Source: a virus
DNA: 64,000 nucleotides
Reading direction: 5' to 3' (one strand)
IMG/VR virus record: IMGVR_UViG_3300011271_000003
Location: 1-64,000 of that record
The notes beneath the pieces were generated by a model. That model worked only from the letters and a program-made list of their open reading frames with translations, did not search any database and was not told where the DNA came from. Every line of letters begins with the position of its first letter. Position 1 is the first letter of the stretch. The translations under genes were made by a program, and so were the position numbers. This document shows, in pieces, positions 1 to 64,000 of this stretch.

Positions 1-2
1 AG

Positions 3-329
3 AACACGGGTGCGAACGCTGGTCGCGGTGCCCAGTTCGTCTCGATGGGCGAACGCACCGTGGCGATGACTGCCAGTCGTGACTTCATCGACAAGACCGA
101 CTACGGTCTCTTCCAGGCAGGTATAGCAGAGAGCATTACGATCCTGTGTTCGCACGGTGCTAACAACTCTATCCAGTTCCTAATCGGGAACACGTTCAAG
201 AGCTCAATGCAGATTCCGTTGGCGGCGCAGGGTGACATCATTCGCTCATCACTCACGTACGACTCGACGATCGATGGGTCAGGTAATGCGACGGTGATCA
301 CCGTCGCATCGCAGGAGACGATCACGTAA
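3..329 (+). CDS. Major tail (tube) protein, C-terminal part, cut by window edge
   Basis: The frame is open to the left edge of the window, so the start lies outside; 108 codons remain. The visible part has no diagnostic motif. Its place, directly before a frameshifted tail assembly chaperone pair and a tape measure gene, is where siphophages encode the tail tube subunit. Its TAA overlaps the next ATG (TAATG). The identity rests on gene order; another late tail protein is possible. Confidence 0.6.
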   Translation, partial: NTGANAGRGAQFVSMGERTVAMTASRDFIDKTDYGLFQAGIAESITILCSHGANNSIQFLIGNTFKSSMQIPLAAQGDIIRSSLTYDSTIDGSGNATVITVASQETIT

Positions 330-901
330 TGAACCAGGAGCGCCGAGAAAGAGCGGCGCTCAGACGACAAAAACGTCAGAGGGCAAAGGGAAAGAGGCGG
401 ACTATGCCCAGGGCGACTGTGTCCATGAAACCTACCAAGTTCGATTTGGAGACCTGTCCTGAGGGGTGGGTTGAGCTTCGACGTATGTCGTACGGAGAGC
501 TTCTTGCCAGTCAGGACATGGCGTACCAGATTAACGTGCAGATGCAGAGTCAGAACGGTTCAGCAGAGCCTGAGATGGGCGCCAAGATGTCTCAGGCTTC
601 GGTCCTGGAGTACCAGTTCAAGCTGTGTATCGTGAACCACAACCTGGAGAACGAGGCAGGTCAGCCGCTTGACTTCAGACAGGCATCGGCAGTCCATCTG
701 CTGGACCCACTTATAGGTCAGGAGATCAACAGCCTAGTCGAGAAGTTGCATAGGTGGGACAAGACTTACCCAAACTCGGAAACGCTATCCGGCAGCGCAT
801 CGTCAACAAACGGCGCAGCCGAGATGGCGTCGACTCCGAAGCAGGTTCTGGTCCTTCCGCCCGAAGAGCGCGTGCCACCAGCGACATCGCCGACGAGCTG
901 A
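329..901 (+). CDS. Tail assembly chaperone, short (G-like) product
   Basis: 190 residues. In siphophages a protein in this slot coats the tape measure protein during tail assembly and is made both alone and as a -1 frameshift fusion with the next overlapping frame. Here the frame -1 to this gene is open from upstream of 754 to 1068, and a slippery heptamer lies in the overlap. The first 25 residues are very basic; an ATG at 404 preceded by an AGAGG ribosome site is an alternative start. The tape measure gene follows 0.5 kb downstream, as expected. Confidence 0.8.
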   Translation: MNQERRERAALRRQKRQRAKGKRRTMPRATVSMKPTKFDLETCPEGWVELRRMSYGELLASQDMAYQINVQMQSQNGSAEPEMGAKMSQASVLEYQFKLCIVNHNLENEAGQPLDFRQASAVHLLDPLIGQEINSLVEKLHRWDKTYPNSETLSGSASSTNGAAEMASTPKQVLVLPPEERVPPATSPTS

Positions 902-1068
902 TCAGCATAACGAACATGTGCTCTCACATGCAGTGTCTGCCGGAAAAGGGCGGACTTCTGGATCAGGACTGCTTTGTAGTGGCAGGTATGCATATGGTCG
1001 TGGAAGCTCAGGAGATTCGGCGAGAGGTAGAACAGGCAGAGCGAGACCGCCAGGCTAGCAGACGATAG
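329..1068 (+). CDS. Tail assembly chaperone, -1 frameshift (GT-like) product
   Basis: Predicted fusion of codons 329-775 with 775-1068 after a -1 slip, about 246 residues. The downstream frame has no plausible start of its own and ends in a Lys/Arg/Glu-rich tail. Production of a long and a short chaperone from overlapping frames is a conserved feature of long-tailed phages. The exact slip site is inferred from the heptamer at 769-775. Confidence 0.7.
769..775 (+). promoter_or_regulatory. Probable -1 ribosomal frameshift slippery site
   Basis: The heptamer CCCAAAC lies in the zero frame as C CCA AAC, the X XXY YYZ pattern. A -1 slip re-pairs both tRNAs on CCC AAA and moves ribosomes into the frame ending at 1068. 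It falls inside the overlap of the two chaperone frames. No stimulatory downstream structure was evaluated. Confidence 0.65.
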
Positions 1069-1077
1069 AGGTGCCGC

Positions 1078-1539
1078 TTGGCCGATTTCGCGGTCAACGT
1101 ATTCCTCGATTCTGTGCGGTTCGAAGCTGCGATCGACCGACTCTCCGAGGGAGTAAGTGCAGGTGCGCGGAACGGTAACAGGGCAGCTGCCGAGTACATC
1201 AAGGACGAAGTTCAGCGAGTACTAGCGTTGTTCCCTCACCCTCGTACTGAGCCTAGTATGACGTTGCCCTACAAGGGGCCTCCTGGGTTCATTACTGGCC
1301 ACCTGCACGATGAGGTACATGTAACGCACCCGCTCACGGGAACGTCGAAGGTTACTGCTAGTGCCGTCTACGCGCGCATTCAGGAGTTCGGCGGCTGGGC
1401 TGGTACGGACCATATGACGCGTATTCCTCCGCGACCCTATTTCAGACCTGTTGTTACTAGCCTTAGCACAGTGGGAGAGCTTGAGCACATCTACGCAGAA
1501 GAGTGGCGTGTCGCAATGATGACGGCAGTTCTGTTCTGA
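1078..1539 (+). CDS. HK97 gp10-like head-tail connector / tail completion protein
   Basis: 153 residues from a TTG start with AGAGGTG just upstream. The central segment (YARIQEFGGWAG, then PPRPYFRPVV) matches the conserved core of the gp10-like family that joins the tail to the head. The family is normally encoded before the tail tube gene, so its place between the chaperones and the tape measure gene is unusual. Family recognised from motif; exact role inferred. Confidence 0.6.
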   Translation: MADFAVNVFLDSVRFEAAIDRLSEGVSAGARNGNRAAAEYIKDEVQRVLALFPHPRTEPSMTLPYKGPPGFITGHLHDEVHVTHPLTGTSKVTASAVYARIQEFGGWAGTDHMTRIPPRPYFRPVVTSLSTVGELEHIYAEEWRVAMMTAVLF

Positions 1540-1551
1540 GAGGAGGCAACT

Positions 1552-4500
1552 ATGACTGATCTGCCTGATATTAGCGTTGAGCTGGAAGCCAAAATTAGCA
1601 AGTTCCTGCTCAACATGGCAATTGTCAAGCGCGCCATTAGAGATGTGTACAGCACTGCGCAGCGTGAGGCCCTAACGGCTTCGGCTAAGAGTCTTCAGGG
1701 TAGTACTTTTAAGAAGCTGTCCGACCAGGCAGTCAAAGATATGCTCAAGCAGGTAGAGAAAGACTCTGCAGCTGCAGGCCAAGCGTCTGGACGAAACTGG
1801 ATTAATGCGTTCAAGAAGGAGCTTAAGGGAGAGAAGGTAGGGAAGAACGTACCTAACTGGCTGCCCTGGATCGGCGCAGCGATGCCGGTGGCGCCTGCGG
1901 CTATGACGGGCGCAGTGGGCATCCTTGGTGCTCTTGGCGTTGCAGGTCTTGGAGCTGCAGCAGGTCTTGGCGCTTTTGCACTTGCTGCCAAAGAGGTTCT
2001 GAGTCCAGTTCAAACCGCGTTTACGGCTCTTGATAATGTCTCCAAGTCGATTCCAGCGAACGCTACTGCTCTCCAAATTTGGTTGGCCGCAGGCTCTACG
2101 ACTAGAACTACGGCCACAGGTAAAGTCAGAGTCTCCACTAACACGCTAGGGCCGGGCCTAGGTTTTCTAGCGAACCCGCATATCAACTACGGCATGTTGA
2201 CTCCTGCTCAGCAGAAGGCTCTGGTACTTCAGTACCAGAGCATGACTGGCCTGCCAACGTCTGAAAAAGCACAAATCACGGCTCTGATGGCCCAGCGGCG
2301 AGCTTACCTGCCGCTCAGTGGACCTCAGCGGGGCGCTCTGTCTCAGACGCAGCTGTTTGACAGTAGACTAGTAAGCGCTCAGCAGGCAGCGGCCCCTGCT
2401 ATACTTGGCCTTTACGGTGCGGCTCTTAGTGCGCTTGGCCCCGCATTGAAGTATATCACGCCCCTAGCGAACATAGCCGCAGGCGCGCTTATGCCTCTAG
2501 TTAAGGAGATAGGATCTGGCATAAAGTCGCAAGGCTTCGCCCAGTTCATGCTCATTGTCGAGCGGATGGCGAAGCTCGGCATTAGCTCTTTTGGTCAGTC
2601 TATTATTAACTTCGCCATTGGTATAGGTCACATCTTTGCGGCGCTTGCCAACTCTGGTGTTGTTCGGGTCGTGACTACAGACTTGCTTAAGATGTCGGCA
2701 GCATTTAGAAAGGATACGCTTCCGTCAAATAAGGGCTTCATGACGTTCATAGCGGATATGAAGCAGAACGCTCCTACCGTTGCTGCTATTCTTCGGAACC
2801 TAGTTGCGATTCTTGGAAACCTGTTTAAGGCACTCGGTGGTGGGATTGGTGCAGCGGAGCTGAAGGGACTGAATGATGTACTTGGCTTTATCAACATGTT
2901 GTCGAGAATTCCCAGCATTGGCCCGTTGATCTACAACCTGATTGCCCTTTCACTAATCTTTTCAAAGCTCGGCACGCTTCGACTCATAACTGCGTCACTA
3001 GAGTTCCTGGGTAAGGGGCTCGCCACGATGGCGCTTCTGAAGCTTGGTCCTCTAATCGGGGGCATGCTTGGCCTAGACGTTGCAGGTCTGAAGCTCGGCG
3101 AGATGTGGAAGACTATTGGCAAAGCCATGCTCACGTTCTCGGTCAACCTGATAAAGTCGTTTGCTCAGATGGTCGCCTCAGGGGCAGTGTGGGTCGCTAA
3201 GTCAATTGCTCAGGGAGCAGTGTGGGTCGCAGGAATGATTGCTAGAGCTGCGGTCGTTGTAGCTACTAACGTAGCTGCTGCTCTAGCTACGGCCGCAGCC
3301 TGGGTGGCTGCTAATGCAGCCATGATTATTGCAAGCGGAGGAATTATTCTTCTGCTTGCGGCTATTGTTATTGGCGTGTACGAACTGTATAAGCATTGGG
3401 GCGCCGTTTGGGGATTCATCAAGAAGATTGCAAAGGAAGCGTGGGACTTCATCTGGAACGGGTTCGGTAAGTTCCTGCTGCCTTTGCTAGGGCCAGTAGG
3501 CCTCCTAGCTCTGGGTATCATAGAGGTTTGGAAAAACTGGAAAACTATTTGGGGCTTCATTACTAGCCTAGTCCATGCTGCTTGGGACGGAAAGTTCGGC
3601 GTCAGAACTATAACGCTTGAAGCACTCAAGAACATCCTGGATGTCTTCTTTGCTTGGGGTAAGGGATTCCTCAGGATAGCAGCCGACGCGTTTGGGTGGG
3701 TGCCTGGCGTCGGCCCCAAGCTTAGAGCGGCGCAGAAAGATCTTAGTGCCTTTGAGACTAGCACTAATAGGACGCTTGACGGTCTCATTAAGAACCGTAC
3801 TGCGAACGTTAACTTCAAGTTTGGAAATGTTCCACCCAATCTAGCTATTCCGTCAAGCTATGCTGGCGGCACCGGTGGTGCAAGGGCCGGTTGGGCTTGG
3901 GTCGGAGAGAGAGGACCTGAACTCGTTAACATGCGTGGCGGTGAGACGGTAATTCCGTCTCACGTCTCAATGGGCTACGCTGATGGCACGACAGGCTGGC
4001 CTCCAGTCACGGGGTACATTCCCTCCGGTCCGCAGTGGCACGGGCTCATGACGGGTATCAGTGCAGGCATCAGTTTGGTCGACAGGCGCTTGGCTGTAGC
4101 TCTCAACAAGGAGCATGCTAGGGCGATGGCGGCCGCAGGTCCAGGCGGTGGTGCGCCGGCTGCGAATGCTGCACTGGCTCGGCGACTGTACCCGATGTAC
4201 GCTAGCGGGCCAGTATGGGACGCCTGGAACTACGTCGAGATGCGAGAAGCAGGCTGGAACCAGTTTGCCACCAACCCTAGCTCTGGTGCGTACGGAATTC
4301 CGCAGGCTCTCCCGCCGACGAAGATGCCGTTCGCCGCCCAGCGTGCCGGCGGATCAAACCCGACAGCGCAGATCCGGTGGATGTGGAACTATATGGCCGG
4401 GCGTTATGGTGGTCCAATCGGTGCCGCAGCTCATGAGCGGGCATTCAACTGGTATGGCGACGGCGGTTTCATGCCTCCCGGTAGCTACGGCATCGTGGGC

Positions 4501-4692
4501 GAACGAGGCGCCGAGCTTGTTCAGGCTGGTAGGCACGGGGCGACAATAACGCCAGGACCTATAACGCCAGGGCCCATAGTCCATCACCAGGAGGGCAAGC
4601 TCGTCCACGTCACGGTATACACGAACGAGATTAGGCCTCAGTACCACGCCGCGATGTTGGGATGGGAGCTCGCCCGAAGGAGCGCTTTCTAA
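1552..4692 (+). CDS. Tail tape measure protein with C-terminal lytic transglycosylase-like domain
   Basis: 1046 residues, the longest uninterrupted gene in the late module, starting after GAGGAGG. The N-terminal part is helical; long Ala/Gly/Ile/Leu-rich hydrophobic stretches lie at about 105-150, 460-480 and 540-625, as in other tape measure proteins that set tail length and enter the cell envelope. Near residues 890-965 is a lysozyme-like segment (MREAGWNQFATNPSSGAYG, then QIRWMWNYM), with a Glu in the position of the catalytic acid of soluble lytic transglycosylases. A VGERG(P/A)ELV motif occurs twice, near residues 785 and 983. The stop overlaps the next start. Confidence 0.93.
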   Translation: MTDLPDISVELEAKISKFLLNMAIVKRAIRDVYSTAQREALTASAKSLQGSTFKKLSDQAVKDMLKQVEKDSAAAGQASGRNWINAFKKELKGEKVGKNVPNWLPWIGAAMPVAPAAMTGAVGILGALGVAGLGAAAGLGAFALAAKEVLSPVQTAFTALDNVSKSIPANATALQIWLAAGSTTRTTATGKVRVSTNTLGPGLGFLANPHINYGMLTPAQQKALVLQYQSMTGLPTSEKAQITALMAQRRAYLPLSGPQRGALSQTQLFDSRLVSAQQAAAPAILGLYGAALSALGPALKYITPLANIAAGALMPLVKEIGSGIKSQGFAQFMLIVERMAKLGISSFGQSIINFAIGIGHIFAALANSGVVRVVTTDLLKMSAAFRKDTLPSNKGFMTFIADMKQNAPTVAAILRNLVAILGNLFKALGGGIGAAELKGLNDVLGFINMLSRIPSIGPLIYNLIALSLIFSKLGTLRLITASLEFLGKGLATMALLKLGPLIGGMLGLDVAGLKLGEMWKTIGKAMLTFSVNLIKSFAQMVASGAVWVAKSIAQGAVWVAGMIARAAVVVATNVAAALATAAAWVAANAAMIIASGGIILLLAAIVIGVYELYKHWGAVWGFIKKIAKEAWDFIWNGFGKFLLPLLGPVGLLALGIIEVWKNWKTIWGFITSLVHAAWDGKFGVRTITLEALKNILDVFFAWGKGFLRIAADAFGWVPGVGPKLRAAQKDLSAFETSTNRTLDGLIKNRTANVNFKFGNVPPNLAIPSSYAGGTGGARAGWAWVGERGPELVNMRGGETVIPSHVSMGYADGTTGWPPVTGYIPSGPQWHGLMTGISAGISLVDRRLAVALNKEHARAMAAAGPGGGAPAANAALARRLYPMYASGPVWDAWNYVEMREAGWNQFATNPSSGAYGIPQALPPTKMPFAAQRAGGSNPTAQIRWMWNYMAGRYGGPIGAAAHERAFNWYGDGGFMPPGSYGIVGERGAELVQAGRHGATITPGPITPGPIVHHQEGKLVHVTVYTNEIRPQYHAAMLGWELARRSAF

Positions 4693-6014
4693 TGCCTCCA
4701 GCACTCACTGACTACACCTGGGCGTTCGGCGAGAGCGGGTACGTTCTAAACGTTGACAACTTCAGTACGTTGCCGTTCTTTGATGTAACTAGCATTACGG
4801 GTCTCGACAGCGCGCCGCCAAGAACTAATACGAGTGAGCACCAGGGCACTGATGGAACGTATGTCGACTCTCAGTACATGTCGATGCGGACTATCATAAT
4901 TACAGGTAACCTGTATACGGCAGCAAGTGATCCTGATACTGTATGCAGCCTGCTTAAGCAGCAGTATGGCGTGGGGCAGGGTATTCAGCCCTTCTACTTC
5001 AAGCACCCCAACCAGCCACTCAAGTTCATCAACGCTCAGGCGACTGGTGCTACTTACTCGGTTGATGTCAACAGGCGCATAGGTATAACTCCTATGATGC
5101 TAACGCTGCTGGCTTCCGACCCCTATATCTATGACTACCCGGCAGAATCGGTTATTGTCCCGATTGGAACCTTGGGTGGCTTTTCTGTACTTAACCTCAA
5201 CTCGGACTTTGAGTCAAATGTCACCAACTGGACGGCAGCTAACGGTGCAACTATAGCTCAGTCAGCAGCTCAAGCATACTCAGGCCTTAACTCAATGCTG
5301 ATGACACCTAACGGTGTAACAGCGGTGCCTAAGTCGTCTGCAGAGCTTGATGCAATAGTTCCTGGGAACACGTATGTAGCACTTGCCAAGGTGTTCTGCT
5401 CTGCTGCGTATGCGACGGGCGTCCAGGTTGTCATCAACTGGTACACCTCTGGTAGTGTTTATATCTCGACGACATCTGGACCCCCTGTTGCGCTGTCTGC
5501 GACCACGTGGACGCCGCTGCAGATTGCAGGCACTGCTCCCGCAACAGCGGCGTTTGGTCAGATTGTCGTTCAGGCGATTGGAACGCCCTCTGCCGCCACT
5601 TTGTTCTACTGGGACCTGTGCCAGCTTGGCTTGTATTCTGGTATGGGCTTCAATATGGGCTTCAATATGGGGTTCGGTACGATGGTCGTCACTGCTACAG
5701 GCTTCGTGTACAACAACGGAACTCATACGGCCTATCCGATCATTAAGCTTAACGGTCCGTTGAATAACCCCGTCGTGGCTGATACAGTACTTGGTATCAG
5801 CATGCCATTCTCGATCAACCTGGCGTCTACGGACCAGCTAGTGATAGACTGTAACGCTCGAAGTGTCGTCCTGAACAAAACGTCGAGCGCAAGAACTGCG
5901 CTTCAGGGCCGCAAGTGGTTCTCGATTCCTTCACAGACTGGAGACTCATTCTTTCTGTCTGCAGGAGGGGGTACGGGAAATATGGAAGTTGACTTGTACA
6001 ATACCTACTACTGA
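4692..6014 (+). CDS. Distal tail protein (Dit-like minor tail protein)
   Basis: 440 residues from the ATG that overlaps the tape measure stop (TAATG), with AAGGAG at 4677. The first 150 residues, with a ring-forming Dit-like character (GTYVDSQYMSMRTIIITG), are followed by a beta-sandwich-like segment. The protein following the tape measure in siphophages forms the hub connecting tail tube and tip. A short imperfect repeat (GMGFNMGFNMGFG) lies near residue 320. A longer reading from 4662 is possible but lacks this spacing. Confidence 0.75.
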   Translation: MPPALTDYTWAFGESGYVLNVDNFSTLPFFDVTSITGLDSAPPRTNTSEHQGTDGTYVDSQYMSMRTIIITGNLYTAASDPDTVCSLLKQQYGVGQGIQPFYFKHPNQPLKFINAQATGATYSVDVNRRIGITPMMLTLLASDPYIYDYPAESVIVPIGTLGGFSVLNLNSDFESNVTNWTAANGATIAQSAAQAYSGLNSMLMTPNGVTAVPKSSAELDAIVPGNTYVALAKVFCSAAYATGVQVVINWYTSGSVYISTTSGPPVALSATTWTPLQIAGTAPATAAFGQIVVQAIGTPSAATLFYWDLCQLGLYSGMGFNMGFNMGFGTMVVTATGFVYNNGTHTAYPIIKLNGPLNNPVVADTVLGISMPFSINLASTDQLVIDCNARSVVLNKTSSARTALQGRKWFSIPSQTGDSFFLSAGGGTGNMEVDLYNTYY

Positions 6015-6025
6015 AGGACCTTGGT

Positions 6026-7036
6026 ATGGCGCCTGTACAACCTTCGTACTGTTTGCAGAACAGGCAGGACCACCCAGCGCAAGCGTTTCGGATGGCTCTT
6101 GCTGGTGCGTCAGGAGGACCTTTTGCGGTTGGCCTTACTGCTGCCGGTGGAGGTGTACACCCTGCCTTTGGCAACCGCCTTGCTGTGACCGGCACAGCCG
6201 GAATGACTGTCAACGTAGACACAGGCCTTGTCTACATGAGCGGCAGTACTGCTTGGCAGGGTATGTACGCAGGCATCAACACTGCATCGTACAGCGTCAA
6301 CGTTCCAGCAGCTAACGCGTCACAGTGGCGTAGTGACTACATTGCCGCTGTACAGACGGATACAGCGTACGCTGTTGGCGCCGACACGTGGGATATCGTA
6401 GACGTACCAGGTGCGTTCTCCGGCAGCTCTCCTGGATCTTTGCCGTCACTGCCAAACAGCGCAGTCATTCTGGCAATCATTCGTGTCGTTCCAAACATGA
6501 CTGCTACGAACGGTGGCGGCACTGTTGTCGACTCTAGGCAGTACGTGTCGTTGCCGGGACCGCTCTGGACGGTAAGCGCTAGTAAGCCGTCGCTTACGTG
6601 CCCAGAAGGTACGATGTGGTGGGAGACCGATACTCACCAGCTGGGCATTATCGTTAGTGGCGCGTACAAGTACCTTTATTCAGCGCCAGATCCTTGGCAC
6701 ACTATGACGCTCATGAACTCGTGGACGAACACCGGCGCACCCTATGTACTTGCGCAGTATCGTAAGGTTTCGGGAAACCCGGATCTAGTAGAGGTCGTAG
6801 GCAGCCTGCAACACGCCAGCATCTCTGGCGCCTCTCAGTTCTGGACTCCGCCTACAGGGTACATCCCTGTCAGCAACCAACCTCTAATCTTGAATGACAT
6901 CAACTCAACCACAGTGTATGGGGCAAACCCGCCTAGAGTCCTTATCGTCCCTGCCACTCCTAGCATAGAATTCCGCAACCTACCAGCAGGCACTACCGTG
7001 GCTGACTTCTCAGGCTTTTACAGCCTAACAGCATAG
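6026..7036 (+). CDS. Minor tail protein
   Basis: 336 residues. A Gly/Ala/Ser/Thr-rich beta-type N-terminal half contains NVDTGLVYMSG and a proline-rich turn (PGSLPSLPNS), a pattern common in actinophage tail-tip or baseplate proteins that start a host-binding module. It lies in the run of tail genes between the Dit-like and Gp37-like proteins. No enzymatic motif is visible; receptor binding is an inference from position. Confidence 0.65.
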   Translation: MAPVQPSYCLQNRQDHPAQAFRMALAGASGGPFAVGLTAAGGGVHPAFGNRLAVTGTAGMTVNVDTGLVYMSGSTAWQGMYAGINTASYSVNVPAANASQWRSDYIAAVQTDTAYAVGADTWDIVDVPGAFSGSSPGSLPSLPNSAVILAIIRVVPNMTATNGGGTVVDSRQYVSLPGPLWTVSASKPSLTCPEGTMWWETDTHQLGIIVSGAYKYLYSAPDPWHTMTLMNSWTNTGAPYVLAQYRKVSGNPDLVEVVGSLQHASISGASQFWTPPTGYIPVSNQPLILNDINSTTVYGANPPRVLIVPATPSIEFRNLPAGTTVADFSGFYSLTA

Positions 7037-7044
7037 GACGACAA

Positions 7045-8160
7045 GTGTCTCCACCTGTATACACCTACCTGACGACGGACCTAGCGACCGGCGCTATACT
7101 GGGTGAGATTCCGCTCGGCGGCGTGACACTTGATGATCAGATGAATACTGTTGGTAACATGAATGCTGGAGGTAACCTTGACGACAAGCGTATAGACAAC
7201 GACACCTACATTCAGAGGACGATTCCCGGCAAAACTGGTTTGTTCGCGTACCGGAACGACCAGATAGTATGGGGGGGCATCATTTGGACGAGAGAGTACC
7301 AATCAAACGGAAAAGCCTTGACTATAACGGGGCAAACATTTGAGTCCTACGCGGCACGTAGGTTTCCTCGCAGTTGGCTCGGTACTAGTAAGTTCGTGTA
7401 CAACCAAGGTCAGATTTCGATCATTGATAATCTGTGGGCTAAGATGCAGGCGGTTCCCAACGGGAACATTAACGTCCAGCCTTGCGGTGTGTACCCACCA
7501 AATGACGTCGTTAGACAACTCACGGTTAACGGCTTTGACCTGACAACTTCTTTCAACGACCTAATTCAGTCTATCTTGCTACTCTCAGGTGCTCCTGATT
7601 ATAACGTTACTTGGTACGAAGATCAGAATGGTCTACCTAAGCTGCAGTTGCAGATAGCCGTTCCTATCGGGCATCCAGTTGCAGCTACGCAGCTGGTTGT
7701 TGACTATCCAGGACCGATTTCAGACTACGTCTTCAACGAGAATGCATCGTCGGGGAACAATCAATGGTGGGCTGTAGGTGATGGTACCGATGCTGCTGCT
7801 AACGTAGGTGTTGTAACTGATTCGGCCTCCCTAGCAAATGGCTACCCACTTCTAGAAGGGGTAAACAGCTACTCTGGCGTTACGGATCAGAGTACGATCA
7901 CTGCCCATGCTGCCTCCGATCTGAGTTCGTTTCCAGCACCTGTTGTCACTCACAACGTAGACCTCGTTGGCACAGCTTTTCCCATGTTCGGGACGTATGC
8001 TATAGGCGACTACGTCCAGGCATACGTTACAGATGCTAGGTTCCCTGCAGGTGCAAGTTTTAACGTTCGTGTCATTGGGTGGACGATTACTCCTCCTGAC
8101 ACGGGCAGCGGCGTAGAGAATATCGCACTGATTTACGACGAGCCTACAGCCTTGGGGTAA
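7045..8160 (+). CDS. Minor tail protein, Gp37-like / tail-associated hub protein
   Basis: 371 residues from a GTG start. The N-terminal part (GEIPLGGVTLDDQMN, DNDTYIQRTIPGK, WGGIIWTREYQS) follows the pattern of siphophage ReqiPepy6 Gp37-like proteins, which resemble the baseplate hub. It presumably caps the tail tube together with the Dit-like protein. Followed three bases later by the next tail gene, so the genes are co-transcribed. Confidence 0.7.
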   Translation: MSPPVYTYLTTDLATGAILGEIPLGGVTLDDQMNTVGNMNAGGNLDDKRIDNDTYIQRTIPGKTGLFAYRNDQIVWGGIIWTREYQSNGKALTITGQTFESYAARRFPRSWLGTSKFVYNQGQISIIDNLWAKMQAVPNGNINVQPCGVYPPNDVVRQLTVNGFDLTTSFNDLIQSILLLSGAPDYNVTWYEDQNGLPKLQLQIAVPIGHPVAATQLVVDYPGPISDYVFNENASSGNNQWWAVGDGTDAAANVGVVTDSASLANGYPLLEGVNSYSGVTDQSTITAHAASDLSSFPAPVVTHNVDLVGTAFPMFGTYAIGDYVQAYVTDARFPAGASFNVRVIGWTITPPDTGSGVENIALIYDEPTALG

Positions 8161-8163
8161 CCG

Positions 8164-8961
8164 ATGCCACGCTATAAGCACGCACAGCCCTTTGATATAG
8201 TTCGTACCGTGCAACAGGTACAGAAGAACTCCAGAGCTACGGCGATCAGTGCTAATGCAAACCTGCCTGTACCAGCCGTAATTGATCCTAGTTACGTTTC
8301 CGGTCAGCCAAACGCCTTCATTAATGGGTCGACGGCACTATCAGGACCGTACAGCGTTATGTCAGAGTACATTCCCGTTGCTAACGACACAGTTATAGCT
8401 CTACCTGTGCCTGGTGCGGGTAACAACACCTATATCATTCTTGGTCACTACGGCCCGCCTTCAATAGGCCAGCCGTTGGCTGACATGACGCAGTACACGG
8501 CCACAACAGCGACTCCTACGCAGGCGAGCGCCATATGGTCCATCCCAGCGGCTGACGCTGTACTCCCTGGCGCTACCTACGAGTTCTGGGCGTCTGGCAG
8601 CGGGACATGGGGATCCACACAGCAAGCGCTCACATTTGGGCTGTACATTCAGGGTACGCAGCACATTGTTACCACGATCCCTGCCACCACATTCGCTATT
8701 AACTCCATATTTCACTGGATGTTCTGGGTCCGATTCTACTGCGTGGTTACTGGTAGCAGTGCCACTTGGTACCCGGAACACCGGCTACTAGCTTCCGGGG
8801 CTAATCAGCAAACTGCCTGGGACATCACCGAGACACTTACCACCTTGTACACACAATCCTCACTAGCCAGCCAGACCGTAGAGCTCCAGGCAAGCTGGGC
8901 TTCTGTTACCGGTGCTCCGACCGTAACTACCGTTGCTAACTGGTTTCGAAGGGCAGCCTGA
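8164..8961 (+). CDS. Minor tail protein, probable tail tip or fibre component
   Basis: 265 residues, beta-rich, with many Thr, Ala and Gly. A Trp-rich middle (HWMFWVRFYC) suggests a carbohydrate-binding or jelly-roll-like domain, but no family is recognised. As the last structural gene before the lysis genes it is a candidate for host contact; this is positional inference. Confidence 0.55.
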   Translation: MPRYKHAQPFDIVRTVQQVQKNSRATAISANANLPVPAVIDPSYVSGQPNAFINGSTALSGPYSVMSEYIPVANDTVIALPVPGAGNNTYIILGHYGPPSIGQPLADMTQYTATTATPTQASAIWSIPAADAVLPGATYEFWASGSGTWGSTQQALTFGLYIQGTQHIVTTIPATTFAINSIFHWMFWVRFYCVVTGSSATWYPEHRLLASGANQQTAWDITETLTTLYTQSSLASQTVELQASWASVTGAPTVTTVANWFRRAA

Positions 8962-9036
8962 TGCTTAGGTGAGTGTTGTCATCCGCGTCAGGAGATTAAG
9001 CAGGACACAACCAACGTAGGAAAGAAGGCGGACAGT

Positions 9037-9849
9037 ATGACAGCATATTCCCCGATTGCACATCGGGGTCCGATCCCGGCAAGCATTTTCGACTTTAAGC
9101 CCGAAGCAGTAATCGCGGAGATTCCGAATCGGCAAATGGTCGACTCCGCGTACCCGCTGGTCCCGCAGCACGCCTCGGACATTATTCTGATCTACGCCGG
9201 TGGTGACACACCGCATCCGTGGACGACAGCCGAGATCCTGTCGATGCACGCACGCTACCGGTGGCCATGCTGGGTGCGGTCCAACCCCGAACGGGTCAAC
9301 GCGGGAGTAGATGCGGCACTGTTCGCTGCGTGGCTGCACGGGCATCGCGTCCCGATAGGAACGTGTGTAATCCTCGACCTGGAAACCGCTGTCAACACTG
9401 CTTACGTCAACGTGTTTAACCTAGCATTGCGCGCTGCGGGTTACAAGGTGACCAAGTACGGGTCGCAAGACTTCATCTGGCAGAACCCGAAGACTGACGG
9501 CGGCACGTTTGTGGCGCTTCCCGGCCCGAACGTGCTGTCCACCGAAGGAGACACCGTCGCTAGGCAGTATGCGTTCGACGGCAGCTTCGACCTGTCGGTC
9601 GTAAAACCCCAGAACGTTCTACCGCTCTGGGATACGCAGCCAGCGCCCCTACTACCGAAAGGACCTGCTATGACCCCCATGCCTGGACGTGTGTCCGCGA
9701 AGTATGGACTCGGAGGCGCCTACCCCGACGCGCAGGGATTTCTACACCAGAACTTCATCGGTACCGATGGATCGCTATGGCAGTGGGTGCAGGCGAAGGA
9801 CGGCACCTGGACGCAGCACCACATCGGCGGCGTCATCACCTGGGTATGA
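9037..9849 (+). CDS. Endolysin, glycoside hydrolase-like TIM barrel (DUF1906/GH25-like)
   Basis: 270 residues. The first ~200 residues look like an (alpha/beta)8 barrel: opening FDFKPEAV, a strand ending in the acidic motif VILDLETAV (candidate catalytic Asp/Glu pair), and a closing RQYAFDGSFDLSVV typical of GH25/DUF1906 proteins that cleave cell-wall glycans. A C-terminal ~60-residue part with GLGGAYPDAQGF may bind the wall. A holin-like gene overlaps its stop, supporting a lysis role. The codons look more GC-rich at third positions than those of the tail genes. Confidence 0.7.
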   Translation: MTAYSPIAHRGPIPASIFDFKPEAVIAEIPNRQMVDSAYPLVPQHASDIILIYAGGDTPHPWTTAEILSMHARYRWPCWVRSNPERVNAGVDAALFAAWLHGHRVPIGTCVILDLETAVNTAYVNVFNLALRAAGYKVTKYGSQDFIWQNPKTDGGTFVALPGPNVLSTEGDTVARQYAFDGSFDLSVVKPQNVLPLWDTQPAPLLPKGPAMTPMPGRVSAKYGLGGAYPDAQGFLHQNFIGTDGSLWQWVQAKDGTWTQHHIGGVITWV

Positions 9850-10370
9850 CCGTGAAAACTAAGCCGCAGACGCATGCACCACCGCTTACAGCTGGCGCAG
9901 CAGCTGTCATCATGTTCTTCGTATCACAGCTCCACGCCTACCAGACGCTGCCAGCGAACATACAAGCGGCGGTTACGACAGGAGTAGTGCTACTGGCGAC
10001 ATATGGAGCCGGGTTCCTGACAGGACACTACACCATCAGTAAGCGGGACTCTACAGCCACGCCTCAGACTCTCCAGTACGCACTGAGAAGAGGGACTTTC
10101 GTTCAGCCCGAAGTAGGACTGCCAGAGGGCTTCATCCCGCCTTCAGCTTCCCTGACGCCAGCAGACTACGATGACGGTGGCGGTCGTCGTGGACTAGACT
10201 CGATGTCCGGAGTACCTCCACCCGTGCCTGCTGCAGGACCAATCCATAATGATGCCGAGGAGGAACAGCGCATAGCCAAGCTGGTAGAGACAGACCTTGC
10301 TTCCAAGGCGGCAGCGGCTCCGCCTGAGGCTACGAATCCACAGGGCGGTGGTGTAGGCGCAAATGAGTGA
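9846..10370 (+). CDS. Holin-like membrane protein
   Basis: 174 residues from the ATG overlapping the endolysin stop (ATGA). Two hydrophobic segments (about residues 14-32 and 45-62: AAAVIMFFVSQL and VVLLATYGAGFLTG) are followed by a charged, Pro/Ala/Gly-rich cytoplasmic-type tail. Size, two-span topology and linkage to an endolysin fit a class II-type holin that permeabilises the inner membrane. No sequence family is claimed. Confidence 0.65.
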   Translation: MTVKTKPQTHAPPLTAGAAAVIMFFVSQLHAYQTLPANIQAAVTTGVVLLATYGAGFLTGHYTISKRDSTATPQTLQYALRRGTFVQPEVGLPEGFIPPSASLTPADYDDGGGRRGLDSMSGVPPPVPAAGPIHNDAEEEQRIAKLVETDLASKAAAAPPEATNPQGGGVGANE

Positions 10371-10533
10371 AGAGCTTGAGGCGGCATACCACAAGCTGTA
10401 CGACGTCTGGTGGAATAAGTGCGCTACGCTAGAAGGGGATGATCCCAGGTACTCGCTGCTGACTAACGAGGACGTCATACTCCTTGACGATGCAGCAGAA
10501 GCAATCGAGACCCTACTAGCGGCACAGGCATAA
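10363..10533 (+). CDS. Small acidic protein at the end of the late operon
   Basis: 56 residues starting MSEELEAAYHKLYDVWW, overlapping the holin-like gene by 8 bases. Strongly acidic and helical, with no recognisable family. It is the last plus-strand gene before the convergent terminator, so it is probably co-expressed with lysis genes. Confidence 0.6.
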   Translation: MSEELEAAYHKLYDVWWNKCATLEGDDPRYSLLTNEDVILLDDAAEAIETLLAAQA

Positions 10534-10542
10534 CCCTCGATC

Positions 10543-10593
10543 GTCGGCTCTTGCTACTGGTGTTGTCCGCCGCACACTGTAGCGAGAGCCGAC
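10543..10593. terminator. Inverted repeat between converging transcription units
   Basis: Arms 10543-10557 and 10579-10593 pair over 15 bases with one G-U in the minus-strand or plus-strand RNA; the loop is 21 bases. It occupies almost the whole gap between the last plus-strand gene and the last minus-strand gene, so it probably ends transcription from both sides. There is no clear T-tract. Confidence 0.65.
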
Positions 10594-10851
10594 TTACTCC
10601 CACCAGCTGTGCTCCCGTATGACTGCTTCTCCATGATACCACCAGTGAGCGCCGTCGGCACCTCTGCCACCTACTGTCCTCCAGTCACCGTCAGGGAGTT
10701 CTCTAATCTGGCGATCCCAAGGTCCATCAGGATAGATCCCTGGACCGAACTGACTGTAGAGGCCTTGTGGGAAGCCTGACTGTTCTGAGTAGGTACAGGA
10801 TATAAGAACTGTGCCATCTTGCCTGATGTCACGCATCATGAAGGTTTTCAT
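10594..10851 (-). CDS. Hypothetical protein (85 aa)
   Basis: Not recognised. 85 residues, Gly- and Trp-rich (PDGPWDRQIRELPDGDWRTV, AHWWYHG), predicted soluble. It is the most promoter-distal gene of the minus-strand module and its start abuts the upstream gene's stop. Confidence 0.6.
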   Translation of the reverse strand: MKTFMMRDIRQDGTVLISCTYSEQSGFPQGLYSQFGPGIYPDGPWDRQIRELPDGDWRTVGGRGADGAHWWYHGEAVIREHSWWE

Positions 10852-11129
10852 CAGTAGGTCTCTTCTCCCTCGAGAGCCCTGAATAGCTTCAGTGCGTCGG
10901 GGCTCCAGCCGCCTGAGGGTTTCCAGGTCTGCAACTCTTCGGCAAGGTCGCGCAGCTCCTCTCGCCTACCGACGATCTTGACAGTCACTCTGGTCCAGCC
11001 TTCGATGCCGATCTTAGCTACCTTGTCTACCAGGTCAGCGTACTCTCGAAGCGTCTTGGGAGTCTCCTCACCGAGATCCTCTTCCACTACAGCCTCGAAC
11101 TTGGTGACCTCACGCCGCATGCTAGGCAT
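10851..11129 (-). CDS. Hypothetical protein (92 aa)
   Basis: Not recognised. Charged, mostly helical, with many Glu and Lys (VVEEDLGEETPKTLREYADL). Overlaps the HTH gene upstream by 8 bases and touches the gene downstream, so it is translated within the operon. Confidence 0.65.
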   Translation of the reverse strand: MPSMRREVTKFEAVVEEDLGEETPKTLREYADLVDKVAKIGIEGWTRVTVKIVGRREELRDLAEELQTWKPSGGWSPDALKLFRALEGEETY

Positions 11130-11346
11130 GCGGACCCTCCTTTTCGTATCGCCGGCCCGTCTTCTCGCAGAGCCCGAGAGCGAGAGTGGCAGCCCTTACA
11201 CTCTTGCCCTCTGCACGAAGTGCAAAGTACGCCTGCTTTCTCTCCCTACGCGCTGCTGACTGTACATCATGTCCCATCTGGGCGAACCCCTTGCGCAGGT
11301 ACTGCAGACGTTCAGGTGTGTTAACTCTCTTCAACTTCTCTGTCAT
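11122..11346 (-). CDS. Small helix-turn-helix DNA-binding protein
   Basis: 74 residues, basic. The segment SVRAATLALGLCEKTGRRYE fits a resolvase/Fis-type helix-turn-helix in which two helices flank a short turn. Probably binds DNA as a regulator; the target is unknown. Confidence 0.6.
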   Translation of the reverse strand: MTEKLKRVNTPERLQYLRKGFAQMGHDVQSAARRERKQAYFALRAEGKSVRAATLALGLCEKTGRRYEKEGPHA

Positions 11347-11408
11347 TGTCCAACCTTTCGCGGCCTGCGGAGACTTGTACCCCCCTCCGGAGGCGTGTGT
11401 TACATTGT

Positions 11409-11918
11409 TTAACTCGGCTTCAGTCTCAGGAGTAGCTCGTTTCTGAGCTCAGGTGGTGCCTTCGGGTTATTAACTGCCCAGTATGTGAAGTGGCGCATGG
11501 CGTCGTTGGCGTGCCTCCAGGGTGTCTTTGGCGTAATTAGGAGACCCATCCTGATAAGCTTGTCATCCGTTGCCCAACCGGTACCATTCTTCTTGCTCGG
11601 CTTAACACTTGATCCTTGCCAGACTACAGTTGCGCCGAATGCTTGCTGGAAGCGTTTAACAACGCCTATGTACTCTACGCTTACCAACTTGGCAAACTCG
11701 GCATTACGGTGGTCGAAGCGTTCGCATACAATAAGGAAGTGTTCGGGGTCGTAGACCGAGTCCATAAGGTGTTTAGTTGTCTCTTTCAGAAGCTGATCTA
11801 GCTTCCAGTGGTGGTCTTCCGGACCTAGCTGTCCATGCGTCCACATACCTCCTGGGACACCGGAGTCCCAGATGACATACCCTGTTGTTCCGCCTGGGTC
11901 GATTGCTATCACACGCAC
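11409..11918 (-). CDS. ruvC: RuvC-like Holliday junction resolvase
   Basis: 169 residues from a GTG start with GGAGG upstream. RNase H-fold residues are visible: IDPGGTTGYV (first catalytic Asp), the Glu in VCERF, and a C-terminal HANDAMRHF carrying the last acidic residue. Phage RuvC-like enzymes resolve branched DNA before packaging. It is the first gene downstream of the repeat-bearing gap at 11,919-12,067. Confidence 0.82.
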   Translation of the reverse strand: MRVIAIDPGGTTGYVIWDSGVPGGMWTHGQLGPEDHHWKLDQLLKETTKHLMDSVYDPEHFLIVCERFDHRNAEFAKLVSVEYIGVVKRFQQAFGATVVWQGSSVKPSKKNGTGWATDDKLIRMGLLITPKTPWRHANDAMRHFTYWAVNNPKAPPELRNELLLRLKPS

Positions 11919-11940
11919 TTTCTAACCTCCTGACTAACTA

Positions 11941-11968
11941 GTTAGAATGAAGTTAGACGCTCTAGCTC
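11941..11968 (+). repeat. Copy 1 of a 28-bp inverted repeat pair
   Basis: This 28-mer matches the reverse complement of 48086-48113 at 27 of 28 positions. It overlaps a perfect 12-bp palindrome, 11934-11945 (CTAACTAGTTAG). The same gap holds GTCTAATCGCTG at 12019-12030, repeated at 48039-48050, and TTGACAC at 11982, repeated at 48063. Function unknown; operator, promoter or recombination remnant are possible. Confidence 0.75.
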
Positions 11969-12067
11969 CCCAAGTCTTAGATTGACACGTGATCTTAAAG
12001 CTCCATAGGACAAACGAGGTCTAATCGCTGTCTATGCGCGGATATTAGCTCTCGTAGCAACGAGTTA

Positions 12068-12409
12068 TTAGCTAGGTACTTCGCTCTTCTGGCGAGCGCG
12101 TAGTGCCTGGTTATACTCACGTCTGTGCTGCACGCAATACGCCGACTTCGGGTGCGCTTTGGGTGCGCTACACTTGGCGCACGTTCCAGCAGCTTCTCGT
12201 TGTGTCAGGAGTGCTAGGTTGTGCGCGTTCTCGGTGTGTACCCATTCGGCGTGGTGGCCTGTGCAGTAGCCCGACGCTGCACCTACGAGTTCTTCGCACC
12301 CTTTGCGAAGACAGGCATCGTTTCCGTAAACGGTGATCATGTGCATACGGACGTGAGAGATGTGGTTCTTGTCCGTCTTTTCTCTAATGCAGAGTGTGCA
12401 GTTAGGCAT
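12068..12409 (-). CDS. Cys/His-rich zinc-binding protein
   Basis: 113 residues with several metal-ligand pairs: CTLC near the N-terminus, then C-x4-C, CTGHH, CAKC and CVQH. This pattern suggests two or three small zinc fingers and nucleic-acid binding. No family is recognised. Overlaps the next upstream gene by 8 bases. Confidence 0.6.
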   Translation of the reverse strand: MPNCTLCIREKTDKNHISHVRMHMITVYGNDACLRKGCEELVGAASGYCTGHHAEWVHTENAHNLALLTQREAAGTCAKCSAPKAHPKSAYCVQHRREYNQALRARQKSEVPS

Positions 12410-12728
12410 TCTGACCTACCTCTGCTAGTAGGAGTACTCGTTCAGCCTGGAGCTCGTCAATGCGAGCATCAATAGCCGCTATGCGTGATGCCACGCTTAC
12501 CTTTTTGTCGCCTCTTCTGCGCAACTCTAGGTTATTCGGATACGTAAGGTCTGATCTGTCTGAGCTACGAAAAGAAACGTACTCACCGGGCTGCAGACGT
12601 CTACCGATGGCTTCTTCTACTACTAGTATGTGTGTGCCAATCCAGCCTCGGTCTGCTGTCTTTGTGTGTTGGTACCCGTTCTTGTTTATGCAAGTGTCTC
12701 CGACTTCAGAGCTTCTTCCTCTGGTCAC
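12402..12728 (-). CDS. Degenerate HNH-family protein with C-terminal coiled coil
   Basis: 108 residues. The first 75 follow the HNH homing-endonuclease template (IGTHILVVEEAIGRRLQPGE, then PNNLELRRRG), but where the family has the catalytic HH pair this protein has VSFRSS, so nuclease activity is unlikely. Residues 78-105 (ASRIAAIDARIDELQAERV) form a coiled coil. It may be a DNA-binding domesticate of an HNH gene. Confidence 0.6.
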   Translation of the reverse strand: MTRGRSSEVGDTCINKNGYQHTKTADRGWIGTHILVVEEAIGRRLQPGEYVSFRSSDRSDLTYPNNLELRRRGDKKVSVASRIAAIDARIDELQAERVLLLAEVGQNA

Positions 12729-12921
12729 GGATCTCCCTCTTCCTTTCTAGCCCACGCAGCCGGTCGGCTTCGCGCCAGGCTGACCTGGCAAGGGCTACGA
12801 AGATGTGCGCCTCACATTCGTGTCTGACTGAGTCCCACTGACTTATTCCGTTTAGCCATTTAAGCATACCGGCTATTTGTGGGTCGCTACTGTAAAAGGT
12901 TGTCTCGATCGTTATTGCCAC
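12706..12921 (-). CDS. Hypothetical protein (71 aa)
   Basis: Not recognised. 71 residues with a very basic, Arg/Lys-rich C-terminal helix. Overlaps the genes on both sides (23 and 35 bases), an arrangement typical of this operon. Confidence 0.6.
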   Translation of the reverse strand: MAITIETTFYSSDPQIAGMLKWLNGISQWDSVRHECEAHIFVALARSAWREADRLRGLERKREIRDQRKKL

Positions 12922-13201
12922 TGTTCTCCAGGTGCGCCTTGTAGATCGCTGCTGCCTGTTTAATAGAGCTCGCTTCTCCTAGCAGGTCGTACATGTAGTA
13001 CGAGTCTCTTATATTTGCGTATTCAGCCATACACTTACAGCGAACGTTAAGAATCTTGCCGTTGCTACCTTGCTTGCCCGAGAGTATAAGCTTGTGCTCA
13101 GGCTCGCTTTGGAGTCTTACCTCTTTACGTGGTCCCATACGGAGTCGCGATCGCATGCGTGCGATCTGCTCTTCGATGGATCCCCACTCATGCCAAGTCA
13201 T
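12887..13201 (-). CDS. Hypothetical protein (104 aa)
   Basis: Not recognised. Basic N-terminal half (EEQIARMRSRLRMGPRKE), a possible CKC pair near residue 56, and a helical Asn-rich C-terminus. Predicted soluble. Confidence 0.6.
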   Translation of the reverse strand: MTWHEWGSIEEQIARMRSRLRMGPRKEVRLQSEPEHKLILSGKQGSNGKILNVRCKCMAEYANIRDSYYMYDLLGEASSIKQAAAIYKAHLENSGNNDRDNLLQ

Positions 13202-13210
13202 AGGGAGTTC

Positions 13211-13768
13211 CTATGGGGTGCTGAATTGTGGTGACGGTACCGCAGTGGGCGTAGAGCTGGAGGAGGGCGTGGGGTCTGGACTAGGGGAAGGCATGGATGG
13301 AGAGGCCGAGGAGGGTGATATTGATGGTAGAGCCGAAGATGAGAAGGAGGGTGAGATAGATACCGACGGCGCAGGCGAGGGCGTCTGGCTTGTCGGGTTG
13401 ATCGTTACTGATGTCGTTCCTCCTAGGGTTGTGCCTCGCTCATTAGAGTTAGTCGTTATCGCATGCAGAGGCTTGTGCGTAGCGGCTTCGATAGCTGTTA
13501 GGCCTCCGAACCCCAATGCGACTGCTGCGAGACCTACTCCGAAGCCCTGCATGATGTACTTGTTCCTTCTGCCGATGCTCTTGAAGTGGTGCTTACCTCT
13601 TTCTAGGGCTGCCTGATACAGCTGTGTCGCTCCTCCTGCAACGATGGCACCTAGTGCTACTCCGACTAGTGTGCCTTGATCGCCAAAAATAGACCCGACA
13701 TAAGTTGCGCTGACTGCTGCTGCTGCACCAATAGCGAGCTTAGTTGTAGTCTCTTCGACCTTACTCAT
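13211..13768 (-). CDS. Membrane protein with long Ser/Pro-rich extracellular tail
   Basis: 185 residues from ATG 13768 (GGAAAG upstream). Two hydrophobic segments (about 12-45, AIGAAAAVSATYVG onward, and 73-90, GFGVGLAAVALGFGGL) are followed by some 85 residues dominated by Ser, Pro and Thr. The topology suggests a protein anchored in the host membrane with an exposed low-complexity stalk. Possible role in exclusion or envelope change; not supported further. Confidence 0.65.
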   Translation of the reverse strand: MSKVEETTTKLAIGAAAAVSATYVGSIFGDQGTLVGVALGAIVAGGATQLYQAALERGKHHFKSIGRRNKYIMQGFGVGLAAVALGFGGLTAIEAATHKPLHAITTNSNERGTTLGGTTSVTINPTSQTPSPAPSVSISPSFSSSALPSISPSSASPSMPSPSPDPTPSSSSTPTAVPSPQFSTP

Positions 13769-14024
13769 GAACCCACTTTCCGACGAGCACTTCCCGTAGG
13801 CGCTCTTGACGTTCTGCATGTGTACTGGGTAGTGCCTCTCCTACATGCTGATCGGGACGTAGCGCGTCGAATGACCAGGCGTCGTCTGATAGGCACCAGA
13901 TGACGAGTTGTAGCTCTGTCCAAAGCGGGTGTCGTGTTTGCGCCACGAACAGACCTTGAAGGTCGATTCCTACCTTCACGACGACGTCACCTGGTATGAG
14001 ATCAGACACTTTCACTGGTGTCAT
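13761..14024 (-). CDS. Hypothetical protein (87 aa)
   Basis: Not recognised. Start chosen at ATG 14024, preceded by GAGAGGA; an ATG at 14042 is possible. Contains VSDLIPGDVVVKVG, a beta-type opening. Overlaps both neighbours. Confidence 0.6.
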   Translation of the reverse strand: MTPVKVSDLIPGDVVVKVGIDLQGLFVAQTRHPLWTELQLVIWCLSDDAWSFDALRPDQHVGEALPSTHAERQERLREVLVGKWVHE

Positions 14025-14202
14025 CGGGTTCCTCTCGCTCATGCTTGACGAAGTAGTGCAGCTTACGGCCCACATACTCGTTCAAAATTTCTAGCATCTC
14101 ACAGTCTGTAAGCCCAAACTCTTCCTCGATAGCCATTAGGCGCAGGAAAATAGCTGGCTGCACTCCCCGCAGCTCTACGTCCCTCGGGTGGATGCTAGGC
14201 AC
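14002..14202 (-). CDS. Hypothetical protein (66 aa)
   Basis: Not recognised. GTG start; helical, with FGLTDCEMLEILNEYVGRKL resembling a small helix-turn-helix or dimerisation helix. Overlaps its neighbours by a few bases. Confidence 0.6.
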   Translation of the reverse strand: MPSIHPRDVELRGVQPAIFLRLMAIEEEFGLTDCEMLEILNEYVGRKLHYFVKHEREEPDDTSESV

Positions 14203-14329
14203 GCTGTTTCCATTCCGTCTGGCGGAAGATGCGGATCAGGTGAAAGTAGACTAGGTGCTGTACACCTAGGATAAGTCCTGCGCCAACTACGGCGCCTGCT
14301 GTCCCTATCAGCAGATTCTTCTTGTTCAT
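14195..14329 (-). CDS. Small single-span membrane protein (44 aa)
   Basis: 44 residues; ATG at 14329 with GAGGA 6 bases upstream. A Gly/Ala/Val/Leu-rich segment (LLIGTAGAVVGAGLILGV) is followed by a basic tail (LIRIFRQTEWKQRA). Positive-inside charge suggests a C-terminal cytoplasmic end. Overlaps the next gene by 8 bases. Confidence 0.65.
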   Translation of the reverse strand: MNKKNLLIGTAGAVVGAGLILGVQHLVYFHLIRIFRQTEWKQRA

Positions 14330-14337
14330 GTTGTTCC

Positions 14338-14493
14338 TCAGGAGGTTACTAGTATTAGGTCGCGAGGGTTGACACCTGCTCGTTCATATGCCTCATCTGA
14401 GATCGTTGCTACCTTCCGTCCTCGCTCATCGTAGAAGCGCCAGTAGCAGCGTACAAAGTCATGTGCCCATCCAGGCTGGGTAGTGTATCTCAT
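14338..14493 (-). CDS. Hypothetical protein (51 aa)
   Basis: 51 residues starting MRYTTQPGWAHDFVRCYWRF. ATG overlaps the previous stop (ATGA). Aromatic-rich; no family recognised. Confidence 0.6.
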   Translation of the reverse strand: MRYTTQPGWAHDFVRCYWRFYDERGRKVATISDEAYERAGVNPRDLILVTS

Positions 14494-14672
14494 TCCACAC
14501 TCGTTAGGTACGTGACTTGGACCTTGCCACGTTCGGACCAGTCTACGTCGACGATGATGCTGTCCTCAAACGCTCTTGCTGGAATCTTATCTGAAAATAT
14601 GCCTATGTAGTCAGGATCGTCCTCGTTGACGTCTGTGTTGTACCAGGTTCTGTGTAGCTGCTTGTTAAACAT
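14490..14672 (-). CDS. Hypothetical protein (60 aa)
   Basis: Not recognised. 60 residues, acidic, beta-type pattern (DSIIVDVDWSERGKVQVTYL). GAGAGGTAGG lies just upstream of the start. Confidence 0.6.
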   Translation of the reverse strand: MFNKQLHRTWYNTDVNEDDPDYIGIFSDKIPARAFEDSIIVDVDWSERGKVQVTYLTSVE

Positions 14673-14673
14673 A

Positions 14674-14805
14674 CTACCTACCTCTCAGCAGTCCCCAGGT
14701 TGTAAGCAGCCTCACAAGAAGTGGTGGCACGGACCTCCAGGAGAGCTTTCTGACTAGAAGTTTCGGTGTAGGAATGGGTCGATATGCTGGTGGGATGTAC
14801 GTCAT
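14674..14805 (-). CDS. Small basic hydrophobic protein (43 aa)
   Basis: 43 residues starting MTYIPPAYRPIPTP; the ATG overlaps the polymerase stop (ATGA). Pro-rich N-terminus, then Leu/Arg-rich amphipathic helices, possibly membrane-associated. Translation is coupled to the polymerase gene. Confidence 0.55.
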   Translation of the reverse strand: MTYIPPAYRPIPTPKLLVRKLSWRSVPPLLVRLLTTWGLLRGR

Positions 14806-17800
14806 GCTGCTAGCTCCACTTTCTCGTTGAGGTCGCCCCAGTTCGGCCCACTCTTAAGGTCGACCTTGAAGGCTACGTAGTTGCCAACTATCCGACGCGC
14901 TGACTCGAGCATCTCCTCGTTCATGGTGGTTGCTACTTCCTGCAGCCGATCTGGGTGGCACTCAGCTAGTATTGAGTCGTGTACGATGTTTCTGATAAAG
15001 CCGATGCCCTTGAGCCTTGGGCGAATATGGATAAAAGCGTCGAGGCAGATATCGCTTGCGGTTGATTGTGGAAGGAATGCTAGGGCCTCGTTGAGGACGT
15101 CCTTTCTGTTCTGGTTCGTAATAAGCCAGAAACGTCGGTGGCGTCCGTAGGGTGTAATGAGGTCGTTACCCTTTAGGACACTCTGTCTTGTCCGTTCCCG
15201 GAACGCCACTGTTTGCGGGATCACCTTGAAGAACTCAGTCATACCTCGCTGAGCTTCTGACATTGGGATGCCGAACTCCATGGCGATGCTCATTGCTTCT
15301 CGTCCGTATGCAAGACCATACACGTAAGCTTTTACTCTAATCCTGAGTTCCTTCATTTGTGCTGGTGTTAGTCCTGACACGTTGCCGTACAGGATCGGTG
15401 TCAGCTCGTCGAACAGGTCGCGGGTAGGATCGTTGAAGATTCCTCTCAGGTATTCGTCCTGGGCCAGCCAACAGAGAACTCGAAGCTCGTTCTGGCAGTT
15501 ATGTGTCAGGTACCCTTCTGCAACGAGTGTGTGAGTTGATGTTTGCACTGCTATGACCTCCTGTTCGCCTATGTGTTTGACAGATATAATCTTGTGTGGC
15601 GTGCAGCTAGTTCTGCCCAGCCAGATATCCTCGCTGCGCGCTAGGAACCGTTCTGGCCGTAGCTGGCCTACCAGGCGCAGCGCCGTTCTTGGTGGGCCGC
15701 TGATCTTGTATCTTTTGCACTTGCTAGTACCGTAAGCAACGGCTGAGTATCCTCGTTTCTGTAGGAGCGAGCACGCCTTACTAGCTACGAGGCCATCGTT
15801 CTGACCAAACTTAACTCCGTCCCACTTTCCCGATGAATTTCTGTCGAGGGAGCCTTCACCGTCTAGAAACCCTGCGAGCCAACCGCCGTCTCTGCTGTCG
15901 TCTACTTCCCAAGGCTCTACGTAGAAGAGGAGACTTTGTCCAGCCTTTAGCTTACTAGTTTGAATCCAAGTACGACCTGAGGCACTTGAGTACCGCGCAA
16001 CCCACAGGTGGTCGTGACTACTTATGAGCTTTTTTCCGTTCTGTAGAGTAATTTCGTAGCAGGGCTTTGTCAGTCTACCCGTTTTTGTAACTCTTGTGGG
16101 CTCCATGTAAGAGGTATCTTCTTCGCGAAATCCTATGAGCTCATCTCCTGCTTTGAGGTTGTCTATCGTATCCCAGGTGAGGTCTTTTTTTAGGATGCGA
16201 GTTTCGGGGCTTAGACAGTAGTCGCCCTCAATGAACACATTCTCGGGTTTGCACGGAACAAATTGGCGACGCATGGTACTGTCGCGGGGGATATTCTGAA
16301 GGTTAGGGTTACGACAGCTGAGTCGTCCGGTAGTTGTACCATGGAGAAGAAAGGTAGGGTACACACGGCCACGGTACATTCGTTTACGTAGGCCTTTGAC
16401 ATATGTTCCGTAGAGCTTGGCTTCTTTTCTGTGTTCAAGCATCCTCCTGAAGAACTCTTCTGCTGAAGTCATGCCCCTGGCGATAGTTTGCTCTAGAAGC
16501 CCCTCGAGAGCATCGGCATCAGTAGTTTCTGCGTACTCCCGTTTCTGGTTCATCTTCATGGGCAGCTTAAGGTGAAATTCTTCCTTAACTACCTCTTTGA
16601 CCTGCTTGGGCGACCGTGGATTGAAGGCCAAGCGGCCTGGGATTGCGTTAGCGATCCTTTCCTCTAGGATTGCCAAGCTGGCAGCATAGCTGATCGCCAA
16701 CTCCTTGTTGTACGCCGAATCGATCCCGATTCCGTTCAGTTCAGCGTAGGCGAGCTGATCGCTAGCTCGGCATAGGAACTCTTGAAGCTCCACAAGCCCC
16801 CAGAGCTGACCATCAGCTCTACGCCTAACGGGTTCTGGCTTGCCGTTTGCTATCAGGATCTTCTGATGCATGTCTCGAAGCAGCGCTGTAACGTGGACGT
16901 CCCAGGCGTTGTACTTGTAGAGTACCTGACGAGGAATGACGCCATATCCATCGCCGGGGCTAAGGTACTTGTCCAGCTCATGTTTCCAGTTAGGAGCTCC
17001 GAGCTTCTCGATTCCTTGGTAGTCTAGTCTGTGTACTCCTTGCCTTTCGTCTTGACAGTAGTTGGCGAGCATGGTGTCGAAATGGAGCTTGAAGAGGTTG
17101 AAGTCGAGCTTCGCCCAGAGGCCCTTTAGGTCGAACTTTCCGTTCTGGGCATCGATTGGGTGCGTGCTGAGGTGCAGCCTCAGAGCATTGAGTACAGCCT
17201 CGTCGTGGCATGCCGTTTCCCCAATGACTACGACCTTACCAGGTGCGTAACCGAGCCCAACGCAGAGCAGCTCATGTCGAGTAGGGTTTTCGAAACTGAC
17301 GTCTTTCTCGATGTTCGACTCAATATCTACTACGACAGGGCCTGGTATCTTCTGCAGCTCGGCGAGAGCTTGGAGAGCCGTAGGAACGTCGTCATATGCT
17401 TTCCACTTAGGCTCATACCAAACACCGCTGAAGCCTTTCAGTTTTCCGAAGTCGCTGACTAGTGACGGAAAAAAATCAGGTACGCGCAAGCACGCGGCAG
17501 GGTGGAAAGTTGCTACTACACGTACGTCAGGGAGATCGATTTCGTTGGTCCGACCCTGGCCGATACGGAGCGTCGTGATTCCCACTTTAGTCGCAAGAAT
17601 CGATTGCGCGGAAGAGTTACCGAGAGCGACCACATCTTCGACATTGCGGTCTTTGAGCTCAGCCAGTAGACGGGGCCGACATGCTTGGAGCGCTTTTGCG
17701 GACGGCGTGGCCCCGTTGGCTTCACGGCAGAGGCAAGCATTGGAGAGTAGAACTTCCTTCCGATTAATCTGGTAATGACGTAGGATAGTGTCGAGCAGCT

Positions 17801-17990
17801 TGCCTGACTCTCCAATGAACGGCCTACCTATGCGTGCTTCGTTAGCACCTGGAGCTTCACCGACTATTGCGAGTTTTGCCTTAGCTGGTCCGTCACTTGG
17901 AACAAACTGTCCTTCTGCGTAGAGAGGACAGTCTTCACACTTTGCCAACGGGTGTTTCCTGAGCGACGTCAGCTGCTCAGGCTCGGTCAT
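14802..17990 (-). CDS. DNA polymerase I fused to family-4-like uracil-DNA glycosylase, with intein
   Basis: 1062-residue precursor, 822 after intein removal; start ATG 17990 with AGGAG upstream. Residues 1-190 match family-4 UDGs: cysteines 18, 21, 86-88 and 104 for an Fe-S cluster, VGEAPGANE...GRPF, and ATFHPAAC. Next comes a 3'-5' exonuclease with VVVDIESN, NGKFDLKG and YNAWD, all acidic residues kept. The polymerase domain has motif A split by an intein (EGDY/CQNELR), motif B (RIRVKAYVYGLAYGREA) and motif C IVHDSIL, where the usual Glu after HD is Ser. It is the evident replicative polymerase; the UDG part could remove uracil or act on modified bases. Domain calls are firm; the role of the fusion is inferred. 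Confidence 0.93.
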   Translation of the reverse strand: MTEPEQLTSLRKHPLAKCEDCPLYAEGQFVPSDGPAKAKLAIVGEAPGANEARIGRPFIGESGKLLDTILRHYQINRKEVLLSNACLCREANGATPSAKALQACRPRLLAELKDRNVEDVVALGNSSAQSILATKVGITTLRIGQGRTNEIDLPDVRVVATFHPAACLRVPDFFPSLVSDFGKLKGFSGVWYEPKWKAYDDVPTALQALAELQKIPGPVVVDIESNIEKDVSFENPTRHELLCVGLGYAPGKVVVIGETACHDEAVLNALRLHLSTHPIDAQNGKFDLKGLWAKLDFNLFKLHFDTMLANYCQDERQGVHRLDYQGIEKLGAPNWKHELDKYLSPGDGYGVIPRQVLYKYNAWDVHVTALLRDMHQKILIANGKPEPVRRRADGQLWGLVELQEFLCRASDQLAYAELNGIGIDSAYNKELAISYAASLAILEERIANAIPGRLAFNPRSPKQVKEVVKEEFHLKLPMKMNQKREYAETTDADALEGLLEQTIARGMTSAEEFFRRMLEHRKEAKLYGTYVKGLRKRMYRGRVYPTFLLHGTTTGRLSCRNPNLQNIPRDSTMRRQFVPCKPENVFIEGDYCLSPETRILKKDLTWDTIDNLKAGDELIGFREEDTSYMEPTRVTKTGRLTKPCYEITLQNGKKLISSHDHLWVARYSSASGRTWIQTSKLKAGQSLLFYVEPWEVDDSRDGGWLAGFLDGEGSLDRNSSGKWDGVKFGQNDGLVASKACSLLQKRGYSAVAYGTSKCKRYKISGPPRTALRLVGQLRPERFLARSEDIWLGRTSCTPHKIISVKHIGEQEVIAVQTSTHTLVAEGYLTHNCQNELRVLCWLAQDEYLRGIFNDPTRDLFDELTPILYGNVSGLTPAQMKELRIRVKAYVYGLAYGREAMSIAMEFGIPMSEAQRGMTEFFKVIPQTVAFRERTRQSVLKGNDLITPYGRHRRFWLITNQNRKDVLNEALAFLPQSTASDICLDAFIHIRPRLKGIGFIRNIVHDSILAECHPDRLQEVATTMNEEMLESARRIVGNYVAFKVDLKSGPNWGDLNEKVELAA
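15498..16217 (-). mobile_element. Intein in polymerase motif A, LAGLIDADG type (240 aa)
   Basis: In-frame insertion between the Tyr of EGDY and the Cys of CQNELR. It begins CLSPETRIL, has a block-B-like SSHDHLW, a single LAGLIDADG-like motif (GGWLAGFLDGEGSL), and ends YLTHN before a Cys +1. All class 1 splicing residues (Cys1, His-Asn end, Cys+1) are present, so it should splice. Closely resembles the intein in queC. Confidence 0.93.
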
Positions 17991-18124
17991 GTGGTGACTC
18001 CTAGGTAGATGAAGGCGAAGATAAGCCACATGACTGCAACTAGCGCCACTTTGATTTCCCACCGTTCTGGCTTATAGGGCGGGGGATGGTGGCGTCCGAG
18101 TTTGCGTCGGAAGAGTCTAGACAT
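17987..18124 (-). CDS. Small single-span membrane protein (45 aa)
   Basis: 45 residues, starting MSRLFRRKLGRHHPPPYKPE, then a hydrophobic span (VALVAVMWLIFAFIYLGV) to the C-terminus. Stop overlaps the polymerase start (ATGA), and its start overlaps the upstream gene. Basic N-terminus predicts an inside N-terminal end. Confidence 0.65.
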   Translation of the reverse strand: MSRLFRRKLGRHHPPPYKPERWEIKVALVAVMWLIFAFIYLGVTT

Positions 18125-18299
18125 CACCGACCCACCGCAGAAGTGCGTCGAGCATAGCATCGAACCTCGCTGCTGAAGCAAGAGTTTCAAAGTCGAACGC
18201 ATACTGTACGTGAACGCGGCCCTTGGGGCTGTCCGGGTCTAGCGGTTGAGGGCCAGAGCACACAACGCGAATGGGACCGGAACTCCATGGCGTCCACAT
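18117..18299 (-). CDS. Hypothetical protein (60 aa)
   Basis: Not recognised. 60 residues; helical C-terminal half (TLASAARFDAMLDALLRWV). Start overlaps the lipoprotein gene's stop (TGATG). Confidence 0.6.
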   Translation of the reverse strand: MWTPWSSGPIRVVCSGPQPLDPDSPKGRVHVQYAFDFETLASAARFDAMLDALLRWVGDV

Positions 18300-18919
18300 C
18301 AGGCGTTGCCCGCTTCCGCACTCTGCCAGTCCCCAGCTATTTCAGTCTGTGCCTGAATAAGGGTCATCTTTCCTGAGCACACCCAGCTGTGAAGTGTGTT
18401 CTCGACTTCGTCCTTGGCGTTCGGGATCGAACCGACTTCAGGCCACAGGTTCGTGACGTCATTCGATCCGCCTAGCTCCAAAGGCACGAGGTGATCCAGC
18501 TCAGACGGTGTATCTGGAGGAATTCCGTACGCGGTGTACATGTACGTCTTGGCCTTGCTCGTTTCACTCACGGGCGGACGTACCGTTTTCGTCCAGCCAC
18601 TAACACAGATCGTGGTGTCGATCGTAGCCTGCGTGACCTTTGGATCTACCGATCCTGGAGTACATGCAGGGTCAGGAAGCTGACTATCTGCTTGTATGTG
18701 ACAGACAAGAAGGACCTTGGAGTAGGTGACCTTACTCTCGTCTGGGATCGCTGCCAGCCCTGTCGAAGTAGGCGTTGGGTGAGTCAGAGGCGGATTGTTC
18801 GTCGAGTTGGTACCGAACACGCCACTCGGCTCCTGAGTCGGAGCGGTGGTAGCTGTTGATCCACAAGCTATAGCGGCTATACCGAAGGTAATGCTAGCGA
18901 TCGCTTTGAGCTTGTTCAC
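18299..18919 (-). CDS. Secreted lipoprotein with HNH/DUF1524-like nuclease motif
   Basis: 206 residues from GTG 18919 (AGGGAG upstream). KLKAIASITFGIAAIACGS is a lipoprotein signal with the Cys as anchor. A Thr/Pro-rich linker follows, then a domain containing ELDHLVPLELGGSNDVTNLW, the core of secreted HNH-type nucleases (DHLVPL with N...NLWPE). The product should sit outside the membrane, tethered by lipid. A surface nuclease made during infection could cut incoming DNA of a second phage; that role is inference. Confidence 0.72.
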   Translation of the reverse strand: MNKLKAIASITFGIAAIACGSTATTAPTQEPSGVFGTNSTNNPPLTHPTPTSTGLAAIPDESKVTYSKVLLVCHIQADSQLPDPACTPGSVDPKVTQATIDTTICVSGWTKTVRPPVSETSKAKTYMYTAYGIPPDTPSELDHLVPLELGGSNDVTNLWPEVGSIPNAKDEVENTLHSWVCSGKMTLIQAQTEIAGDWQSAEAGNA

Positions 18920-19184
18920 GTCGTTCTCCCTGTATGATTCGGTCGATTGTCTGGTTGATTTCGTGTAGGTCCTTACGATTGCGGTAGCTACCAACGTAGT
19001 GGACTCTGATAGGTCCTGCTATGCGGGCGAGCCGGCGGAGCTTACTAGCGTTGATGACCTTTCTGCTTTGCGGACTGATCCTGTACCTGTGACACCAGTT
19101 ATGAAACTCTGATTCGTTTCCTGCTACGACAATCTGTAGCTCGTCGAAGTCGTCATTCTTGGCGTGAGGATGCTCGTCCTTCAT
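18894..19184 (-). CDS. Hypothetical protein next to DpdA (96 aa)
   Basis: Not recognised. Start chosen at ATG 19184, which overlaps the DpdA stop (ATGA); a GTG at 19196 is possible. Starts acidic, then basic (QSRKVINASKLRRLARIAG) with an alternating strand/helix pattern (RVHYVGSYRNRKDLHEI). Confidence 0.6.
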   Translation of the reverse strand: MKDEHPHAKNDDFDELQIVVAGNESEFHNWCHRYRISPQSRKVINASKLRRLARIAGPIRVHYVGSYRNRKDLHEINQTIDRIIQGERREQAQSDR

Positions 19185-19960
19185 TCTCCGCGACACCAGC
19201 GTTCTAGGATACCAATGTTGTGTCGGACTAGGCTGCCAGGTAGCTGAGCTGGTTCCAGCAGCATGTACCCTGCTTGTCGCTCAACGATGTCATCTTGGCA
19301 GTCGAGATGGCCACCCTCTGCAGCCCAGACGAAGGGTGCAGACGTGTCTACACCTCGGACGAATGGGCCGAGCTCTCTCGCTACGCTCCGGAGCTCTATC
19401 GGGTTCGATCTAGATAGTCCGAGCATATGCAGTGGGAACTGATCGTGATACTCCTGAACGACCCACTGCATGGTTATGAGACGGTCATTTTCCTCGTAGT
19501 CCTCCGTCATGCGCCGAGGGAATCCAAGGGTTATGTTCGTGCGATCGCTCTCTCCTACGAACTTAATGTAGTCCATTCGGCTACCAAGGTCCGTGCCCTG
19601 TACTACAGCCATGAGCTTTATGAACGGTGCTCGGATGGGCTGACGCTGATACCAGCGGTCGAAGTGACACAAGAACGCATCCTGCCGCTCTATGGTCTCT
19701 ACCGGATCGTCTTTCACGTCCGGCATTACGATCTCGGACACCTTGTACTCGGCTGCTAGTTCCAGGAGGTTCTGATCGTCGAGAATGTTTCCCTCAAACA
19801 TGCCGTTGTCTAGAATGACATGGAAGCTTGAGCTGTTGCCTAGGTACTTGTAGTGTCTCCGGTACGTCTCGTAGTCGAGGCCTACAGGTATGAGCATCTG
19901 GAGCTCTTGCTTGACTGTATGGTGGAGCATGCACACTGGCGGAATGAGCGCTAGTCTCAC
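19181..19960 (-). CDS. dpdA: DpdA-like 7-deazaguanine DNA transglycosylase
   Basis: 259 residues. Start chosen at GTG 19960, which overlaps the previous stop (GTGA); much longer upstream readings run through another gene. The barrel-like pattern fits phage DpdA, a TGT-fold enzyme that exchanges guanine in DNA for a 7-deazaguanine: a LIPPV opening, VILDNGMFEG in the place of the TGT nucleophile segment, EIVMPDVKDD, KLMAVVQGTD, and TLGFPRRM. All genes for making preQ0 lie within 9 kb upstream in the same operon. The TGT zinc site is not evident, as in other phage DpdA proteins. Confidence 0.75.
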   Translation of the reverse strand: MRLALIPPVCMLHHTVKQELQMLIPVGLDYETYRRHYKYLGNSSSFHVILDNGMFEGNILDDQNLLELAAEYKVSEIVMPDVKDDPVETIERQDAFLCHFDRWYQRQPIRAPFIKLMAVVQGTDLGSRMDYIKFVGESDRTNITLGFPRRMTEDYEENDRLITMQWVVQEYHDQFPLHMLGLSRSNPIELRSVARELGPFVRGVDTSAPFVWAAEGGHLDCQDDIVERQAGYMLLEPAQLPGSLVRHNIGILERWCRGE

Positions 19961-20238
19961 AGGAACTCCGTCTCTGCTACTGCCCAGGCGATTGCATCCT
20001 GCTTGTATGCCCGTCCTAGTTCCGATAGCGCGTGCTTGAGCTTGTCGATATCTAGGATGCCCGTGATCTCGAAGCAAAAGCATACGTTCTGAAACGGAGC
20101 CGTAGGTATTGAGTGCCAAAAGCCATGTACCTGAGTAGCACGGTGAACTATGCTGTAGTGGACCTGGTGTGAGAAGTCTGACCAGTCCTTTTGGCTGAGC
20201 TTGTCGTCGCTGTTGCCTATACTGACGTAGACGATCAT
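19957..20238 (-). CDS. Conserved small protein in the deazaguanine cluster (93 aa)
   Basis: Function unknown. Starts MIVYVSIGNSDDKLSQKDW and ends QDAIAWAVAETEFL, a pattern I associate with hypothetical proteins of actinomycetes and their phages. Overlaps the DpdA start (GTGA) and the MazG-like gene, so it is translationally coupled to both. Confidence 0.7.
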   Translation of the reverse strand: MIVYVSIGNSDDKLSQKDWSDFSHQVHYSIVHRATQVHGFWHSIPTAPFQNVCFCFEITGILDIDKLKHALSELGRAYKQDAIAWAVAETEFL

Positions 20239-20558
20239 GACTTCTGTCCGTATAGGTCGCCCATGGACATGAACCCTTCAGGTATGCCTGCCTGTTGCGC
20301 AGCTCGGTGCTTTGCCGTAATGGCATCTAGTGTCTTCTGTAGCATGTGAAGTTTGATCCAGGTAAAGCTGGCCCAGTTGATAATATCGGCAACCTCCTCC
20401 ATCAGCTCGGAAACGGTGTCAGCCTGTAGCCAGGTGAGCTTTCCGTACTCCTCCTCACCCTGTGCTAGTCGCTTCTTTAGCTCCTCGGCCAGGGCTGTCC
20501 GACCTTCCTCGACCATTGCTTCCAAAGCGCTTTTCATTGTACTTTCGCTTGCGGTCAT
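20235..20558 (-). CDS. MazG-like nucleotide pyrophosphohydrolase, second copy
   Basis: 107 residues from ATG 20558 (GAGGA upstream). QGEEEYGKLTW followed by SELMEEVADIINWASF fits the all-alpha NTP pyrophosphatase fold, in which the EExxD helix binds magnesium. Phage enzymes of this kind hydrolyse dNTPs or alarmones; the substrate cannot be told from sequence. It overlaps the neighbouring MazG-like gene by 104 bases in another frame. Confidence 0.6.
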   Translation of the reverse strand: MTASESTMKSALEAMVEEGRTALAEELKKRLAQGEEEYGKLTWLQADTVSELMEEVADIINWASFTWIKLHMLQKTLDAITAKHRAAQQAGIPEGFMSMGDLYGQKS

Positions 20559-20820
20559 AGAGATCCTCTAGGTCGATTCCGAGTTGTCCTGCAAGACAAA
20601 AAGCATACACGAATACGTCTACGATTTCGTAGCCTATAGCTGTGCGTGTGTCAGTATCAAGGACTTGCGCACCACTCCGGTACCACTTCTTGTACTCACC
20701 CGCGGCCTCGCCAGCCTCGCCACACAGACCGATGATAGCGTGACTGACGTCATCTTCCAGATGAGGAAACCAACTGACCGTGTCCTCGATTGCCTGGGCC
20801 GTCCGATCATTCAGATTCAC
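20455..20820 (-). CDS. MazG-like nucleotide pyrophosphohydrolase
   Basis: 121 residues from a GTG overlapping the previous stop (GTGA). GLCGEAGEAAGEYKKW and YEIVDVFVYAFCLAGQLGID are the two metal-binding helices of the MazG superfamily. The last ~22 residues are Gly/Ser/Arg-rich and overlap the start of the next gene. Possibly adjusts the dGTP pool in support of base modification; inferred. Confidence 0.75.
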   Translation of the reverse strand: MNLNDRTAQAIEDTVSWFPHLEDDVSHAIIGLCGEAGEAAGEYKKWYRSGAQVLDTDTRTAIGYEIVDVFVYAFCLAGQLGIDLEDLYDRKRKYNEKRFGSNGRGRSDSPGRGAKEATSTG

Positions 20821-20975
20821 TGAGGCACCACGCTACGAGTTACCGACTTGACGTCTCTCTCTCGCATCTCTTCGAGGGCGTCCTCTCTAAACTGCCTAGC
20901 TACGCGAGCGTCCTTCTTATGCCTAGCAGGTCCGTCTTCGATCTGGCTTCCCTTGCTGGTCTTGATGAACTTCAT
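20817..20975 (-). CDS. Small basic protein (52 aa)
   Basis: 52 residues starting MKFIKTSKGSQIEDGPARHK, charged and helical. Overlaps the start of the MazG-like gene (GTGA) and the stop of the Acb2-like gene. No family recognised. Confidence 0.6.
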   Translation of the reverse strand: MKFIKTSKGSQIEDGPARHKKDARVARQFREDALEEMRERDVKSVTRSVVPQ

Positions 20976-21214
20976 GCTGTTTCACTTGCTTCTATCGCAC
21001 ATCTGACGAAGCAGTCCTTTGCATGTAGCAGATCCCATAGGCCTGCTGTGAGCTGCGTACTGTCTGGATAGCTGTCAATCATGTGCTCTGCTAGGTCGAA
21101 GACCGCTTCACTTGCATTGCGAGCAGGACCGTCAAGGTGTCTGAACTCGAACCAGCGCGCAATGGCCTTGACGGATGGGTGCCGACCTGTTGTGTTGATT
21201 ACTGGACCACTCAT
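20972..21214 (-). CDS. Acb2-like cyclic-nucleotide sponge (candidate anti-CBASS protein)
   Basis: 80 residues; ATG follows a strong GGAGG. After a short lead, RWFEFRHLDGPARNASEAV, FDLAEHMIDSYP and LLHAKDCFVRCAI follow the pattern I know from the Acb2/Tad1 hairpin family (FxHL, LA-x-P, LLxAKDxxVRA). Such proteins bind cyclic oligonucleotide signals and block CBASS-type defence. Length and helical-hairpin make-up agree. Family membership is from memory of the motif, not from a search. Confidence 0.6.
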   Translation of the reverse strand: MSGPVINTTGRHPSVKAIARWFEFRHLDGPARNASEAVFDLAEHMIDSYPDSTQLTAGLWDLLHAKDCFVRCAIEASETA

Positions 21215-21223
21215 GGCTACCTC

Positions 21224-21424
21224 CTATGATAGGTAACGTTGTAGGTTCCATCGAGCACTGGCGTCAAGAGTAATCTCGCCCAGCTTAGGTCCTGACCAAG
21301 AGAGCTCTCCGTCATGTTCGAAGAGCTCGAACGTAACAGTTCCGTCGGCTCGTTCGTTGACGTTGATAAACTTTGGTCTGGACCCCACCTCACAGCCGGG
21401 CCCACGCTCACTGTAGGTGTACAT
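21224..21424 (-). CDS. Hypothetical protein (66 aa)
   Basis: Not recognised. 66 residues, beta-type (GTVTFELFEHDGELSW). A strong GGGAGG precedes the start. Lies between the Acb2-like gene and folE. Confidence 0.6.
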   Translation of the reverse strand: MYTYSERGPGCEVGSRPKFINVNERADGTVTFELFEHDGELSWSGPKLGEITLDASARWNLQRYLS

Positions 21425-21425
21425 G

Positions 21426-22205
21426 TTACCTCCCGTTGATCCTACTCAGAAACTCCTGTTTGGCTGTTTTGTCGTGGTCAGCGAAGACGCCCCGCATTGC
21501 GGCAGTGTACGTCCTAGTCCCTGTGGCCTGAACTCCACGGATTGACATACAGGTATGCTCTGCTTCCATCGCGACAGCTACACCTAGTGGCGTCAACTTC
21601 TCTTCGAGACCGTCAGCTATCTCTGTCGTCAGTTCTTCCTGCGTACTAAGGCTTGCCGCACACTGCAGGACGTAGCGCGGGATCTTGCTGAGCCCTGCTA
21701 GCTTACCGTTTGGGATATAAGCTACGTGTGCTACACCTGTATACGGCAGTACGTGGTGTCTACACAGGGAAGCAAACCGAATGTCAGCGACTACTACCAT
21801 CTCGTCTGATGTCGTGTCGAAAGTTGTGAACTCCCAGCTTGTATCTGGCGTCGTCAACTCTTTGATCGCTTGCGCCATTCGCTTCGGAGTGTCCCGCTCC
21901 TGTGGATCTTCTATGTTTAGGTTCGCGCACACTTCCAGAAAGTACTGGATACAGTCAGTCGGATATCTGTGCTCTTCGTGATACTTTCTAGCGTCGTACG
22001 CGTCTACGATCTGCGACGTTGGATCGAACGCAGGCGTAAGGATGTCTTTGTTGAAAACGGTGCAGGCCCCGCAGAAGGCGGCTTCACCGTGTACACACCT
22101 CGTATCCTCGTCTTCGCCTGTAGGATGTCGCGGCGTGTAGTGGAACTTCCCGGTACCGAAACCGTACATCGGCACAGGCACTTCATGGTACGGAGGGGGC
22201 ATCAT
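21426..22205 (-). CDS. folE: GTP cyclohydrolase I
   Basis: 259 residues. The catalytic half has FASLCRHHVLPYTGVAHVAY (zinc Cys and His), LAGLSKIPRYV and EHTCMSIRGV (second zinc Cys). The enzyme opens GTP to dihydroneopterin triphosphate, the first step towards 7-deazaguanine bases. An N-terminal extension of about 70 residues with a C-x7-C-x2-C cluster is not part of the usual enzyme. Start ATG 22205 or the next ATG. Confidence 0.95.
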   Translation of the reverse strand: MMPPPYHEVPVPMYGFGTGKFHYTPRHPTGEDEDTRCVHGEAAFCGACTVFNKDILTPAFDPTSQIVDAYDARKYHEEHRYPTDCIQYFLEVCANLNIEDPQERDTPKRMAQAIKELTTPDTSWEFTTFDTTSDEMVVVADIRFASLCRHHVLPYTGVAHVAYIPNGKLAGLSKIPRYVLQCAASLSTQEELTTEIADGLEEKLTPLGVAVAMEAEHTCMSIRGVQATGTRTYTAAMRGVFADHDKTAKQEFLSRINGR

Positions 22206-22522
22206 CGCTCCATCGCTGAGATGTCGATCAGAGCGGCCAGCATCTTGTCGACGCGGACTCTTTCCTGATCATAGTCTTTCCTAAGCGCCCGTGTATCTTC
22301 ATGACCTTCAAGTAGTGTCTGAAATGCTTCAGCTACGACATACGCGATCTCATAGCTGAAGACGTATGCGGCTGGTGACTCACAGCCAGGTGCGACTTTC
22401 TCCCACGAGCTTGCGCCGTCTTCGACTCGAAGACCTAGCCGAGAGCCGTCGTCCGAGCGGTGGATGACGTGGACGAAGACCTGGCCTCTCGCAGGGTCTT
22501 CCCTTACAAATGCCTTGATCAT
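22202..22522 (-). CDS. Unknown protein between queE and folE (106 aa)
   Basis: Not recognised. Start chosen at ATG 22522, which overlaps the queE stop. Residues 1-60 look beta-rich (GQVFVHVIHRSDDGSRLGL), the rest helical. Fixed inside the deazaguanine operon by overlaps on both sides, so a pathway-linked role is conceivable but unproven. Confidence 0.6.
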   Translation of the reverse strand: MIKAFVREDPARGQVFVHVIHRSDDGSRLGLRVEDGASSWEKVAPGCESPAAYVFSYEIAYVVAEAFQTLLEGHEDTRALRKDYDQERVRVDKMLAALIDISAMER

Positions 22523-23838
22523 CGCTTCCTCTCGTTTCCCCAGAGTAGTACGTGCTGTCGAAGTGAGAGACCGTAACCTCGAGCGAGTGTCTCCTTTACG
22601 AGTATCTTGCCCCTGTAGATTTGTCCTTTTGAGGTAGTGCCCTCGGGCATGATCATAACGCAGCAAGGCTGGATGTTACACTCCTTTACGATCTGGTCGA
22701 TTTCGTCGAAGTCGCTGCTGCGAGATACAACGAACTTGAAGTAGGCGCCGCAGAGGTGCAGGTGTCGTAGCACTGCTGGTTTGTATCGCTTGCTACGTAC
22801 GTTACCACTGTTTTCCAGCTTAGGGGAGACGACGAACTGGCTCACGTGGAAACGGAATTCGGATAGCGGCATAATGGTGCCTGCAGTCTCGATATGCCTT
22901 GTACATCCGAGTTCCTGGAGGAGGCGCAGCAGGGGCAGAAGTGCAGACTGCTGCATCATGGGCTCGCCGCCGCTAATTATGATCTTCGTCGGCTTGTTGT
23001 CGATATCCCACAAATTGCGCAGGTGATCTACCACCTCGTCTGCCCCCATCTCGTGACACTCTTCGGCTTTGTCAGACAGAATTGGAATTAGGAGCTTGTC
23101 TGCCTTAGCTTGTGTGACAGCCCAGGTGTAGTGCGTGTCGCACCAGGTGCACTCTAGGTTGCATCCGAAAAGCCTGACGAAGAGGCAGTGCTGTCCCGTG
23201 TAAGGACCTTCGCCCTGCCTAATTGAATAGTCGGACCGAAGATTTCGTTCACCTTCAGGAGACTATTCATAAGACATCACCTCCTTAAATGTGGCGCCAG
23301 GTTCGGCGCTTGACGATGCTTGATATGCATGTCTCGGTTACTTGGAACCTTCGGGCTAGGTTACTGATTGGCCACTTACCCTCGTGCAGTCTCCGAATCT
23401 CAAGAACACTTTCTTCGGTCAGCTTTGCTCGCGGATGCGTTTCTCCTAGCAGAAGTGTCCCGTCGCGCCGTCTATCTTCCCCGTTATTCTTGCTGTACGT
23501 TCCCCATACCAGATTTGGAAGAGAGTCGTCTAGAGGGCCTAGAGGTCCGTGGCAGGGAATTTGTCCCTTAGGCCGTGCGCACACGAATGCCTCTAGAACT
23601 AGAACGGCAACTTTACAGTTCTTGCTGCGTCCATTACGCGTAAGGGAAACTATATAATTGCTCCATGTCTGGTTCTTGTGAATCTTACACTTGGAGAGTA
23701 TCTTTCCGTCTAGGTTCCTCACATCACCTTGGTCGGAGACCTCGTAGAGGTCCTCGTAATCTACCACGGGCAGCCAGTGTGCGATGTTAGTCATGACGGC
23801 TGAATTGTCGGTCCGAATATCTCATTAACTTGCAGCAT
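22519..23838 (-). CDS. queE: 7-carboxy-7-deazaguanine synthase, interrupted by an HNH element
   Basis: The coding region is in two parts: 23803-23838 (MLQVNEIFGPTI, after GGGAGGTGA) and 22519-23217 (QGEGPYTGQHC onward). Joined, they give 244 residues, the normal size of QueE, with the radical-SAM cluster motif CNLECTWC and the glycine-rich IIISGGEPMM. The enzyme converts carboxy-tetrahydropterin to CDG. As DNA the parts are separated by 585 bp (23218-23802) holding an HNH gene and a second N-terminal copy, so an intact product needs splicing, frameshift or hopping; otherwise the gene is broken. The following queC and dpdA look intact, which argues that QueE function is retained or supplied by the host. 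Confidence 0.85.
23218..23802 (-). mobile_element. HNH-bearing insertion inside queE with recoded queE 5' copy
   Basis: 585 bp between codons 12 and 13 of queE. It contains the HNH gene (23285-23794), then TAAGGAGGTGAT (23276-23287), then an ATG at 23270 that reads 16 codons ending VNEIFGPTIQ. This repeats the queE N-terminus with seven synonymous and one non-synonymous codon change over 12 codons. Eight bases (23215-23222) then separate it from the rest of queE, so that reading frame is lost. Non-ORF sequence is too short for a standard group I intron core. Confidence 0.8.
23285..23794 (-). CDS. HNH homing endonuclease (NUMOD4-HNH-HTH)
   Basis: 169 residues. A NUMOD4-like start (WLPVVDYEDLYEVSDQGDV), an HNH core (IPCHGPLGPLDD...NLVWGTYSKNN) and a C-terminal helix-turn-helix (ISNLARRFQVTETCISSIV) follow in the usual order for phage homing enzymes. 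Its ATG overlaps the premature stop of the queE N-terminal fragment (TCATGA). The inferred target is the queE sequence it interrupts. Confidence 0.85.
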   Translation of the reverse strand: MTNIAHWLPVVDYEDLYEVSDQGDVRNLDGKILSKCKIHKNQTWSNYIVSLTRNGRSKNCKVAVLVLEAFVCARPKGQIPCHGPLGPLDDSLPNLVWGTYSKNNGEDRRRDGTLLLGETHPRAKLTEESVLEIRRLHEGKWPISNLARRFQVTETCISSIVKRRTWRHI

Positions 23839-23840
23839 GT

Positions 23841-24296
23841 TCACCTCCCTGGCCGCGCTACATGGATCGGCTCGTCTAGCGACTTCACGGTTGCTGCGTT
23901 GACTGCCGTCTCATGCACGGTGACGCGTACTGGTAGCTCGAACTCGTTCTCAGCCCAGGCGCAGATCCACCTAGCGATATTTTCTGTCGTGGGGTCATCC
24001 GGTACGCAGGTCAGGCCTGGCAGGTGGTCGTCCTGCTCCTCGATCCCCATAAAGCAGGTCCAGGGGTCGTCCTTGTTCAGCAGGAGGTGGTGGTCGTAGG
24101 TTGAGTTAAGGTAGTGTCGGAACGCTGCCTTCGCAGCCCCGAACTCGATACCGCCCAGGATTCCTTCCTCGTCGATCTCCCCGTAGATTGTGAGCTCAAC
24201 CCACATAGAGTGCCCATGTATGTTCTTGCACTTACCAGCCGTCATAGTTAGTCTATGCGCGACTTCTATGTTGTGCCGAATTGTTATGCTAGGCAT
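23841..24296 (-). CDS. queD: 6-carboxytetrahydropterin synthase
   Basis: 151 residues. VAHRL, the catalytic Cys in GKCKNIHGHSM with two zinc histidines, the YDHHLLLN segment and the closing VTVHETAVNAA are those of the PTPS/QueD family. It converts dihydroneopterin triphosphate to carboxy-tetrahydropterin. The stop TGA forms part of the queE ribosome site. Confidence 0.95.
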   Translation of the reverse strand: MPSITIRHNIEVAHRLTMTAGKCKNIHGHSMWVELTIYGEIDEEGILGGIEFGAAKAAFRHYLNSTYDHHLLLNKDDPWTCFMGIEEQDDHLPGLTCVPDDPTTENIARWICAWAENEFELPVRVTVHETAVNAATVKSLDEPIHVARPGR

Positions 24297-24789
24297 CCGT
24301 CCTCCCTTGGGTCTTGCGCTTGATCTCCTCTAGAATCGGGATTGGCCTTCGTTCGTGGCCGTGTGGGACAAAACCTGAATCGTGCAGGACATACTCTGGT
24401 GGTTTTCCTTCTAGGAGGTTGCAGAACTCGTCCGCCCACATCTGCGATGCCATCTGATGCTCTGCCGTGACGAGGTTCTTATCGCGCGTGAGAGCGACTG
24501 TTTGCAAGATTGCACCTGCACGCTTGAGAAGGTCTCGGGACCTGACTAGCGGAAAGAACGAGACCTTCTTGCCTCTTGCAACGTTGCGTATTGCTGGGAC
24601 TGAACAACAGATGGCTGCTATTGCAAGATCAGCCGCGTTGGCGTTGTCGAAGACAGTCTGTACTCGCCTGTAGTTCCAGTAGTTCTCGGTGTCCGCCATG
24701 TTGCCGGACACAATCATGACTCCCTGGTACCTCGCCATGTCGTAGGGATCTATGTCGTCTACAAGTAGAGTGATTTTGTTCGGCTGCAT
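24289..24789 (-). CDS. Unknown protein at the head of the queD-queE-folE run (166 aa)
   Basis: Not recognised. Opens with a Rossmann-like strand (ITLLVDDIDPYD) and continues with helices and a Cys pair (AAICCSVPAI). Overlaps queD by 8 bases. Being first in this sub-operon, it could be a regulator or an extra pathway enzyme; nothing in the sequence decides. Confidence 0.65.
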   Translation of the reverse strand: MQPNKITLLVDDIDPYDMARYQGVMIVSGNMADTENYWNYRRVQTVFDNANAADLAIAAICCSVPAIRNVARGKKVSFFPLVRSRDLLKRAGAILQTVALTRDKNLVTAEHQMASQMWADEFCNLLEGKPPEYVLHDSGFVPHGHERRPIPILEEIKRKTQGRTDA

Positions 24790-24931
24790 AGTGATCTCGT
24801 CCTGGATAATGTAGTCCGTAGAGACGAGGTCAAACGTGTGGCCACGATTCTGGATGACACCAAGGGCCGTCCAGAGTTCATGTCCACTAAATTATAGCGA
24901 CGGGCGCATATAACTAGAACGCGTGTCACTA
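24790..24931 (-). promoter_or_regulatory. Non-coding gap, possible minus-strand promoter
   Basis: 142 bp without a gene. A TATAAT on the minus strand at 24891-24896 is a candidate -10 for the 24289-24789 gene, but the hexamer 17 bases upstream (TTCTAG) is a poor -35. No inverted repeat of note. Confidence 0.35.
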
Positions 24932-25426
24932 CTAAACCACCGCCCTTCGGTTAATACCTTTTCTGCTCCGGAGCTCAGGTGGTGTCTCCCAAATGTTGAC
25001 GGCCTGAGTTACGGGGCGTGCATGAATTAGACAGAGCTTCTTGTGACACGAATGTGCCAGAACTAGTCCTTCAGGTACTGGTCCGTTATGTGCCACCCAC
25101 CAAAGTACATGAACAGGCTGGCTATTGTAGAGCCCATAGCCTTTCTTATGTACAGCGCCAGTCCACATTCTGCAGCCAGCCTTGTCTATGCGTGAATCAG
25201 CCATAAGGATGGCTATCATTGCTGGACCGTTTTCTAGTGCTAGGCGCGCTGTCTTTTGCTGCGAACTTCTTGCGTTTCCTGACATACAACTTCTACACCA
25301 GGAGTGTCGACCGTCTCTGCGGCCGCTTCCTCGTGGGAAGTCCTTGAACTTCTTCATCTCTCCGCATTTGGTGCATGCGGTTTGTATACCTGACGCAACA
25401 TCTTCTAGGTATACATCGCGAGTCAT
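24932..25426 (-). CDS. HNH endonuclease with N-terminal zinc ribbon
   Basis: 164 residues. CTKCGEMKKFKDFPRG and CRSC form a zinc ribbon; residues 88-160 (CRMWTGAVHKKGYGLY, VLAHSCHKKLCL) are an HNH core of the cargo type common in phages. Starts in a TAATG overlap with the gene upstream. Free-standing homing gene lying in the deazaguanine operon. Confidence 0.75.
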   Translation of the reverse strand: MTRDVYLEDVASGIQTACTKCGEMKKFKDFPRGSGRRDGRHSWCRSCMSGNARSSQQKTARLALENGPAMIAILMADSRIDKAGCRMWTGAVHKKGYGLYNSQPVHVLWWVAHNGPVPEGLVLAHSCHKKLCLIHARPVTQAVNIWETPPELRSRKGINRRAVV

Positions 25427-25845
25427 TACTTCGTGACCTGGTTCTTTTCTACGCCGAAGCGATCTATTACTTCGGCGGCGTCGATTACAGGTGCATCAGT
25501 GATGTTCACTGGTGCCTTACCTACAATGTCGCCACTGTGTGGCACTTTGGCGATGTTGTTGTATAGCGGGTTCGGCAGCCCCGTCTCCTCGTCTACGTCC
25601 GTTCTGGCTGCGTATATCTCGCCCTGCCTGTTGAAGATCCGAATTGGTAGATTGTGACTTCTGATGTACGCTCCGAGGCAGGAATTAAGACTTTGCAGTC
25701 CCTGCTGGATACCTGTGCGGTCTAGCTGTGCGACTACGAGTCCTGTTTCCAGGAAGGTCTTCAGAAGAGGATAGCTTACACGGCCTCTGTGTGATTCGCG
25801 AAAGTTGGGAATCTCATCTGGGGCGACTGCCTTCCACTTCATGGC
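25426..25845 (-). CDS. Unknown protein behind a strong promoter (139 aa)
   Basis: Not recognised. Start at ATG 25845 with GAGAGAGGA upstream. The core (SYPLLKTFLETGLVVAQLD, SCLGAYIRSHNLPIRIF) looks like a compact alpha/beta DNA-binding-type fold, and the C-terminal 40 residues are polar. It is the first gene after a consensus-like promoter at 25883-25911. Confidence 0.65.
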   Translation of the reverse strand, partial: AMKWKAVAPDEIPNFRESHRGRVSYPLLKTFLETGLVVAQLDRTGIQQGLQSLNSCLGAYIRSHNLPIRIFNRQGEIYAARTDVDEETGLPNPLYNNIAKVPHSGDIVGKAPVNITDAPVIDAAEVIDRFGVEKNQVTK

Positions 25846-25882
25846 GAGTCCTCTCTCTCTTGTGGTTTGTTGTTCACCTCTT

Positions 25883-25911
25883 ATTGTATAATTGGTGAAG
25901 ATGAAATTCAA
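25883..25911 (-). promoter_or_regulatory. Sigma70-type promoter
   Basis: On the minus strand TTGAAT (25906-25911), 17 bases, TACAAT (25883-25888). Lies 38 bases before the ATG of the 139-aa gene in an AT-rich gap. Probably drives the modification operon leftwards. Confidence 0.75.
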
Positions 25912-25971
25912 GTGTTTAAACACGGCAAAGTTTTAACCACTTAAAGATTCCTGTCTAGGGATGATGGCTGG

Positions 25972-26196
25972 CTACTGCCGCTCTACGCTGCCTGTGCTCC
26001 AGATGTGCTGCTCCATGTACAGGTCGAATCGATCAGCTAGGACGTAAAACTCGTTTCTGGTAAGTACGATACTTTGACAGCGAAGCTTCTCGTCAGGTTC
26101 GTCCTCGCGGACGACGCTAGCTTCTACTTCGATCCAGTCTGTACCTGCTTCGTCGAGAGTGCACGCTTCCAACGTCACTCTCGACTTAGGCCTCAC
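25972..26196 (-). CDS. Hypothetical protein (74 aa)
   Basis: Not recognised. GTG start overlapping the queC end by 11 bases. Beta strands then a helix (IVLTRNEFYVLADRFDLYME). Confidence 0.6.
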   Translation of the reverse strand: MRPKSRVTLEACTLDEAGTDWIEVEASVVREDEPDEKLRCQSIVLTRNEFYVLADRFDLYMEQHIWSTGSVERQ

Positions 26197-27943
26197 GCTG
26201 AGGTCCCTCAGCTACTGCTTCCTTCCAGAACTCCGTGTCTGCATACTGTGTCTTGTCCCAGTTTTTAGGCGCCTTGGTTACGCTAGCGATCGCCTCTAGT
26301 CTCTCGACACAGGTTCCGCACCTGCCACAGTGAATTTCGTTGCCTCTGTAACAACTCCAGGTCAGCTCGAGAGGTACGCCCCGGCGGTACGCCTCGGCAG
26401 CTATGTCGTCTTTGGAGAGGTGGATGAAGGGGACGAGGATTTCGAAGTTAGGCCGAATGAATCCCTCGTTGCCCCACTGCAGCGTCTCTAGCACTGAGTG
26501 CATGAAGATAGGTCTGCAGTCTGGATACTGATAGTGGTCGCCGGCGTGCATACCGGCTGCGACATAACGGTACTTCGCGTTGACTGCAACAGCTGCAGCG
26601 ATCGAGAACATCATCATGTTCCGGTTAGGTACTACGGTAATGGCCATGTTGTCGGCACTGTTATGCGACAAGTAGCCGTCTGCGATGAGAGTACTTGTGC
26701 TGGTCCCTAGTGCTACGACAGCGCGGTTGCCTACAGGTTCGACGGATACCACTCTGACTGGACGAGTGCGCGAGCCTGCTATCCATCGTCCCTCCCAGAG
26801 ACGACGGGCGCTCTGCCTGAAACGTGTTGGCTGGAACATTCCAACGAACCGCAGAGCCGTCTGCTCACCTTCTAGGCGGAATCGGAGACACTCTGTTTTT
26901 GTCTCCTTTGTGTTCTTGAAGCCCTCGCTTGGTTGGAATCCGAACTTCTTGAGTGCAACCTTGACGCGCTCAAGAGTCTCTCCAGGATTCTGCGAGAATT
27001 GGAAGTTCGTGTCATGCAGGGTGGCTTCGCCATCCATGAAGCCTGCAAGGTATCCGGCGTCACTATCAGTTTGTACTTCCCAAGGGTTCAGGTAGAGCGA
27101 AAGCGTGTCACCGGGCATGAGTCCTAGAGAGTGTCCACTAGGACCTGAGGTAACCGTTGGGTCGTACGTTTTGCGCCACCTACGCCCTGTAGCCAGACCA
27201 CCGCCGCTACGTCCTCTTCTAGCTACCCAAAGGTGGTCGTAGCTAGCTACGACCTCTTGTCCCGTCTCTAGTACTATGCGAGCACAGGGCAGAACCTTAA
27301 CGCTGGTTGCCGTTACTGTCGATTCCTGCAGCTTCGAAGCTGGTTTGCCCTGTTGTCCTGAGCGTAGCTCTTCATCGAAGCCTACGACCTTGTCTCCTAC
27401 TGCTAGGTCTTCGATATTGCGCCACACAAGGTCAGTGCATAGTACCTTCGTGCCTGGTGCTAGACAGTAGTGACCTTCCGGAACTTCAATTCGGGAATGC
27501 ACCGTAGCAGTGTTGCGGTCCAACACCGTAGGCTGCGGAGGCGAGGTGAGAGCGGAGTTGCTGATCAGATCGGTAATACTGGACAGGTCGATCCGCGACC
27601 ACCGGAGCCCCAAGCGTTCCGCGGTCCACAGGGCGTATTGGAGCTCCTTCAGGTGCCTCTGGCCGTAGTCGAACGAAAGGAGGTGCGGGCGCTTTCCGAG
27701 ATGTACGAGGTGGTAGGCCGTGGTAATGCTGTCCAGTCCGCCTGAGACAATGGCGACACCATCGCTCTTGTCGTTCTCCCAATCAGGCTCGTACCTAGAA
27801 ACAAGCTCTGTTCCCATTCTTTCTCCTTTGTAGTACCAGTTGTATGGTGACTCGTCTAGGCCTGCCTCAGGGCTCTCTAGCCGCCCAAGTGGCATGAGCG
27901 GTGTCGGCTTTACGTAGGTTCCTGGAATCGATTGGGGTCTCAT
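26186..27943 (-). CDS. queC: 7-cyano-7-deazaguanine (preQ0) synthase with intein
   Basis: 585-residue precursor, 316 after splicing; ATG 27943 follows GGAGGAGGAG. The PP-loop SGGLDS and VVPNRN, and the zinc cysteines in SCYRGNEIHCGRCGTCVER, define QueC, which converts CDG to preQ0 with ATP and ammonia. The first ~70 residues are an extension not found in typical QueC. The intein splits VPEGHY/SADNM just before the VVPNRN block. No QueF, ArcS or amidotransferase partner is seen, so preQ0 is the likely end product. Confidence 0.95.
   Translation of the reverse strand: MRPQSIPGTYVKPTPLMPLGRLESPEAGLDESPYNWYYKGERMGTELVSRYEPDWENDKSDGVAIVSGGLDSITTAYHLVHLGKRPHLLSFDYGQRHLKELQYALWTAERLGLRWSRIDLSSITDLISNSALTSPPQPTVLDRNTATVHSRIEVPEGHYCLAPGTKVLCTDLVWRNIEDLAVGDKVVGFDEELRSGQQGKPASKLQESTVTATSVKVLPCARIVLETGQEVVASYDHLWVARRGRSGGGLATGRRWRKTYDPTVTSGPSGHSLGLMPGDTLSLYLNPWEVQTDSDAGYLAGFMDGEATLHDTNFQFSQNPGETLERVKVALKKFGFQPSEGFKNTKETKTECLRFRLEGEQTALRFVGMFQPTRFRQSARRLWEGRWIAGSRTRPVRVVSVEPVGNRAVVALGTSTSTLIADGYLSHNSADNMAITVVPNRNMMMFSIAAAVAVNAKYRYVAAGMHAGDHYQYPDCRPIFMHSVLETLQWGNEGFIRPNFEILVPFIHLSKDDIAAEAYRRGVPLELTWSCYRGNEIHCGRCGTCVERLEAIASVTKAPKNWDKTQYADTEFWKEAVAEGPQREA
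26660..27466 (-). mobile_element. Intein in queC, LAGLIDADG type (269 aa)
   Basis: Begins CLAPGTKVL, has SYDHLWVARRG, one LAGLIDADG-like motif (GYLAGFMDGEATL), and ends YLSHN before Ser+1. All splicing residues are present. Block-by-block similarity to the polymerase intein indicates a recent common ancestor, and both sit after an EG(D/H)Y sequence. Confidence 0.93.
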
Positions 27944-28185
27944 GGTAGGTCTCCTCCTCCGTGATAGGCATCCGGCCCTTCCCACCAGGGCCTAGGACCG
28001 TCGTTGCCATAGCGACGGTACATGTAGTCACACATCCAGGCAATGCTGTCTACGACAGGCACTCCTGGTGCTGGGCCGCTAGGGTCCACGTGCGTGCCGT
28101 AATAGCGGCTGAAGCTGCGCTTGACCGCCAGAATATCTGCTAGAGGATCTGCGTCAGGCCTGTCCCATGGGAGATGCTCAGGCAT
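27940..28185 (-). CDS. Hypothetical protein (81 aa)
   Basis: Not recognised. Pro/Asp-rich start (MPEHLPWDRPDADPLADIL), a helical middle and a Gly/Trp-rich end. TAATG overlap with the primase gene and ATGA with queC. Confidence 0.6.
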   Translation of the reverse strand: MPEHLPWDRPDADPLADILAVKRSFSRYYGTHVDPSGPAPGVPVVDSIAWMCDYMYRRYGNDGPRPWWEGPDAYHGGGDLP

Positions 28186-30362
28186 TACTGCTTCGCTACC
28201 TTTTCTGGCTGTGATAGTAGTGATTGGTAGATTTGCTGTCTACCGTGCTGTGTTACGTGTACTTGTCCGCGCTCCTCTAGTGTTCTGCCTATGAGAGTCA
28301 TTTCATGTGAGTTTAGATGGTACCGCTGCATGATGGCGGAGCGTGCCATGTGATCCGCTTTGTGAATGGCGCCAGCGATCAATTCGATCTTGTGCTCCAT
28401 CGGACCCTTACCGATGTTGACGACTATGTCTTGCGCGTGCCTCTTCCAGGTCTCACCGTAGTAGGTCGCCCTTATAATGTCCTCTTCTGTTACAACGAGC
28501 TGTCCTTCATTCCTAGTTCGGGCAGCTGCCATCAGCACCGCTGCCTTCAACATACTGAAGCCAAGCCTGGCGTACAGAGGAGTTAGGATGTCTCGGAAGT
28601 CTCCGGCGTCCATTCCCGTCTGCATCATTGTCTGATCGACTCGGTTGAACCTAGCCCAGGCTGCGTCTGTCAAAGATGCCTCGACCACTTTGTCCTGTGT
28701 GCCGACAATCTTGTCGCCCACTAGAACAGGTACTTGAGCTTTATAGCAGGCGTATATGTCACTCAGTTCCTCCTTGATCGTGTCCCGTGCGCCCCAGTTG
28801 CGTTCTGTAGGCGGCCCTAGCGGCTTCACCTTGCTGGGATCCGTTGTGGCTGTTACAAAGATAAATCTCGGAAGGAACCCGGATGATACATGCTCGAAGG
28901 TAACAAGGCTCTGCATGCGCGACTTGATACCGCCTGCGAAGATTATAAGTCGCGGATCCTTAACTCGCACCTCTTCCTTCCTAAGTCTCCGAATAACTGT
29001 CCTGCTATCGTAGAGCTGTGTGAAGAACTCTGGCATGCCTGCCATGTAGTCCTTCTTTGTCATCTGTTCCATCAGGCCAGTAAACTCGTCTCGAAAGAAG
29101 ATAGACACTTTCCCAGGCCTAGTTGACAGAGCAGTTGTAAGCCCCTCTATGCTTCCGTCTGTAGCCATGAGCAACGTATCGTCAACTTCCGTTATTAGGT
29201 CTATCACCAGGTTCATCGCGGTCGTCTTCCGGCTAATCGTAGTATCAGCCAGAATCATCAACCAAAGGTTCGGAATTAGTACGCCGAAGGAGGTAGGCAA
29301 GACGATTGATCCTGACAACAGGCTCGACAGCGCAATGAAGGCTCCGGCCTGATGGTACTGGATTGCTGCATCCCCTAGGGTCTTTGCCCAGGCTATATAT
29401 CGTTCTACGAATCCGGGACTCCCCTCTATGTCCTTTCTTTCCTGATCGGTAATCAGCTCTGGTTCTCCCTGAGAGGGCAGCTGACCTTGCTTCAGGTTCT
29501 GGGCGTGCATTGCGATAGCTCGGCAGACATCGCGCCAGAGTAGATCTGGTCTCTCCTGCCACTTGTTGCATTTGGCATCCCTCGCTACCTGGAAGATGTC
29601 GTTAGGTTCCATGCCCGCTTCCGCGCAAAGCATTTCCAACCTGAAGAGTCGCGTGCTTCTGTCACCTCCCTCGTCCGTCTGGTCGTGGAACAGCGTTTGT
29701 GCTGATCCGGAAATTTTAAAGCGGTACCGCTCGACGATCTTGATCCCATCTTCAATTATCAGGTCGGAAGGGAACGGAATTGCCAAATGCTCATAGCCCT
29801 CGGCCTGTGGATATTGTGCGAAGTCGGAGGGCCGGTATCGGACATCGTTCTCTTCTACGACTTTTACTTCAGGGGCAGATGGACCGTCACCATACTTGAA
29901 GTTCCGTGTCCCGGGGATGCGTAGCAGTTGAGTGAGGTCCCAGCCGGAGCGATCGGCCCCTTCTTCGGAATGGTAGTAAGCCACGCGTCGGGCGATACTT
30001 TCACCCTCTGTAGGGTCCCTAGCTTCGTCGAACGACCAAAAAGCCTGAAAGCGGTTAGGGCTCGTCTCGAGCGCGATGGTCGGTCGAACCAGTAGTACTC
30101 GAGGGTGACATGTATCCAAGTCTGCCCAGACACAGGTAGTTGCCACAACGTTAGTCTTAGTCCGCTGTGGTCCTGACAGCAGTTGAGGACAGAAGTAGAC
30201 GTTTCCGGTGTACTTGCTTCGCTCCACGAATTCATGCATGTCCTTCAGTTGGTCAGGGTATCTATAAAAGGTCTCCTTGAACACATCCTTCTTCTTGATC
30301 GCAATGCAGACGAATCCACGGTTTGTTCCGAAAATAACGTTGAAGAAGGTGGCAGCTCGCAT
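28185..30362 (-). CDS. Primase-helicase: RepB-type AEP primase fused to DUF3987-like ATPase
   Basis: 725 residues; GAGGAG precedes ATG 30362. Residues 75-165 (CVWADLDT, ETSPNRFQAFWSF, LLRIPGTRNFKY) are an archaeo-eukaryotic-type primase domain as in plasmid RepB. From about 320 the DUF3987 domain follows, with a P-loop variant ILADTTISRKTTAM, an acidic strand FFRDEF, and LPRFIF. Such fusions start and unwind at the replication fork in phages without DnaB/DnaG. It lies upstream of queC and downstream of recombination genes. Confidence 0.8.
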   Translation of the reverse strand: MRAATFFNVIFGTNRGFVCIAIKKKDVFKETFYRYPDQLKDMHEFVERSKYTGNVYFCPQLLSGPQRTKTNVVATTCVWADLDTCHPRVLLVRPTIALETSPNRFQAFWSFDEARDPTEGESIARRVAYYHSEEGADRSGWDLTQLLRIPGTRNFKYGDGPSAPEVKVVEENDVRYRPSDFAQYPQAEGYEHLAIPFPSDLIIEDGIKIVERYRFKISGSAQTLFHDQTDEGGDRSTRLFRLEMLCAEAGMEPNDIFQVARDAKCNKWQERPDLLWRDVCRAIAMHAQNLKQGQLPSQGEPELITDQERKDIEGSPGFVERYIAWAKTLGDAAIQYHQAGAFIALSSLLSGSIVLPTSFGVLIPNLWLMILADTTISRKTTAMNLVIDLITEVDDTLLMATDGSIEGLTTALSTRPGKVSIFFRDEFTGLMEQMTKKDYMAGMPEFFTQLYDSRTVIRRLRKEEVRVKDPRLIIFAGGIKSRMQSLVTFEHVSSGFLPRFIFVTATTDPSKVKPLGPPTERNWGARDTIKEELSDIYACYKAQVPVLVGDKIVGTQDKVVEASLTDAAWARFNRVDQTMMQTGMDAGDFRDILTPLYARLGFSMLKAAVLMAAARTRNEGQLVVTEEDIIRATYYGETWKRHAQDIVVNIGKGPMEHKIELIAGAIHKADHMARSAIMQRYHLNSHEMTLIGRTLEERGQVHVTQHGRQQIYQSLLSQPEKVAKQ

Positions 30363-30375
30363 AAGCCCTGCTCCT

Positions 30376-30606
30376 CTAGAAGATGGGCCGCCGTTCCACC
30401 CTGTGCCCGCCGTTCCGGTGCACTTGAGCTATGTACTCCCTTCTGTACCTGCGAGTAGTAATGGGATCGGTTACTGTTACCTCGGTCTCGGTGAATCTGT
30501 GTGTGAATGAACATCCGTTGATGCCGCACCGGATCTTAACGAATCCTTGGTTAGATTCTGAGGTTGTTGTTGTGCGTCCGGGCACTCTTTCCTCCGTTAT
30601 GTGCAT
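30376..30606 (-). CDS. Hypothetical protein with possible zinc site (76 aa)
   Basis: Not recognised. CGINGCSFTHRF suggests half of a C2H2-like site with a later His. TGATG overlap with the gene upstream. Confidence 0.55.
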   Translation of the reverse strand: MHITEERVPGRTTTTSESNQGFVKIRCGINGCSFTHRFTETEVTVTDPITTRRYRREYIAQVHRNGGHRVERRPIF

Positions 30607-31193
30607 CAGCGTGTCCGGTTATACTTGTTAAAGCTGATGAAGTCTTCCCAGTCGGCTGGCGTGGTTGCTGGCATGATGTGTGTAGACGGGTATCTCAGTC
30701 CTGCCTTGTTGTAGCCCCAGGCTGCTAGTGAGCTGCACACTACATGACCTGGTACTTGATTGCCCCATCTCTCCCGGTTAGGAAAGATATCTTCGATATG
30801 GAGAGCTGCTGCAGCGTCACTTGCAATGGCATCCCAGTCGTAGCGGGTGCCGACTGCTGCCGTCATTGCGGCACAGATAGTAGCTCGCTGTGCGTCAGTC
30901 TTTGGCTGACGGATGTTGTTGACTGTCCAGCGGCTGTCCAGGTACCTGCGCATGTCTATCTCACCAGTGCCGCCTGGTCGTCCTTCGATGCCCCAGAATA
31001 TTTCCTTGGTTGTACCTGGATCGGTGTAGTGATGTGCGATAATGACGTGGTTGTCTAGGCTAGGTTCGCCCTGTAGAATGGCGCCTATTCTAATTAGCTT
31101 GGATGCCCAGCCATTTGTCTGTACGACAAGTACGTCGCCTGGCCCTACTGCAGCTGTTGGTCGCCTATCGTACTGTCCTGGAACTCCTGACAT
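30606..31193 (-). CDS. NlpC/YiiX-like (permuted papain fold) cysteine peptidase or amidase
   Basis: 195 residues from ATG 31193 (AAAGGAAG upstream). GDVLVVQTNGWASKLIRIGA, the His of DNHVIIAHHY, a GTRYDWDAI segment, and the Cys of HVVCSSLAAWGY follow the order of permuted NlpC/P60 (YiiX) domains, in which His precedes Cys. No signal peptide. Targets could be a cell-wall peptide or a lipid-linked or protein amide; unusual in a replication module. Confidence 0.65.
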   Translation of the reverse strand: MSGVPGQYDRRPTAAVGPGDVLVVQTNGWASKLIRIGAILQGEPSLDNHVIIAHHYTDPGTTKEIFWGIEGRPGGTGEIDMRRYLDSRWTVNNIRQPKTDAQRATICAAMTAAVGTRYDWDAIASDAAAALHIEDIFPNRERWGNQVPGHVVCSSLAAWGYNKAGLRYPSTHIMPATTPADWEDFISFNKYNRTR

Positions 31194-31222
31194 GTAACTT
31201 CCTTTCGCTGATGCCTCATAGA

Positions 31223-31316
31223 CCCGGGCGGGCATATGGCTATCCGCCTAGGGGTGCGCTGCTTGAACCGGGTACCTCTACTTCAGGATCCGTAAGCTGC
31301 AGCGTGCCCGCCCGGG
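31223..31316. other. 12-bp perfect GC-rich inverted repeat with 70-base loop
   Basis: Arms 31223-31234 and 31305-31316 (CCCGGGCGGGCA and complement). It fills the 134-bp gap between two minus-strand genes. Could be an attenuator, a leader structure or a terminator. It does not fold as a tRNA. Confidence 0.7.
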
Positions 31317-31327
31317 AGTATCAGGTG

Positions 31328-31870
31328 TCAGGGAAGAACTGACGCAGCTGCCGCAGGCTTAGCGTCGACTCCGCTCGCCGTGGAGGTTCCTCCCTCATAC
31401 TTCATGAAGCTCATGAGCTCGATGCGCGGTTCGACGACTCCTTCGGAGTTCTTGTTCTTCTTGTTAAGCCGCCGAATGCCCCAGATGTCCTTGCCGATGT
31501 AGAACTCACGGGCGTCTGGGATAACGAGTGCGCCAGCCTGGACAGGGTAGTCCAGGGCCTTCAGGATCTGGCTGATTGTGTACAGCGCCGGCTCGAAGCA
31601 CATCGCGTTCGTCCAGTCCTTGTACGTTACGTACTTGCCGTCCTGGATGATGAACTCGAAGTTGATAAACGGCTTGCCTCGGTTCTCAGGCTTGGCGTTT
31701 TCCGAGGTGAACTTGATCTCCATGTCGGTGATCTTGAGGTGGAACTTACCCGCCGGAAGGTCTTCACGCGCCTTGGAGGCCGCTTCCTCCGCCGACATGT
31801 TCACTCTGATACCTTCGCCAGTGCCCATGGAGGAGGTACCTTGGAGACCAACTTCGTCGGGGGTGGTCAT
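31328..31870 (-). CDS. Putative ssDNA-binding protein (DUF669-like)
   Basis: 180 residues. A polar start, then GKFHLKITDMEIKFTSE, GKPFINFEFIIQDGKY and AREFYIGKDIWGIRRLN, beta strands as in DUF669-type phage proteins that partner recombinases. It lies between the Sak4-like ATPase and the primase. The role rests on family resemblance and position. Confidence 0.6.
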   Translation of the reverse strand: MTTPDEVGLQGTSSMGTGEGIRVNMSAEEAASKAREDLPAGKFHLKITDMEIKFTSENAKPENRGKPFINFEFIIQDGKYVTYKDWTNAMCFEPALYTISQILKALDYPVQAGALVIPDAREFYIGKDIWGIRRLNKKNKNSEGVVEPRIELMSFMKYEGGTSTASGVDAKPAAAASVLP

Positions 31871-32262
31871 GATAGTGTCCCTTCTGTGTTCGCTTTCACG
31901 GTTCGCTTTCTAGGTGTACCGAAGTGCTCGTTGTAGTATCTCTCGACGTTCTGTCCTTGTGTCTTCGCCTCTAGGCAGTCTGGGGCGACACAGAGTTTAA
32001 TGTCGCACAGCTGATCGATGACGCAGCCCTTTGGAATCGGCCCCTTGAAGAGTATGTACGAGTACCTATGGGCCAGAATTGTTTTGCCACGGATTCTGGT
32101 GACGCCGTAACCGCTATAACCGTACTTTGGATCCTTCGATCCCCGACTTGTATGCCCTTTGTGCTCAGCGCCCTGCCAGATCCAGTGCTTACCGACTTTT
32201 ATAACCTGCTTATGCTCCAGGTTGTATTTACGTTGCTCGTCAGTAAGTCTCGGAGGCGCCAC
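31867..32262 (-). CDS. HNH-family protein with both catalytic histidines lost
   Basis: 131 residues from a GTG start. WIWQGA, GYGVTRIRGK and LAHRYSYILFKGPIP match small cargo-type HNH endonucleases, but the active site reads VIDQLCDIKLCVAPDCLEA: the usual DHLC His is Gln and the usual PxHL His is Cys. It overlaps the ssDNA-binding-like gene's start (ATGA). Probably catalytically dead. Confidence 0.65.
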   Translation of the reverse strand: MAPPRLTDEQRKYNLEHKQVIKVGKHWIWQGAEHKGHTSRGSKDPKYGYSGYGVTRIRGKTILAHRYSYILFKGPIPKGCVIDQLCDIKLCVAPDCLEAKTQGQNVERYYNEHFGTPRKRTVKANTEGTLS

Positions 32263-32268
32263 TGTTGT

Positions 32269-32490
32269 CTACCTCTCGAAGAGAAATACGCGCTGCCAGC
32301 TAGCGCGACTTGGTCCGGGCGCTACAGGCCAAATTTCTTTTATGGTCCAGCCATCGTCGAGAATATCACTGAGACCTATGATCTTTCCGAGGTCGCGTGG
32401 CGTACCCATGTCGGCGACTTGCGCGCCGGTAGTTTCGCTCACCTCTACATCGTCATGTACGTTAAGGGTCCGTACACTGTACTCAGACAT
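32269..32490 (-). CDS. Hypothetical protein (73 aa)
   Basis: Not recognised. AAAGG before the ATG. Acidic N-terminal half, then GWTIKEIWPVAPG and a basic end. Confidence 0.6.
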   Translation of the reverse strand: MSEYSVRTLNVHDDVEVSETTGAQVADMGTPRDLGKIIGLSDILDDGWTIKEIWPVAPGPSRASWQRVFLFER

Positions 32491-32516
32491 ATCGTTCGCC
32501 TTTCTGGTTCGCGTTC

Positions 32517-34184
32517 TCAGCTAGTTTCTGGCTTCTTGCTGATGCCTTGCGTGATTCCCTTGTAGATGTCTGCCATTGTCGGGTCGATCATAACATCCGG
32601 TAGATTCCCAGATCTGTCCTTTCCGATATATCCCTCGCGTGCGCCTGTAAGTAGCTTGCGGACAGGCTTGCCGTCTTCTGTCTTCATGTACAGGTAGGTG
32701 ACGACATCGAAGAACCCCGCCACCTCGAACGAGAGCTTCCCTGACAACTGAGGCATGTGCAGGATCGAGCCGTTCAGGGCGTCTTTCTCTTGCCGTTCGT
32801 GAGCTGTCATGATCACGTTGACGGGGAGGTCACGGTACTTGCGAACCCACTTGCGAATCTGCTCTATATTCTTACCCCACCTCCTGATATCCGGAATGTC
32901 TGGGTCCCAGTTCTTCTCTGGTTCTGCCATAAGCAGCTCGGCCATAAGCTGGGACATGTTCATTTTCTGGCACTCGGTAAGAGTATCCAGAATGACAGTG
33001 CGTGGCGCGTACTCTCCAGGTTGTACGCCATTGTAGCAGTTGTGGACGAAGATTCCCGCTCCTATGGCGAAGTTTCTTGTCGAAGTTTGAATGTCGAATG
33101 TGGGCTCTTCTCCTGCTGGCGTTATGGAGACTACTCTGTGGTTTTGCTTATTTTCCTGTAGGATCCTGTAGACGCGCGATACTGATAGATTCAGGTGCTC
33201 TGCTACTTGCATCCGTGTCCAGTCAGGGTGTTCTTGTATAGCAGTCGCAACTTGGTCACGACTGGACCCCTGACCTGGCCTGCCCCTCTTCTCATTGTAG
33301 TACTCCTGTAGTCCCGCTGCACTAGCTTGCTCTGACTCAGAAGTGTGCCACTTGAAGTCTGTCAGCTTAGAGTGATCTCCCCGTGAAAGGCACTCTAGGT
33401 TGTCAGGGTAGTTGTTGAATGTGTTGTTGGGATCAGCATCGTTGCGGTGGTGTACGACCATACCTTCAATATCCATGCCGAAGAACCTCGCTGCGACTCT
33501 GTGCATATACTCCAATGGAGTCGTCCATTTGTTGTCCGGCTTGACTACGTGGTACTGCTTTTTTGACTTACCTACTGTAACGGTGCTCACGGTAGCAGGC
33601 ATCAGCGATGTGCCTCGGATGAGCTTATCTACGCGTGCATAGGTTCCATCGCGCAGCATAAGAAGGTGGTCTCCAGTTGCCCTAAATCGAGAAAGATTCC
33701 CAACTCTGTCGTCGAGTACGACTTCGTATACAGGCTTAACGCCCTGTACGAAGACTTCCTCGACTAGGGCCGGCGTCCAGCCGTCTTCGTCCGTCCACCC
33801 CCAGACCCAGTCTCCCTTTTGTAGGGCGGCTATTAGCCTGTTCCTGTTGAGCGTAATGACTTCGGTGTCACCTGTCAGGCATTGTCGAGCTATCTGATCG
33901 TACACTGCCTCTAGCTGGGCCCAGGAGAGGCTTCCTTCCTCTGGAACCTTTTTGATCTCTGGAGCTGCATGCCGAAGCGTCATGTCCCCGCCCTCAATGT
34001 TGAGGTACAGGACCGGACGCATTGCGGGCACGTGATCCGCCGTAGCAGCCAGGAACGTCTTGCCGACGCCAGGCTGGCCATATATAAGTAGGTTGATATT
34101 GGCACGTGTGTCTCTGACCGGGGCAAAAGGAATGCCCGCGAACGTCTTTGGACTTACGACAACGTTTGCCGCCGGAGTGGTCAC
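32517..34184 (-). CDS. Sak4-like RecA-fold ATPase (ssDNA annealing/recombination) with intein
   Basis: 555-residue precursor, 274 after splicing. Start at GTG 34184 (AGAGGAG upstream, GTGA overlap). Walker A GQPGVGKT, Walker B TVILDTL after the intein, and a sensor-like VIMTAHERQ are as in the Sak4 group of phage recombination ATPases. It neighbours a Cas4-like exonuclease and a putative ssDNA-binding protein, so the three probably form one recombination system. Confidence 0.82.
   Translation of the reverse strand: MTTPAANVVVSPKTFAGIPFAPVRDTRANINLLIYGQPGVGKTFLAATADHVPAMRPVLYLNIEGGDMTLRHAAPEIKKVPEEGSLSWAQLEAVYDQIARQCLTGDTEVITLNRNRLIAALQKGDWVWGWTDEDGWTPALVEEVFVQGVKPVYEVVLDDRVGNLSRFRATGDHLLMLRDGTYARVDKLIRGTSLMPATVSTVTVGKSKKQYHVVKPDNKWTTPLEYMHRVAARFFGMDIEGMVVHHRNDADPNNTFNNYPDNLECLSRGDHSKLTDFKWHTSESEQASAAGLQEYYNEKRGRPGQGSSRDQVATAIQEHPDWTRMQVAEHLNLSVSRVYRILQENKQNHRVVSITPAGEEPTFDIQTSTRNFAIGAGIFVHNCYNGVQPGEYAPRTVILDTLTECQKMNMSQLMAELLMAEPEKNWDPDIPDIRRWGKNIEQIRKWVRKYRDLPVNVIMTAHERQEKDALNGSILHMPQLSGKLSFEVAGFFDVVTYLYMKTEDGKPVRKLLTGAREGYIGKDRSGNLPDVMIDPTMADIYKGITQGISKKPETS
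33039..33881 (-). mobile_element. Intein in the Sak4-like gene, HNH type (281 aa)
   Basis: Starts CLTGDTEVITL after IARQ and ends GIFVHN before Cys+1. Instead of LAGLIDADG it has an HNH core (MVVHHRNDADPNN with PDNLE) and a helix-turn-helix-like tail (MQVAEHLNLSVSRVYRIL). Splicing residues are complete. Confidence 0.92.
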
Positions 34185-34393
34185 TGGCGCTCCTCTTTGC
34201 ATGGGCTGCCGTTGAGCATACATTCTGCCGCTACAAGTACTGCTTCAGCATAGCCTTCGTCGTGTGACTCCCAGCCATGCTCGCCTTCGACGTGTTCCCA
34301 GAGCTTCTCAGGATCAATTCCGACCGCAAGACCTATACGGTCGCACTCAGTTGGCCTGGGATCGAGGTCTATCCAGGGTTCGCCTACACTCAC
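34181..34393 (-). CDS. Hypothetical protein (70 aa)
   Basis: Start chosen at GTG 34393, overlapping the previous stop (GTGA) after TTGGAG. Acidic, with DYxx-free helical C-terminus (SHDEGYAEAVLVAAECML). No family recognised. Confidence 0.6.
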   Translation of the reverse strand: MSVGEPWIDLDPRPTECDRIGLAVGIDPEKLWEHVEGEHGWESHDEGYAEAVLVAAECMLNGSPCKEERQ

Positions 34394-34677
34394 TGGCGCT
34401 CCAATACGGAGTGGGACGGAGGTACTTGGACGGCTGGTTCCGTAACTGTCCAGGGGCCAGCCTGTTCGCAACCTTTGGTTCTGTCGCAGAAGAACGTTTG
34501 GCGAACATCTATCTGAAGGTGTTTAAGTGCCTCTGCTGCATGTATTGCCAGTGTGTCACCTGTAGGAATGACGGTAAGTGAGTTCTGATGTACTGCATGA
34601 GCGTGTACTGTTACGTCTCCTACGAATCCAGGTTTGGAGCACACACCACACGAGCTACCAAAGACGAACTTCTTCAT
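34390..34677 (-). CDS. Small Cys-rich protein (95 aa)
   Basis: GSSCGVCSKPGF near the N-terminus and C-x5-C later suggest a zinc ribbon. Middle is Ala/His-rich helix (AIHAAEALKHLQ). Not recognised further. Confidence 0.55.
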   Translation of the reverse strand: MKKFVFGSSCGVCSKPGFVGDVTVHAHAVHQNSLTVIPTGDTLAIHAAEALKHLQIDVRQTFFCDRTKGCEQAGPWTVTEPAVQVPPSHSVLERQ

Positions 34678-34775
34678 TCTGACTACCTTTCAGCCTGTTG
34701 TTCTCTTTATCCGCCAGCCGTACCAGGTAGCGATGTCAACATAAGCCTTGGCGAGGCTCCCAGCGGAGAAAGACG

Positions 34776-35264
34776 TTATCTGATGGCACTATCCACCTCT
34801 AGGTTCAGTCTTGCAAACTCTCCGAAAAGTTCCTTCGCTTTCTCATCGTATGCCCTTGCTGCCTCAACCTCATCGTCGAAGTAGCCCAGGTGATAGTGTT
34901 CGCCTGTACAGTTTACGTAAGCAACCCACTTACCTCTTCGCTTGTACCAGGAGACACCTTTGAATCGACTTGACCCTCTACGCGACGTAGAGTTAGCGAG
35001 GTTCTGTGCGTGGGTTGCTTCTCGTAGGTTGGTCCTAACATTGTTTAGTCCGTTTCCGTCTTTGTGGTCAATCTGAACTCTACCCATGATAAGGTTATGC
35101 ATGTAAATATAAGTAGTCTGATAGTCCTTCGTCTTGCTAGCTCTGGCGTACACAAGCCAGGGGTTACAGGTAGGCGTAAAAGGGTACCACTTGCGCCTGC
35201 TAACCAGGTCGTAGTCTTCGTCGTCAATAAAGGCCACGGCGCTACCTACCGGTATCTCTCTCAT
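34776..35264 (-). CDS. HNH-AP2 homing endonuclease
   Basis: 162 residues; GTG/ATG start overlapping the nuclease stop. The HNH core (MGRVQIDHKDGNGLNNVRTN) is followed by an AP2 DNA-binding domain (SRFKGVSWYKRRGKWVAYV...YDEKAKELFGEFARLN). A free-standing mobile gene placed between two recombination genes. About 100 non-coding bases (34678-34775) follow. Confidence 0.85.
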   Translation of the reverse strand: MREIPVGSAVAFIDDEDYDLVSRRKWYPFTPTCNPWLVYARASKTKDYQTTYIYMHNLIMGRVQIDHKDGNGLNNVRTNLREATHAQNLANSTSRRGSSRFKGVSWYKRRGKWVAYVNCTGEHYHLGYFDDEVEAARAYDEKAKELFGEFARLNLEVDSAIR

Positions 35265-37426
35265 CACTCGCCCCCTTTAGACTCTGTGCTGGCGCCCAAC
35301 TTTTGTCGTACGTAGTACGGGAGTCTTCGCTCATACAGAGTGTTAAGTGTGTACTGATAGTCTTGTCCGGAGTTTTGGGAAATGCAGGGTGTTTGGAAAG
35401 CGCAGAAGTTGCAACCGAATTTTCCAGGGGAAGGGTAAATACGGAGGTTCGGGTCGATCATGTCTCGGACTTCGGCTAGTAGGTTCTTTTCGACCTGATC
35501 CAGTTCGTAGTCGGACTTGTACACAATGAACCTACGGTAGTAATCGGTTCCGGCTGTTTTAAGGTGCTCGAGGAACTCGTCGTACGCACCTTCTTGCCAC
35601 GCCTCTGTGTCGAACTCTTTAATGTGTGCGAGGTAGACTTCGTAGCTCGTGGCCTGATTTACGTTAACGCTAAACAACCTGCCAAGACGTCGCTGCTTGT
35701 TCTCCTTGGGAGGTTCCGGAAATGCTTTACGTTGTTCGTGATAGATGAAACCACGAACGTTCAGATTCAGCTTCTTTCTTAGCGCCATACAATAGCTGTT
35801 TCCTGTTACTACTATCTGGCCATTCTGACGCATTACCCAGGTGCCGAGGCGAGTAGTTGGGCACCAAACTGGTCGAGGCTCTGGCAGATTAGTTGTTACT
35901 ATTGTTCTAGTCCACTTGCGTGGCTCACTTACAACAGTTTGTTGGCACCTCTTGGCGCCATGCTGAGTAGTTGGATACTTGCCTGAGAGGAAAAAAGCTA
36001 GGCAAAATAGGTCGTTCTTCAGTCCTGGGTTCTGGTGGAACTTATTAGAGTGCCCTTCTGCGAGGATGATAGTCTCACAGAATACTTGACGTGCCTTAGG
36101 CGCTAGCCCGAGGACGAACGATTCCCACCCGTCTAGTTCGTAATTGAGCTTGGCCTTGTCTAGTAGCCGCCGGAAGAAAGGAGCACGCAAGTGCCACTTC
36201 AACCCCTGGACGCCCTTTCCTTGGGGTCCGAACCCTCCGCTGAACTTCGAGATGCTAGAGTAGCAGTCGCTAAACCTATCGAGGAGGCTCTGAATCTCTT
36301 TAACGTACTTGCTCTGAGCAATTGTTACCTGAACGCCTCTGGGTCCTCTGCTGATGTTTCCGTCTGACAGCACCCAGGCAATAACAGCTGCCTCGTCAGG
36401 AGTAATATCGTTAGTAGGGTTGTCCAGCTCGGCTGCTAGTACGACGTAGGCTTGTTGTTGTCCGTTCTTGAGCGCCTGAAGCTGATACGCTCCATGGTCT
36501 GGCGTTGTTGTGTGAGTTCGCTTCGCCCATCTATGTTCGGGAGTTGTGATAAAGTCGAAGGACTTTGCTCTAGAACGAACAACGCTCGTTGGTCCATACA
36601 CGTTGACGTCCTCTAGGAGAGTCCACTCTAGAGCGTCTTCTTTTCCGTTATAGCCGAGGACCTCTTCGCCTACGACAAGCTGATTGTGGTGCTTCCAGCC
36701 ACTACGAGTAAGAATTTCTGAGTCAAGTGGTACACAGGCGATTTGATCATCGAGCTCCAGGAAGACTTCACTGGTAGAAAGTTGCGCTGCAGTCTTCCAG
36801 TCCCAGGTGGGCTTTAAAATCCAGTAGTACCCCTCCATGTCGTGAACGACCAAGTCTACGCGCCCGGAGAGAACTACAGGATTTCCAAACCACCTCCCTC
36901 CGCCGTTCTTGGCGAAGGCTTTTCGACAGGTGACACACTTGCAAAAGACTTGCTCGCCGTTCTCGTCTGTCAAAGGTACGTCGAAGCTGGCTTCAACATA
37001 CACGGGAACGTACTTGGCCTGGATGTCTGCAAGCTGATTATTAACGTAGTACCAAATCATCCCCCGGCCTAGACGGACTCGCTCGGAATAGTCTTCTTCG
37101 ACCTCACCTCCGAGCGCTTGCTCTCCGTTAGCGCGTAGGTACTCTCGCATCTGTTGTTCGCAGATGTCGAAGAAGGCCTTCTCGGCTAGGGCCCCCAAAA
37201 CCTTAGGGTGGTATTTCCAGGTTGCCGGGTTATGCAGCACCTCCATCGCCTTATGGTACGCTATTCCGAACTCAAGCGGTTTGGCTGTCACTGTGGGATA
37301 GTAATTCTGTCTGAACAACCAGTTCCACCTACGTCGACATCCTCTGAACGATCTGCGCTCGCTGGTGTGTATCTCGTGCATGAGCCCACGAGCAATCATA
37401 TCCTCAGCGTAGACAGCTAGGGCCAC
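35264..37426 (-). CDS. Cas4-like PD-(D/E)XK exonuclease with Fe-S cysteines and intein
   Basis: 720-residue precursor, 407 after splicing; GTG start with AAAGGA. Residues: early Cys in FRGCRRRW, GRVDLVV, DWKTA of the PD-(D/E)XK site, the QxxxY motif (DDQIA/SYCMAL) split by the intein, and CNFCAFQTPC, completing the four cysteines of a Cas4/AddB-type cluster. An extra C-x2-C pair (CKCVTC) lies in the middle. Likely the exonuclease partner of the Sak4-like ATPase. Confidence 0.85.
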   Translation of the reverse strand: MALAVYAEDMIARGLMHEIHTSERRSFRGCRRRWNWLFRQNYYPTVTAKPLEFGIAYHKAMEVLHNPATWKYHPKVLGALAEKAFFDICEQQMREYLRANGEQALGGEVEEDYSERVRLGRGMIWYYVNNQLADIQAKYVPVYVEASFDVPLTDENGEQVFCKCVTCRKAFAKNGGGRWFGNPVVLSGRVDLVVHDMEGYYWILKPTWDWKTAAQLSTSEVFLELDDQIACVPLDSEILTRSGWKHHNQLVVGEEVLGYNGKEDALEWTLLEDVNVYGPTSVVRSRAKSFDFITTPEHRWAKRTHTTTPDHGAYQLQALKNGQQQAYVVLAAELDNPTNDITPDEAAVIAWVLSDGNISRGPRGVQVTIAQSKYVKEIQSLLDRFSDCYSSISKFSGGFGPQGKGVQGLKWHLRAPFFRRLLDKAKLNYELDGWESFVLGLAPKARQVFCETIILAEGHSNKFHQNPGLKNDLFCLAFFLSGKYPTTQHGAKRCQQTVVSEPRKWTRTIVTTNLPEPRPVWCPTTRLGTWVMRQNGQIVVTGNSYCMALRKKLNLNVRGFIYHEQRKAFPEPPKENKQRRLGRLFSVNVNQATSYEVYLAHIKEFDTEAWQEGAYDEFLEHLKTAGTDYYRRFIVYKSDYELDQVEKNLLAEVRDMIDPNLRIYPSPGKFGCNFCAFQTPCISQNSGQDYQYTLNTLYERRLPYYVRQKLGASTESKGGE
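35798..36736 (-). mobile_element. Intein splitting the QxxxY motif, LAGLIDADG type (313 aa)
   Basis: Begins CVPLDSEILT and ends IVVTGN before Ser+1; the penultimate residue is Gly instead of the usual His. A LAGLIDADG-like motif is AAVIAWVLSDGNIS. Cys1, terminal Asn and Ser+1 are present, so splicing is expected although with a non-standard last pair. Confidence 0.9.
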
Positions 37427-37488
37427 TTAGAGGTCCTTTTCTTCTCGCATAGCAATCTTACAGCCTGTCGCGTTCGCTGCTGTAGCGA

Positions 37489-37503
37489 TCAGAATTGCTT
37501 CAT
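37489..37503 (-). other. Five-codon leader ORF after a strong promoter
   Basis: ATG AAG CAA TTC TGA, with AGGAGG (37508-37513) at normal distance, between the 37.5-kb promoter and the Cas4-like gene. Could be a leader peptide; in the -1 frame the sequence stays open to a TAA adjoining the next GTG. Confidence 0.4.
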
Positions 37504-37535
37504 AGGGCCTCCTAATGTGTTTGTTCTTACATATA

Positions 37536-37564
37536 ATTATACTTGGAACTCTCTTGGATCACAA
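37536..37564 (-). promoter_or_regulatory. Sigma70-type promoter
   Basis: On the minus strand TTGTGA (37559-37564), 17 bases, TATAAT (37536-37541). It lies 110 bases before the Cas4-like gene in an AT-rich gap and should drive the recombination operon. Confidence 0.8.
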
Positions 37565-37621
37565 GGGTTTCGCTACCAGGTCATTTAAGTTCCCGCCAGT
37601 GAAAGCCGGGACGTGTATCCT

Positions 37622-38047
37622 TTAGCACCTACAGGCAACATAGCCACATCTGTTACAGACTACACGGCCACGTCGCGCAGCGTGTCGTACTCTGCTACAC
37701 ACCTTACATTCGTGCGAGACCGTGTGAACGCCAAATAGCGCTTTGAGGTGCCCGTTACTACAGTACGGGCTGTATGCTTCTGCTATGTTCTCTTTGTGTG
37801 TAATAGGCCGCACATGCTCCCAGAACGCACGCTTGTCTTTCTTTCGTATGTGTCCGAGCTCGAAACCTTCAGGTACTTCTCCTACGAAGTGGTTGTATGC
37901 GACTAGGTGCGCAGGATGGCTTATCCAAGCTAGACAGAATTGTCCGTATCCCCAGGATCCGTACGTGCCACCACGCCAGTTCCAGCAGCCCGTTTCTAGA
38001 TCTACCACGCAAAAGCTGTAGAAGCGCCTGAGGTCAGCTTCTGACAT
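37622..38047 (-). CDS. HNH endonuclease with C-terminal zinc ribbon
   Basis: 141 residues from ATG 38047. CWNWRGG, GYGQF, ELGHIRKKDKRAFWEHVRP and ITHKEN form a cargo-type HNH core. The tail has C-x2-C pairs ending NRCGYVACRC, shared with two other genes in this window (46680-47093 and 52507-52875). Confidence 0.7.
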   Translation of the reverse strand: MSEADLRRFYSFCVVDLETGCWNWRGGTYGSWGYGQFCLAWISHPAHLVAYNHFVGEVPEGFELGHIRKKDKRAFWEHVRPITHKENIAEAYSPYCSNGHLKALFGVHTVSHECKVCSRVRHAARRGRVVCNRCGYVACRC

Positions 38048-38054
38048 AAGCAAC

Positions 38055-38378
38055 CTAGTCAATTGGCCCACTCCTTGTGTTGACCATAAGTCCACAGGCT
38101 AGGAGCGCCTCAGTTAGTTCCAACTTCAGGCCTGCTATATCTCCCGGCATAGTGTCTTCCGCCTTGATACCATATACTCGGAGCGCTGCTCTGGCAAGTC
38201 GGAGTTGTGCCAGTCTGATTTCGCCATAACTAAAGGGTGCGCCTGGGGCCTCCGGGTCGAGCTGGTTTGAATGGTATGCGGACCTAGGTCCGTCCACAAG
38301 CGTCGCCCCTGTGTCTCGTCCTTGTTGGAAGTGGCCGGCACGTCTGACTGGAATAACCATACTGCTTCGGTGTCGCAT
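38055..38378 (-). CDS. Hypothetical protein (107 aa)
   Basis: Start chosen at ATG 38378 (GGAGA upstream); a TTG at 38393 is possible. C-terminal helical half (EIRLAQLRLARAALRVYG). Not recognised. Confidence 0.55.
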   Translation of the reverse strand: MRHRSSMVIPVRRAGHFQQGRDTGATLVDGPRSAYHSNQLDPEAPGAPFSYGEIRLAQLRLARAALRVYGIKAEDTMPGDIAGLKLELTEALLACGLMVNTRSGPID

Positions 38379-38393
38379 ACATTCTCCGTTCAA

Positions 38394-38606
38394 GGTCCGG
38401 CCCGAGCCCGTAGGGGACTATCCGCCGACGCAACCGCCTACCAGGATTGTGTTCACCTCCTTCCGAGTGGCAAGCTTGACCACTCAAGCCCCTGCACGGC
38501 TGGCGTCCCCGGAGAGTCCTCGCCACTCTCGCCGTGTCGGCGGCAGCCTGTCAATTCAGGTCGTTTCCGTGTCGGGAATTCAGTGGTCAAGCTCTTTCCT
38601 TATCGT
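38394..38606. other. Non-coding gap with 12-bp inverted repeat
   Basis: 213 bp with no convincing gene. AGCTTGACCACT at 38473-38484 pairs with 38582-38593. A full-length ribosome-site-like GGAAGGAGGTGA on the minus strand (about 38449-38460) is followed by only a short frame ending TAG. Possibly a structured leader. Confidence 0.5.
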
Positions 38607-38987
38607 TTAGGTACTCGCTGTCTCTTTTACCCACTGCTCTCGTAGGTCCGGCAGAAGGTTATTGCCAGATGCGACAACCATGTTCTTAACGAAGTCTCTG
38701 ACTACGTCAGCGTGAGGTCTGCGACAGCCTGGCTCTGCATGCACATACCAACCAAATTTCTTGGTCTGTGCATAGCCGCCTCTACCCGTGTTGTGCTGGC
38801 AGGCAAGTGTTGGCTTTGCCACCACAGCTTCCATAGTGGAAGAAGCAGCCACTATGGCACCGAGGGCTACAAGCTCATTCTCAGCCTCTTCTGCCGAAGT
38901 GTCGTCGCTTTCCCACTTGTCCTTCAGGTGAATGAACCGCTCGGCTGCAGCGTTGTCTCTGAACGACAGTATGACTACCCTGGCCAT
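38607..38987 (-). CDS. Hypothetical protein (126 aa)
   Basis: Helical first half with many Glu; then CQHNTGRGG and a later EPGCRRPH that could hold a metal. Not recognised. Overlaps the membrane-protein gene by 13 bases. Confidence 0.6.
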   Translation of the reverse strand: MARVVILSFRDNAAAERFIHLKDKWESDDTSAEEAENELVALGAIVAASSTMEAVVAKPTLACQHNTGRGGYAQTKKFGWYVHAEPGCRRPHADVVRDFVKNMVVASGNNLLPDLREQWVKETAST

Positions 38988-39364
38988 GATTCGACTCTCC
39001 TCACTGCGTGGCGTCCCATTCCATTACACCCTCGACTAGTATAGGGAGGCCCGCATCGGACCGTGTTGGCTAGTGGTGGCTTGAAGAATCCTCCACGTAC
39101 GGCATTGATTCGTATGCTCTTCGGGATTGCTCCATATGCTCCGGTAGTAGGATCTTTATAGAGGACTCCACAGCCGTCGCAGGCTGTGCAGCGCTGCCAA
39201 CGTAGCTTAGTCTTACTGAACTGAGCTATGTGCCAGCGCATGTTTCCTGCTCTGTACCACATTACTCCGATAGCAATGAACACTGCGGCCACCGCGAGCA
39301 CTGCGATTGCGATAAGCCAGTTCAGGAAGTCCTGAAACTGAGTCAGTATATGTTGGGCTGCCAA
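38975..39364 (-). CDS. Membrane-anchored zinc-finger protein
   Basis: 129 residues from TTG 39364 (AAGGAG upstream). One span near residues 15-37 (LIAIAVLAVAAVFIAIGVMW), then RCTACDGCG and later RGCNGMGRH, a DnaJ-type CxxCxGxG pattern. Suggests a membrane-tethered zinc domain facing one side; function unknown. Confidence 0.65.
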   Translation of the reverse strand: MAAQHILTQFQDFLNWLIAIAVLAVAAVFIAIGVMWYRAGNMRWHIAQFSKTKLRWQRCTACDGCGVLYKDPTTGAYGAIPKSIRINAVRGGFFKPPLANTVRCGPPYTSRGCNGMGRHAVRRVESWPG

Positions 39365-39366
39365 GG

Positions 39367-39531
39367 TTACTCCTTTCTGTACACGGTAGTGATCCTGATC
39401 TTTCGGAAGACCACCTTCTTGTTGAGAGGATCATTCACTGGGTAGGCAACGAGCTTAAACAGCTGAAGTGCCTCGAGGCACTTCAAGGCCTCCTCATCGC
39501 CGGAGGAGTCGAACCCGATCACGATCACCAC
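39367..39531 (-). CDS. Hypothetical protein (54 aa)
   Basis: Start chosen at GTG 39531, just after the upstream stop. Helix then basic strands (PLNKKVVFRKIRITTVYRK). A longer reading from 39657 lies over another gene and is less likely. Confidence 0.5.
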   Translation of the reverse strand: MVIVIGFDSSGDEEALKCLEALQLFKLVAYPVNDPLNKKVVFRKIRITTVYRKE

Positions 39532-39532
39532 G

Positions 39533-39862
39533 TCACTCGTCGAACCCGATGACGTCGATGGTACCGGTGTGTACTTCAGGCAGTACGTGTCCTGAGCTAT
39601 ACCAGAAGCCTCCGTGGTGTCTGTAGAACAGTCCTTCGCTGACGCGGCGAAGGACATCGAGTGCGGTCATGATCTGTGTGTTGTCTGCCTGGTAGACAAG
39701 GTCTAGAGGCTCCATGTTTGGATCGATTAGAAGTTCGAGGTTGAATTCGTCCGCGTAGTGCGCGGCAGCGACATAGCAGTACTCAGGAATAGCCGTGGGG
39801 TCTCGCACCGTGTTCAGTAGGACATACAGGCGCTTGATGTCATTCGGGTTCATCTTTATCAT
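39533..39862 (-). CDS. Hypothetical protein (109 aa)
   Basis: Not recognised. ATGA overlap with the gene upstream. Helical N-terminal half, aromatic and His-rich C-terminal half (LFYRHHGGFWYSSGH). Confidence 0.6.
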   Translation of the reverse strand: MIKMNPNDIKRLYVLLNTVRDPTAIPEYCYVAAAHYADEFNLELLIDPNMEPLDLVYQADNTQIMTALDVLRRVSEGLFYRHHGGFWYSSGHVLPEVHTGTIDVIGFDE

Positions 39863-40041
39863 GGCTTATCGTGCACCTCACCGTCGATGTAGGAGTAGTG
39901 TTGTCCTTCTTGACAGGCTGACCCCTGTCTATGCAGGTGCACGATTACTACACTGTTTGGACCGTCTGTCACCGACTTGGCTGCAGCATCCTCGAGAGTC
40001 CTCTGTTTGTCGATCCCCTCAAAGACATACATATTTCTCAT
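39859..40041 (-). CDS. Hypothetical protein (60 aa)
   Basis: Not recognised. Alpha/beta pattern (AAAKSVTDGPNSVVIVHLHR). Overlaps its downstream neighbour and touches its upstream neighbour. Confidence 0.6.
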   Translation of the reverse strand: MRNMYVFEGIDKQRTLEDAAAKSVTDGPNSVVIVHLHRQGSACQEGQHYSYIDGEVHDKP

Positions 40042-40313
40042 CAGAACGTCCTTCCTGAGTCAGTAATGCCGTCTGGTACTTCTACGCCTCGACACTCAGG
40101 CATCCTACAGAGGTCTCGTAGTTCTTCCTTCGTGGGGAATTGTTTGTTTTCTGCCGGCCAGCTCCAGGTAGCGGTATTGATTGTAATGCCGCAGGCTGTT
40201 TGACGTCCGTCTGTCGGGTCAACCCGATGCCACCTCTTTGTGTGTGGCGACATCACATAGGTGCTGACCTTGCTCTTCTTACCGCCAAAGAGCTTCCTCA
40301 CAGTGAATACCAA
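40041..40313 (-). CDS. Small zinc-finger-like protein (90 aa)
   Basis: TTG start. KRWHRVDPTDGRQTACGI and CRMPECRG give an H...C...C...C set common in actinophage accessory proteins. Basic N-terminus. Function unknown. Confidence 0.6.
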   Translation of the reverse strand: MVFTVRKLFGGKKSKVSTYVMSPHTKRWHRVDPTDGRQTACGITINTATWSWPAENKQFPTKEELRDLCRMPECRGVEVPDGITDSGRTF

Positions 40314-40906
40314 TCTCTCGTGATGTACTTGTAGGCCCCACGTATGCTTCTAAACGTGGCGACAACAGGCTTGGCTAGCACCCTGTGGACTTTCACTCTT
40401 AGGGTGGCCCGCAGCAGGCGACGCGCGTCTCGCCTACCCTGACGAATTAGGTACCGCCTGTCGCGGCTACTCTCCTTGAGATGCGACTCGTCGGTCCACA
40501 ACTTATTGCCGGCTTCGTCCCAGATGCCTATGACATTAGTCATATGTCTATCTGTCTCTGCGAGCTCTGCATCTGTCGGAGCTGGAATTCGCGCTGACGG
40601 TCTTGTGTCAGTTGCGAGAGGCATCTCACCTGTAGTGTGTGCGACCTCGATTTGCTCGGTTGCGACGATAAGAGGCATCGAAACGGCCTTGAACGTTCCG
40701 GTTGCCTCGACCTCATCGAAGACTTCACGACGCTCGCCGTAAACGCGAAGCTCGACCATGTACTTGGCGAAGCTGGGATCCTCGATCTGGCTGACAAGCG
40801 CCTCGAACTGGAGTGACGTCTCGGTGGTTACATCAACGTGGAACTCCTTGTCGAGGGGGGTGATTCGTCCGTGTGTGAAGATAGGGTTGTAGTGTGTTAC
40901 GGTCAT
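40298..40906 (-). CDS. Hypothetical protein (202 aa)
   Basis: Not recognised. The first ~90 residues look like beta strands with a polar character (FHVDVTTETSLQFEALVSQI); the C-terminal 70 are strongly basic (RRYLIRQGRRDARRLLRATL). May bind nucleic acid. Confidence 0.6.
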   Translation of the reverse strand: MTVTHYNPIFTHGRITPLDKEFHVDVTTETSLQFEALVSQIEDPSFAKYMVELRVYGERREVFDEVEATGTFKAVSMPLIVATEQIEVAHTTGEMPLATDTRPSARIPAPTDAELAETDRHMTNVIGIWDEAGNKLWTDESHLKESSRDRRYLIRQGRRDARRLLRATLRVKVHRVLAKPVVATFRSIRGAYKYITRDWYSL

Positions 40907-40908
40907 GA

Positions 40909-41127
40909 CTATGCCTCCACTAGGTAGTCGAACTCACCCTTCTTGACGCCGCCCAGAAACGCTTCCCACTCCTCTCTGGTGTATGCGAGCGCAGGGCCTT
41001 TGGGGTCCCTACCGTTTCGCACGAGTACGGCTATTGGCTTTCCATCGAAGTGCGTTCCTTCAGGTGCTGCAGCCACCTCGAAGCAGGCACCATTGTTAAC
41101 GCTGTAAGATGACTTCTTCCACTGCAT
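40909..41127 (-). CDS. DUF397-family protein
   Basis: 72 residues. WKKSSYSVNNGACFEVA, VLVRNGRDPKGPALAYT and EEWEAFLGGVKKGEFD are the hallmark of DUF397. In Streptomyces these small proteins are encoded beside XRE/WhiJ-type regulators and take part in developmental control. No such regulator lies next to this copy, so it may act on the host's. Confidence 0.85.
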   Translation of the reverse strand: MQWKKSSYSVNNGACFEVAAAPEGTHFDGKPIAVLVRNGRDPKGPALAYTREEWEAFLGGVKKGEFDYLVEA

Positions 41128-41138
41128 GGTAACTCCGT

Positions 41139-41531
41139 TCAGTTGGGTGACTGGCCACGCTGAGCGTCTCTCTGCTCGTACAGATCTGCCAAGCCTATCT
41201 GGATAGCCTTGTCGATTATTCTGTCCTCGGGGTTGGGATCGATTGCGGCTGTGAACCAGACGTAGTTAACCTGTCCTAGCAAGCGTCCTTTCATGCCCAT
41301 GGTGATGTTGAGACAAGGCTGATCCATCTGCCTTGGCAGTCCCGTAGTAGGGTCTGGAACGACTACTTGCATGGTGCCTAGGCAGTACTCCCAGAATATT
41401 TCCTGTCCGAAGGCTTGCTTCCTAATTGCCTCTGTGATCTTCTCAGGGGGTGTCAGATCCATCAGGCGGATGATATTGGTGCTGAGCGGTTTGCCACTTA
41501 TGCCTCCGTGGCGCTCGACCTCGTCTGTCAT
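41139..41531 (-). CDS. Hypothetical protein (130 aa)
   Basis: Not recognised. Helical N-terminus, then beta strands (PCLNITMGMKGRLLGQVNYV) and a helical end. In operon with DUF397 gene and two small genes. Confidence 0.6.
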   Translation of the reverse strand: MTDEVERHGGISGKPLSTNIIRLMDLTPPEKITEAIRKQAFGQEIFWEYCLGTMQVVVPDPTTGLPRQMDQPCLNITMGMKGRLLGQVNYVWFTAAIDPNPEDRIIDKAIQIGLADLYEQRDAQRGQSPN

Positions 41532-41737
41532 CAGACCTTCCTCCAGTCGTCTTTGTACATGACGTATTCGAACTCGTCACCGTTGGGGGCTGCGAGGTAC
41601 AGATCAGGCTCGGGCTCTCCTGCTAGGTTGGCGGTCTGAAAGGCCGCCTTGATGTGATTTTTCGCTTCCTGCTCTGTGCCGGTTAGAACAGGGGCTACCT
41701 GGCTGCCCCAGACAGTCCAGTCCATGTCACTAGCCAT
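41531..41737 (-). CDS. Hypothetical protein (68 aa)
   Basis: Not recognised. Acidic; ends DEFEYVMYKDDWRKV. Overlaps both neighbours by 1 and 8 bases. Confidence 0.6.
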   Translation of the reverse strand: MASDMDWTVWGSQVAPVLTGTEQEAKNHIKAAFQTANLAGEPEPDLYLAAPNGDEFEYVMYKDDWRKV

Positions 41738-42029
41738 TTGACTCGGCCTCCTTCTTCTTGAGCTGCTCGATTGCCTGCTCGACTCCTATGTGAGCGCATG
41801 GACTGTCAAACCCTGCGTTGCGGAGCGTCTTGTTGATTTCGTCGATCTCTGCGTACGGCGATCCCGTCTCCTCGAAGGCGAATGGGTTAACTAGCACAGC
41901 AGACCTAACAAACGGTCCGTTTACGCCCATCTTCCTGAATCGTTGCACGTACCAATGGGACATGTCTGTCTCAGCCTGCTCTAGGCTGTCGTAGGTATAC
42001 TCCATTAGACGTAGGACTCTAACTGTCAC
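41730..42029 (-). CDS. Hypothetical protein (99 aa)
   Basis: Start chosen at GTG 42029 with GGGAGGAG upstream. A helix-rich protein (EYTYDSLEQAETDMSHWYVQ) with a Lys/Glu-rich end. Not recognised. Confidence 0.6.
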   Translation of the reverse strand: MTVRVLRLMEYTYDSLEQAETDMSHWYVQRFRKMGVNGPFVRSAVLVNPFAFEETGSPYAEIDEINKTLRNAGFDSPCAHIGVEQAIEQLKKKEAESNG

Positions 42030-42031
42030 TG

Positions 42032-42364
42032 CTACTCCTCCCATTGTACGTGTCCGTATTTACGCAGGGCCTCGCTCAGTCGGCGAACCTTCGCTGCTAT
42101 TGCTTCGTCGTCCATCATGCCTCGGCTGTATTTATGGTGGTCAACGTAGGGGTCGTAGGCCTTAGTAGGTCCCTCGTCGTAGAAGCACCAGAGACACGTC
42201 TATGTTAGGTCTCCTGTTAGACCCTGGATACACTCGAACTTGCAGTGGCAGTGCCTGCATACAACCCAGACCCATACGTAGGGCCTGTGTGTCCTTGCGT
42301 CCCTTGCTGACCGTCCATCTCTACAAGGACCTGGAACCTTAATGTCGGTTCTGTCGACTATAAT
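42032..42364 (-). pseudogene. Zinc-ribbon ORF interrupted by an in-frame amber codon
   Basis: One frame reads from the SNF2 stop to 42032 with a single TAG at 42200-42202. Upstream part: VPGPCRDGRSARDARTHRPY, then VCRHCHCKFEC; downstream part: TCLWCFYDEGPTKAYDPY, then a helical end. The CxxC before and the CxxC after the TAG look like the two halves of one zinc ribbon. No ATG/GTG/TTG opens the first part; ATT at 42364 follows GGGAGGGA. The last 28 codons could be made alone from ATG 42118. Confidence 0.55.
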
Positions 42365-43902
42365 AGGTCCCTCCCGAAGATTCGTTGTGCGTCCGCCATT
42401 GCTTCCTGTATTAGGGGGTCTGCGGCTGTCATTCCGTACGCCTCAGGGTCCACGGTATCTCCTAGCAGGAACCTTAGGTCTTCCCATTTCTGGGAGATAA
42501 CCGTCCTGCGTCCGATGTCCACGGTATTCTTTGCCATTATGTCGATGATGTGGACTGCGTTCTTTTGTCCGATGCGGTGCTGACGATCTTCAGCCTGTAT
42601 GTTTTTTGTAGGGGACCAATGTCGATCAAGAAATATGCCTGTGCTCGCTGCATGGAGCGTGATGCCCTCGCCACCAGCAGCGATTGTCCCGGCGAAAACA
42701 TGCAAGTCACCCCGTTGGAATGCTTCGACAGCAAGATCACGTTCTGTCTGGGGGACCGTACCTGTATAACGGCCGACTGATATTTTATTAGCCTCCAGCC
42801 TCTGGGCAGCGAGATCGACCATGCTTCGGAATTGCGACCAGACAACAAGCTGTTCAGTGGGGTTTCCACTAACCATTTCCTCCAGTGCATCTAGCTTGGC
42901 GGACGGCTCGATCAGAGTGGTTGTCATTCTTCGTTCCGGCTCGGGCTCCTCTCTTGCTTCGAGCGCACGCGCTCGTGCAGTCCTGGTTATAACGTACTTG
43001 TAGCCAATCTCTACTGATGCCAGAGCAAACTGCTGCAGCCTCACCAATTGCGCAATTACAACAGGCGCCACTAGAGGTTCATCTTCATGCTCGCCAACCC
43101 AAGCGATCATGTCCTTGCGCATCTGGTTGTACGCCTTACGTTGAGCTGGTCCGAGCTCAACCCAGACGTCTGAGTAATACTTCTCTGGCAGATCTTGAAG
43201 TACCTCTCTCTTAAGTCGTCGCACATACCACGGGCGCATCTCAGCTATAAGGTGCGGAGTGGTCTCCCTGTTGGGCTTGTTATAGTTTCGGAACGTTGCT
43301 CCGTTCTTCCCCTCAACTATCTGTTCCACGCAGTAGGTCTTTACGTGTCGCCAATAACTCGTGTAGCGCTTTGGATACAACCAATTCAGAATAGACCAGA
43401 TGTCTGCTGGCCTGTTGTCTGCCGGTGTCCCTGACAGGCCAGTCTTGTACCTAGCTGGTAGAGCCTTCAGCGCTCGGGTTTGTTGTGCTTTTCTCGACTT
43501 TGCGCGGTGACATTCGTCAGCGATGATGTGGAACCAGGATACCCTGCGCAACTCCGGCATAAGCCGTAGGGCCTCGTAGTGAATGATATAGCAGGTGTAG
43601 TTCTGTGACAGAGCCTTAACAAATGCTGGCCGGTCCTTCCTATCGATTACGTAGATTCTCGCTGTGGGCCAGACTAGCTTTATATGCCTTACCCAAGCAT
43701 CCTGGTGTGTCGCTAGCGGCGCTATGATCAGCGTCTTCCTTTTGGGTCCGCCCTTCACGTAGGTCTCGATACGCAGCTTGTAGTCGATCCAGAGCGCTTC
43801 AGGCGTCTTTCCCAATCCCATTTCGTCTGCGATGAGACGAGACAGGAGTGTTGGTATGCCTACCTTGTCGACACACTCCTGCTGGAATGGACGTGGCTCC
43901 AA
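42358..43902 (-). CDS. SNF2-family DNA helicase/translocase
   Basis: 514 residues from TTG 43902 (AAGGAGAG upstream). Motif I DEMGLGKT, motif II DECHRAKS, motif III GLSGTP, and the C-terminal VWSQF, GGEGITL and AEDRQHRIGQ motifs are complete. Such phage helicases remodel or translocate along duplex DNA in replication or recombination. Confidence 0.93.
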   Translation of the reverse strand: MEPRPFQQECVDKVGIPTLLSRLIADEMGLGKTPEALWIDYKLRIETYVKGGPKRKTLIIAPLATHQDAWVRHIKLVWPTARIYVIDRKDRPAFVKALSQNYTCYIIHYEALRLMPELRRVSWFHIIADECHRAKSRKAQQTRALKALPARYKTGLSGTPADNRPADIWSILNWLYPKRYTSYWRHVKTYCVEQIVEGKNGATFRNYNKPNRETTPHLIAEMRPWYVRRLKREVLQDLPEKYYSDVWVELGPAQRKAYNQMRKDMIAWVGEHEDEPLVAPVVIAQLVRLQQFALASVEIGYKYVITRTARARALEAREEPEPERRMTTTLIEPSAKLDALEEMVSGNPTEQLVVWSQFRSMVDLAAQRLEANKISVGRYTGTVPQTERDLAVEAFQRGDLHVFAGTIAAGGEGITLHAASTGIFLDRHWSPTKNIQAEDRQHRIGQKNAVHIIDIMAKNTVDIGRRTVISQKWEDLRFLLGDTVDPEAYGMTAADPLIQEAMADAQRIFGRDLL

Positions 43903-43903
43903 G

Positions 43904-44161
43904 CTACTCTCCTTCGGGCCTGTAGTCTCGGATGAGGTCGTCCAAGCCGGTTCCTTGGAGGCTCTCCATTGCCTTCGCCGTCATAGTCTCTTGTTGTCTG
44001 AGTGCCTCGAAGAACTCCTTGGCGATCTCTGGGTGTCTATGGTTCATGAAGGACTGTAGTCGGTTCGTGAGGTTCCGCTCGAGGAGTTCGAACTTCTCCT
44101 CGAGAAACTGTACACGCCCCTCCAAGTCGTGACGTGGAGGCCTCCAGTCGAACTCATCCAT
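43904..44161 (-). CDS. Coiled-coil protein (85 aa)
   Basis: LEGRVQFLEEKFELLERNLT is a clear coiled coil; the rest is helical and polar. Two bases from the helicase start. Function unknown. Confidence 0.6.
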   Translation of the reverse strand: MDEFDWRPPRHDLEGRVQFLEEKFELLERNLTNRLQSFMNHRHPEIAKEFFEALRQQETMTAKAMESLQGTGLDDLIRDYRPEGE

Positions 44162-44411
44162 CCTCTTCGCTCTCTTCCTCTTCTGACAGGAATGCTTTTT
44201 GCCAGCACTCGTCGTGAGTGCCAGAGATCAGGATCTCTCGATCGCCTGCTGTCAGCATGGGGAGTGCGTTCTGGATGAACATTCCCTCTTGCCATCTCTG
44301 AAAGGCGTCTGCGGGGATGTTCTCGACGATCGCTGGCTTGGAGCAGAACTGGCACGTCGTTTCAAAATGAATCTTTCCGTTGTCGGTCGTTGTGATCTTG
44401 CCGTTAATCAT
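44154..44411 (-). CDS. Zinc-ribbon protein (85 aa)
   Basis: CQFCSKPAIVENIP and HDECWQKAFL give a C-x2-C...H-x2-C site. The acidic tail (SEEEESEEDG) follows. Of a type common in actinophages; function unknown. Confidence 0.6.
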   Translation of the reverse strand: MINGKITTTDNGKIHFETTCQFCSKPAIVENIPADAFQRWQEGMFIQNALPMLTAGDREILISGTHDECWQKAFLSEEEESEEDG

Positions 44412-44623
44412 TCTTCTCCTTCTTCGTCTTCGTCTTCATCGCCATCATCTTCGTCATCAGCTTCGGGCTCACGGAGCTCGTAGTAGACACATTCATGTGT
44501 CCCCTGGCTATCGTCGTAAGTCCCTGAGTAGAACCGAATGATCTCGTCCTCAGCGTACTCGTCAAGAATTGGCACGTCTTGCTCGAGCTTCAGAAGCTCT
44601 CTGATCGCCTCACGAGGTGTCAT
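44408..44623 (-). CDS. Very acidic small protein (71 aa)
   Basis: The last ~20 residues are nearly all Asp/Glu. Could mimic DNA or bind basic proteins; not recognised. ATGA overlaps on both sides. Confidence 0.6.
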   Translation of the reverse strand: MTPREAIRELLKLEQDVPILDEYAEDEIIRFYSGTYDDSQGTHECVYYELREPEADDEDDGDEDEDEEGEE

Positions 44624-44862
44624 GACTTCTCCTCTTCCAGGAGCGTTCGGATTGTTAGACAGGGGTAAATCTGTTCGCAGCCTAGACAGGTCGGCTTGCC
44701 GTTGAATGTGAAGACGGTACTAGGACTATGCAGCCTCCAAACACGTCGCAGCGACTTGTGGTCGGTGCGGATATGCTCTTCCAGGTTGTCGATGTGCTGC
44801 CTCAGATTGGCAATGCCACCTCGTATGTTGTGTATAGCTTCTGGCGAATATTGGTAAATCAC
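44620..44862 (-). CDS. Hypothetical coiled-coil protein with CxxC (80 aa)
   Basis: Start chosen at GTG 44862, which overlaps the stop of the upstream CPHCG gene (GTGA). NIRGGIANLRQHIDNLEEHI is a coiled coil; then CLGCEQIYPC. A longer reading to 44949 overlaps the upstream gene. Confidence 0.55.
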   Translation of the reverse strand: MIYQYSPEAIHNIRGGIANLRQHIDNLEEHIRTDHKSLRRVWRLHSPSTVFTFNGKPTCLGCEQIYPCLTIRTLLEEEKS

Positions 44863-44996
44863 TCCGCCCTCCAGAGTCGCCTCCAGTGAGGCTGATTCTT
44901 TTTGTGTCCTAGGGAGTTTCTGCTCCCTGCTCCAGGTAGCTCCCCGCAATGCGGACAGTCGATCGTGAGAGCTAGTGCTACTTGTTCTTCAGTCAT
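44859..44996 (-). CDS. Small CxxC protein (45 aa)
   Basis: 45 residues starting MTEEQVALALTIDCPHCGEL; GAGGAGGAG precedes ATG 44996, which overlaps the upstream stop (ATGA). Basic, Trp-containing C-terminus. Probable zinc knuckle. Confidence 0.65.
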   Translation of the reverse strand: MTEEQVALALTIDCPHCGELPGAGSRNSLGHKKNQPHWRRLWRAE

Positions 44997-45493
44997 GACT
45001 CCTCCTCTGTAGTCTCGTCCGGATATAGTTCCTTATCTCGTGCACTCACGGTTACGTGGAGGTCGGCGGTATCTGCCTCCTCTAGCTGCATGATGATGAC
45101 TTCTATTGCCTCTCCTACACTAAGATTCCTTTCGTAGTCGATCACCTCCTGTTCTGTCATTTGGTGCTTCTCGACCGAATCGTAGTACGATTCCAGAGAC
45201 GTGGCGTACTCGACTGTTACCGTTCGCTTGACCACTATCTCACGTTCGGGCATTCTTTCCTCCACGGCTTGGATCGGATCGCTTTGGCCATAAGCCCTAG
45301 TGCAAACTCCGCAAACTGTCGAGCCAGTCTGCCTTAGTGCTTCTTGTGGCGTCTTCCAGAAGTACCTAGCACTCTCCCACTGCTCGGATACTATTCTGCA
45401 ACAGACTGTTCGCGCTAGCAGAGGTCTGACGGCGTGCCATAGACCTCTGCTAGAGGGGTCATTCCTCGGAATCGGTCTGGCGTAGAGCGGCAT
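44993..45493 (-). CDS. Hypothetical protein, possibly with internal second start (166 aa)
   Basis: N-terminal 80 residues are basic with CC and C-x2-C pairs; the C-terminal 86 are acidic. An internal in-frame ATG at 45253 follows GGAGGAAAG, as strong as any gene start here, so an 86-residue protein may be made as well or instead. Not recognised. Confidence 0.6.
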   Translation of the reverse strand: MPLYARPIPRNDPSSRGLWHAVRPLLARTVCCRIVSEQWESARYFWKTPQEALRQTGSTVCGVCTRAYGQSDPIQAVEERMPEREIVVKRTVTVEYATSLESYYDSVEKHQMTEQEVIDYERNLSVGEAIEVIIMQLEEADTADLHVTVSARDKELYPDETTEEES

Positions 45494-45506
45494 TCCTTCC
45501 TCCCAC

Positions 45507-45653
45507 TTAACGTAGTCTTGAGGACAAGCGCTCGGCTAGTTCGTTTATGTAGTCTGCCCTCTCCTGTGAGCGAATCTTATGAGGATCAGGAAGTAGGTTC
45601 AACAGCTCTTTTATGTCCTTTTCACTTAGCAGCACGACCTTGAATTCTGTCAC
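45507..45653 (-). CDS. Hypothetical protein (48 aa)
   Basis: Start chosen at GTG 45653 (GGGAGG upstream, GTGA overlap). Helical, KDIKELLNLLPDPHK. Not recognised. Confidence 0.5.
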   Translation of the reverse strand: MTEFKVVLLSEKDIKELLNLLPDPHKIRSQERADYINELAERLSSRLR

Positions 45654-45928
45654 CGTTTTCCTCCCAAGTAAACTTCGCCTACTACGTCGCCGGATCTCGG
45701 ACACAACCATAGTAGGACCCAAACCTTACCTCGCTTCTCGTATTGCGTCAATAGCCTGGAAGAGGCGCCTCCATTGTATGGGTGGCGCAACCTGCATCGG
45801 GAGCACCACTCTCCCCTGTTTACATCTTGAAGAGTCGGAGGATCTCCCTGAGCCCAGTCTGCTCCGCGGTGCTTCCGCTTGCGTCGGAAGGTCCTGTAGA
45901 TGTGCCGCGGAAAAAGTTCGTCGTTCAT
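45650..45928 (-). CDS. Small Cys/Trp-rich protein (92 aa)
   Basis: Basic N-terminus (RHIYRTFRRKRKHRG), then RGEWCSRCRLRHPYN and VWVLLWLC. A zinc ribbon is possible. Not recognised. Confidence 0.55.
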   Translation of the reverse strand: MNDELFPRHIYRTFRRKRKHRGADWAQGDPPTLQDVNRGEWCSRCRLRHPYNGGASSRLLTQYEKRGKVWVLLWLCPRSGDVVGEVYLGGKR

Positions 45929-45934
45929 CTTCAG

Positions 45935-46132
45935 TCATCTCGGCAGTTTCTCTCGCAGATCCTGGGCCAACAGCTCTGCATGTGCTGTAGCTGCGTTAAC
46001 TTGACGCTCTTCCACTACGGTGAACATCTTGCTGTCGCACCTGTCACCGTATCGCTCGTGCCGTAGCTCAGTTGATGAGCTGACGCGTATGCGCATCTTG
46101 TGCCGGACACACCGGACATAGGTGTTAGTCAT
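45935..46132 (-). CDS. Hypothetical protein (65 aa)
   Basis: Start chosen at ATG 46132, overlapping a small membrane-protein stop (TGATG). Basic N-terminal half (YVRCVRHKMRIRV), helical end. Not recognised. Confidence 0.5.
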   Translation of the reverse strand: MTNTYVRCVRHKMRIRVSSSTELRHERYGDRCDSKMFTVVEERQVNAATAHAELLAQDLREKLPR

Positions 46133-46215
46133 CACCACACCAGATGTAGTAGGAAGTATGCGGACGTATATGCAACTACTGTTAGGGCTGCTATCACTAG
46201 CTTGCCCACTAACAC
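46132..46215 (-). CDS. Tiny single-span membrane protein (27 aa)
   Basis: 27 residues from GTG 46215 with GGAGGGTGG upstream: mostly one hydrophobic helix (LVIAALTVVAYTSAYFLL). Stop overlaps the next ATG, so the genes are coupled. Confidence 0.5.
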   Translation of the reverse strand: MLVGKLVIAALTVVAYTSAYFLLHLVW

Positions 46216-46478
46216 TTACCACCCTCCATGGGATGCGGCAAACTGGTGAAGTACCGGTCTGCACACCGGTTATCAGCAGAGCTGCTGAAGTTGCCGCCAG
46301 TCGGGCAGCGCCGGTCTCCTGCCACGCCGCCACATCGGCCTATGCGCCCTAGTATCGTGGGCAGTGCCTTAAGTCCTAGCTCGGTAGCTTCGGCGAGACC
46401 TGTGCCACTGCAGTTAGTCAGGGTACACGAAGTGCGAGCGGTCGTCGGGGTCAGGAGGTGGTGTACGCCGATCACTAT
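46209..46478 (-). CDS. Doubtful ORF filling the 46.2-46.4 kb gap
   Basis: The frame ends ...MEGGKC just where the ribosome site of the 27-aa gene lies, as real genes here do, but it has no good start; GTG 46478 lies inside another gene. Ala/Leu helix followed by a Cys/Gly-rich end. May be non-coding. Confidence 0.3.
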   Translation of the reverse strand: MVIGVHHLLTPTTARTSCTLTNCSGTGLAEATELGLKALPTILGRIGRCGGVAGDRRCPTGGNFSSSADNRCADRYFTSLPHPMEGGKC

Positions 46479-46680
46479 CCGAACAGTGGTCTTCGTCAGT
46501 TGTGACCACTGGTAGAGCCGGATCGAGCTGGCTAGGATGTTCATGCGTCTCCTCTTTGAATGGACCTATGTAACGGATAACCTGAATCGGCTCACCATCA
46601 GACCACTCGAGAGTTATCTCAACGTCGTATGCCCCAGTGGGAAGGTTCTCCGGAAAGCCTACAAACGTCTGGTATATCAT
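46414..46680 (-). CDS. Hypothetical protein (88 aa)
   Basis: Start at ATG 46680 overlapping the HNH-type stop (TAATG). Beta-type half (GAYDVEITLEWSDGEPIQVI), then an Asp/Pro/His-rich tail. Not recognised. Confidence 0.55.
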   Translation of the reverse strand: MIYQTFVGFPENLPTGAYDVEITLEWSDGEPIQVIRYIGPFKEETHEHPSQLDPALPVVTTDEDHCSDSDRRTPPPDPDDRSHFVYPD

Positions 46681-47093
46681 TACCGGTTCCGCCCCTCTTC
46701 CGCTGCGGTGCAAGATCCACAGCACCTACATGTCGCATACCCGCAGTCGAAACAACAAGTACTGCCGTAGCGCTGTGCATACTTAATCCGCTGGCATACT
46801 CGGCACGTACCGTTCGACTCTTGGCGGCCGAAACGTTCTGTATCGTGTCCTTTTCCGCATGCTCCTCTGGAGCAGTCGTAATGTCTGTGACATGGAACAC
46901 AAAGCGTAACGTAGACATTTCTTGTGTCGTGAACGTGAGCCCACTCCTGAGCTCGACTCTGGCACCCGCCTTCACAAAGTTGCCGGTGCGCAGGACCAAA
47001 TCTTTGTCGGAGCCAGGTATGCAGCATCTGGTACGCAGCCGAGTTCTTGGGCAGCGCAACGTACGGAGATCCGAACTCAAGAGTAACTTGCAC
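46680..47093 (-). CDS. HNH-like protein with CGYxxCRC zinc tail, paralog 1
   Basis: 137 residues from a GTG start. LCEGGCQSRAQEWAHVHDTR and VTLCVPCHRHYD form a Cys/His core like small HNH enzymes; then CRVCQR and CFDCGYATCRCC. It shares order and sequence with 52507-52875 and the tail with 37622-38047. Confidence 0.65.
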   Translation of the reverse strand: MQVTLEFGSPYVALPKNSAAYQMLHTWLRQRFGPAHRQLCEGGCQSRAQEWAHVHDTRNVYVTLCVPCHRHYDCSRGACGKGHDTERFGRQESNGTCRVCQRIKYAQRYGSTCCFDCGYATCRCCGSCTAAEEGRNR

Positions 47094-47094
47094 C

Positions 47095-47178
47095 CTAGCG
47101 CCTTTCTTCTGCAGCTACGCAAGCTCGACAAGGCCTCTTATCTTCAGGTGGGCTATCAAGAAGCCTGAGTAGCCTCAT
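47095..47178 (-). CDS. Tiny CxxC peptide (27 aa)
   Basis: 27 residues, MRLLRLLDSPPEDKRPC then RACVAAEERR; ATG overlaps the upstream stop (ATGA). Little can be said. Confidence 0.4.
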   Translation of the reverse strand: MRLLRLLDSPPEDKRPCRACVAAEERR

Positions 47179-47459
47179 GGTACTATTTCAAATAGATGCC
47201 AGACGAACCCACTTGCTTGGACCGCTGTTCCGATGTATACTTTCCCTGCCGGATCGAAGTCATGTCCAGTGCCGTGGATTTCGAACGTTCGCTGAATCCA
47301 AGTCTCCTCTGCTCTGACGGTATGCATTTCCCAGAGACAGATAGCATTCGCGATGTGGTTCTGGGCCCCAACATGCAGAAGCTGCGCCCCGTTAGGAAGC
47401 TCGACAGTTAGTGGCTTCTCGGGCTGTAGCGAGAGTTCGTGCTTCCAGATCACTTTCAT
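47175..47459 (-). CDS. DUF7352-like small conserved phage protein
   Basis: 94 residues. MKVIWKHELSLQPEKPLTV, LPNGAQLLHVGAQNH, EIHGTGHDF and FVWHLFE fit a small beta-rich protein seen in many Streptomyces phages (DUF7352 as I recall). Function unknown. Confidence 0.7.
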   Translation of the reverse strand: MKVIWKHELSLQPEKPLTVELPNGAQLLHVGAQNHIANAICLWEMHTVRAEETWIQRTFEIHGTGHDFDPAGKVYIGTAVQASGFVWHLFEIVP

Positions 47460-47710
47460 TCGGTTTCACCTTTCGGTGGTGTCCAGCCCATTGCTACGAG
47501 TGCTTCGTATGTGTTCGTGTTGAGTCTGGTCTTGACGTCTACGTCAACGACTATTCCGTCTGTAACGTCCAGGCCAATGGTTGCGATGGGGATTTTCTCA
47601 GGTCGGAGGCGCACATCGAGCGCAGTTAGGTAGACAGGGTGGCCGCCCAGCTTGATCTCCTGAACTATGGAGCCCCTGGAAGTAATTTCTAGTCGATTTA
47701 CGTTTGTCAT
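47456..47710 (-). CDS. Hypothetical protein (84 aa)
   Basis: Beta-type (VDVDVKTRLNTNTYEALVAM), ending GWTPPKGETE. ATGA overlaps on both sides. Not recognised. Confidence 0.6.
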   Translation of the reverse strand: MTNVNRLEITSRGSIVQEIKLGGHPVYLTALDVRLRPEKIPIATIGLDVTDGIVVDVDVKTRLNTNTYEALVAMGWTPPKGETE

Positions 47711-47967
47711 TCAGCTTCACCCTTCGGTCGGAAGAACTCGTCTGCTTCTTCTTTTTTGATACACTTCCTACCACACGGGCAGAGTACAGTTGCGAGGTGT
47801 CCTGCCCTGATATGATAGTAGATAATCTGTGGCGACAGGCGAGGAACGGTCTTTGCGTAGTTCACTGGAGTAATCAGCGGTGCGTCCTCGATCTCGTCAA
47901 GGGCCATCGCTTTGAGCAGCTCGTCTATGTTCGAGTATGCGTGCTCGCTTTCATCGTTCGCGGTCAT
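47707..47967 (-). CDS. Excisionase/MerR-like DNA-binding protein
   Basis: 86 residues. VPRLSPQIIYYHIRAGHLA with LCPCGRKCIKKEEADEFF has the layout of winged-helix excisionase-type proteins with a C-x-C-x3-C addition. It is the first gene downstream of the repeat-bearing gap at 47,968-48,097 and could bind there. Confidence 0.6.
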   Translation of the reverse strand: MTANDESEHAYSNIDELLKAMALDEIEDAPLITPVNYAKTVPRLSPQIIYYHIRAGHLATVLCPCGRKCIKKEEADEFFRPKGEAE

Positions 47968-48097
47968 AGTACAACTCTCGTGGGTTTACGTTGCTCGATG
48001 AAGCACGCTAGTCCGCGCCTTAGACGCGCTATAGTAAAGTCTAATCGCTGAGCTCACCCACTTTGACACCTTTTTAAGGAGGCTAGAGCTAGAGCGT
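47968..48097. promoter_or_regulatory. Non-coding gap with TTAGAC/GTCTAA sites
   Basis: 130 bp. TTAGAC (48020-48025) and GTCTAA (48039-48044) form an inverted pair; GTCTAATCGCTG (48039-48050) and TTGACAC (48063) recur at 12 kb. No clear promoter for the flanking minus-strand genes. Confidence 0.5.
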
Positions 48098-48113
48098 CTA
48101 ACTTAATTCTAAC
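48086..48113 (-). repeat. Copy 2 of the 28-bp inverted repeat pair
   Basis: Reverse complement matches 11941-11968 at 27 of 28 positions. Half lies in the last codons of the 59-aa gene (GAG TTA GAA TTA AGT TAG) and half downstream of its stop. Confidence 0.75.
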
Positions 48114-48277
48114 TCTTCGTGCTGCAGCTGGCTATCATAGGCGCGCTGCGCCTGCTCGTCGGGCGACAGTTGATCCCAGGTAGGAGTGTACACGTCTCCT
48201 ACGAGCTGCTTGGCCTGGCGCCAGATTCCGTAGGAAATCATTGCTGCTGCCGTAACCGGCTCAAGATCGTTGTGCAC
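48098..48277 (-). CDS. Hypothetical protein (59 aa)
   Basis: 59 residues from GTG 48277 (GGTGGAG upstream), overlapping the previous gene by 17 bases. Residues 1-30 (AAAMISYGIWRQAKQLVGDV) are helical, the end acidic. Uses three TTA codons near its end, rare in Streptomyces hosts. Not recognised. Confidence 0.6.
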   Translation of the reverse strand: MHNDLEPVTAAAMISYGIWRQAKQLVGDVYTPTWDQLSPDEQAQRAYDSQLQHEELELS

Positions 48278-48584
48278 TTTGCTCCACCACTTTTACCTTC
48301 GGGCAAGTAGTTGTCGGACGCCGTACGTGACTAGGCTTCCAAATCTCTGTGCACTGAGGCCGAATGCACACCAGTACCGGAACGTCGTTGTTCGTTGCCT
48401 TCGCCTTCCAGATATGCTTACCGGTCGGGTTCCCCTGCGAGGTCTTGGCTGCGTACAGCCTCTCCCTGATACGCGCCTCGTTTCGCTTCTGCTCTCTGAC
48501 ACACCTCATGTGTCCTTCGTGGTAGACACCAGCCGCTCGCTGACAGACTTCCTCGTCAGGCTTTAGCGGGTCACATCTGTTCAT
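48261..48584 (-). CDS. Hypothetical protein (107 aa)
   Basis: Start at the second of two ATGs (48584) after GGGAGGA. Basic and helical, with CIRPQCTEIW near residue 82, a possible CxxxxC site. Not recognised. Confidence 0.55.
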   Translation of the reverse strand: MNRCDPLKPDEEVCQRAAGVYHEGHMRCVREQKRNEARIRERLYAAKTSQGNPTGKHIWKAKATNNDVPVLVCIRPQCTEIWKPSHVRRPTTTCPKVKVVEQSAQRS

Positions 48585-48742
48585 CATTCCTCCCATCCTG
48601 CTTCGCAAAGGCAGTCTCCATTGCCGCAGCAGCCCCACCCGTGCTTCTCTGGATCGTCCTGGGCAGGACACCAGGGCGCACACGTACAAGACCCTATGAA
48701 GGCTGCATGCTCTTCCCACTCGCCGTCGTTGTCGTCGCTCAT
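48584..48742 (-). CDS. Cys-rich small protein (52 aa)
   Basis: 52 residues with eight cysteines: CTCAPWC, then GWGCCGNGDCLCEAGWEE. A compact metal-binding or disulfide fold, of a kind frequent in actinophages. Overlaps the next gene (ATGATG). Confidence 0.65.
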   Translation of the reverse strand: MSDDNDGEWEEHAAFIGSCTCAPWCPAQDDPEKHGWGCCGNGDCLCEAGWEE

Positions 48743-49026
48743 TCGTCTGGCCTCGGATCCTGCAGCGTAGGAAGGAATGGCCTAGGCTGCGAGCTAAAAT
48801 GTCCACGCTCCTGGAAGAACCCAGGAATCTGTCCTCCGTCAGGGTTGATCATCTTGTACTGAATCCACTCCGTCCGCAGGTAGCGTTTACCTACTCGACT
48901 GAATTTGCGGTGCAGGAGTAGCTCACCGCACTTGTTGACCTGAACTCTTATCACCCGTGGGTACACGTGCTCCTGACCGCTGAAGGTGCTGACCACTACT
49001 TCAAACTGCTTTCTCATCCGTGCCAC
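48739..49026 (-). CDS. Hypothetical protein (95 aa)
   Basis: Basic, beta-type (EVVVSTFSGQEHVYPRVIRV). GTG start with an ATG three codons later. Not recognised. Confidence 0.55.
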   Translation of the reverse strand: MARMRKQFEVVVSTFSGQEHVYPRVIRVQVNKCGELLLHRKFSRVGKRYLRTEWIQYKMINPDGGQIPGFFQERGHFSSQPRPFLPTLQDPRPDE

Positions 49027-49181
49027 ATTCCTATCACCTGTAGATCGTCGTTGCTATCGGTAAGCCAGACTGGGTCGTCTTTGAGATTCTGTATCATTCG
49101 GTCTAGGACGTTTAGCAGCTGAACGTCCTCATCGCCGGTAGGCAGAATTGCTAGCTGAACGTCCAGTATAATCCTCTGCAT
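49014..49181 (-). CDS. Hypothetical protein (55 aa)
   Basis: 55 residues starting MQRIILDVQLAILPTGDEDV, acidic, alpha/beta. Overlaps the downstream gene by 13 bases. Confidence 0.55.
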   Translation of the reverse strand: MQRIILDVQLAILPTGDEDVQLLNVLDRMIQNLKDDPVWLTDSNDDLQVIGMWHG

Positions 49182-49182
49182 G

Positions 49183-49611
49183 TTAATAGGACCCTCTGTA
49201 GTTAAGGTCGTTCAGGATCTCGTGAGCCCGTCCTGTCTTCGCCTTCTCGTCGTCCTGGGCCGCCAGGAGTGCTAGGTTGTCCCGGGCCGCCTGAGCCAGC
49301 CCTGAATGAGGTGATACCTGGTCGTAACGCTTGTCACTCATTCCGCCTGTACCCTTAGGCGGAATCGTCCCATCGGGATTGACTTGCCGAGCCCAGCGAT
49401 TGCGGATCGGCTTCATCACTTCTCCGTTCGCCAGTCGCTCAGGCGGGAGGAACTCTGGACATCTGTCGTTCCTACACTCGTACAGTTCCACCGTTGTGCC
49501 TTGTGGAATCCCTGACATAGGTGAGACCTGAGCACGGCGCCGGTTAAGCATAATTCCCATCTCATTACACGATGGGCAGCGTCTGCTCTCTTCCTCCTGC
49601 GTGTCGGTCAT
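49183..49611 (-). CDS. Zinc-ribbon protein (142 aa)
   Basis: RRCPSCNEMGIML and YECRNDRCPEF form a classical ribbon in the first 60 residues; the rest is helical with DNLALLAAQDDEKAK. May bind nucleic acid. Not recognised further. Confidence 0.6.
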   Translation of the reverse strand: MTDTQEEESRRCPSCNEMGIMLNRRRAQVSPMSGIPQGTTVELYECRNDRCPEFLPPERLANGEVMKPIRNRWARQVNPDGTIPPKGTGGMSDKRYDQVSPHSGLAQAARDNLALLAAQDDEKAKTGRAHEILNDLNYRGSY

Positions 49612-50033
49612 CCTGTAGCCTCCAGACGCTCAAGTTTCGCCTCTACTGCCTGGAGGCGCTTGTTAATCTCTAGGAAGCGTTGCTCTAGCGCTCCCAGTCT
49701 GGTGCCTCGTACTTTCTGAGCCTTTGCGACCCTCATAAAGACGTCAATGTCTGGATCGTCGAGTAGCTCCCACCTGGATGCAGCGCTCCCACCTCCTCGG
49801 CTTAGCTGCTTGATACAGTTCATCTGTTCGAGTCGGTTCAGACATGAAGAATAGTAGGGCGTAGGTAGCTCGAGCTGTCTGAAGAGCTTAGTTGTGTGCC
49901 CCTCCCAGATGAAGGCGTGCCGCTGGTCCCCACCGTCTGGGATGTTAACGGGTATGGCCCCTGTCTTCATTGCTGCGAACACTCTGCAGACATGTTCGTA
50001 GAGTTTTGGTGGAGCGCTTCGCATTGCGGTCAT
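49608..50033 (-). CDS. Winged-helix-like DNA-binding protein with coiled coil
   Basis: 141 residues. Residues 45-95 (KLFRQLELPTPYYSSCLNRL, CIKQLSRGGGSAASRWELL) look like a winged helix; the last 35 are a coiled coil (RFLEINKRLQAVEAKLERLE). A likely regulator. ATGA overlaps. Confidence 0.6.
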   Translation of the reverse strand: MTAMRSAPPKLYEHVCRVFAAMKTGAIPVNIPDGGDQRHAFIWEGHTTKLFRQLELPTPYYSSCLNRLEQMNCIKQLSRGGGSAASRWELLDDPDIDVFMRVAKAQKVRGTRLGALEQRFLEINKRLQAVEAKLERLEATG

Positions 50034-50245
50034 GCGGGCTCCAGCTTGGCCCTGATTCGTTCTGCTGTTCTAGCTGCGTCGTCCATCGCGAGTGCGACTC
50101 CTAGTAGGTCTTCCCAGCTCTTGAGAGTGGGATCTGACGCTATATGTTTCTGCTGTGCATCTTTTTGGTCCGCCCAACCTTCGAGCACCGTGTCGAGTAT
50201 GAATGCTAGGACATCGGTCTCGTCGTTGTCGAGCTCAAGGGTCAT
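50030..50245 (-). CDS. Hypothetical protein (71 aa)
   Basis: Start at ATG 50245 after GGAGGTCAG. Helical and acidic (NDETDVLAFILDTVLEGW). Not recognised. Confidence 0.6.
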   Translation of the reverse strand: MTLELDNDETDVLAFILDTVLEGWADQKDAQQKHIASDPTLKSWEDLLGVALAMDDAARTAERIRAKLEPA

Positions 50246-50486
50246 ACTCTGACCTCCGTTGTGTAACACAAAAATCTGCCAAAATATATACGCCATCCAC
50301 CCTCAGCGTCACCTCACGACGCCTACACCCGTGGCCTCCCGCGGTCCTACAGAAGCTATTCACCTTCATCCTCATGTCAGAAGGACTGAGCAGGCTCTCT
50401 TTTTCGGCATCCGCTACTGTTAGTGTTCCTTCGACAAGCGGTCGTCGACTACGACGAGAGTTATCTGTGACCTGAAACACAGACAA
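50235..50486 (-). CDS. Hypothetical protein, start uncertain (83 aa)
   Basis: Frame from TTG 50486 with no clear ribosome site; ATG at 50375 is an alternative. The end (VTLRVDGVYILADFC) looks coding and its stop overlaps the next start, but the N-terminal part may not be translated. First gene downstream of the structured gap. Confidence 0.45.
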   Translation of the reverse strand: MSVFQVTDNSRRSRRPLVEGTLTVADAEKESLLSPSDMRMKVNSFCRTAGGHGCRRREVTLRVDGVYILADFCVTQRRSEYDP

Positions 50487-50546
50487 TGACTGTTGTAACC
50501 GGCCGGTGAATGGGCCAGCGCTTCTGCAGGCGCTTCCTTGTACTGG

Positions 50547-50595
50547 TCTGGGTCCGATAGCTCACAGCGCCTTCACGTACACCATCGGACCCAGA
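50547..50595. other. Hairpin 1 of the structured block
   Basis: Arms 50547-50558 (TCTGGGTCCGAT) and 50584-50595, 12 bp perfect, loop 25 bases. Confidence 0.75.
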
Positions 50596-50616
50596 AACTC
50601 CTAAGTGCCAGGGTGC

Positions 50617-50661
50617 CGCAGGGGTAGTGGTCACTAGTAACCAGCGCGCGTTACCCCTGCG
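50617..50661. other. Hairpin 2 of the structured block
   Basis: Arms 50617-50626 (CGCAGGGGTA) and 50652-50661, 10 bp perfect, loop 25 bases with a further inner stem (TGGTCA..TAACCA). A T-arm-like sequence follows at about 50661-50680. Confidence 0.75.
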
Positions 50662-50720
50662 ACAGAGCGGAATCGAACCGTCCAGCATTACGATCTGCCC
50701 AAATCTGTGTTGTTGTAAGT

Positions 50721-50799
50721 TCGGGCTCCGGGAGTCCTGTTCCTGGCCGGCTGACAACCGACCGTTACGGAACAGGACTCCCGTGAGGGTTTAGCCCGA
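50721..50799. other. Hairpin 3 of the structured block
   Basis: Arms 50729-50743 (CGGGAGTCCTGTTCC) and 50769-50783, 15 bp perfect, loop 25 bases with an inner 6-bp stem. Outer 7-bp arms 50721-50727 and 50793-50799 extend it. Confidence 0.8.
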
Positions 50800-50960
50800 C
50801 GCGCTGTGCCCTGCACCTCGAAGAGGTGGACGCTCCCTCGCTATTCCTGGCCCCTTGCCAGTCACGGCTACTCACCAGGACTTTTGCGTCCAGCTCACAG
50901 CTCTAGGCACGTCGGCATCCGACACTTTCGTTCGGACCTCACTGCGAGCTGAACGTGGTG

Positions 50961-51023
50961 GCGCGCTTACCGTATCGTACCGTGCCATCTGTTAGCTGGC
51001 ACGGGCATTTAAGGTAAGCGCGC
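50961..51023. other. Hairpin 4 of the structured block (two nested stems)
   Basis: Outer arms 50961-50971 and 51013-51023 (11 bp, GCGCGCTTACC), inner arms 50980-50987 and 50997-51004 (8 bp, CCGTGCCA), separated by a symmetrical 8/8 internal loop. Confidence 0.8.
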
Positions 51024-51101
51024 TGTTTACGACCGGCTCCTCAGGGGCTCCTATACTTGCCGCTCGCGCGGGCCTTGCTGAGGACTTACCTGGTTGACCA
51101 G

Positions 51102-51129
51102 CGCCCGCCATCCCATTGGATGGCGGGCG
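51102..51129. other. Hairpin 5 of the structured block (terminator-like)
   Basis: Arms 51102-51113 (CGCCCGCCATCC) and 51118-51129, 12 bp perfect with a 4-base loop. No T-tract on either side. Confidence 0.75.
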
Positions 51130-51273
51130 TATCCAGTTCGAGGGTGGTCAGTGCCTACCGGTCCGTCTTCCCAGAGGGCGGTTCGGGTTCCCCACTCTCT
51201 GGGCGCTCCTTGTCACCGTACTAATCCGTCATGGGACGAGGAGCCTGTCTCTATTGAGTTGTCAAAAGTTATC

Positions 51274-51323
51274 GGCGGAGCTGCCCCAGCCACCGGCCTA
51301 AGGGTTTCCACGACAGCTCCGCC
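51274..51323. other. Hairpin 6 of the structured block
   Basis: Arms 51274-51283 (GGCGGAGCTG) and 51314-51323, 10 bp perfect, loop 30 bases. Confidence 0.7.
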
Positions 51324-51510
51324 TTCGGCTCTCCGTCAGCTTTGATCGTGTGCCTGCTCTCAAGGAACTAGCATCGATCTCGAGCTTTTGGCGAACCTAG
51401 TCAGCGGTGGAAGTTTGACCTCCCACCGCCGTCGACCGGTCTCAGCGTGTCGGCGCTGGCCTTGTCGATCCGGCGCTCGGTCAGCGACACCCGACCTGCG
51501 TACCGGAGCG

Positions 51511-51584
51511 TGGACCAGACGGGGTTCGAACCCGCGACTTTCCCGATGCTAGGCACGTCTGCCTAGACCCGCGCATACTGGCCC
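51511..51584 (-). tRNA. tRNA-like element, anticodon arm not canonical
   Basis: 74 bases. A 7-bp acceptor stem (GGGCCAG with CTGGTCC), a 3-bp D stem and a T arm (GCGGG TTCGAAC CCCGT) are present in tRNA order, with discriminator A. The middle does not form a 5-bp anticodon stem with a 7-base loop, so no amino acid can be assigned. It may be a tRNA remnant or mimic. Confidence 0.4.
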
Positions 51585-51589
51585 ATCCG

Positions 51590-51690
51590 TGGGTGGGAGG
51601 GATTTGAACCCTCGAGCAGTTTCGCTGGGAGCAGCGACCCCGCGATACTTCCCTAGTATCACCGAACGGCCTCTAGCGGCATACCACCCT
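51590..51690 (-). tRNA. tRNA-like element of class II shape, anticodon unclear
   Basis: A 6-bp acceptor (GGGTGG with CCACCC), a D stem (GCC/GGC), an anticodon-type arm (GATAC TAGGGAA GTATC), a long variable arm (CGCTG/CAGCG) and a T arm (GAGGG TTCAAAT CCCTC). The loop lacks U at position 33, the central triplet would read GGG, and an extra CCG/CGG mini-stem precedes the arm. Not a normal Leu, Ser or Tyr tRNA. Confidence 0.45.
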
Positions 51691-51738
51691 ACCACCTTAC
51701 CGACGAGAAGGGCATCAGCTCTTACCGTCGGAGGAGGT

Positions 51739-52329
51739 TTATTCAGCCTCGACGACCTCGGAGCCGTCGGTCACTTCGGCCTCTTCCTCCGCCTCGACCG
51801 GAACGGTCCCTGGCACCTGCACAGCTGCCTTAGCCGTGGTCGTTCCGGAGGCCTTGGCTGCCTTCTCTGCGGCCTTAGCTGCCTTAGCGTCCGCCTTGGC
51901 CTGGTCACGCTCGCCCTTGCGACCCCACCAGGCTACGACCTCAGCGATCACGACGCCAGGCCGAGTGAGAGTAACGCCGTGCTCGCTGACCTGCGGCTCA
52001 GCGAAGGTGTTGCCCTCCGCGTCGTAGTGCTTGACGGGGAACGGGTCGTCCTTGCCCGGTGACTTCACGAAGCCGTACATGCGCTGCGGCTGGAAGTTCG
52101 CATCCACGAACGGTGCGGATGCGCCTTCCTCCTTGTGCGTCTTCAGCCAGTTCAGCGCCTCGATCGGAGTCGAGACACCTTCCGGCAGCTTGTGCTTCGT
52201 AGCCGGGTTCGTGGTACCTGAGGTCGGCTGCGCTGGGACCGCTTCGGTCCCAGCAACCTCCTGCCCGTTGGTAGCAGCTTCGGCCTGTGCTTCCTCGGCC
52301 GCCGGGGCCTCGGTCTGCATGTCAGTCAT
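51739..52329 (-). CDS. Ala/Glu-rich conserved protein (196 aa)
   Basis: AGGAAGAGGG precedes ATG 52329. Polar Ala-rich ends flank a folded middle (residues 45-135: PIEALNWLKTHKEEGASAPF, QRMYGFVKSPGKDDPF, VVIAEVVAWWGRKGE). Codons are clearly more GC-rich at third positions than neighbours, as in highly expressed genes. With its own promoter it may be abundant. Function unknown. Confidence 0.65.
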   Translation of the reverse strand: MTDMQTEAPAAEEAQAEAATNGQEVAGTEAVPAQPTSGTTNPATKHKLPEGVSTPIEALNWLKTHKEEGASAPFVDANFQPQRMYGFVKSPGKDDPFPVKHYDAEGNTFAEPQVSEHGVTLTRPGVVIAEVVAWWGRKGERDQAKADAKAAKAAEKAAKASGTTTAKAAVQVPGTVPVEAEEEAEVTDGSEVVEAE

Positions 52330-52419
52330 TTAACGTCCCTCTTCCTTTCTTAGGACTCTTTACGCCCTAGTGGGCTGGCTAGGCTTCTTGCCGAGCCATG
52401 CTCTTGTTGATATATGAAT

Positions 52420-52449
52420 ATTTTATCGCAGGCTCACTGGGGAAGGCAA
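52420..52449 (-). promoter_or_regulatory. Probable sigma70-type promoter
   Basis: Minus strand TTGCCT (52444-52449), 18 bases, TAAAAT (52420-52425), about 90 bases before the Ala/Glu-rich gene, in the 177-bp gap 52330-52506. Confidence 0.6.
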
Positions 52450-52506
52450 GGGCTCAGGTACAGGTTTTTTGAGATTCTTTTGGTCCACTATGTAGCTCTT
52501 GGTATT

Positions 52507-52875
52507 CTATACACACCTACATGGAGAATAGCCGCATGCTTGGCACGGAGCCTTTTGCCCGTTAGCTTTTGCTGATGATATTCGGCTACACGCTCCGCAT
52601 CCGCCGTCTGAGCGACGACCAAAGCGCCTAGTATCATGCCCTCTAGGACATACTTGGTGGTCATACAGCATATGACACCGATGACAAAGTGTCACAAAGG
52701 TACTTCGTGTGCCATGAACGTAAGCCCAGTCCTCTGCCCTACTCTGACATCCGCCCTCGCACAGCTGGAGGTACGCCTGTCCGTACCGTGATCGAAGCAC
52801 GTAGTGCAGCTCGTTGTACGATTTCCTGGATACCTTAAACGACACGCATTCGTGACTAGCAAGGGTGACCTGCAC
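52507..52875 (-). CDS. HNH-like protein with CGYxxCRC zinc tail, paralog 2
   Basis: 122 residues. Start chosen at GTG 52875 (AGGAG upstream), giving MQVTL as in paralog 1. LCEGGCQSRAEDWAYVHGTR, VTLCHRCHMLYD, and CQACGYSPCRC align with 46680-47093 throughout. Likely a duplicated mobile gene. Confidence 0.65.
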   Translation of the reverse strand: MQVTLASHECVSFKVSRKSYNELHYVLRSRYGQAYLQLCEGGCQSRAEDWAYVHGTRSTFVTLCHRCHMLYDHQVCPRGHDTRRFGRRSDGGCGACSRISSAKANGQKAPCQACGYSPCRCV

Positions 52876-52943
52876 TTTGCTCCTAAGGCTTTTAATCAGG
52901 TTTCTTGTAGCACCTCTTGTATCACTTGGTAACACACAACTCG

Positions 52944-53789
52944 TCAGCACCCGCTGATATTATGGAACTGGGTAAGGGCATCGGTTGTCACCTGGTTCGG
53001 GTGAACGAACAGCGCGATCGTGAATGCCGCCGTCGTATCTGGGGTCCAGATGTCCACGGTTACGCCAGCCGCCTGGAATGCCCTCACCTGGAATCCCGTG
53101 AGGTAGCCCGTAGCCGCATCCACCTGGGACGAGCCGCCCGCTCCTGCTGCTGTCAGTGGCCAGAACGGGGCGACTAGCAGGTGCGTGCGCTCGCCCGGGT
53201 AGGCCTTGCGCACAGCCGCTAGGCCGGTGACCGAGGTACCGGATACGGTAGTGAACGTGCTGGCCGCAGCCGCCTTCATGACCGCAATGTACGCCGCGAA
53301 CTCAGCCGCCGTCCAGCTAGATGATTCCTCGACCTCGACCTTCTCTCCGAGGGTCTTGGCTCGCGCCAGGTATGCTGTCAGCGTCGGTAGGTGTTCGTAG
53401 GTCAGTCCTGAGGGCGGCGTTGTCGAAGTGCCAGGTACCAGGTAAAGCCGCTGAGCCGTTAGTTGTGTAACGGTGTAGTTTTGTGGCGGTCCAGTCAGGT
53501 TGGTAAAGTACTGAAGTGCTGCGCCGTGCATAATGATCGGTACAGGTGACTGGCCTCCACCTGACATGTTGACGTCGGTCTCTACCCACGTCGCTTTGCC
53601 GTTCACTGAAGCCGCTGTGATCGCGCCAAGACTGTTCTCAGGTAGTCCCCAATACGGGTAGTGAAACCCCATATGCGCTACTAGAGTCGGACAAGTTGCT
53701 GTCGCAGCTTGAACGCCTCCTGGAGGAGGAGGCAGGAGTACAGCTATGGCAGCGAGTGCTGCAATTCCGAAATACTTATGAATCTTCAT
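52944..53789 (-). CDS. Secreted glycerophosphodiester phosphodiesterase-like protein
   Basis: 281 residues from ATG 53789. A signal peptide (KYFGIAALAAIAVLLPPPPG) ends near AATATC. VAHMGFHYPYWGLPENS, WVETDVNMS and PIIMHG match the GDPD fold, with the Arg of the usual HRG changed to Met. Such enzymes cleave glycerophosphodiesters, including teichoic-acid-type polymers. Export from the phage-infected cell suggests action on the envelope; the odd HMG may alter activity. Confidence 0.75.
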   Translation of the reverse strand: MKIHKYFGIAALAAIAVLLPPPPGGVQAATATCPTLVAHMGFHYPYWGLPENSLGAITAASVNGKATWVETDVNMSGGGQSPVPIIMHGAALQYFTNLTGPPQNYTVTQLTAQRLYLVPGTSTTPPSGLTYEHLPTLTAYLARAKTLGEKVEVEESSSWTAAEFAAYIAVMKAAAASTFTTVSGTSVTGLAAVRKAYPGERTHLLVAPFWPLTAAGAGGSSQVDAATGYLTGFQVRAFQAAGVTVDIWTPDTTAAFTIALFVHPNQVTTDALTQFHNISGC

Positions 53790-54456
53790 GTCTCTCACCT
53801 ATAGGTTCCCAGGCCATAGCCCTCTGCAGATCGGTAACTGGGTAGTCACCGCTGTCCATCCAAGCCAGGAGGTCCTCCCACCTGTACCCCTTCGGGCTCT
53901 TTGGTCCAGTGGTGTACCAGAGGCCGTTAACTCTGACAGCAGCATAGCTGTAGGTCGTGTCCTGAAGAGCAGCTAGGGTTGCAGCGAGAGGACTCTGCGG
54001 ACTGCCCCAGGACTTGGTGAACCTGATTACCGTTCCATCTACGGAGTCTGGTCCGTAGCGCTTCTCTCGCTCCTTGTGCCTTGCCAGCACCTCGCCAGCC
54101 TGTGCGATGATTGCTTCGGCTGCCTCTTTCGACATCACCACTTCAAATTCTCCTTCTACTTCGGTTGGGCCTTGTATGTACGGTCTACAAGCGCCACAGT
54201 TGGCTTTGTGAAACTCCACGTCTGACGTAAGCGCGACTGACGCGACTGACGCGACTGACGCGAGGCCGTGCGGGAAGCACTTAACGCACAGACGTTCATC
54301 TGACGGTGGCTGCGCGTACTGCTTGAGCCACTGCATGTAGATTCGGGTATTACAGGGAGGGATGGTGGAGGCACTGCCTACCAAGTAGGCCAAGTGCCAC
54401 TTAGGTGAGACTTGGCTGCTGACTGGTGTCGACCTAACGTAGATCACTAGCGCCAC
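53776..54456 (-). CDS. Hypothetical protein with two Cys pairs (226 aa)
   Basis: GTG start, uncertain. RLCVKCFPHG and KANCGACRPY are probable zinc ligands, separated by a 9-bp tandem repeat coding (ASV)x3. A helical middle is followed by GLWYTTGPKSPKGYRWEDLL, a short domain seen in other phage proteins. Function unknown. Confidence 0.6.
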   Translation of the reverse strand: MALVIYVRSTPVSSQVSPKWHLAYLVGSASTIPPCNTRIYMQWLKQYAQPPSDERLCVKCFPHGLASVASVASVALTSDVEFHKANCGACRPYIQGPTEVEGEFEVVMSKEAAEAIIAQAGEVLARHKEREKRYGPDSVDGTVIRFTKSWGSPQSPLAATLAALQDTTYSYAAVRVNGLWYTTGPKSPKGYRWEDLLAWMDSGDYPVTDLQRAMAWEPIGERHEDS

Positions 54457-54487
54457 CGGAAGTAGGCTGTAGCTGCTAGTACGGTCA

Positions 54488-54649
54488 TTAGTGGTTCCCG
54501 TCGTGAGAGTGGTTTTCCTCTGCCTTTCGCCGAAGTGCGTCCCCTAGGTGGTCGATCTCGATTTTAAGGTAGAGAAGCTCATCCTCCAGGTTTGAAATAC
54601 GCCTCTGAGTTTGTGGGTCGATATCGTGTGTGTGCTCTGGTGTTTCCAT
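54488..54649 (-). CDS. Small coiled-coil protein (53 aa)
   Basis: 53 residues, METPEHTHDIDP then RRISNLEDELLYLKIEIDHL. GAGGAGA precedes ATG 54649. His-rich ends. A 13-codon frame (MTVLAATAYFRWR) starts in its TAATG and overlaps the next gene's start, perhaps coupling them. Confidence 0.6.
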   Translation of the reverse strand: METPEHTHDIDPQTQRRISNLEDELLYLKIEIDHLGDALRRKAEENHSHDGNH

Positions 54650-54658
54650 GCTGTCTCC

Positions 54659-54847
54659 TCACGCCTCCACGTCTCGTGTGCAAAACTCGATTGCTGACCG
54701 GAGTCCCTGCACCTCTGGCATCCGTACGATATGCGGCGACCCTTGTGCTAGGAGGTCTCCGTCTGTCTCTGCGAGATCGTCAATACAGAAACCAACGCAG
54801 ACCTTCAGAACCTCGAAGTTCTCGTCTGTCAGAGTGATCTGCTTCAT
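54659..54847 (-). CDS. Hypothetical protein (62 aa)
   Basis: Start at ATG 54847 overlapping the PolX-SWIM stop (ATGA), AAAGGG upstream. LTDENFEVLKVCVGFCIDDL is a helix. Not recognised. Confidence 0.6.
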   Translation of the reverse strand: MKQITLTDENFEVLKVCVGFCIDDLAETDGDLLAQGSPHIVRMPEVQGLRSAIEFCTRDVEA

Positions 54848-55554
54848 ATTACGCCCTTTCGTACTCTCTGAATATGTTTGCAAGTAGGTGGGATGGCTCT
54901 GGTATATTTATAGGCTAGACACGTGCATGACCAGAACTCGTCGTCGGTTCCCTTACCCCGCACCCGAATGGTGTACTTGCGCGTCGGATCGGTGTCTGAT
55001 GGTACCTGGAACTCTATCTGTTCGGTCTCCGTCGGCGGCTTGAGTACGTACTTCTGCCGGTCTACAGGCCTCAGCCAGGGAATACCTAGGAGGCTGTAGA
55101 CGCCGATCTCTGTGCCGTTGTCTACCTGCTTTCCACTTTGGTCAAACAAGCCATACTGGCTCAGCACTAGTCCTTGCGTAGCCGCTAGGGCCCGCTGTTG
55201 AATGTTAAGTGCTTTGGGGCCGCACAGAAACATCGCGAAGGCGCCTCTTTGTTGTAGCGTGCAGCTCCAGAAGTCTACGTGGATTGAGTCTCCGTTTGCC
55301 GTCAGGTCTCCCTGTGCAATCTTTTCGCCACTACGCTGTGCGACGAAGCTACTAGGAAACTCAAAGTGCGCAAACGTTCCTGTTTCCGTTACAACCATTA
55401 CGTCGAGATCGCCTACATCTGGTGCTTGTCGCCTCCAACTACCACCAAGCATCCAGATAGCGCCCTCTGGCATCTCAGCCCTCAGAGCCTCTACAAAAGG
55501 CCGTGTCTCCTCTCTTGTTCGTCTGATCTTACTACTTCTCCACGGCCTACTCAT
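54844..55554 (-). CDS. PolX-type nucleotidyltransferase fused to SWIM zinc finger
   Basis: 236 residues. MLGGSWRRQAPDVGDLDVMVV supplies GS and the first two catalytic Asp, HVDFWSC the third; MFLCGPKALNIQQR and GIPWLRPVDR are the PolX C-terminal pattern. The 8-kDa HhH part of Pol beta is missing. Residues 195-232 (FWSCTCLAYKY, PPTCKHIQRVR) form a CxC...CxH SWIM finger, a DNA/protein-binding domain. It may fill gaps in repair together with the ligase encoded 0.6 kb away. Confidence 0.82.
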   Translation of the reverse strand: MSRPWRSSKIRRTREETRPFVEALRAEMPEGAIWMLGGSWRRQAPDVGDLDVMVVTETGTFAHFEFPSSFVAQRSGEKIAQGDLTANGDSIHVDFWSCTLQQRGAFAMFLCGPKALNIQQRALAATQGLVLSQYGLFDQSGKQVDNGTEIGVYSLLGIPWLRPVDRQKYVLKPPTETEQIEFQVPSDTDPTRKYTIRVRGKGTDDEFWSCTCLAYKYTRAIPPTCKHIQRVRKGVI

Positions 55555-56086
55555 CTATCTCTCCAGGGAAGTTGAGAGGACCTTTGTACTCAGGTCCAAA
55601 GGTCTCCATCGCCCACTTATCGTGGGCCCTTGCAGCATCCTCCTCGATTGCGTGGTTTCCTAGGAAGTAAGTGCGCCCTCCATGATAGCCCACTGCTCGC
55701 CATGACTTGTGCTCCTTAGTGTGGCATACGCCCTTGTACCTCGACGCCTTGCTCGAGGTGGTTGTGCGTGTAACTGCCTGTATAGGCCTTCTGTTCTTCA
55801 ACTGGTCTGCATAGGACGCGTACTCTACGTTTCCTCGTTCGTAGTTGCCCTCGTTGTCTGCTCTCTCAAACGTTAGACCTTCCGGCCTTGGTCCCAGCGT
55901 CGTGCTGATGTCAACGACGAACGTGTCGAAGTCGTGCCATTGGTCGCAGACTATAATTCCACGGCCGCCGTAGTTTTTGTACGCTGGGCACTTTGCATTA
56001 TAGCACCTGTACATCATACTGTACCACATACGGTAGTATGGGTTTGTGCTGTGCCGTTCGAAGTCAGAGTCGTAAAAGTTCTTCAT
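55547..56086 (-). CDS. HNH-AP2 type homing endonuclease
   Basis: 179 residues from ATG 56086 (GAGGAG upstream). RMWYSMMYRCYNAKC, YKNYGGRGIIVCDQW and LTFERADNEGNYERGNVEYA form the first domain; the AP2 domain (ASRYKGVCHTKEHKSWRAV...AMETFGPEYKGPLNFP) closes the protein. Placed between PolX and ligase genes. Confidence 0.8.
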   Translation of the reverse strand: MKNFYDSDFERHSTNPYYRMWYSMMYRCYNAKCPAYKNYGGRGIIVCDQWHDFDTFVVDISTTLGPRPEGLTFERADNEGNYERGNVEYASYADQLKNRRPIQAVTRTTTSSKASRYKGVCHTKEHKSWRAVGYHGGRTYFLGNHAIEEDAARAHDKWAMETFGPEYKGPLNFPGEIDE

Positions 56087-56105
56087 AAGTCTCCTCGCAG
56101 GTCCC

Positions 56106-57011
56106 TCACAGGTCGATTGGATCCCTCCAGCCAAGGAAGGACGGGTGACGTGGCACGCCGGTGCTTTCAAGCATACCGTGCGGGAGGTACCTGAACTTAA
56201 CGATCTTCCCGGGTAGCTTGTCGCGGTATACCCAAAGAGCTCTACGCTGGGCAAGGTCGAACCCCGTGCCGATCTTGAACCGGATGGTACTTACCCCGTC
56301 GCCTTCCATGAGGTTGACGACTAGTGCTCCCAGCACTCCTCCGGCGCGCTGTCCTGCCTGGTGGCTTGTGTGCTTCGTATGTCCCTGCACGTCCGTGAAG
56401 GCTTCATTCTCGTTACGCATCAATTCTTCGAAGCCGATTACGATTGCCTCAGCGTCGTCGTATCGCTTGAGCTTCAGAAGGTATCCCTCCTTAGCTGTCG
56501 AGCGTCCTTGCTTGTACTGCGCGGAGGGGCTCCGTACGATAATGCCCTCGTAACCCTCGCTGACGTACTTCTCTTCCCAGTGCTCGACCTCCTCCTGGTT
56601 CTGACACAAAGTTTGCGGGAGAACCTCTACCCACGGAGGCAGCACTGCCTTAAGCTTCTGCAGTGTTTCGAGCCTCAGCGTGTAGGGCGACCTCTGGCTT
56701 CCTAGGTGGTCAAACACCAGGTATCGCAGGTTCGGCACCCCAGTCTGGCTCATGATCCCAGACATCGTTCTGTTGTACACCTCTGGAGCTGAAGGGGGCC
56801 CCACCACGATCTCCCCGTCGAGAAGCTCCAGTACGTTTCCTGCCTCCTGTACGCAGAGCCTGAGATGTCTGTTCGGTAGCTCCTTCGCTGTTCTGGACAT
56901 CGGTCGGCCATGCTCGATGACACACCTGATACCATCGATCTTCGGCGACACGAAGACAGGGTACACCAGCTTGCTGAAGTCTATTTTGCCTGACAGCATT
57001 GGCTTAATCAT
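56106..57011 (-). CDS. ATP-dependent DNA ligase
   Basis: 301 residues. The adenylation motif SPKIDGIRCVIEHG carries the nucleophilic Lys; LDGEIVVG, SEGYEGIIVRSP and YLLKLKRYDDAEA are motifs III-V. A short OB domain with KFRYLPHGM closes it. Seals nicks in replication and repair; a small ligase without extra domains. Confidence 0.92.
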   Translation of the reverse strand: MIKPMLSGKIDFSKLVYPVFVSPKIDGIRCVIEHGRPMSRTAKELPNRHLRLCVQEAGNVLELLDGEIVVGPPSAPEVYNRTMSGIMSQTGVPNLRYLVFDHLGSQRSPYTLRLETLQKLKAVLPPWVEVLPQTLCQNQEEVEHWEEKYVSEGYEGIIVRSPSAQYKQGRSTAKEGYLLKLKRYDDAEAIVIGFEELMRNENEAFTDVQGHTKHTSHQAGQRAGGVLGALVVNLMEGDGVSTIRFKIGTGFDLAQRRALWVYRDKLPGKIVKFRYLPHGMLESTGVPRHPSFLGWRDPIDL

Positions 57012-57358
57012 CAGTATTCACCCCAGATTCGGATATCTAGATGGAGTACGCCGTTGTTCTTGAGGACGACGCCTATGCGAAACTCGCCTCCGTGTACCGT
57101 AGCTGGGTACGGTGTGCTCATGTACGCCTTGTGGCCGTACGAGTCCCTCGACTCCTCCCAGCCGAGCTTGAGAAGCTTCTGAATGATCTTTTCGGGAGTC
57201 TCCTCGGCCGTGGCATCGTCGTACGCTGGCGCGCTGCGCACTCCACCGTCGGAGTCGCTCCCGGTTAGAACACCGAGCACGTCGGACAGGAAGTCTAGGA
57301 CTTCCTGGTTTAGCACGAGGTCTGCGCCCTTGAAGGGCTTCAAGCTGTCGTCGCTCAT
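57011..57358 (-). CDS. Hypothetical protein (115 aa)
   Basis: Acidic; helical N-terminus (VLDFLSDVLGVLTG), then KAYMSTPYPATVHGGEFRIG and beta strands. TGATG overlap with the ParB-like gene. Not recognised. Confidence 0.6.
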   Translation of the reverse strand: MSDDSLKPFKGADLVLNQEVLDFLSDVLGVLTGSDSDGGVRSAPAYDDATAEETPEKIIQKLLKLGWEESRDSYGHKAYMSTPYPATVHGGEFRIGVVLKNNGVLHLDIRIWGEY

Positions 57359-58188
57359 CAGGTTCTACCTCTCTCTGAACGAGCGTTTTGGAAGAGTCCG
57401 TTTGCCGGCTCTTGAAACGGTACGTCGAATCCCGCCTCTCGAAATGAGGCTTGCTGAACTTTGGCCTCGTCCTGCCTGATCACTGTCTCCCAGCAGTAGT
57501 CGCATGCGCCCCCACGACGTCTACGGTTGGAGTGATCGCGTGCGTCGCACATAGTTTTCGCCTTGCGCGATAGAAAGTGCTTCTCAGTGAAGTGGTCCGG
57601 CTCCCACCCCACGTCGGAGGGCTTGTAGCCCGACTGCACTCGTACTCTCGCTCGCTTCTTACGAACTGCCTGGCGTGCTCTCTCGACGGAGACCTGCCCT
57701 TTCCTGACTCGGTCTTGAGTTGCCTCGTTCAGCTCGAGGAGTGCGAGGGAGTTGCTCACCGTCGACTCAGATACGCCTACCGTCTTCGCTATAACCTTGA
57801 GCGACATGCGCATCTCTGTGCGAAGTCTGCCGTAGGCTTTGGCTCTCTCGATCGGGTTCAGATCAGCCCGGTGAATACTCGTGACCAAGCCAATGACGAG
57901 AACGCGCTTAACTGAGTCCTCAGTTAGTCCTAGGAGGTAGACCCTGCACGGCACCTCTGACTGAGAGAGCTTTGCTGCTGTCCACCGTCGTAGTCCGTCC
58001 TCGATAACGTAGTGGCCATCGCCTCGAGTAGAAGACGGTCGAACACTCAGCGCCTGAAGGATTCCCACCTCCCGGATCGAGGCAGCTAGCTCGGTGACGT
58101 CCCCCGCCTCAAACCGCGGATTGTCCGAGTTGGGGTGTAGGTTCTCTATCGGAACCATAATCTCGCCCTCGATGTAGCCTGATGTCAT
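57358..58188 (-). CDS. ParB/Srx-like nuclease-fold DNA-binding protein
   Basis: 276 residues from ATG 58188 (AAAGGAG upstream). IMVPIENLHPNSDNPRFEAG, YVIEDGLRRWTAAKL and NPIERAKAYGRL are the ParB N-terminal set; VIAKTVGVSESTVSNSLALL is its helix-turn-helix. The C-terminal 80 residues have CDYCWE and CDARDH, a possible zinc site. May act in partition-like organisation or transcription. Confidence 0.85.
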   Translation of the reverse strand: MTSGYIEGEIMVPIENLHPNSDNPRFEAGDVTELAASIREVGILQALSVRPSSTRGDGHYVIEDGLRRWTAAKLSQSEVPCRVYLLGLTEDSVKRVLVIGLVTSIHRADLNPIERAKAYGRLRTEMRMSLKVIAKTVGVSESTVSNSLALLELNEATQDRVRKGQVSVERARQAVRKKRARVRVQSGYKPSDVGWEPDHFTEKHFLSRKAKTMCDARDHSNRRRRGGACDYCWETVIRQDEAKVQQASFREAGFDVPFQEPANGLFQNARSERGRT

Positions 58189-58370
58189 TAGCCTGACTCC
58201 TTTCTGTTCTGGATGAACCTGGTGAACATGTCCAACGCCTCGATTGCATCCTCCTCCCCCGAGTATTGCTGTCCCTTCCAGATAGGCGCATCGCTCCACT
58301 TCCAGGGCATCTCTGCGATACCTGCAGATGCTAGCGACTCCACTATCTGGAGTGCTTTAAGCTCATCCAC
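58188..58370 (-). CDS. Hypothetical protein (60 aa)
   Basis: GTG start; helical (EEDAIEALDMFTRFIQNRK). Not recognised. Overlaps neighbours. Confidence 0.6.
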   Translation of the reverse strand: MDELKALQIVESLASAGIAEMPWKWSDAPIWKGQQYSGEEDAIEALDMFTRFIQNRKESG

Positions 58371-58629
58371 TCTGATGGTCTCCCTTGTCGGTAATGCTAA
58401 ACGTTGGTCCGAGCCAGCCGTCGGCGTAGTTCACGTAGAACCTGGAAGTCCTAGCCTCGGCGTCACTCTCTACGTCGCCCACTTCTGGTCCGTTACTAAG
58501 CGTGAGCGCCTGCCATGCAACAAGGCGTAGGTCATTCCGATCGTATCCATACAGTATGTCGAGCACGTCCTGCAATGTAGCTGCCCGAGCATCCTGATAC
58601 TCCTCGTTCTCACATCGGTCATCAGGCAA
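58363..58629 (-). CDS. Hypothetical protein (88 aa)
   Basis: TTG start with GAGGAGG. Acidic; helix then strands (ARTSRFYVNYADGWLGP). First gene behind the 58.7-kb promoter. Confidence 0.65.
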   Translation of the reverse strand: MPDDRCENEEYQDARAATLQDVLDILYGYDRNDLRLVAWQALTLSNGPEVGDVESDAEARTSRFYVNYADGWLGPTFSITDKGDHQSG

Positions 58630-58668
58630 TGTTCGACCTCCTCGACGCTAGTTTTATCTGCTACTTAT

Positions 58669-58698
58669 ATTATATCTGGGGTCTAGAGGAAATTGCAA
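58669..58698 (-). promoter_or_regulatory. Sigma70-type promoter
   Basis: Minus strand TTGCAA (58693-58698), 18 bases, TATAAT (58669-58674), 40 bases before the TTG start. Probably drives the ParB-ligase-PolX run. Confidence 0.8.
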
Positions 58699-58736
58699 GG
58701 GATAATGAAAAGATTTTAAAGGACCTTTGGCACCTC

Positions 58737-58946
58737 CTACTCTGACAGCCAGACTCGGAAATCAGGCGTAAGCACCCGATCTAGGTTCGGCGCTAGGCTT
58801 CGTAGCCCTGAAGGCACACGGGCTCCACTGAGTAGGATCAGCGCATCACCCTGACTATAGCCTTGGTCTAGGAGCAGCTCGTGAATTTCAGCTACAATCT
58901 GCTCCTCAGGCGTATAGGCCCAACTCCGGTCACTAATGCGAGGCAT
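58737..58946 (-). CDS. Hypothetical protein (69 aa)
   Basis: Helical (PEEQIVAEIHELLLDQGYSQ), ending VWLSE. Last gene of the upstream transcription unit. Not recognised. Confidence 0.6.
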   Translation of the reverse strand: MPRISDRSWAYTPEEQIVAEIHELLLDQGYSQGDALILLSGARVPSGLRSLAPNLDRVLTPDFRVWLSE

Positions 58947-58960
58947 GTTCCCTCCCTATC

Positions 58961-59254
58961 TTAAATGGCATGTCGTCTAAAGCGGGAAGGTCCATGCGTC
59001 CTCCGCCCTGTGGACTTGCAGTCCAACGCGAGTCCGGAACCTGACACGAGATCCACAGGGCGTTGTTTGGCAGCCTCGATTCGCGCTTTCTGAACCGCGG
59101 GGTGGATCGACGTTGCTACTAGAGCTCTGGTCTTGATAGCATCGAAGGTGTCATTGTGGAAGTAGACTCTACCATCTGTCTCGAGTAGCAAAACGGGATC
59201 TCCGTCCTCGCAGTACCAGCTTCCGTCGTAGTGCTTGGTCATAACGTATCGCAT
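58961..59254 (-). CDS. Hypothetical protein (97 aa)
   Basis: Start at ATG 59254 (GGAGGAG upstream). Beta strands (GDPVLLLETDGRVYFHND), then helices and a basic tail. Not recognised. Confidence 0.6.
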   Translation of the reverse strand: MRYVMTKHYDGSWYCEDGDPVLLLETDGRVYFHNDTFDAIKTRALVATSIHPAVQKARIEAAKQRPVDLVSGSGLALDCKSTGRRTHGPSRFRRHAI

Positions 59255-59631
59255 TTCTCCTCCAGAATTACGATCCATGATGCGAGGCAGGCCTCGTCGA
59301 TCTTGTCGGAGGCGTCTACTAGCTTGGCTATTCTGTCTCGGTATGGCAGGAGCCAGTTTTCTGGGTTCGATGCAGCGCCTGAAGCTACATACAGTACGGC
59401 ATCTTCCCCGGCTTCTTCTGCTCTCTGTGTGGCGTCATGCCTTGCCAGCCACTCCAGTTGGCTTATTGCCACTCGATGTGTCCGTTTTTCGTCTTGTGCC
59501 CTTGAGCACAACCACTGAAGCTGATCTAGTACGCCATCCGAGTCTTCATCAGGGTGGAAGAGTACGTCGCACGAATGGTACACACAGCGAATACGCACTT
59601 GTGCCTGACCGTACGGCACTTCGAACGTCAT
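59239..59631 (-). CDS. Hypothetical protein (130 aa)
   Basis: RIRCVYHSCDVLFHPDEDSD may hold a metal; the rest is helical with many Glu. ATGA overlap with the gene upstream. Not recognised. Confidence 0.6.
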   Translation of the reverse strand: MTFEVPYGQAQVRIRCVYHSCDVLFHPDEDSDGVLDQLQWLCSRAQDEKRTHRVAISQLEWLARHDATQRAEEAGEDAVLYVASGAASNPENWLLPYRDRIAKLVDASDKIDEACLASWIVILEEKCDTL

Positions 59632-59795
59632 TCGACGCCCTTGTTGTCATAGTAGCCGTCGACTTCTTCACACGTTGCTGCGTGTGAGAAGCCGTGTGCG
59701 TCACAGTAGAGGTCCTCTGCACTAGCTGGTTGATCCCACCCAAGTGGCTCATTCGCCTCATTGTAGTACACTTCTGAGCCTGCTGGTGGAAACAT
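59628..59795 (-). CDS. Hypothetical protein (55 aa)
   Basis: 55 residues, MFPPAGSEVYYNEANEPLG; acidic, with C..H..H..C spread over the second half. GGAGGC before ATG 59795. Confidence 0.6.
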   Translation of the reverse strand: MFPPAGSEVYYNEANEPLGWDQPASAEDLYCDAHGFSHAATCEEVDGYYDNKGVE

Positions 59796-59804
59796 ACTGC
59801 CTCC

Positions 59805-60149
59805 TTATCTGTTGATGCAGTGCTGAGGGAGCGTCACCGGCGTTTGACTGGGTGTCGCACTGATAGTAGTTCCGTCGTTGTTCAGAGAGACGCTATACAG
59901 GATCTGTAGGCCGAGGTTCTGAAGGTCCTGGCAGGTAATCAGGTCTGCTGCTGCCCCGCTGCTCTTACCTTTGAGCAGGCCAACGTCTGCTCGCAGTACT
60001 GTAACCTGACTAGTGAGGTCGTGGTTCTGTCTTGTCAGCCGATTTACGCTATCGTTTGCGTGGTCGCTGTTGATCGCGAGGACAACAACTGCGCTTGAGA
60101 GCAGTCCTCCAACAAGAACGATGCCAAGGTCTTGCCAATTGCCTCTCAC
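59805..60149 (-). CDS. Membrane-anchored coiled-coil protein (114 aa)
   Basis: GTG start overlapping the upstream stop (GTGA). One span (LGIVLVGGLLSSAVVVLAI), a coiled coil (VNRLTRQNHDLTSQVTVLRA) and a Ser/Thr/Pro-rich end with two cysteines. Layout resembles an inner-membrane spanin, though host walls here would be monoderm. Confidence 0.6.
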   Translation of the reverse strand: MRGNWQDLGIVLVGGLLSSAVVVLAINSDHANDSVNRLTRQNHDLTSQVTVLRADVGLLKGKSSGAAADLITCQDLQNLGLQILYSVSLNNDGTTISATPSQTPVTLPQHCINR

Positions 60150-60355
60150 GGCTGCAGGTCCTGATAAGGATGTTTGTCCTCGTCTGCTTTGTCCATCTTG
60201 TCGAGCAGGTCGACAATCGCCTGGTCGATGATTACGCCTACTGACGTGTCGTCCATGATAGCGCGTATCTTCAGACGCTTCTTGGTCGCAACCGTTACTC
60301 GCACCCCGTTCAGGTAGACTAGGGGTGCGTGCTCTGCTTCTTTTTCTTCGGCCAT
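60146..60355 (-). CDS. RHH-like small protein (69 aa)
   Basis: YLNGVRVTVATKKRLKIRAI followed by TSVGVIIDQAIVDLLDKM fits a ribbon-helix-helix or a DNA-binding helix pair. Acidic ends. Probably a regulator. Confidence 0.55.
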   Translation of the reverse strand: MAEEKEAEHAPLVYLNGVRVTVATKKRLKIRAIMDDTSVGVIIDQAIVDLLDKMDKADEDKHPYQDLQP

Positions 60356-60377
60356 TTGCCTTCTCCCTTCCGCCCCG

Positions 60378-60401
60378 CTGCCAGGCTTCTGAGACTGGCA
60401 G
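60378..60401. terminator. Hairpin between two RHH-type genes
   Basis: Arms 60378-60384 (CTGCCAG) and 60395-60401, 7 bp, loop 10 bases, inside the 62-bp gap. No T-tract; could be a terminator or processing site. Confidence 0.45.
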
Positions 60402-60417
60402 GGAGGCGCAGCGGAGA

Positions 60418-60633
60418 CTAGCTTGCCTGGGCTTCTGCTTCTACTTCTGCTTCTACTTCCATCTCAGCTTCGGCTCTGATGCCCCGCTTGATAAGTGCTA
60501 TGCCAAGCATGAATGCTTGTGTCTGGAGAGTGCTCATGCTGATGCCTCTCTGCGCAGCGAGGATCTTGGCCTCTCTCCGTAGGCTCTCGGGCACGACCGT
60601 GTTCATCTGGACGGTCTTCTCATCGGTTGCCAT
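60418..60633 (-). CDS. Ribbon-helix-helix DNA-binding protein
   Basis: 71 residues; full AGGAGGTGA before ATG. VQMNTVVPESLRREAKILAA with GISMSTLQTQAFMLGIALIK is a complete RHH motif. A Glu/Ala repeat tail (EAEMEVEAEVEAEAQ) follows. Likely dimeric repressor. Confidence 0.8.
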   Translation of the reverse strand: MATDEKTVQMNTVVPESLRREAKILAAQRGISMSTLQTQAFMLGIALIKRGIRAEAEMEVEAEVEAEAQAS

Positions 60634-60660
60634 CGTTCACCTCCTCTACTGTAGGCACTA

Positions 60661-60861
60661 TTAGCTCCTAAAGGGAGGAGGTAGCGACGTGCCATCCATA
60701 CGTACTAGGCGGTCTATCGCGGCTTGTTTCATGTCTAGATCGTGTCCCGTTCTAGGGTTCATGTCCGTTACGGTTTGTCTGATCCAACCTAGGATGCAGT
60801 CTGGACATGTTGGACATGTTGGGTCAGTGCAGTAGTCGTGCTTGTTCTCTTCAGGCGTCAT
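60661..60861 (-). CDS. Cys-rich zinc-binding protein (66 aa)
   Basis: CTDPTCPTCPDC near the N-terminus gives four cysteines in 12 residues. Helical remainder. Not recognised. Confidence 0.6.
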   Translation of the reverse strand: MTPEENKHDYCTDPTCPTCPDCILGWIRQTVTDMNPRTGHDLDMKQAAIDRLVRMDGTSLPPPFRS

Positions 60862-61213
60862 TTGCCAGTCCCTCCAGGTTGTCTGGTGCCTTGTACCGTG
60901 GGTCAGGTATGAACTGGTCCCCGAGCTTCTTGCCGACTGACATTAGTATGTCTGCCATCTTGGCGAAGTCCCGAGCTGAGTCAAGAGTCGCTAGGCTATC
61001 CGCTAGTACGTCTGACTGTGCCATGAGGTCGTCGATCATCCTCTGTACAGCCTGGACGAGTGCTGAGTATTCAGTAGGGGTAAAAAGCTCAACGTTCGTC
61101 CTTCGTGTGAGGTGGCGACTTCCCAGGTCGGTCAGGTAAGCCTTAAGCTGCTTCGCGTACATAGCGTCGTCTGTAGGATCGTCGACGCGGATGATAAGAT
61201 GGAATTCGGGCAC
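60851..61213 (-). CDS. Hypothetical protein (120 aa)
   Basis: GTG start. FHLIIRVDDPTDDAMYAKQL is a strand-helix start; then long helices. Not recognised. Confidence 0.6.
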   Translation of the reverse strand: MPEFHLIIRVDDPTDDAMYAKQLKAYLTDLGSRHLTRRTNVELFTPTEYSALVQAVQRMIDDLMAQSDVLADSLATLDSARDFAKMADILMSVGKKLGDQFIPDPRYKAPDNLEGLANDA

Positions 61214-61217
61214 TGTG

Positions 61218-61556
61218 CTAGCTCCAGAATATTCGAGGTGGCGCGATACCTAGGTGGTCCATCTGAATTTCGGTGTTGCCCAGGCAACGTACTTCGTAGG
61301 CGATCGAGCTTCCGTCTGCTGCTTGCCAAAGGTAGCCTGGCACGACCTGTGCGAGTTCACCCTTGTCAAAAGCAAGACACCACTCGTCGGAATCGCAGTG
61401 TCCTGGCTGTCTATAGCCTGAGTCGCGACGGGCTGCTTCTGCTAGGACGAACGCTGCCTCTGCATCATTGGCCTCGACAATTTGGTGCCAAGCGATTGTT
61501 TCGCTGTCACCGTAGGGCGCCATTGTATGTTCTTCGATAAGCCAGAACTGACTCAC
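61218..61556 (-). CDS. Hypothetical protein (112 aa)
   Basis: GTG start. ETIAWHQIVEANDAEAAFVL and CDSDEWCLAF; alpha/beta. Not recognised. Confidence 0.6.
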   Translation of the reverse strand: MSQFWLIEEHTMAPYGDSETIAWHQIVEANDAEAAFVLAEAARRDSGYRQPGHCDSDEWCLAFDKGELAQVVPGYLWQAADGSSIAYEVRCLGNTEIQMDHLGIAPPRIFWS

Positions 61557-61774
61557 TTGCTTCCTTCCGGAAGGATTGGTTCGTACTCTCTCAGCTCAAG
61601 TCCTAGAATCTGATGCCAAGGAATGAGGTGCTTGCCCTTACTGCTCTTTTCCTGCCACCAAAGGCCGTAGGGCAAATATTTCCACCTGTACTTCCTTGTA
61701 GACAGGAGGAAGTCGAGCGTGCCTCCGTCCATGAACTTGATAGTTAGTACTGACTCCTTCGGTTGCACTGTCAA
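61553..61774 (-). CDS. Hypothetical protein (73 aa)
   Basis: TTG start with AAAGGTG. Beta-type with a basic loop (STRKYRWKYLPYGLWWQEKS). Not recognised. Confidence 0.6.
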   Translation of the reverse strand: MTVQPKESVLTIKFMDGGTLDFLLSTRKYRWKYLPYGLWWQEKSSKGKHLIPWHQILGLELREYEPILPEGSK

Positions 61775-61787
61775 CTTCGCACCTTTC

Positions 61788-62060
61788 TTAGGCTGGGTTG
61801 CGGTGCTTCGACGTGTAGTTGCTACACGACATTTCTGCGCAGCGGCCCGTGTCGTAATACTCCTCGTGCTCGCATGGCCTATCAGGCCTAGAGTTGTTGT
61901 ACTTGGTTACTGCCCTGGTCGCGATCTGTCGGAAGCTCTCCTTGACTGCGTCACGGAGATCGTCCCACTCCACCACGAAGGAAACCTGGGCTGGGAAAAT
62001 CTCCCGGAAGGCCTCGTAGACTTCGTGGCCGGCTTCTTCTGTACGGTCTTTCTCGATCAT
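61788..62060 (-). CDS. Hypothetical protein with Cys/His tail (90 aa)
   Basis: Start at ATG 62060 (GGAGAAG upstream). Helical first part; CEHEEYYDTGRCAEMSCS at the end suggests a metal site. ATGA overlap with the 36-aa gene. Confidence 0.6.
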   Translation of the reverse strand: MIEKDRTEEAGHEVYEAFREIFPAQVSFVVEWDDLRDAVKESFRQIATRAVTKYNNSRPDRPCEHEEYYDTGRCAEMSCSNYTSKHRNPA

Positions 62061-62167
62061 GACTTCTCCGCAATTATGCCTAGGATAGCTAGCGGTACTA
62101 GAACCGTTGCCCAGTTCCATTGTGAGCAGAGCCAGTAGAAGAGGGAGAATGTGTAGACGTGTGTCAT
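62057..62167 (-). CDS. Small membrane protein (36 aa)
   Basis: 36 residues; hydrophobic almost throughout (FSLFYWLCSQWNW, then VLVPLAILGIIAEKS). ATGA overlaps at both ends, so it is a fixed part of the operon. Confidence 0.6.
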   Translation of the reverse strand: MTHVYTFSLFYWLCSQWNWATVLVPLAILGIIAEKS

Positions 62168-62373
62168 GCCTTGCCCCATTTTGCCGTAGATGCAGTGTTT
62201 TCGAGGTAGACGCCGAAGTCTCCTAGAATCAGCGATAGGTTTTGGACGTCCTCTTCCCAGTGGTCTGTCTGTTCTGGCCCCTCGGAGATGTACTCCTCAA
62301 GTGCCTCTGCTACGGCGCCCTTAAGCTTAGTTATGGCCCAGCCAACATGTGGCGGTACTTCTCCTGTTGTCAT
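62164..62373 (-). CDS. Hypothetical protein (69 aa)
   Basis: Start at ATG 62373 (GAAGGG upstream). Helical and acidic (GAVAEALEEYISEGPEQTDH). Not recognised. Confidence 0.6.
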   Translation of the reverse strand: MTTGEVPPHVGWAITKLKGAVAEALEEYISEGPEQTDHWEEDVQNLSLILGDFGVYLENTASTAKWGKA

Positions 62374-62681
62374 ATAACTACCCTTCTTGCTGCCCAGTGA
62401 TTCTGACAGTCGTTGCTCTCTACGTAGAACGGACACTCCATGTAGCTCAGGTCGATCGCGAAGGTATCGTCTTCCTGGTCAAAGAAGATTGGCTCCCCTC
62501 CCAAGTTCCGCTCATGCCTGAAGCACCAGAATGCGAATACCCACCTGGTCCTAGACAAGTACTTGCGTCTGTCATACTTTGACCGAGCGTTTTTACATTG
62601 TTCGTCGATAGGTTCTCCTCGACGCTTGTGGGCCATGTATGCGGCTAGTGAGCCGCAGTCGTGCTGCTTCAGAGCGGACAC
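62370..62681 (-). CDS. Actinophage-type CG...RRGE...C protein (103 aa)
   Basis: GTG start. HDCGSLAAYMAHKRRGEP then QCKNARSKYDRR matches a small motif common in actinobacterial and actinophage proteins. Aromatic-rich second half. Function unknown. Confidence 0.6.
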   Translation of the reverse strand: MSALKQHDCGSLAAYMAHKRRGEPIDEQCKNARSKYDRRKYLSRTRWVFAFWCFRHERNLGGEPIFFDQEDDTFAIDLSYMECPFYVESNDCQNHWAARRVVI

Positions 62682-62941
62682 TGGTCACTAAGCCTCCCAT
62701 ACATGTATTGGGCAGTTCGCCAGCTGCTTCCATATGTTCGCTTCAACATGCGCGGAACGTGGTAGGTGTGCATCAGGTTGCCTCGTGCAGTATGGCAGGG
62801 ATCTCCAGGCTGTGCACAGCAGTACTCACAATCGACTGCGCGTAGTTCCCTGTTGTGCTCCAGCTCGGACTGGAGTCTTTCCATTGCCACTGCGGTCATA
62901 GCCATTTTCTGGCCAAGCGTCATCTCAATGTTCGGCTCCAC
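62669..62941 (-). CDS. Zinc-finger protein (90 aa)
   Basis: GTG start. CEYCCAQPGDPCHTARG followed by H-x3-R is a CxxC...C...H finger often seen in actinophages. Helical N-terminus. Confidence 0.65.
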   Translation of the reverse strand: MEPNIEMTLGQKMAMTAVAMERLQSELEHNRELRAVDCEYCCAQPGDPCHTARGNLMHTYHVPRMLKRTYGSSWRTAQYMYGRLSDQCPL

Positions 62942-62951
62942 TGCTACCCCC

Positions 62952-63269
62952 TTACCAATCGTGTAGGCACAGTCCGCAGAACGGAACGTCCACTATCTGC
63001 GTCGCACGGGGTTGTTCGGCGGTCTTGACGACCTCGATGAACTGCTTCTGGGTTGCGTCGAATGTTAGCAGTGCGTTGAACGCGTCTATGACTTCCTGCA
63101 TCGTCTGGTAGACATGCTTGCACTCAAAGCACTGGTGGTACGCACCCGTCAGGAGTTCGTGGGTGTGGTGGATGTAGCAGTAGTTCACGTTCCACGTGCA
63201 CCCACCCGTAGGGCACACCCTGCCGAACTGGTGGACGTGTACGGGTTCTACGTACTCGTAGTTCTCCAT
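62952..63269 (-). CDS. Cys/His-rich protein (105 aa)
   Basis: Start at ATG 63269 with AAAGGAGG. VHVHQFGRVCPTGGC, CYIHHTHELL, HQCFECKH and CGLCLHDW give many metal ligands, probably two zinc sites. Not recognised further. Confidence 0.65.
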   Translation of the reverse strand: MENYEYVEPVHVHQFGRVCPTGGCTWNVNYCYIHHTHELLTGAYHQCFECKHVYQTMQEVIDAFNALLTFDATQKQFIEVVKTAEQPRATQIVDVPFCGLCLHDW

Positions 63270-63289
63270 ATAGTTCCTCCTTTCAAAGC

Positions 63290-63351
63290 CCGGCTCAGGC
63301 CTTCCACGGTGGCGATCGTGTGGGTTGGCCACGCCTCCATACCTGAGCCGG
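63290..63351. other. Inverted repeat in a 96-bp gap
   Basis: Arms 63290-63299 (CCGGCTCAGG) and 63342-63351, 10 bp perfect, loop 42 bases with an inner GTGGC/GCCAC stem. Either a terminator or a leader structure upstream of the Cys/His-rich gene. Confidence 0.6.
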
Positions 63352-63365
63352 ACGTTCAACGGAGG

Positions 63366-63617
63366 TTACTCCTCGTAGAGGCCGCCTGCGTAAGGTGCAT
63401 CTGGTGGGTCCTTGGGTGTTGGAACGTTCCACTGCTCGTTGAAGGCGTCGGTGAGACCTTTGATGACATCCTGCAGGTCGCCAGGATCGAGGTACTTGAG
63501 TACGTCGACGATTTGCTGCGGCGACATTGCGAGATAGGCTACAGCCTCTGAGCCGTCGTCTCGCACTGTTACGATCTGCGTGACAGCGTCGATCGCTGCT
63601 GGTGTCTGCTCGGTCAC
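63366..63617 (-). CDS. Hypothetical protein (83 aa)
   Basis: GTG start. Helical (SPQQIVDVLKYLDPGDLQDV), Pro-rich end. Not recognised. Confidence 0.6.
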   Translation of the reverse strand: MTEQTPAAIDAVTQIVTVRDDGSEAVAYLAMSPQQIVDVLKYLDPGDLQDVIKGLTDAFNEQWNVPTPKDPPDAPYAGGLYEE

Positions 63618-63910
63618 CTGTACCTCCAGTTCTGCTCGAGATTCGTGTACAGTTCTCGGTCTGACTTGCTTACTGCGTTGCTGGACACTAGGTCAAGCAG
63701 CCTTAGGTACTGGTCGACTGTTACGTACGGAAGCCTAATGTTGTGTCCACCAGGTTCTGGCCGTTGCGCCTCCTCCCGGCTTGGCGTTGGTGCCGCCACA
63801 TCATAGTCCTTCTCAGCCTGACATAGGCTGCACGTATCATGACGGACGTTGTCGTGCATCTTATGTAGTTCGATAGGAGTAATATGGTCCACTTCCCTTT
63901 TTGGTGTCAT
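63614..63910 (-). CDS. Hypothetical protein with possible HNH-like half site (98 aa)
   Basis: KREVDHITPIELHKMHDN and HDTCSLCQAEKD recall part of an HNH centre, but no second half is seen. GTGA overlap with the next gene. Not assigned. Confidence 0.55.
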   Translation of the reverse strand: MTPKREVDHITPIELHKMHDNVRHDTCSLCQAEKDYDVAAPTPSREEAQRPEPGGHNIRLPYVTVDQYLRLLDLVSSNAVSKSDRELYTNLEQNWRYR

Positions 63911-63916
63911 GTCAGC

Positions 63917-64000
63917 TCACAACCAGTGTAGGAATTCGCTCGTGTATCCCAGCGTGACACAGAGGAAGAATAGTCCAGGGCATATCCAGCGGTTACGCGG
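63917..64000 (-). CDS. Small membrane protein, cut by window edge
   Basis: Open to the right edge and ending at TGA 63917-63919. The 27 visible codons read WICPGLFFLCVTLGYTSEF and neighbours, a probable membrane span. The start lies outside the window. Confidence 0.5.
   Translation of the reverse strand, partial: PRNRWICPGLFFLCVTLGYTSEFLHWL

Follow-up and report, generated by a model that had tools for sequence, protein, structure and literature searches.

We identified a phage queE gene that is interrupted by a homing-endonuclease-like gene and provided, beyond that gene, with a second, recoded start that lies out of frame with the rest of queE. The structure is real and recurrent: its layout is common to four junctions in three phages, each consisting of a nuclease gene, a Shine-Dalgarno sequence, a new start, native protein sequence, and a short insert. 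The interpretation toward which we lean, if only modestly, is that a homing cassette takes the native start of its target gene, returns it in recoded form, and relies on a short ribosomal hop to yield the intact protein. The window, by which we mean the whole 64,000-nucleotide stretch that was analyzed, comprises positions 1 to 64,000 of IMG/VR virus record IMGVR_UViG_3300011271_000003.

Structure of the interrupted queE gene

In the window, queE is interrupted by an HNH (NUMOD4) gene, after which queE starts anew, with a Shine-Dalgarno sequence of its own and recoded first codons (MNSLLKVNEIFGPTIQ). The parts of the locus are as follows:

23803..23838, minus strand: displaced native queE start, MLQVNEIFGPTI, with its ATG at 23838 and the Shine-Dalgarno sequence GGGAGGTG upstream
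23802-23218, minus strand: the 585-nt insert in queE
23285..23794, minus strand: HNH/NUMOD4 homing-endonuclease-like gene of 169 aa, from Pfam and PHROG matches
23279..23287, minus strand: TAA stop of the HNH gene merging into GGAGG, the Shine-Dalgarno sequence of the replacement start
23223..23270, minus strand: recoded replacement queE start, MNSLLKVNEIFGPTIQ, with its ATG at 23270
23224..23269, minus strand: predicted hairpin spanning the entire recoded start, −19.5 kcal/mol
23225-23223, minus strand: presumed take-off codon CAA at the queE junction
23215..23222, minus strand: 8-nt insert TTAGGCAG, composed of UUA (A site), GG, and the presumed landing codon CAG
22519..23214, minus strand: QueE body (GEGPYTG...), beginning with GGC, where decoding would resume, and retaining both CNLECTWC and GGEP

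An earlier note, made from the sequence alone, had described queE as encoded in two parts that meet exactly at TI/QGEG, and all of the elements it named were found at their places on the minus strand. Its reading of the 585-bp insert as an HNH gene plus a second start was confirmed; the open reading frame (ORF) at 23794-23285 matches Pfam NUMOD4 (E = 9.5e-7) and PHROG HNH families (best 1.2e-27). Counted from CAG, the body (23217-22519, minus strand) reads QGEGPYTGQHC... and belongs to a phage QueE family (PHROG 2076, E = 7e-52). The displaced start now opens a leader ORF of 15 codons, which terminates at 23791 and shares an ATGA overlap with the HNH start; this leader is probably translationally coupled to the HNH gene. 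The replacement start reads TAAGGAGGTGATGTCTT, then ATG AAT AGT CTC CTG AAG GTG AAC GAA ATC TTC GGT CCG ACT ATT CAA. At the junction (CAA / TTAGGCAG / GGC), the 8 bases at 23222-23215 set the body in another frame, as had been claimed.

Our recount of the 12 codons shared by the old and recoded starts agrees with the earlier one (7 synonymous, 1 replacement [L to Q], and 4 identical). Third-position changes make up 8 of the 9 base differences between them (P ~0.001 if neutral), and when the whole window was compared with itself in six frames, the pair was the top-scoring tandem protein repeat. A DNA search with this region gave no match in the phage collection. Relatives of the HNH gene (HNH1) in viral contigs were distant ones only, with no additional out-of-frame junction among them.

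Recurrence of the structure and uninterrupted relatives

The closest queE to that of the window (61%) belongs to another phage (L002) and is likewise interrupted. Its native start reads GTG AGG CTA CTT CAG GTA AAC AGG ATC TTT GGT CCA. The interrupting gene differs from the HNH gene of the window; it is a LAGLIDADG-like ORF, named from the motif AYCAGFFDGEGS only, as a Pfam search gave no match. After this nuclease ORF come a Shine-Dalgarno sequence and ATG AGG CTG CTA CAG ATC AAT AAG ATC TTC GGC CCT ACT. The junction is ACT / TGACC / ATC, continuing CAG GGG GAA, such that the recoded start stops just before the native next codon and the spacer opens with a stop. The notion of a homing gene that carries a recoded rescue start is well supported: L002 shows it again with another type of nuclease, and two DJ-1-like elements have a related layout. 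One of these two lies in the window:

24932..25426, minus strand: HNH_3 gene whose start resembles the native DJ-1-like start (ATGACTCGCG)
24891..24929, minus strand: replacement start of a DJ-1/PfpI-like gene, VTRVLVICARRYN, with AAT as putative take-off codon
24886..24890, minus strand: 5-nt insert TTAGT after AAT, followed by the native next codon GGA
24289..24885, minus strand: DJ-1/PfpI-like gene body (GHELWTALGV...)

This replacement start reads GTG ACA CGC GTT CTA GTT ATA TGC GCC CGT CGC TAT AAT, and the junction is AAT / TTAGT / GGA, then CAT GAA CTC TGG. The old start has been cut to three or four codons that are used directly by the HNH gene. The other DJ-1-like element, in a third phage (L159), has an HNH gene, a start ending ..CGC TAC AAT, then TAGT and GGC CAC GAG (junction AAT / TAGT / GGC).

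We made the comparison with uninterrupted queE genes that the earlier note had proposed. About 80 further queE loci from viral contigs run without interruption in a single frame, as do cellular relatives, including those of Streptomyces CC208A, MnatMP-M17, and JJ38. Similarly, 12 DJ-1-like relatives are uninterrupted and in frame; 11 are contiguous through ..RYNGHELW or RFNGHELW, and the DJ-1-like gene of L002 (L233) reads RYNPHALY. A Streptomyces SM1 locus (L214) was considered as an interrupted queE and rejected, being degenerate queE debris rather than a comparable element. A junction-specific pattern run over viral contigs gave four matches, all unrelated.

Other arrangements near gene starts were also seen. 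In L083 (1671-2628) and L180 (1477-2567), the start of a RuvC-like gene has received an HNH-type insertion; the nuclease gene opens with an apparent native RuvC start, and an in-frame replacement start follows. This layout is possibly an in-frame relative of the start swap. Another contig (L080, 448 and 1267) has a tandem pair of QueE-like reading frames sharing the start RSIQGEGDRTGV.

At all four junctions, the spacer stands directly after the last recoded codon and directly before the next native codon. The spacers are TTAGGCAG (window queE), TTAGT (window DJ-1-like), TGACC (L002), and TAGT (L159), and skipping any one of them yields the family protein with zero residues gained or lost. Their first triplets are TTA, TTA, TGA, and TAG; the chance that four random triplets would all be a stop or TTA is ~1.5e-5. 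The accompanying nucleases are of several kinds (NUMOD4-HNH, HNH_3 twice, and the LAGLIDADG-like ORF). Because the junction offsets differ (8, 5, 5, and 4 nt), a fixed frame is not the conserved feature, and a constant −1 offset in all elements is ruled out by the 4-nt offset of L159.

Possible translation across the junctions

The queE body is unable to start by itself, because its frame contains no ATG, GTG, or TTG before 23049. That position is inside the QueE protein, past the radical-SAM cysteines (CxxxCxxC motif). Therefore, either the ribosome joins the two frames or QueE is not made. The DJ-1-like body of the window similarly has no ATG, GTG, or TTG in frame before 24789, well inside conserved sequence.

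Codon usage sets the first spacer codon apart. The window contig (G000) has 54% G+C, and TTA accounts for just 2 of 8,323 codons in its confident genes (CTA and ATA occur at 18 and 11.5 per 1000), one of the two being a final sense codon. Despite this near-absence, TTA is present at both window junctions. TTA is found in 0 of 3,002 codons at the L002 locus. At the L159 locus, TTA is ordinary (5.2 per 1000, even within the recoded start), and the junction there has TAG. The candidate stall codon fits the codon usage of each phage. A scan of the genome for other TTA-linked frame breaks by codon usage gave none that was convincing, with a threshold that also misses the known short starts. No tRNA genes were found in the contig. 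On the basis of UUA avoidance and the nearest cellular QueE relatives, the host is probably a Streptomyces-like bacterium. In such hosts, UUA (bldA) could make expression of the gene stage dependent.

The take-off and landing codons would be CAA/CAG for the window queE and ACT/ACC for L002, encoding the same residue in each pair. For the DJ-1-like gene of the window, AAT and the landing triplet AGT are a near match only (two of three bases). The DJ-1-like junctions, with no perfectly matched landing codon, appear to suit a hop less well than queE does. Note that matched codons could also be a simple product of the recoded start overlapping the native gene by one codon.

The recoded queE start is predicted to fold at −19.5 kcal/mol, compared with a mean of −6.1 (SD 2.6) for synonymous recodings, and the 3′ arm of this hairpin ends in the take-off codon CAA. 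The old start, in the displaced exon, folds at −0.7 kcal/mol. Once 12 nt upstream were included, the window hairpin had z = −4.2; an uninterrupted control (L003) reached z = −4.0, made of separate small hairpins. With the same upstream sequence included, no significant fold relative to synonymous recoding was present at the other three junctions. We thus treat the predicted hairpin as supportive at the queE junction only.

Comparison with known systems

The MobA/gene 60 cassette of phage T4, with its 50-nt bypass, is the closest experimental precedent (PMC5009743), and the mobA insertion in T4 has further support (PMC2988022). In T4, as in the window, a phage gene has been split by a homing endonuclease, and close to the start of the new downstream gene lies a noncoding insert, headed in T4 by an in-phase stop. 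The ribosome takes off and lands at matching codons in T4, bypassing the insert, for which a role in protection against the nuclease has been proposed (PMC5009743). In the loci described here, the interrupted gene part is likewise immediately preceded by a homing endonuclease gene, and the noncoding insert opens with a stop or unused codon after the putative take-off site (TTA in the window, TGA in L002, and TAG in L159). A stem-loop at or just 5′ of the take-off codon is strong at the window queE and not significant at the other three junctions, and one control is also strong. However, the inserts are only 4 to 8 nt, and the start of the gene is not just set apart but present in a second, recoded copy. 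In the window, UUA replaces the stop, and the break is at codon 16 instead of 46. Furthermore, the nascent-peptide signal that T4 has ~25 to 30 residues before take-off cannot be present at the window queE, because only 15 residues precede CAA. Given that this feature is absent, the queE element would be a variant of the T4-type bypass cassette rather than a proven member.

The yeast WHO homing elements in FBA1 set a precedent for replacing a portion of the target gene (PMC7282813). There, too, the native portion gives way to a resistant version that the element brings along, and the old part persists as a fragment. Element-borne replacement and a displaced native fragment are found at queE in both the window and L002. 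WHO elements differ in that they replace the 3′ end, in frame, in eukaryotes, and with a nuclease of HO/intein type; the phage elements described here instead exchange the 5′ end, out of frame, and have HNH or LAGLIDADG-like nucleases. Neither a nuclease of HO/intein lineage nor replacement of a 3′ end was found at queE in the window or L002. Out-of-frame HNH insertion elements are also known from actinophage methylases (ShiLan domain; PMC11855218). Like the window element, these are unorthodox HNH homing insertions within actinophage genes that are neither inteins nor introns. In ShiLan-type insertions, however, the methylase frame runs through the insert, with no replacement start and no frame break. 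An intein was considered for the queE insert and rejected: the insert has a stop in the queE frame (TGA, 23793-23791), and the HNH gene has no detected splicing domain.

Junctions of similar composition occur in Streptomyces phage terminases. The terminase of phiHau3 (L161 2329-3995), annotated as misc_feature only, reads GGC / TTACTCC / GGT / AAG and TCT / TTAACGG / TCC / ACG when compared with contiguous homologs. GreenWeasel (L189) has both UUA junctions and BroPlease (L190) has the first one only; the Yosif terminase is a contiguous homolog, and ~1,600 records match. The codons flanking the UUA junctions of phiHau3 and GreenWeasel are synonymous. At the second junction, a perfect GC-rich hairpin (CCGGGCCC...GGGCCCGG) abuts the take-off codon, and contiguous relatives lack this hairpin. 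These three terminases share with the window a take-off codon, UUA, a short gap, a synonymous landing codon, and an exact native protein. Unlike in the window, no homing gene is present at the junction, the inserts measure 10 nt, and the original gene start is kept. A review by Atkins and colleagues suggested bypassing in phiHau3, and considered UUA in Streptomyces the best candidate for regulatory bypassing (PMC5009743). The same review describes many mitochondrial bypasses of Magnusiomyces with an unused A-site codon and sometimes imperfect landing codons (PMC5009743). The window junctions match what the review describes.

Alternative explanations

The earlier note had left four options for the frame break: RNA splicing, a −1 shift, a hop from CAA to CAG, and a recently broken gene. 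Our results favor the hop, since its A-site UUA is nearly unused, equivalent junctions have TTA, TGA, or TAG, and phiHau3-type junctions follow the same grammar. They speak against a −1 slip, as no slippery −1 site able to re-pair was found at the junctions. The main rival, which we consider unlikely yet well ahead of the others, is that the cassette homed in and left queE (and the DJ-1-like gene) broken, a recent defect in which no QueE is made or other enzymes serve. The junctions are indeed out of frame, those of the DJ-1-like genes have no matched landing codon, and HNH elements followed by an in-frame gene exist elsewhere (L083, L179, and L180). Against simple decay, the break at each of the four junctions comes exactly where the native codons of the recoded start end, and a stop or UUA comes next. 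Apart from the junctions, the bodies (232 and 197 codons) are undamaged and retain their catalytic motifs, and UUA is nearly missing from the rest of the genome. Decay would also leave the matched codons and hairpin of queE unexplained.

It is improbable that an N-terminal peptide and a separately initiated body assemble, as in the split nrdA of phage Aeh1. Phage enzymes split by homing-gene insertion are known (PMC2988022), a TTG overlapping the TGA of L002 (TTGA) would give MTIQGEG..., and L159 has an internal GTG in the body frame. The window bodies, however, offer no such start codon until deep within each protein, and the N-terminal strand and QGEG align with solved QueE proteins. Errors of assembly or sequencing, or mixed strains in a metagenome, are a still weaker explanation. 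Each interrupted locus is a single metagenomic contig, and one T fewer would turn TTAG into TAG at both window junctions; that change would nevertheless leave a stop and no open frame. Equivalent breaks at homologous places in contigs of two other metagenomes (L002 and L159), and thus in three altogether, make an artifact unlikely. Least probable by our estimate is an intron of 585 nt, whose splicing from the mRNA would connect the old exon with the body. An exon-U/intron-G boundary could suit the DNA ends, and a precise join would restore TI/QGEG. Yet no Rfam intron was detected in 22000-26500, even at permissive thresholds, or in L002, and no Rfam match to a group I catalytic core was obtained. 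With just ~75 nt outside the nuclease ORF, there is too little non-ORF sequence for such a core, and a Shine-Dalgarno sequence with a recoded coding copy inside would be useless to an intron.

Proposed mechanism and its implications

Under the hop model, the conserved GPTI/QGEG codons of an uninterrupted queE would be the site of nuclease cleavage, and the cassette would be copied in during repair. The cassette has captured the native translation start, the old 12 codons now forming the short leader with the ATGA overlap, and queE has a new Shine-Dalgarno sequence and recoded first 16 codons. We infer that the spacer of 4 to 8 nt and the recoding would split the halves of the cleavage site, such that the recoded 5′ half and the spacer plausibly hinder re-cutting by the endonuclease. 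The spacer opens with what would be a poorly decodable codon, UUA in the window phage and stops in its relatives. Peptidyl-tRNA-Gln would then leave CAA, the hairpin would re-form behind the ribosome, and the tRNA would re-pair with CAG. Decoding would restart at GGC and give exactly the native QueE (...PTIQ-GEGPYTG...).

Outside mitochondria, T4 gene 60 is the main case of programmed bypassing, and the origin of gene 60 beside a homing gene has been puzzling. If our reading is correct, homing elements repeatedly create short bypasses, with a suggested reason for doing so. It would also provide minimal bypasses of 4 to 8 nt that are testable with reporters, and a natural counterpart, in a phage DNA-modification pathway, of engineered gene drives with a recoded rescue copy. 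The UUA junctions are also relevant to the suggested use of bypassing at UUA by Streptomyces and its phages. More tentatively, and leaning slightly against it for now, we raise the possibility of a general class of actinophage start-swapping homing cassettes. Such cassettes would have been built repeatedly with unrelated nucleases, with a micro-bypass at an unused or stop codon conferring immunity to cutting while the protein is kept.

Genomic neighborhood

The interrupted queE is part of a 7-deazaguanine cluster (19181-24300, minus strand) that includes a FolE-type guanosine triphosphate cyclohydrolase (21426-22205), QueD (23841-24296), the split QueE, and QueC. The ORF at 19181-20326 looks DpdA-like, with no Pfam match. 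From this cluster, the phage DNA is likely modified. Within the QueC ORF (26186-27985, minus strand) lies an in-frame insert whose ends are intein-like (CLAPGTKV...SHN) and which contains a LAGLIDADG-like motif (YLAGFMDGE); therefore, at least three neighboring genes of the 7-deazaguanine cluster carry homing-type insertions. Farther along, an AAA_24 protein (32517-34223, minus strand) has an intein containing an HNH_3 domain. A third HNH_3 gene (31867-32262, minus strand) lies directly before an intact gene (start MTTPDEVGLQ) with no frame break, and by its arrangement appears to be an ordinary free-standing homing gene.
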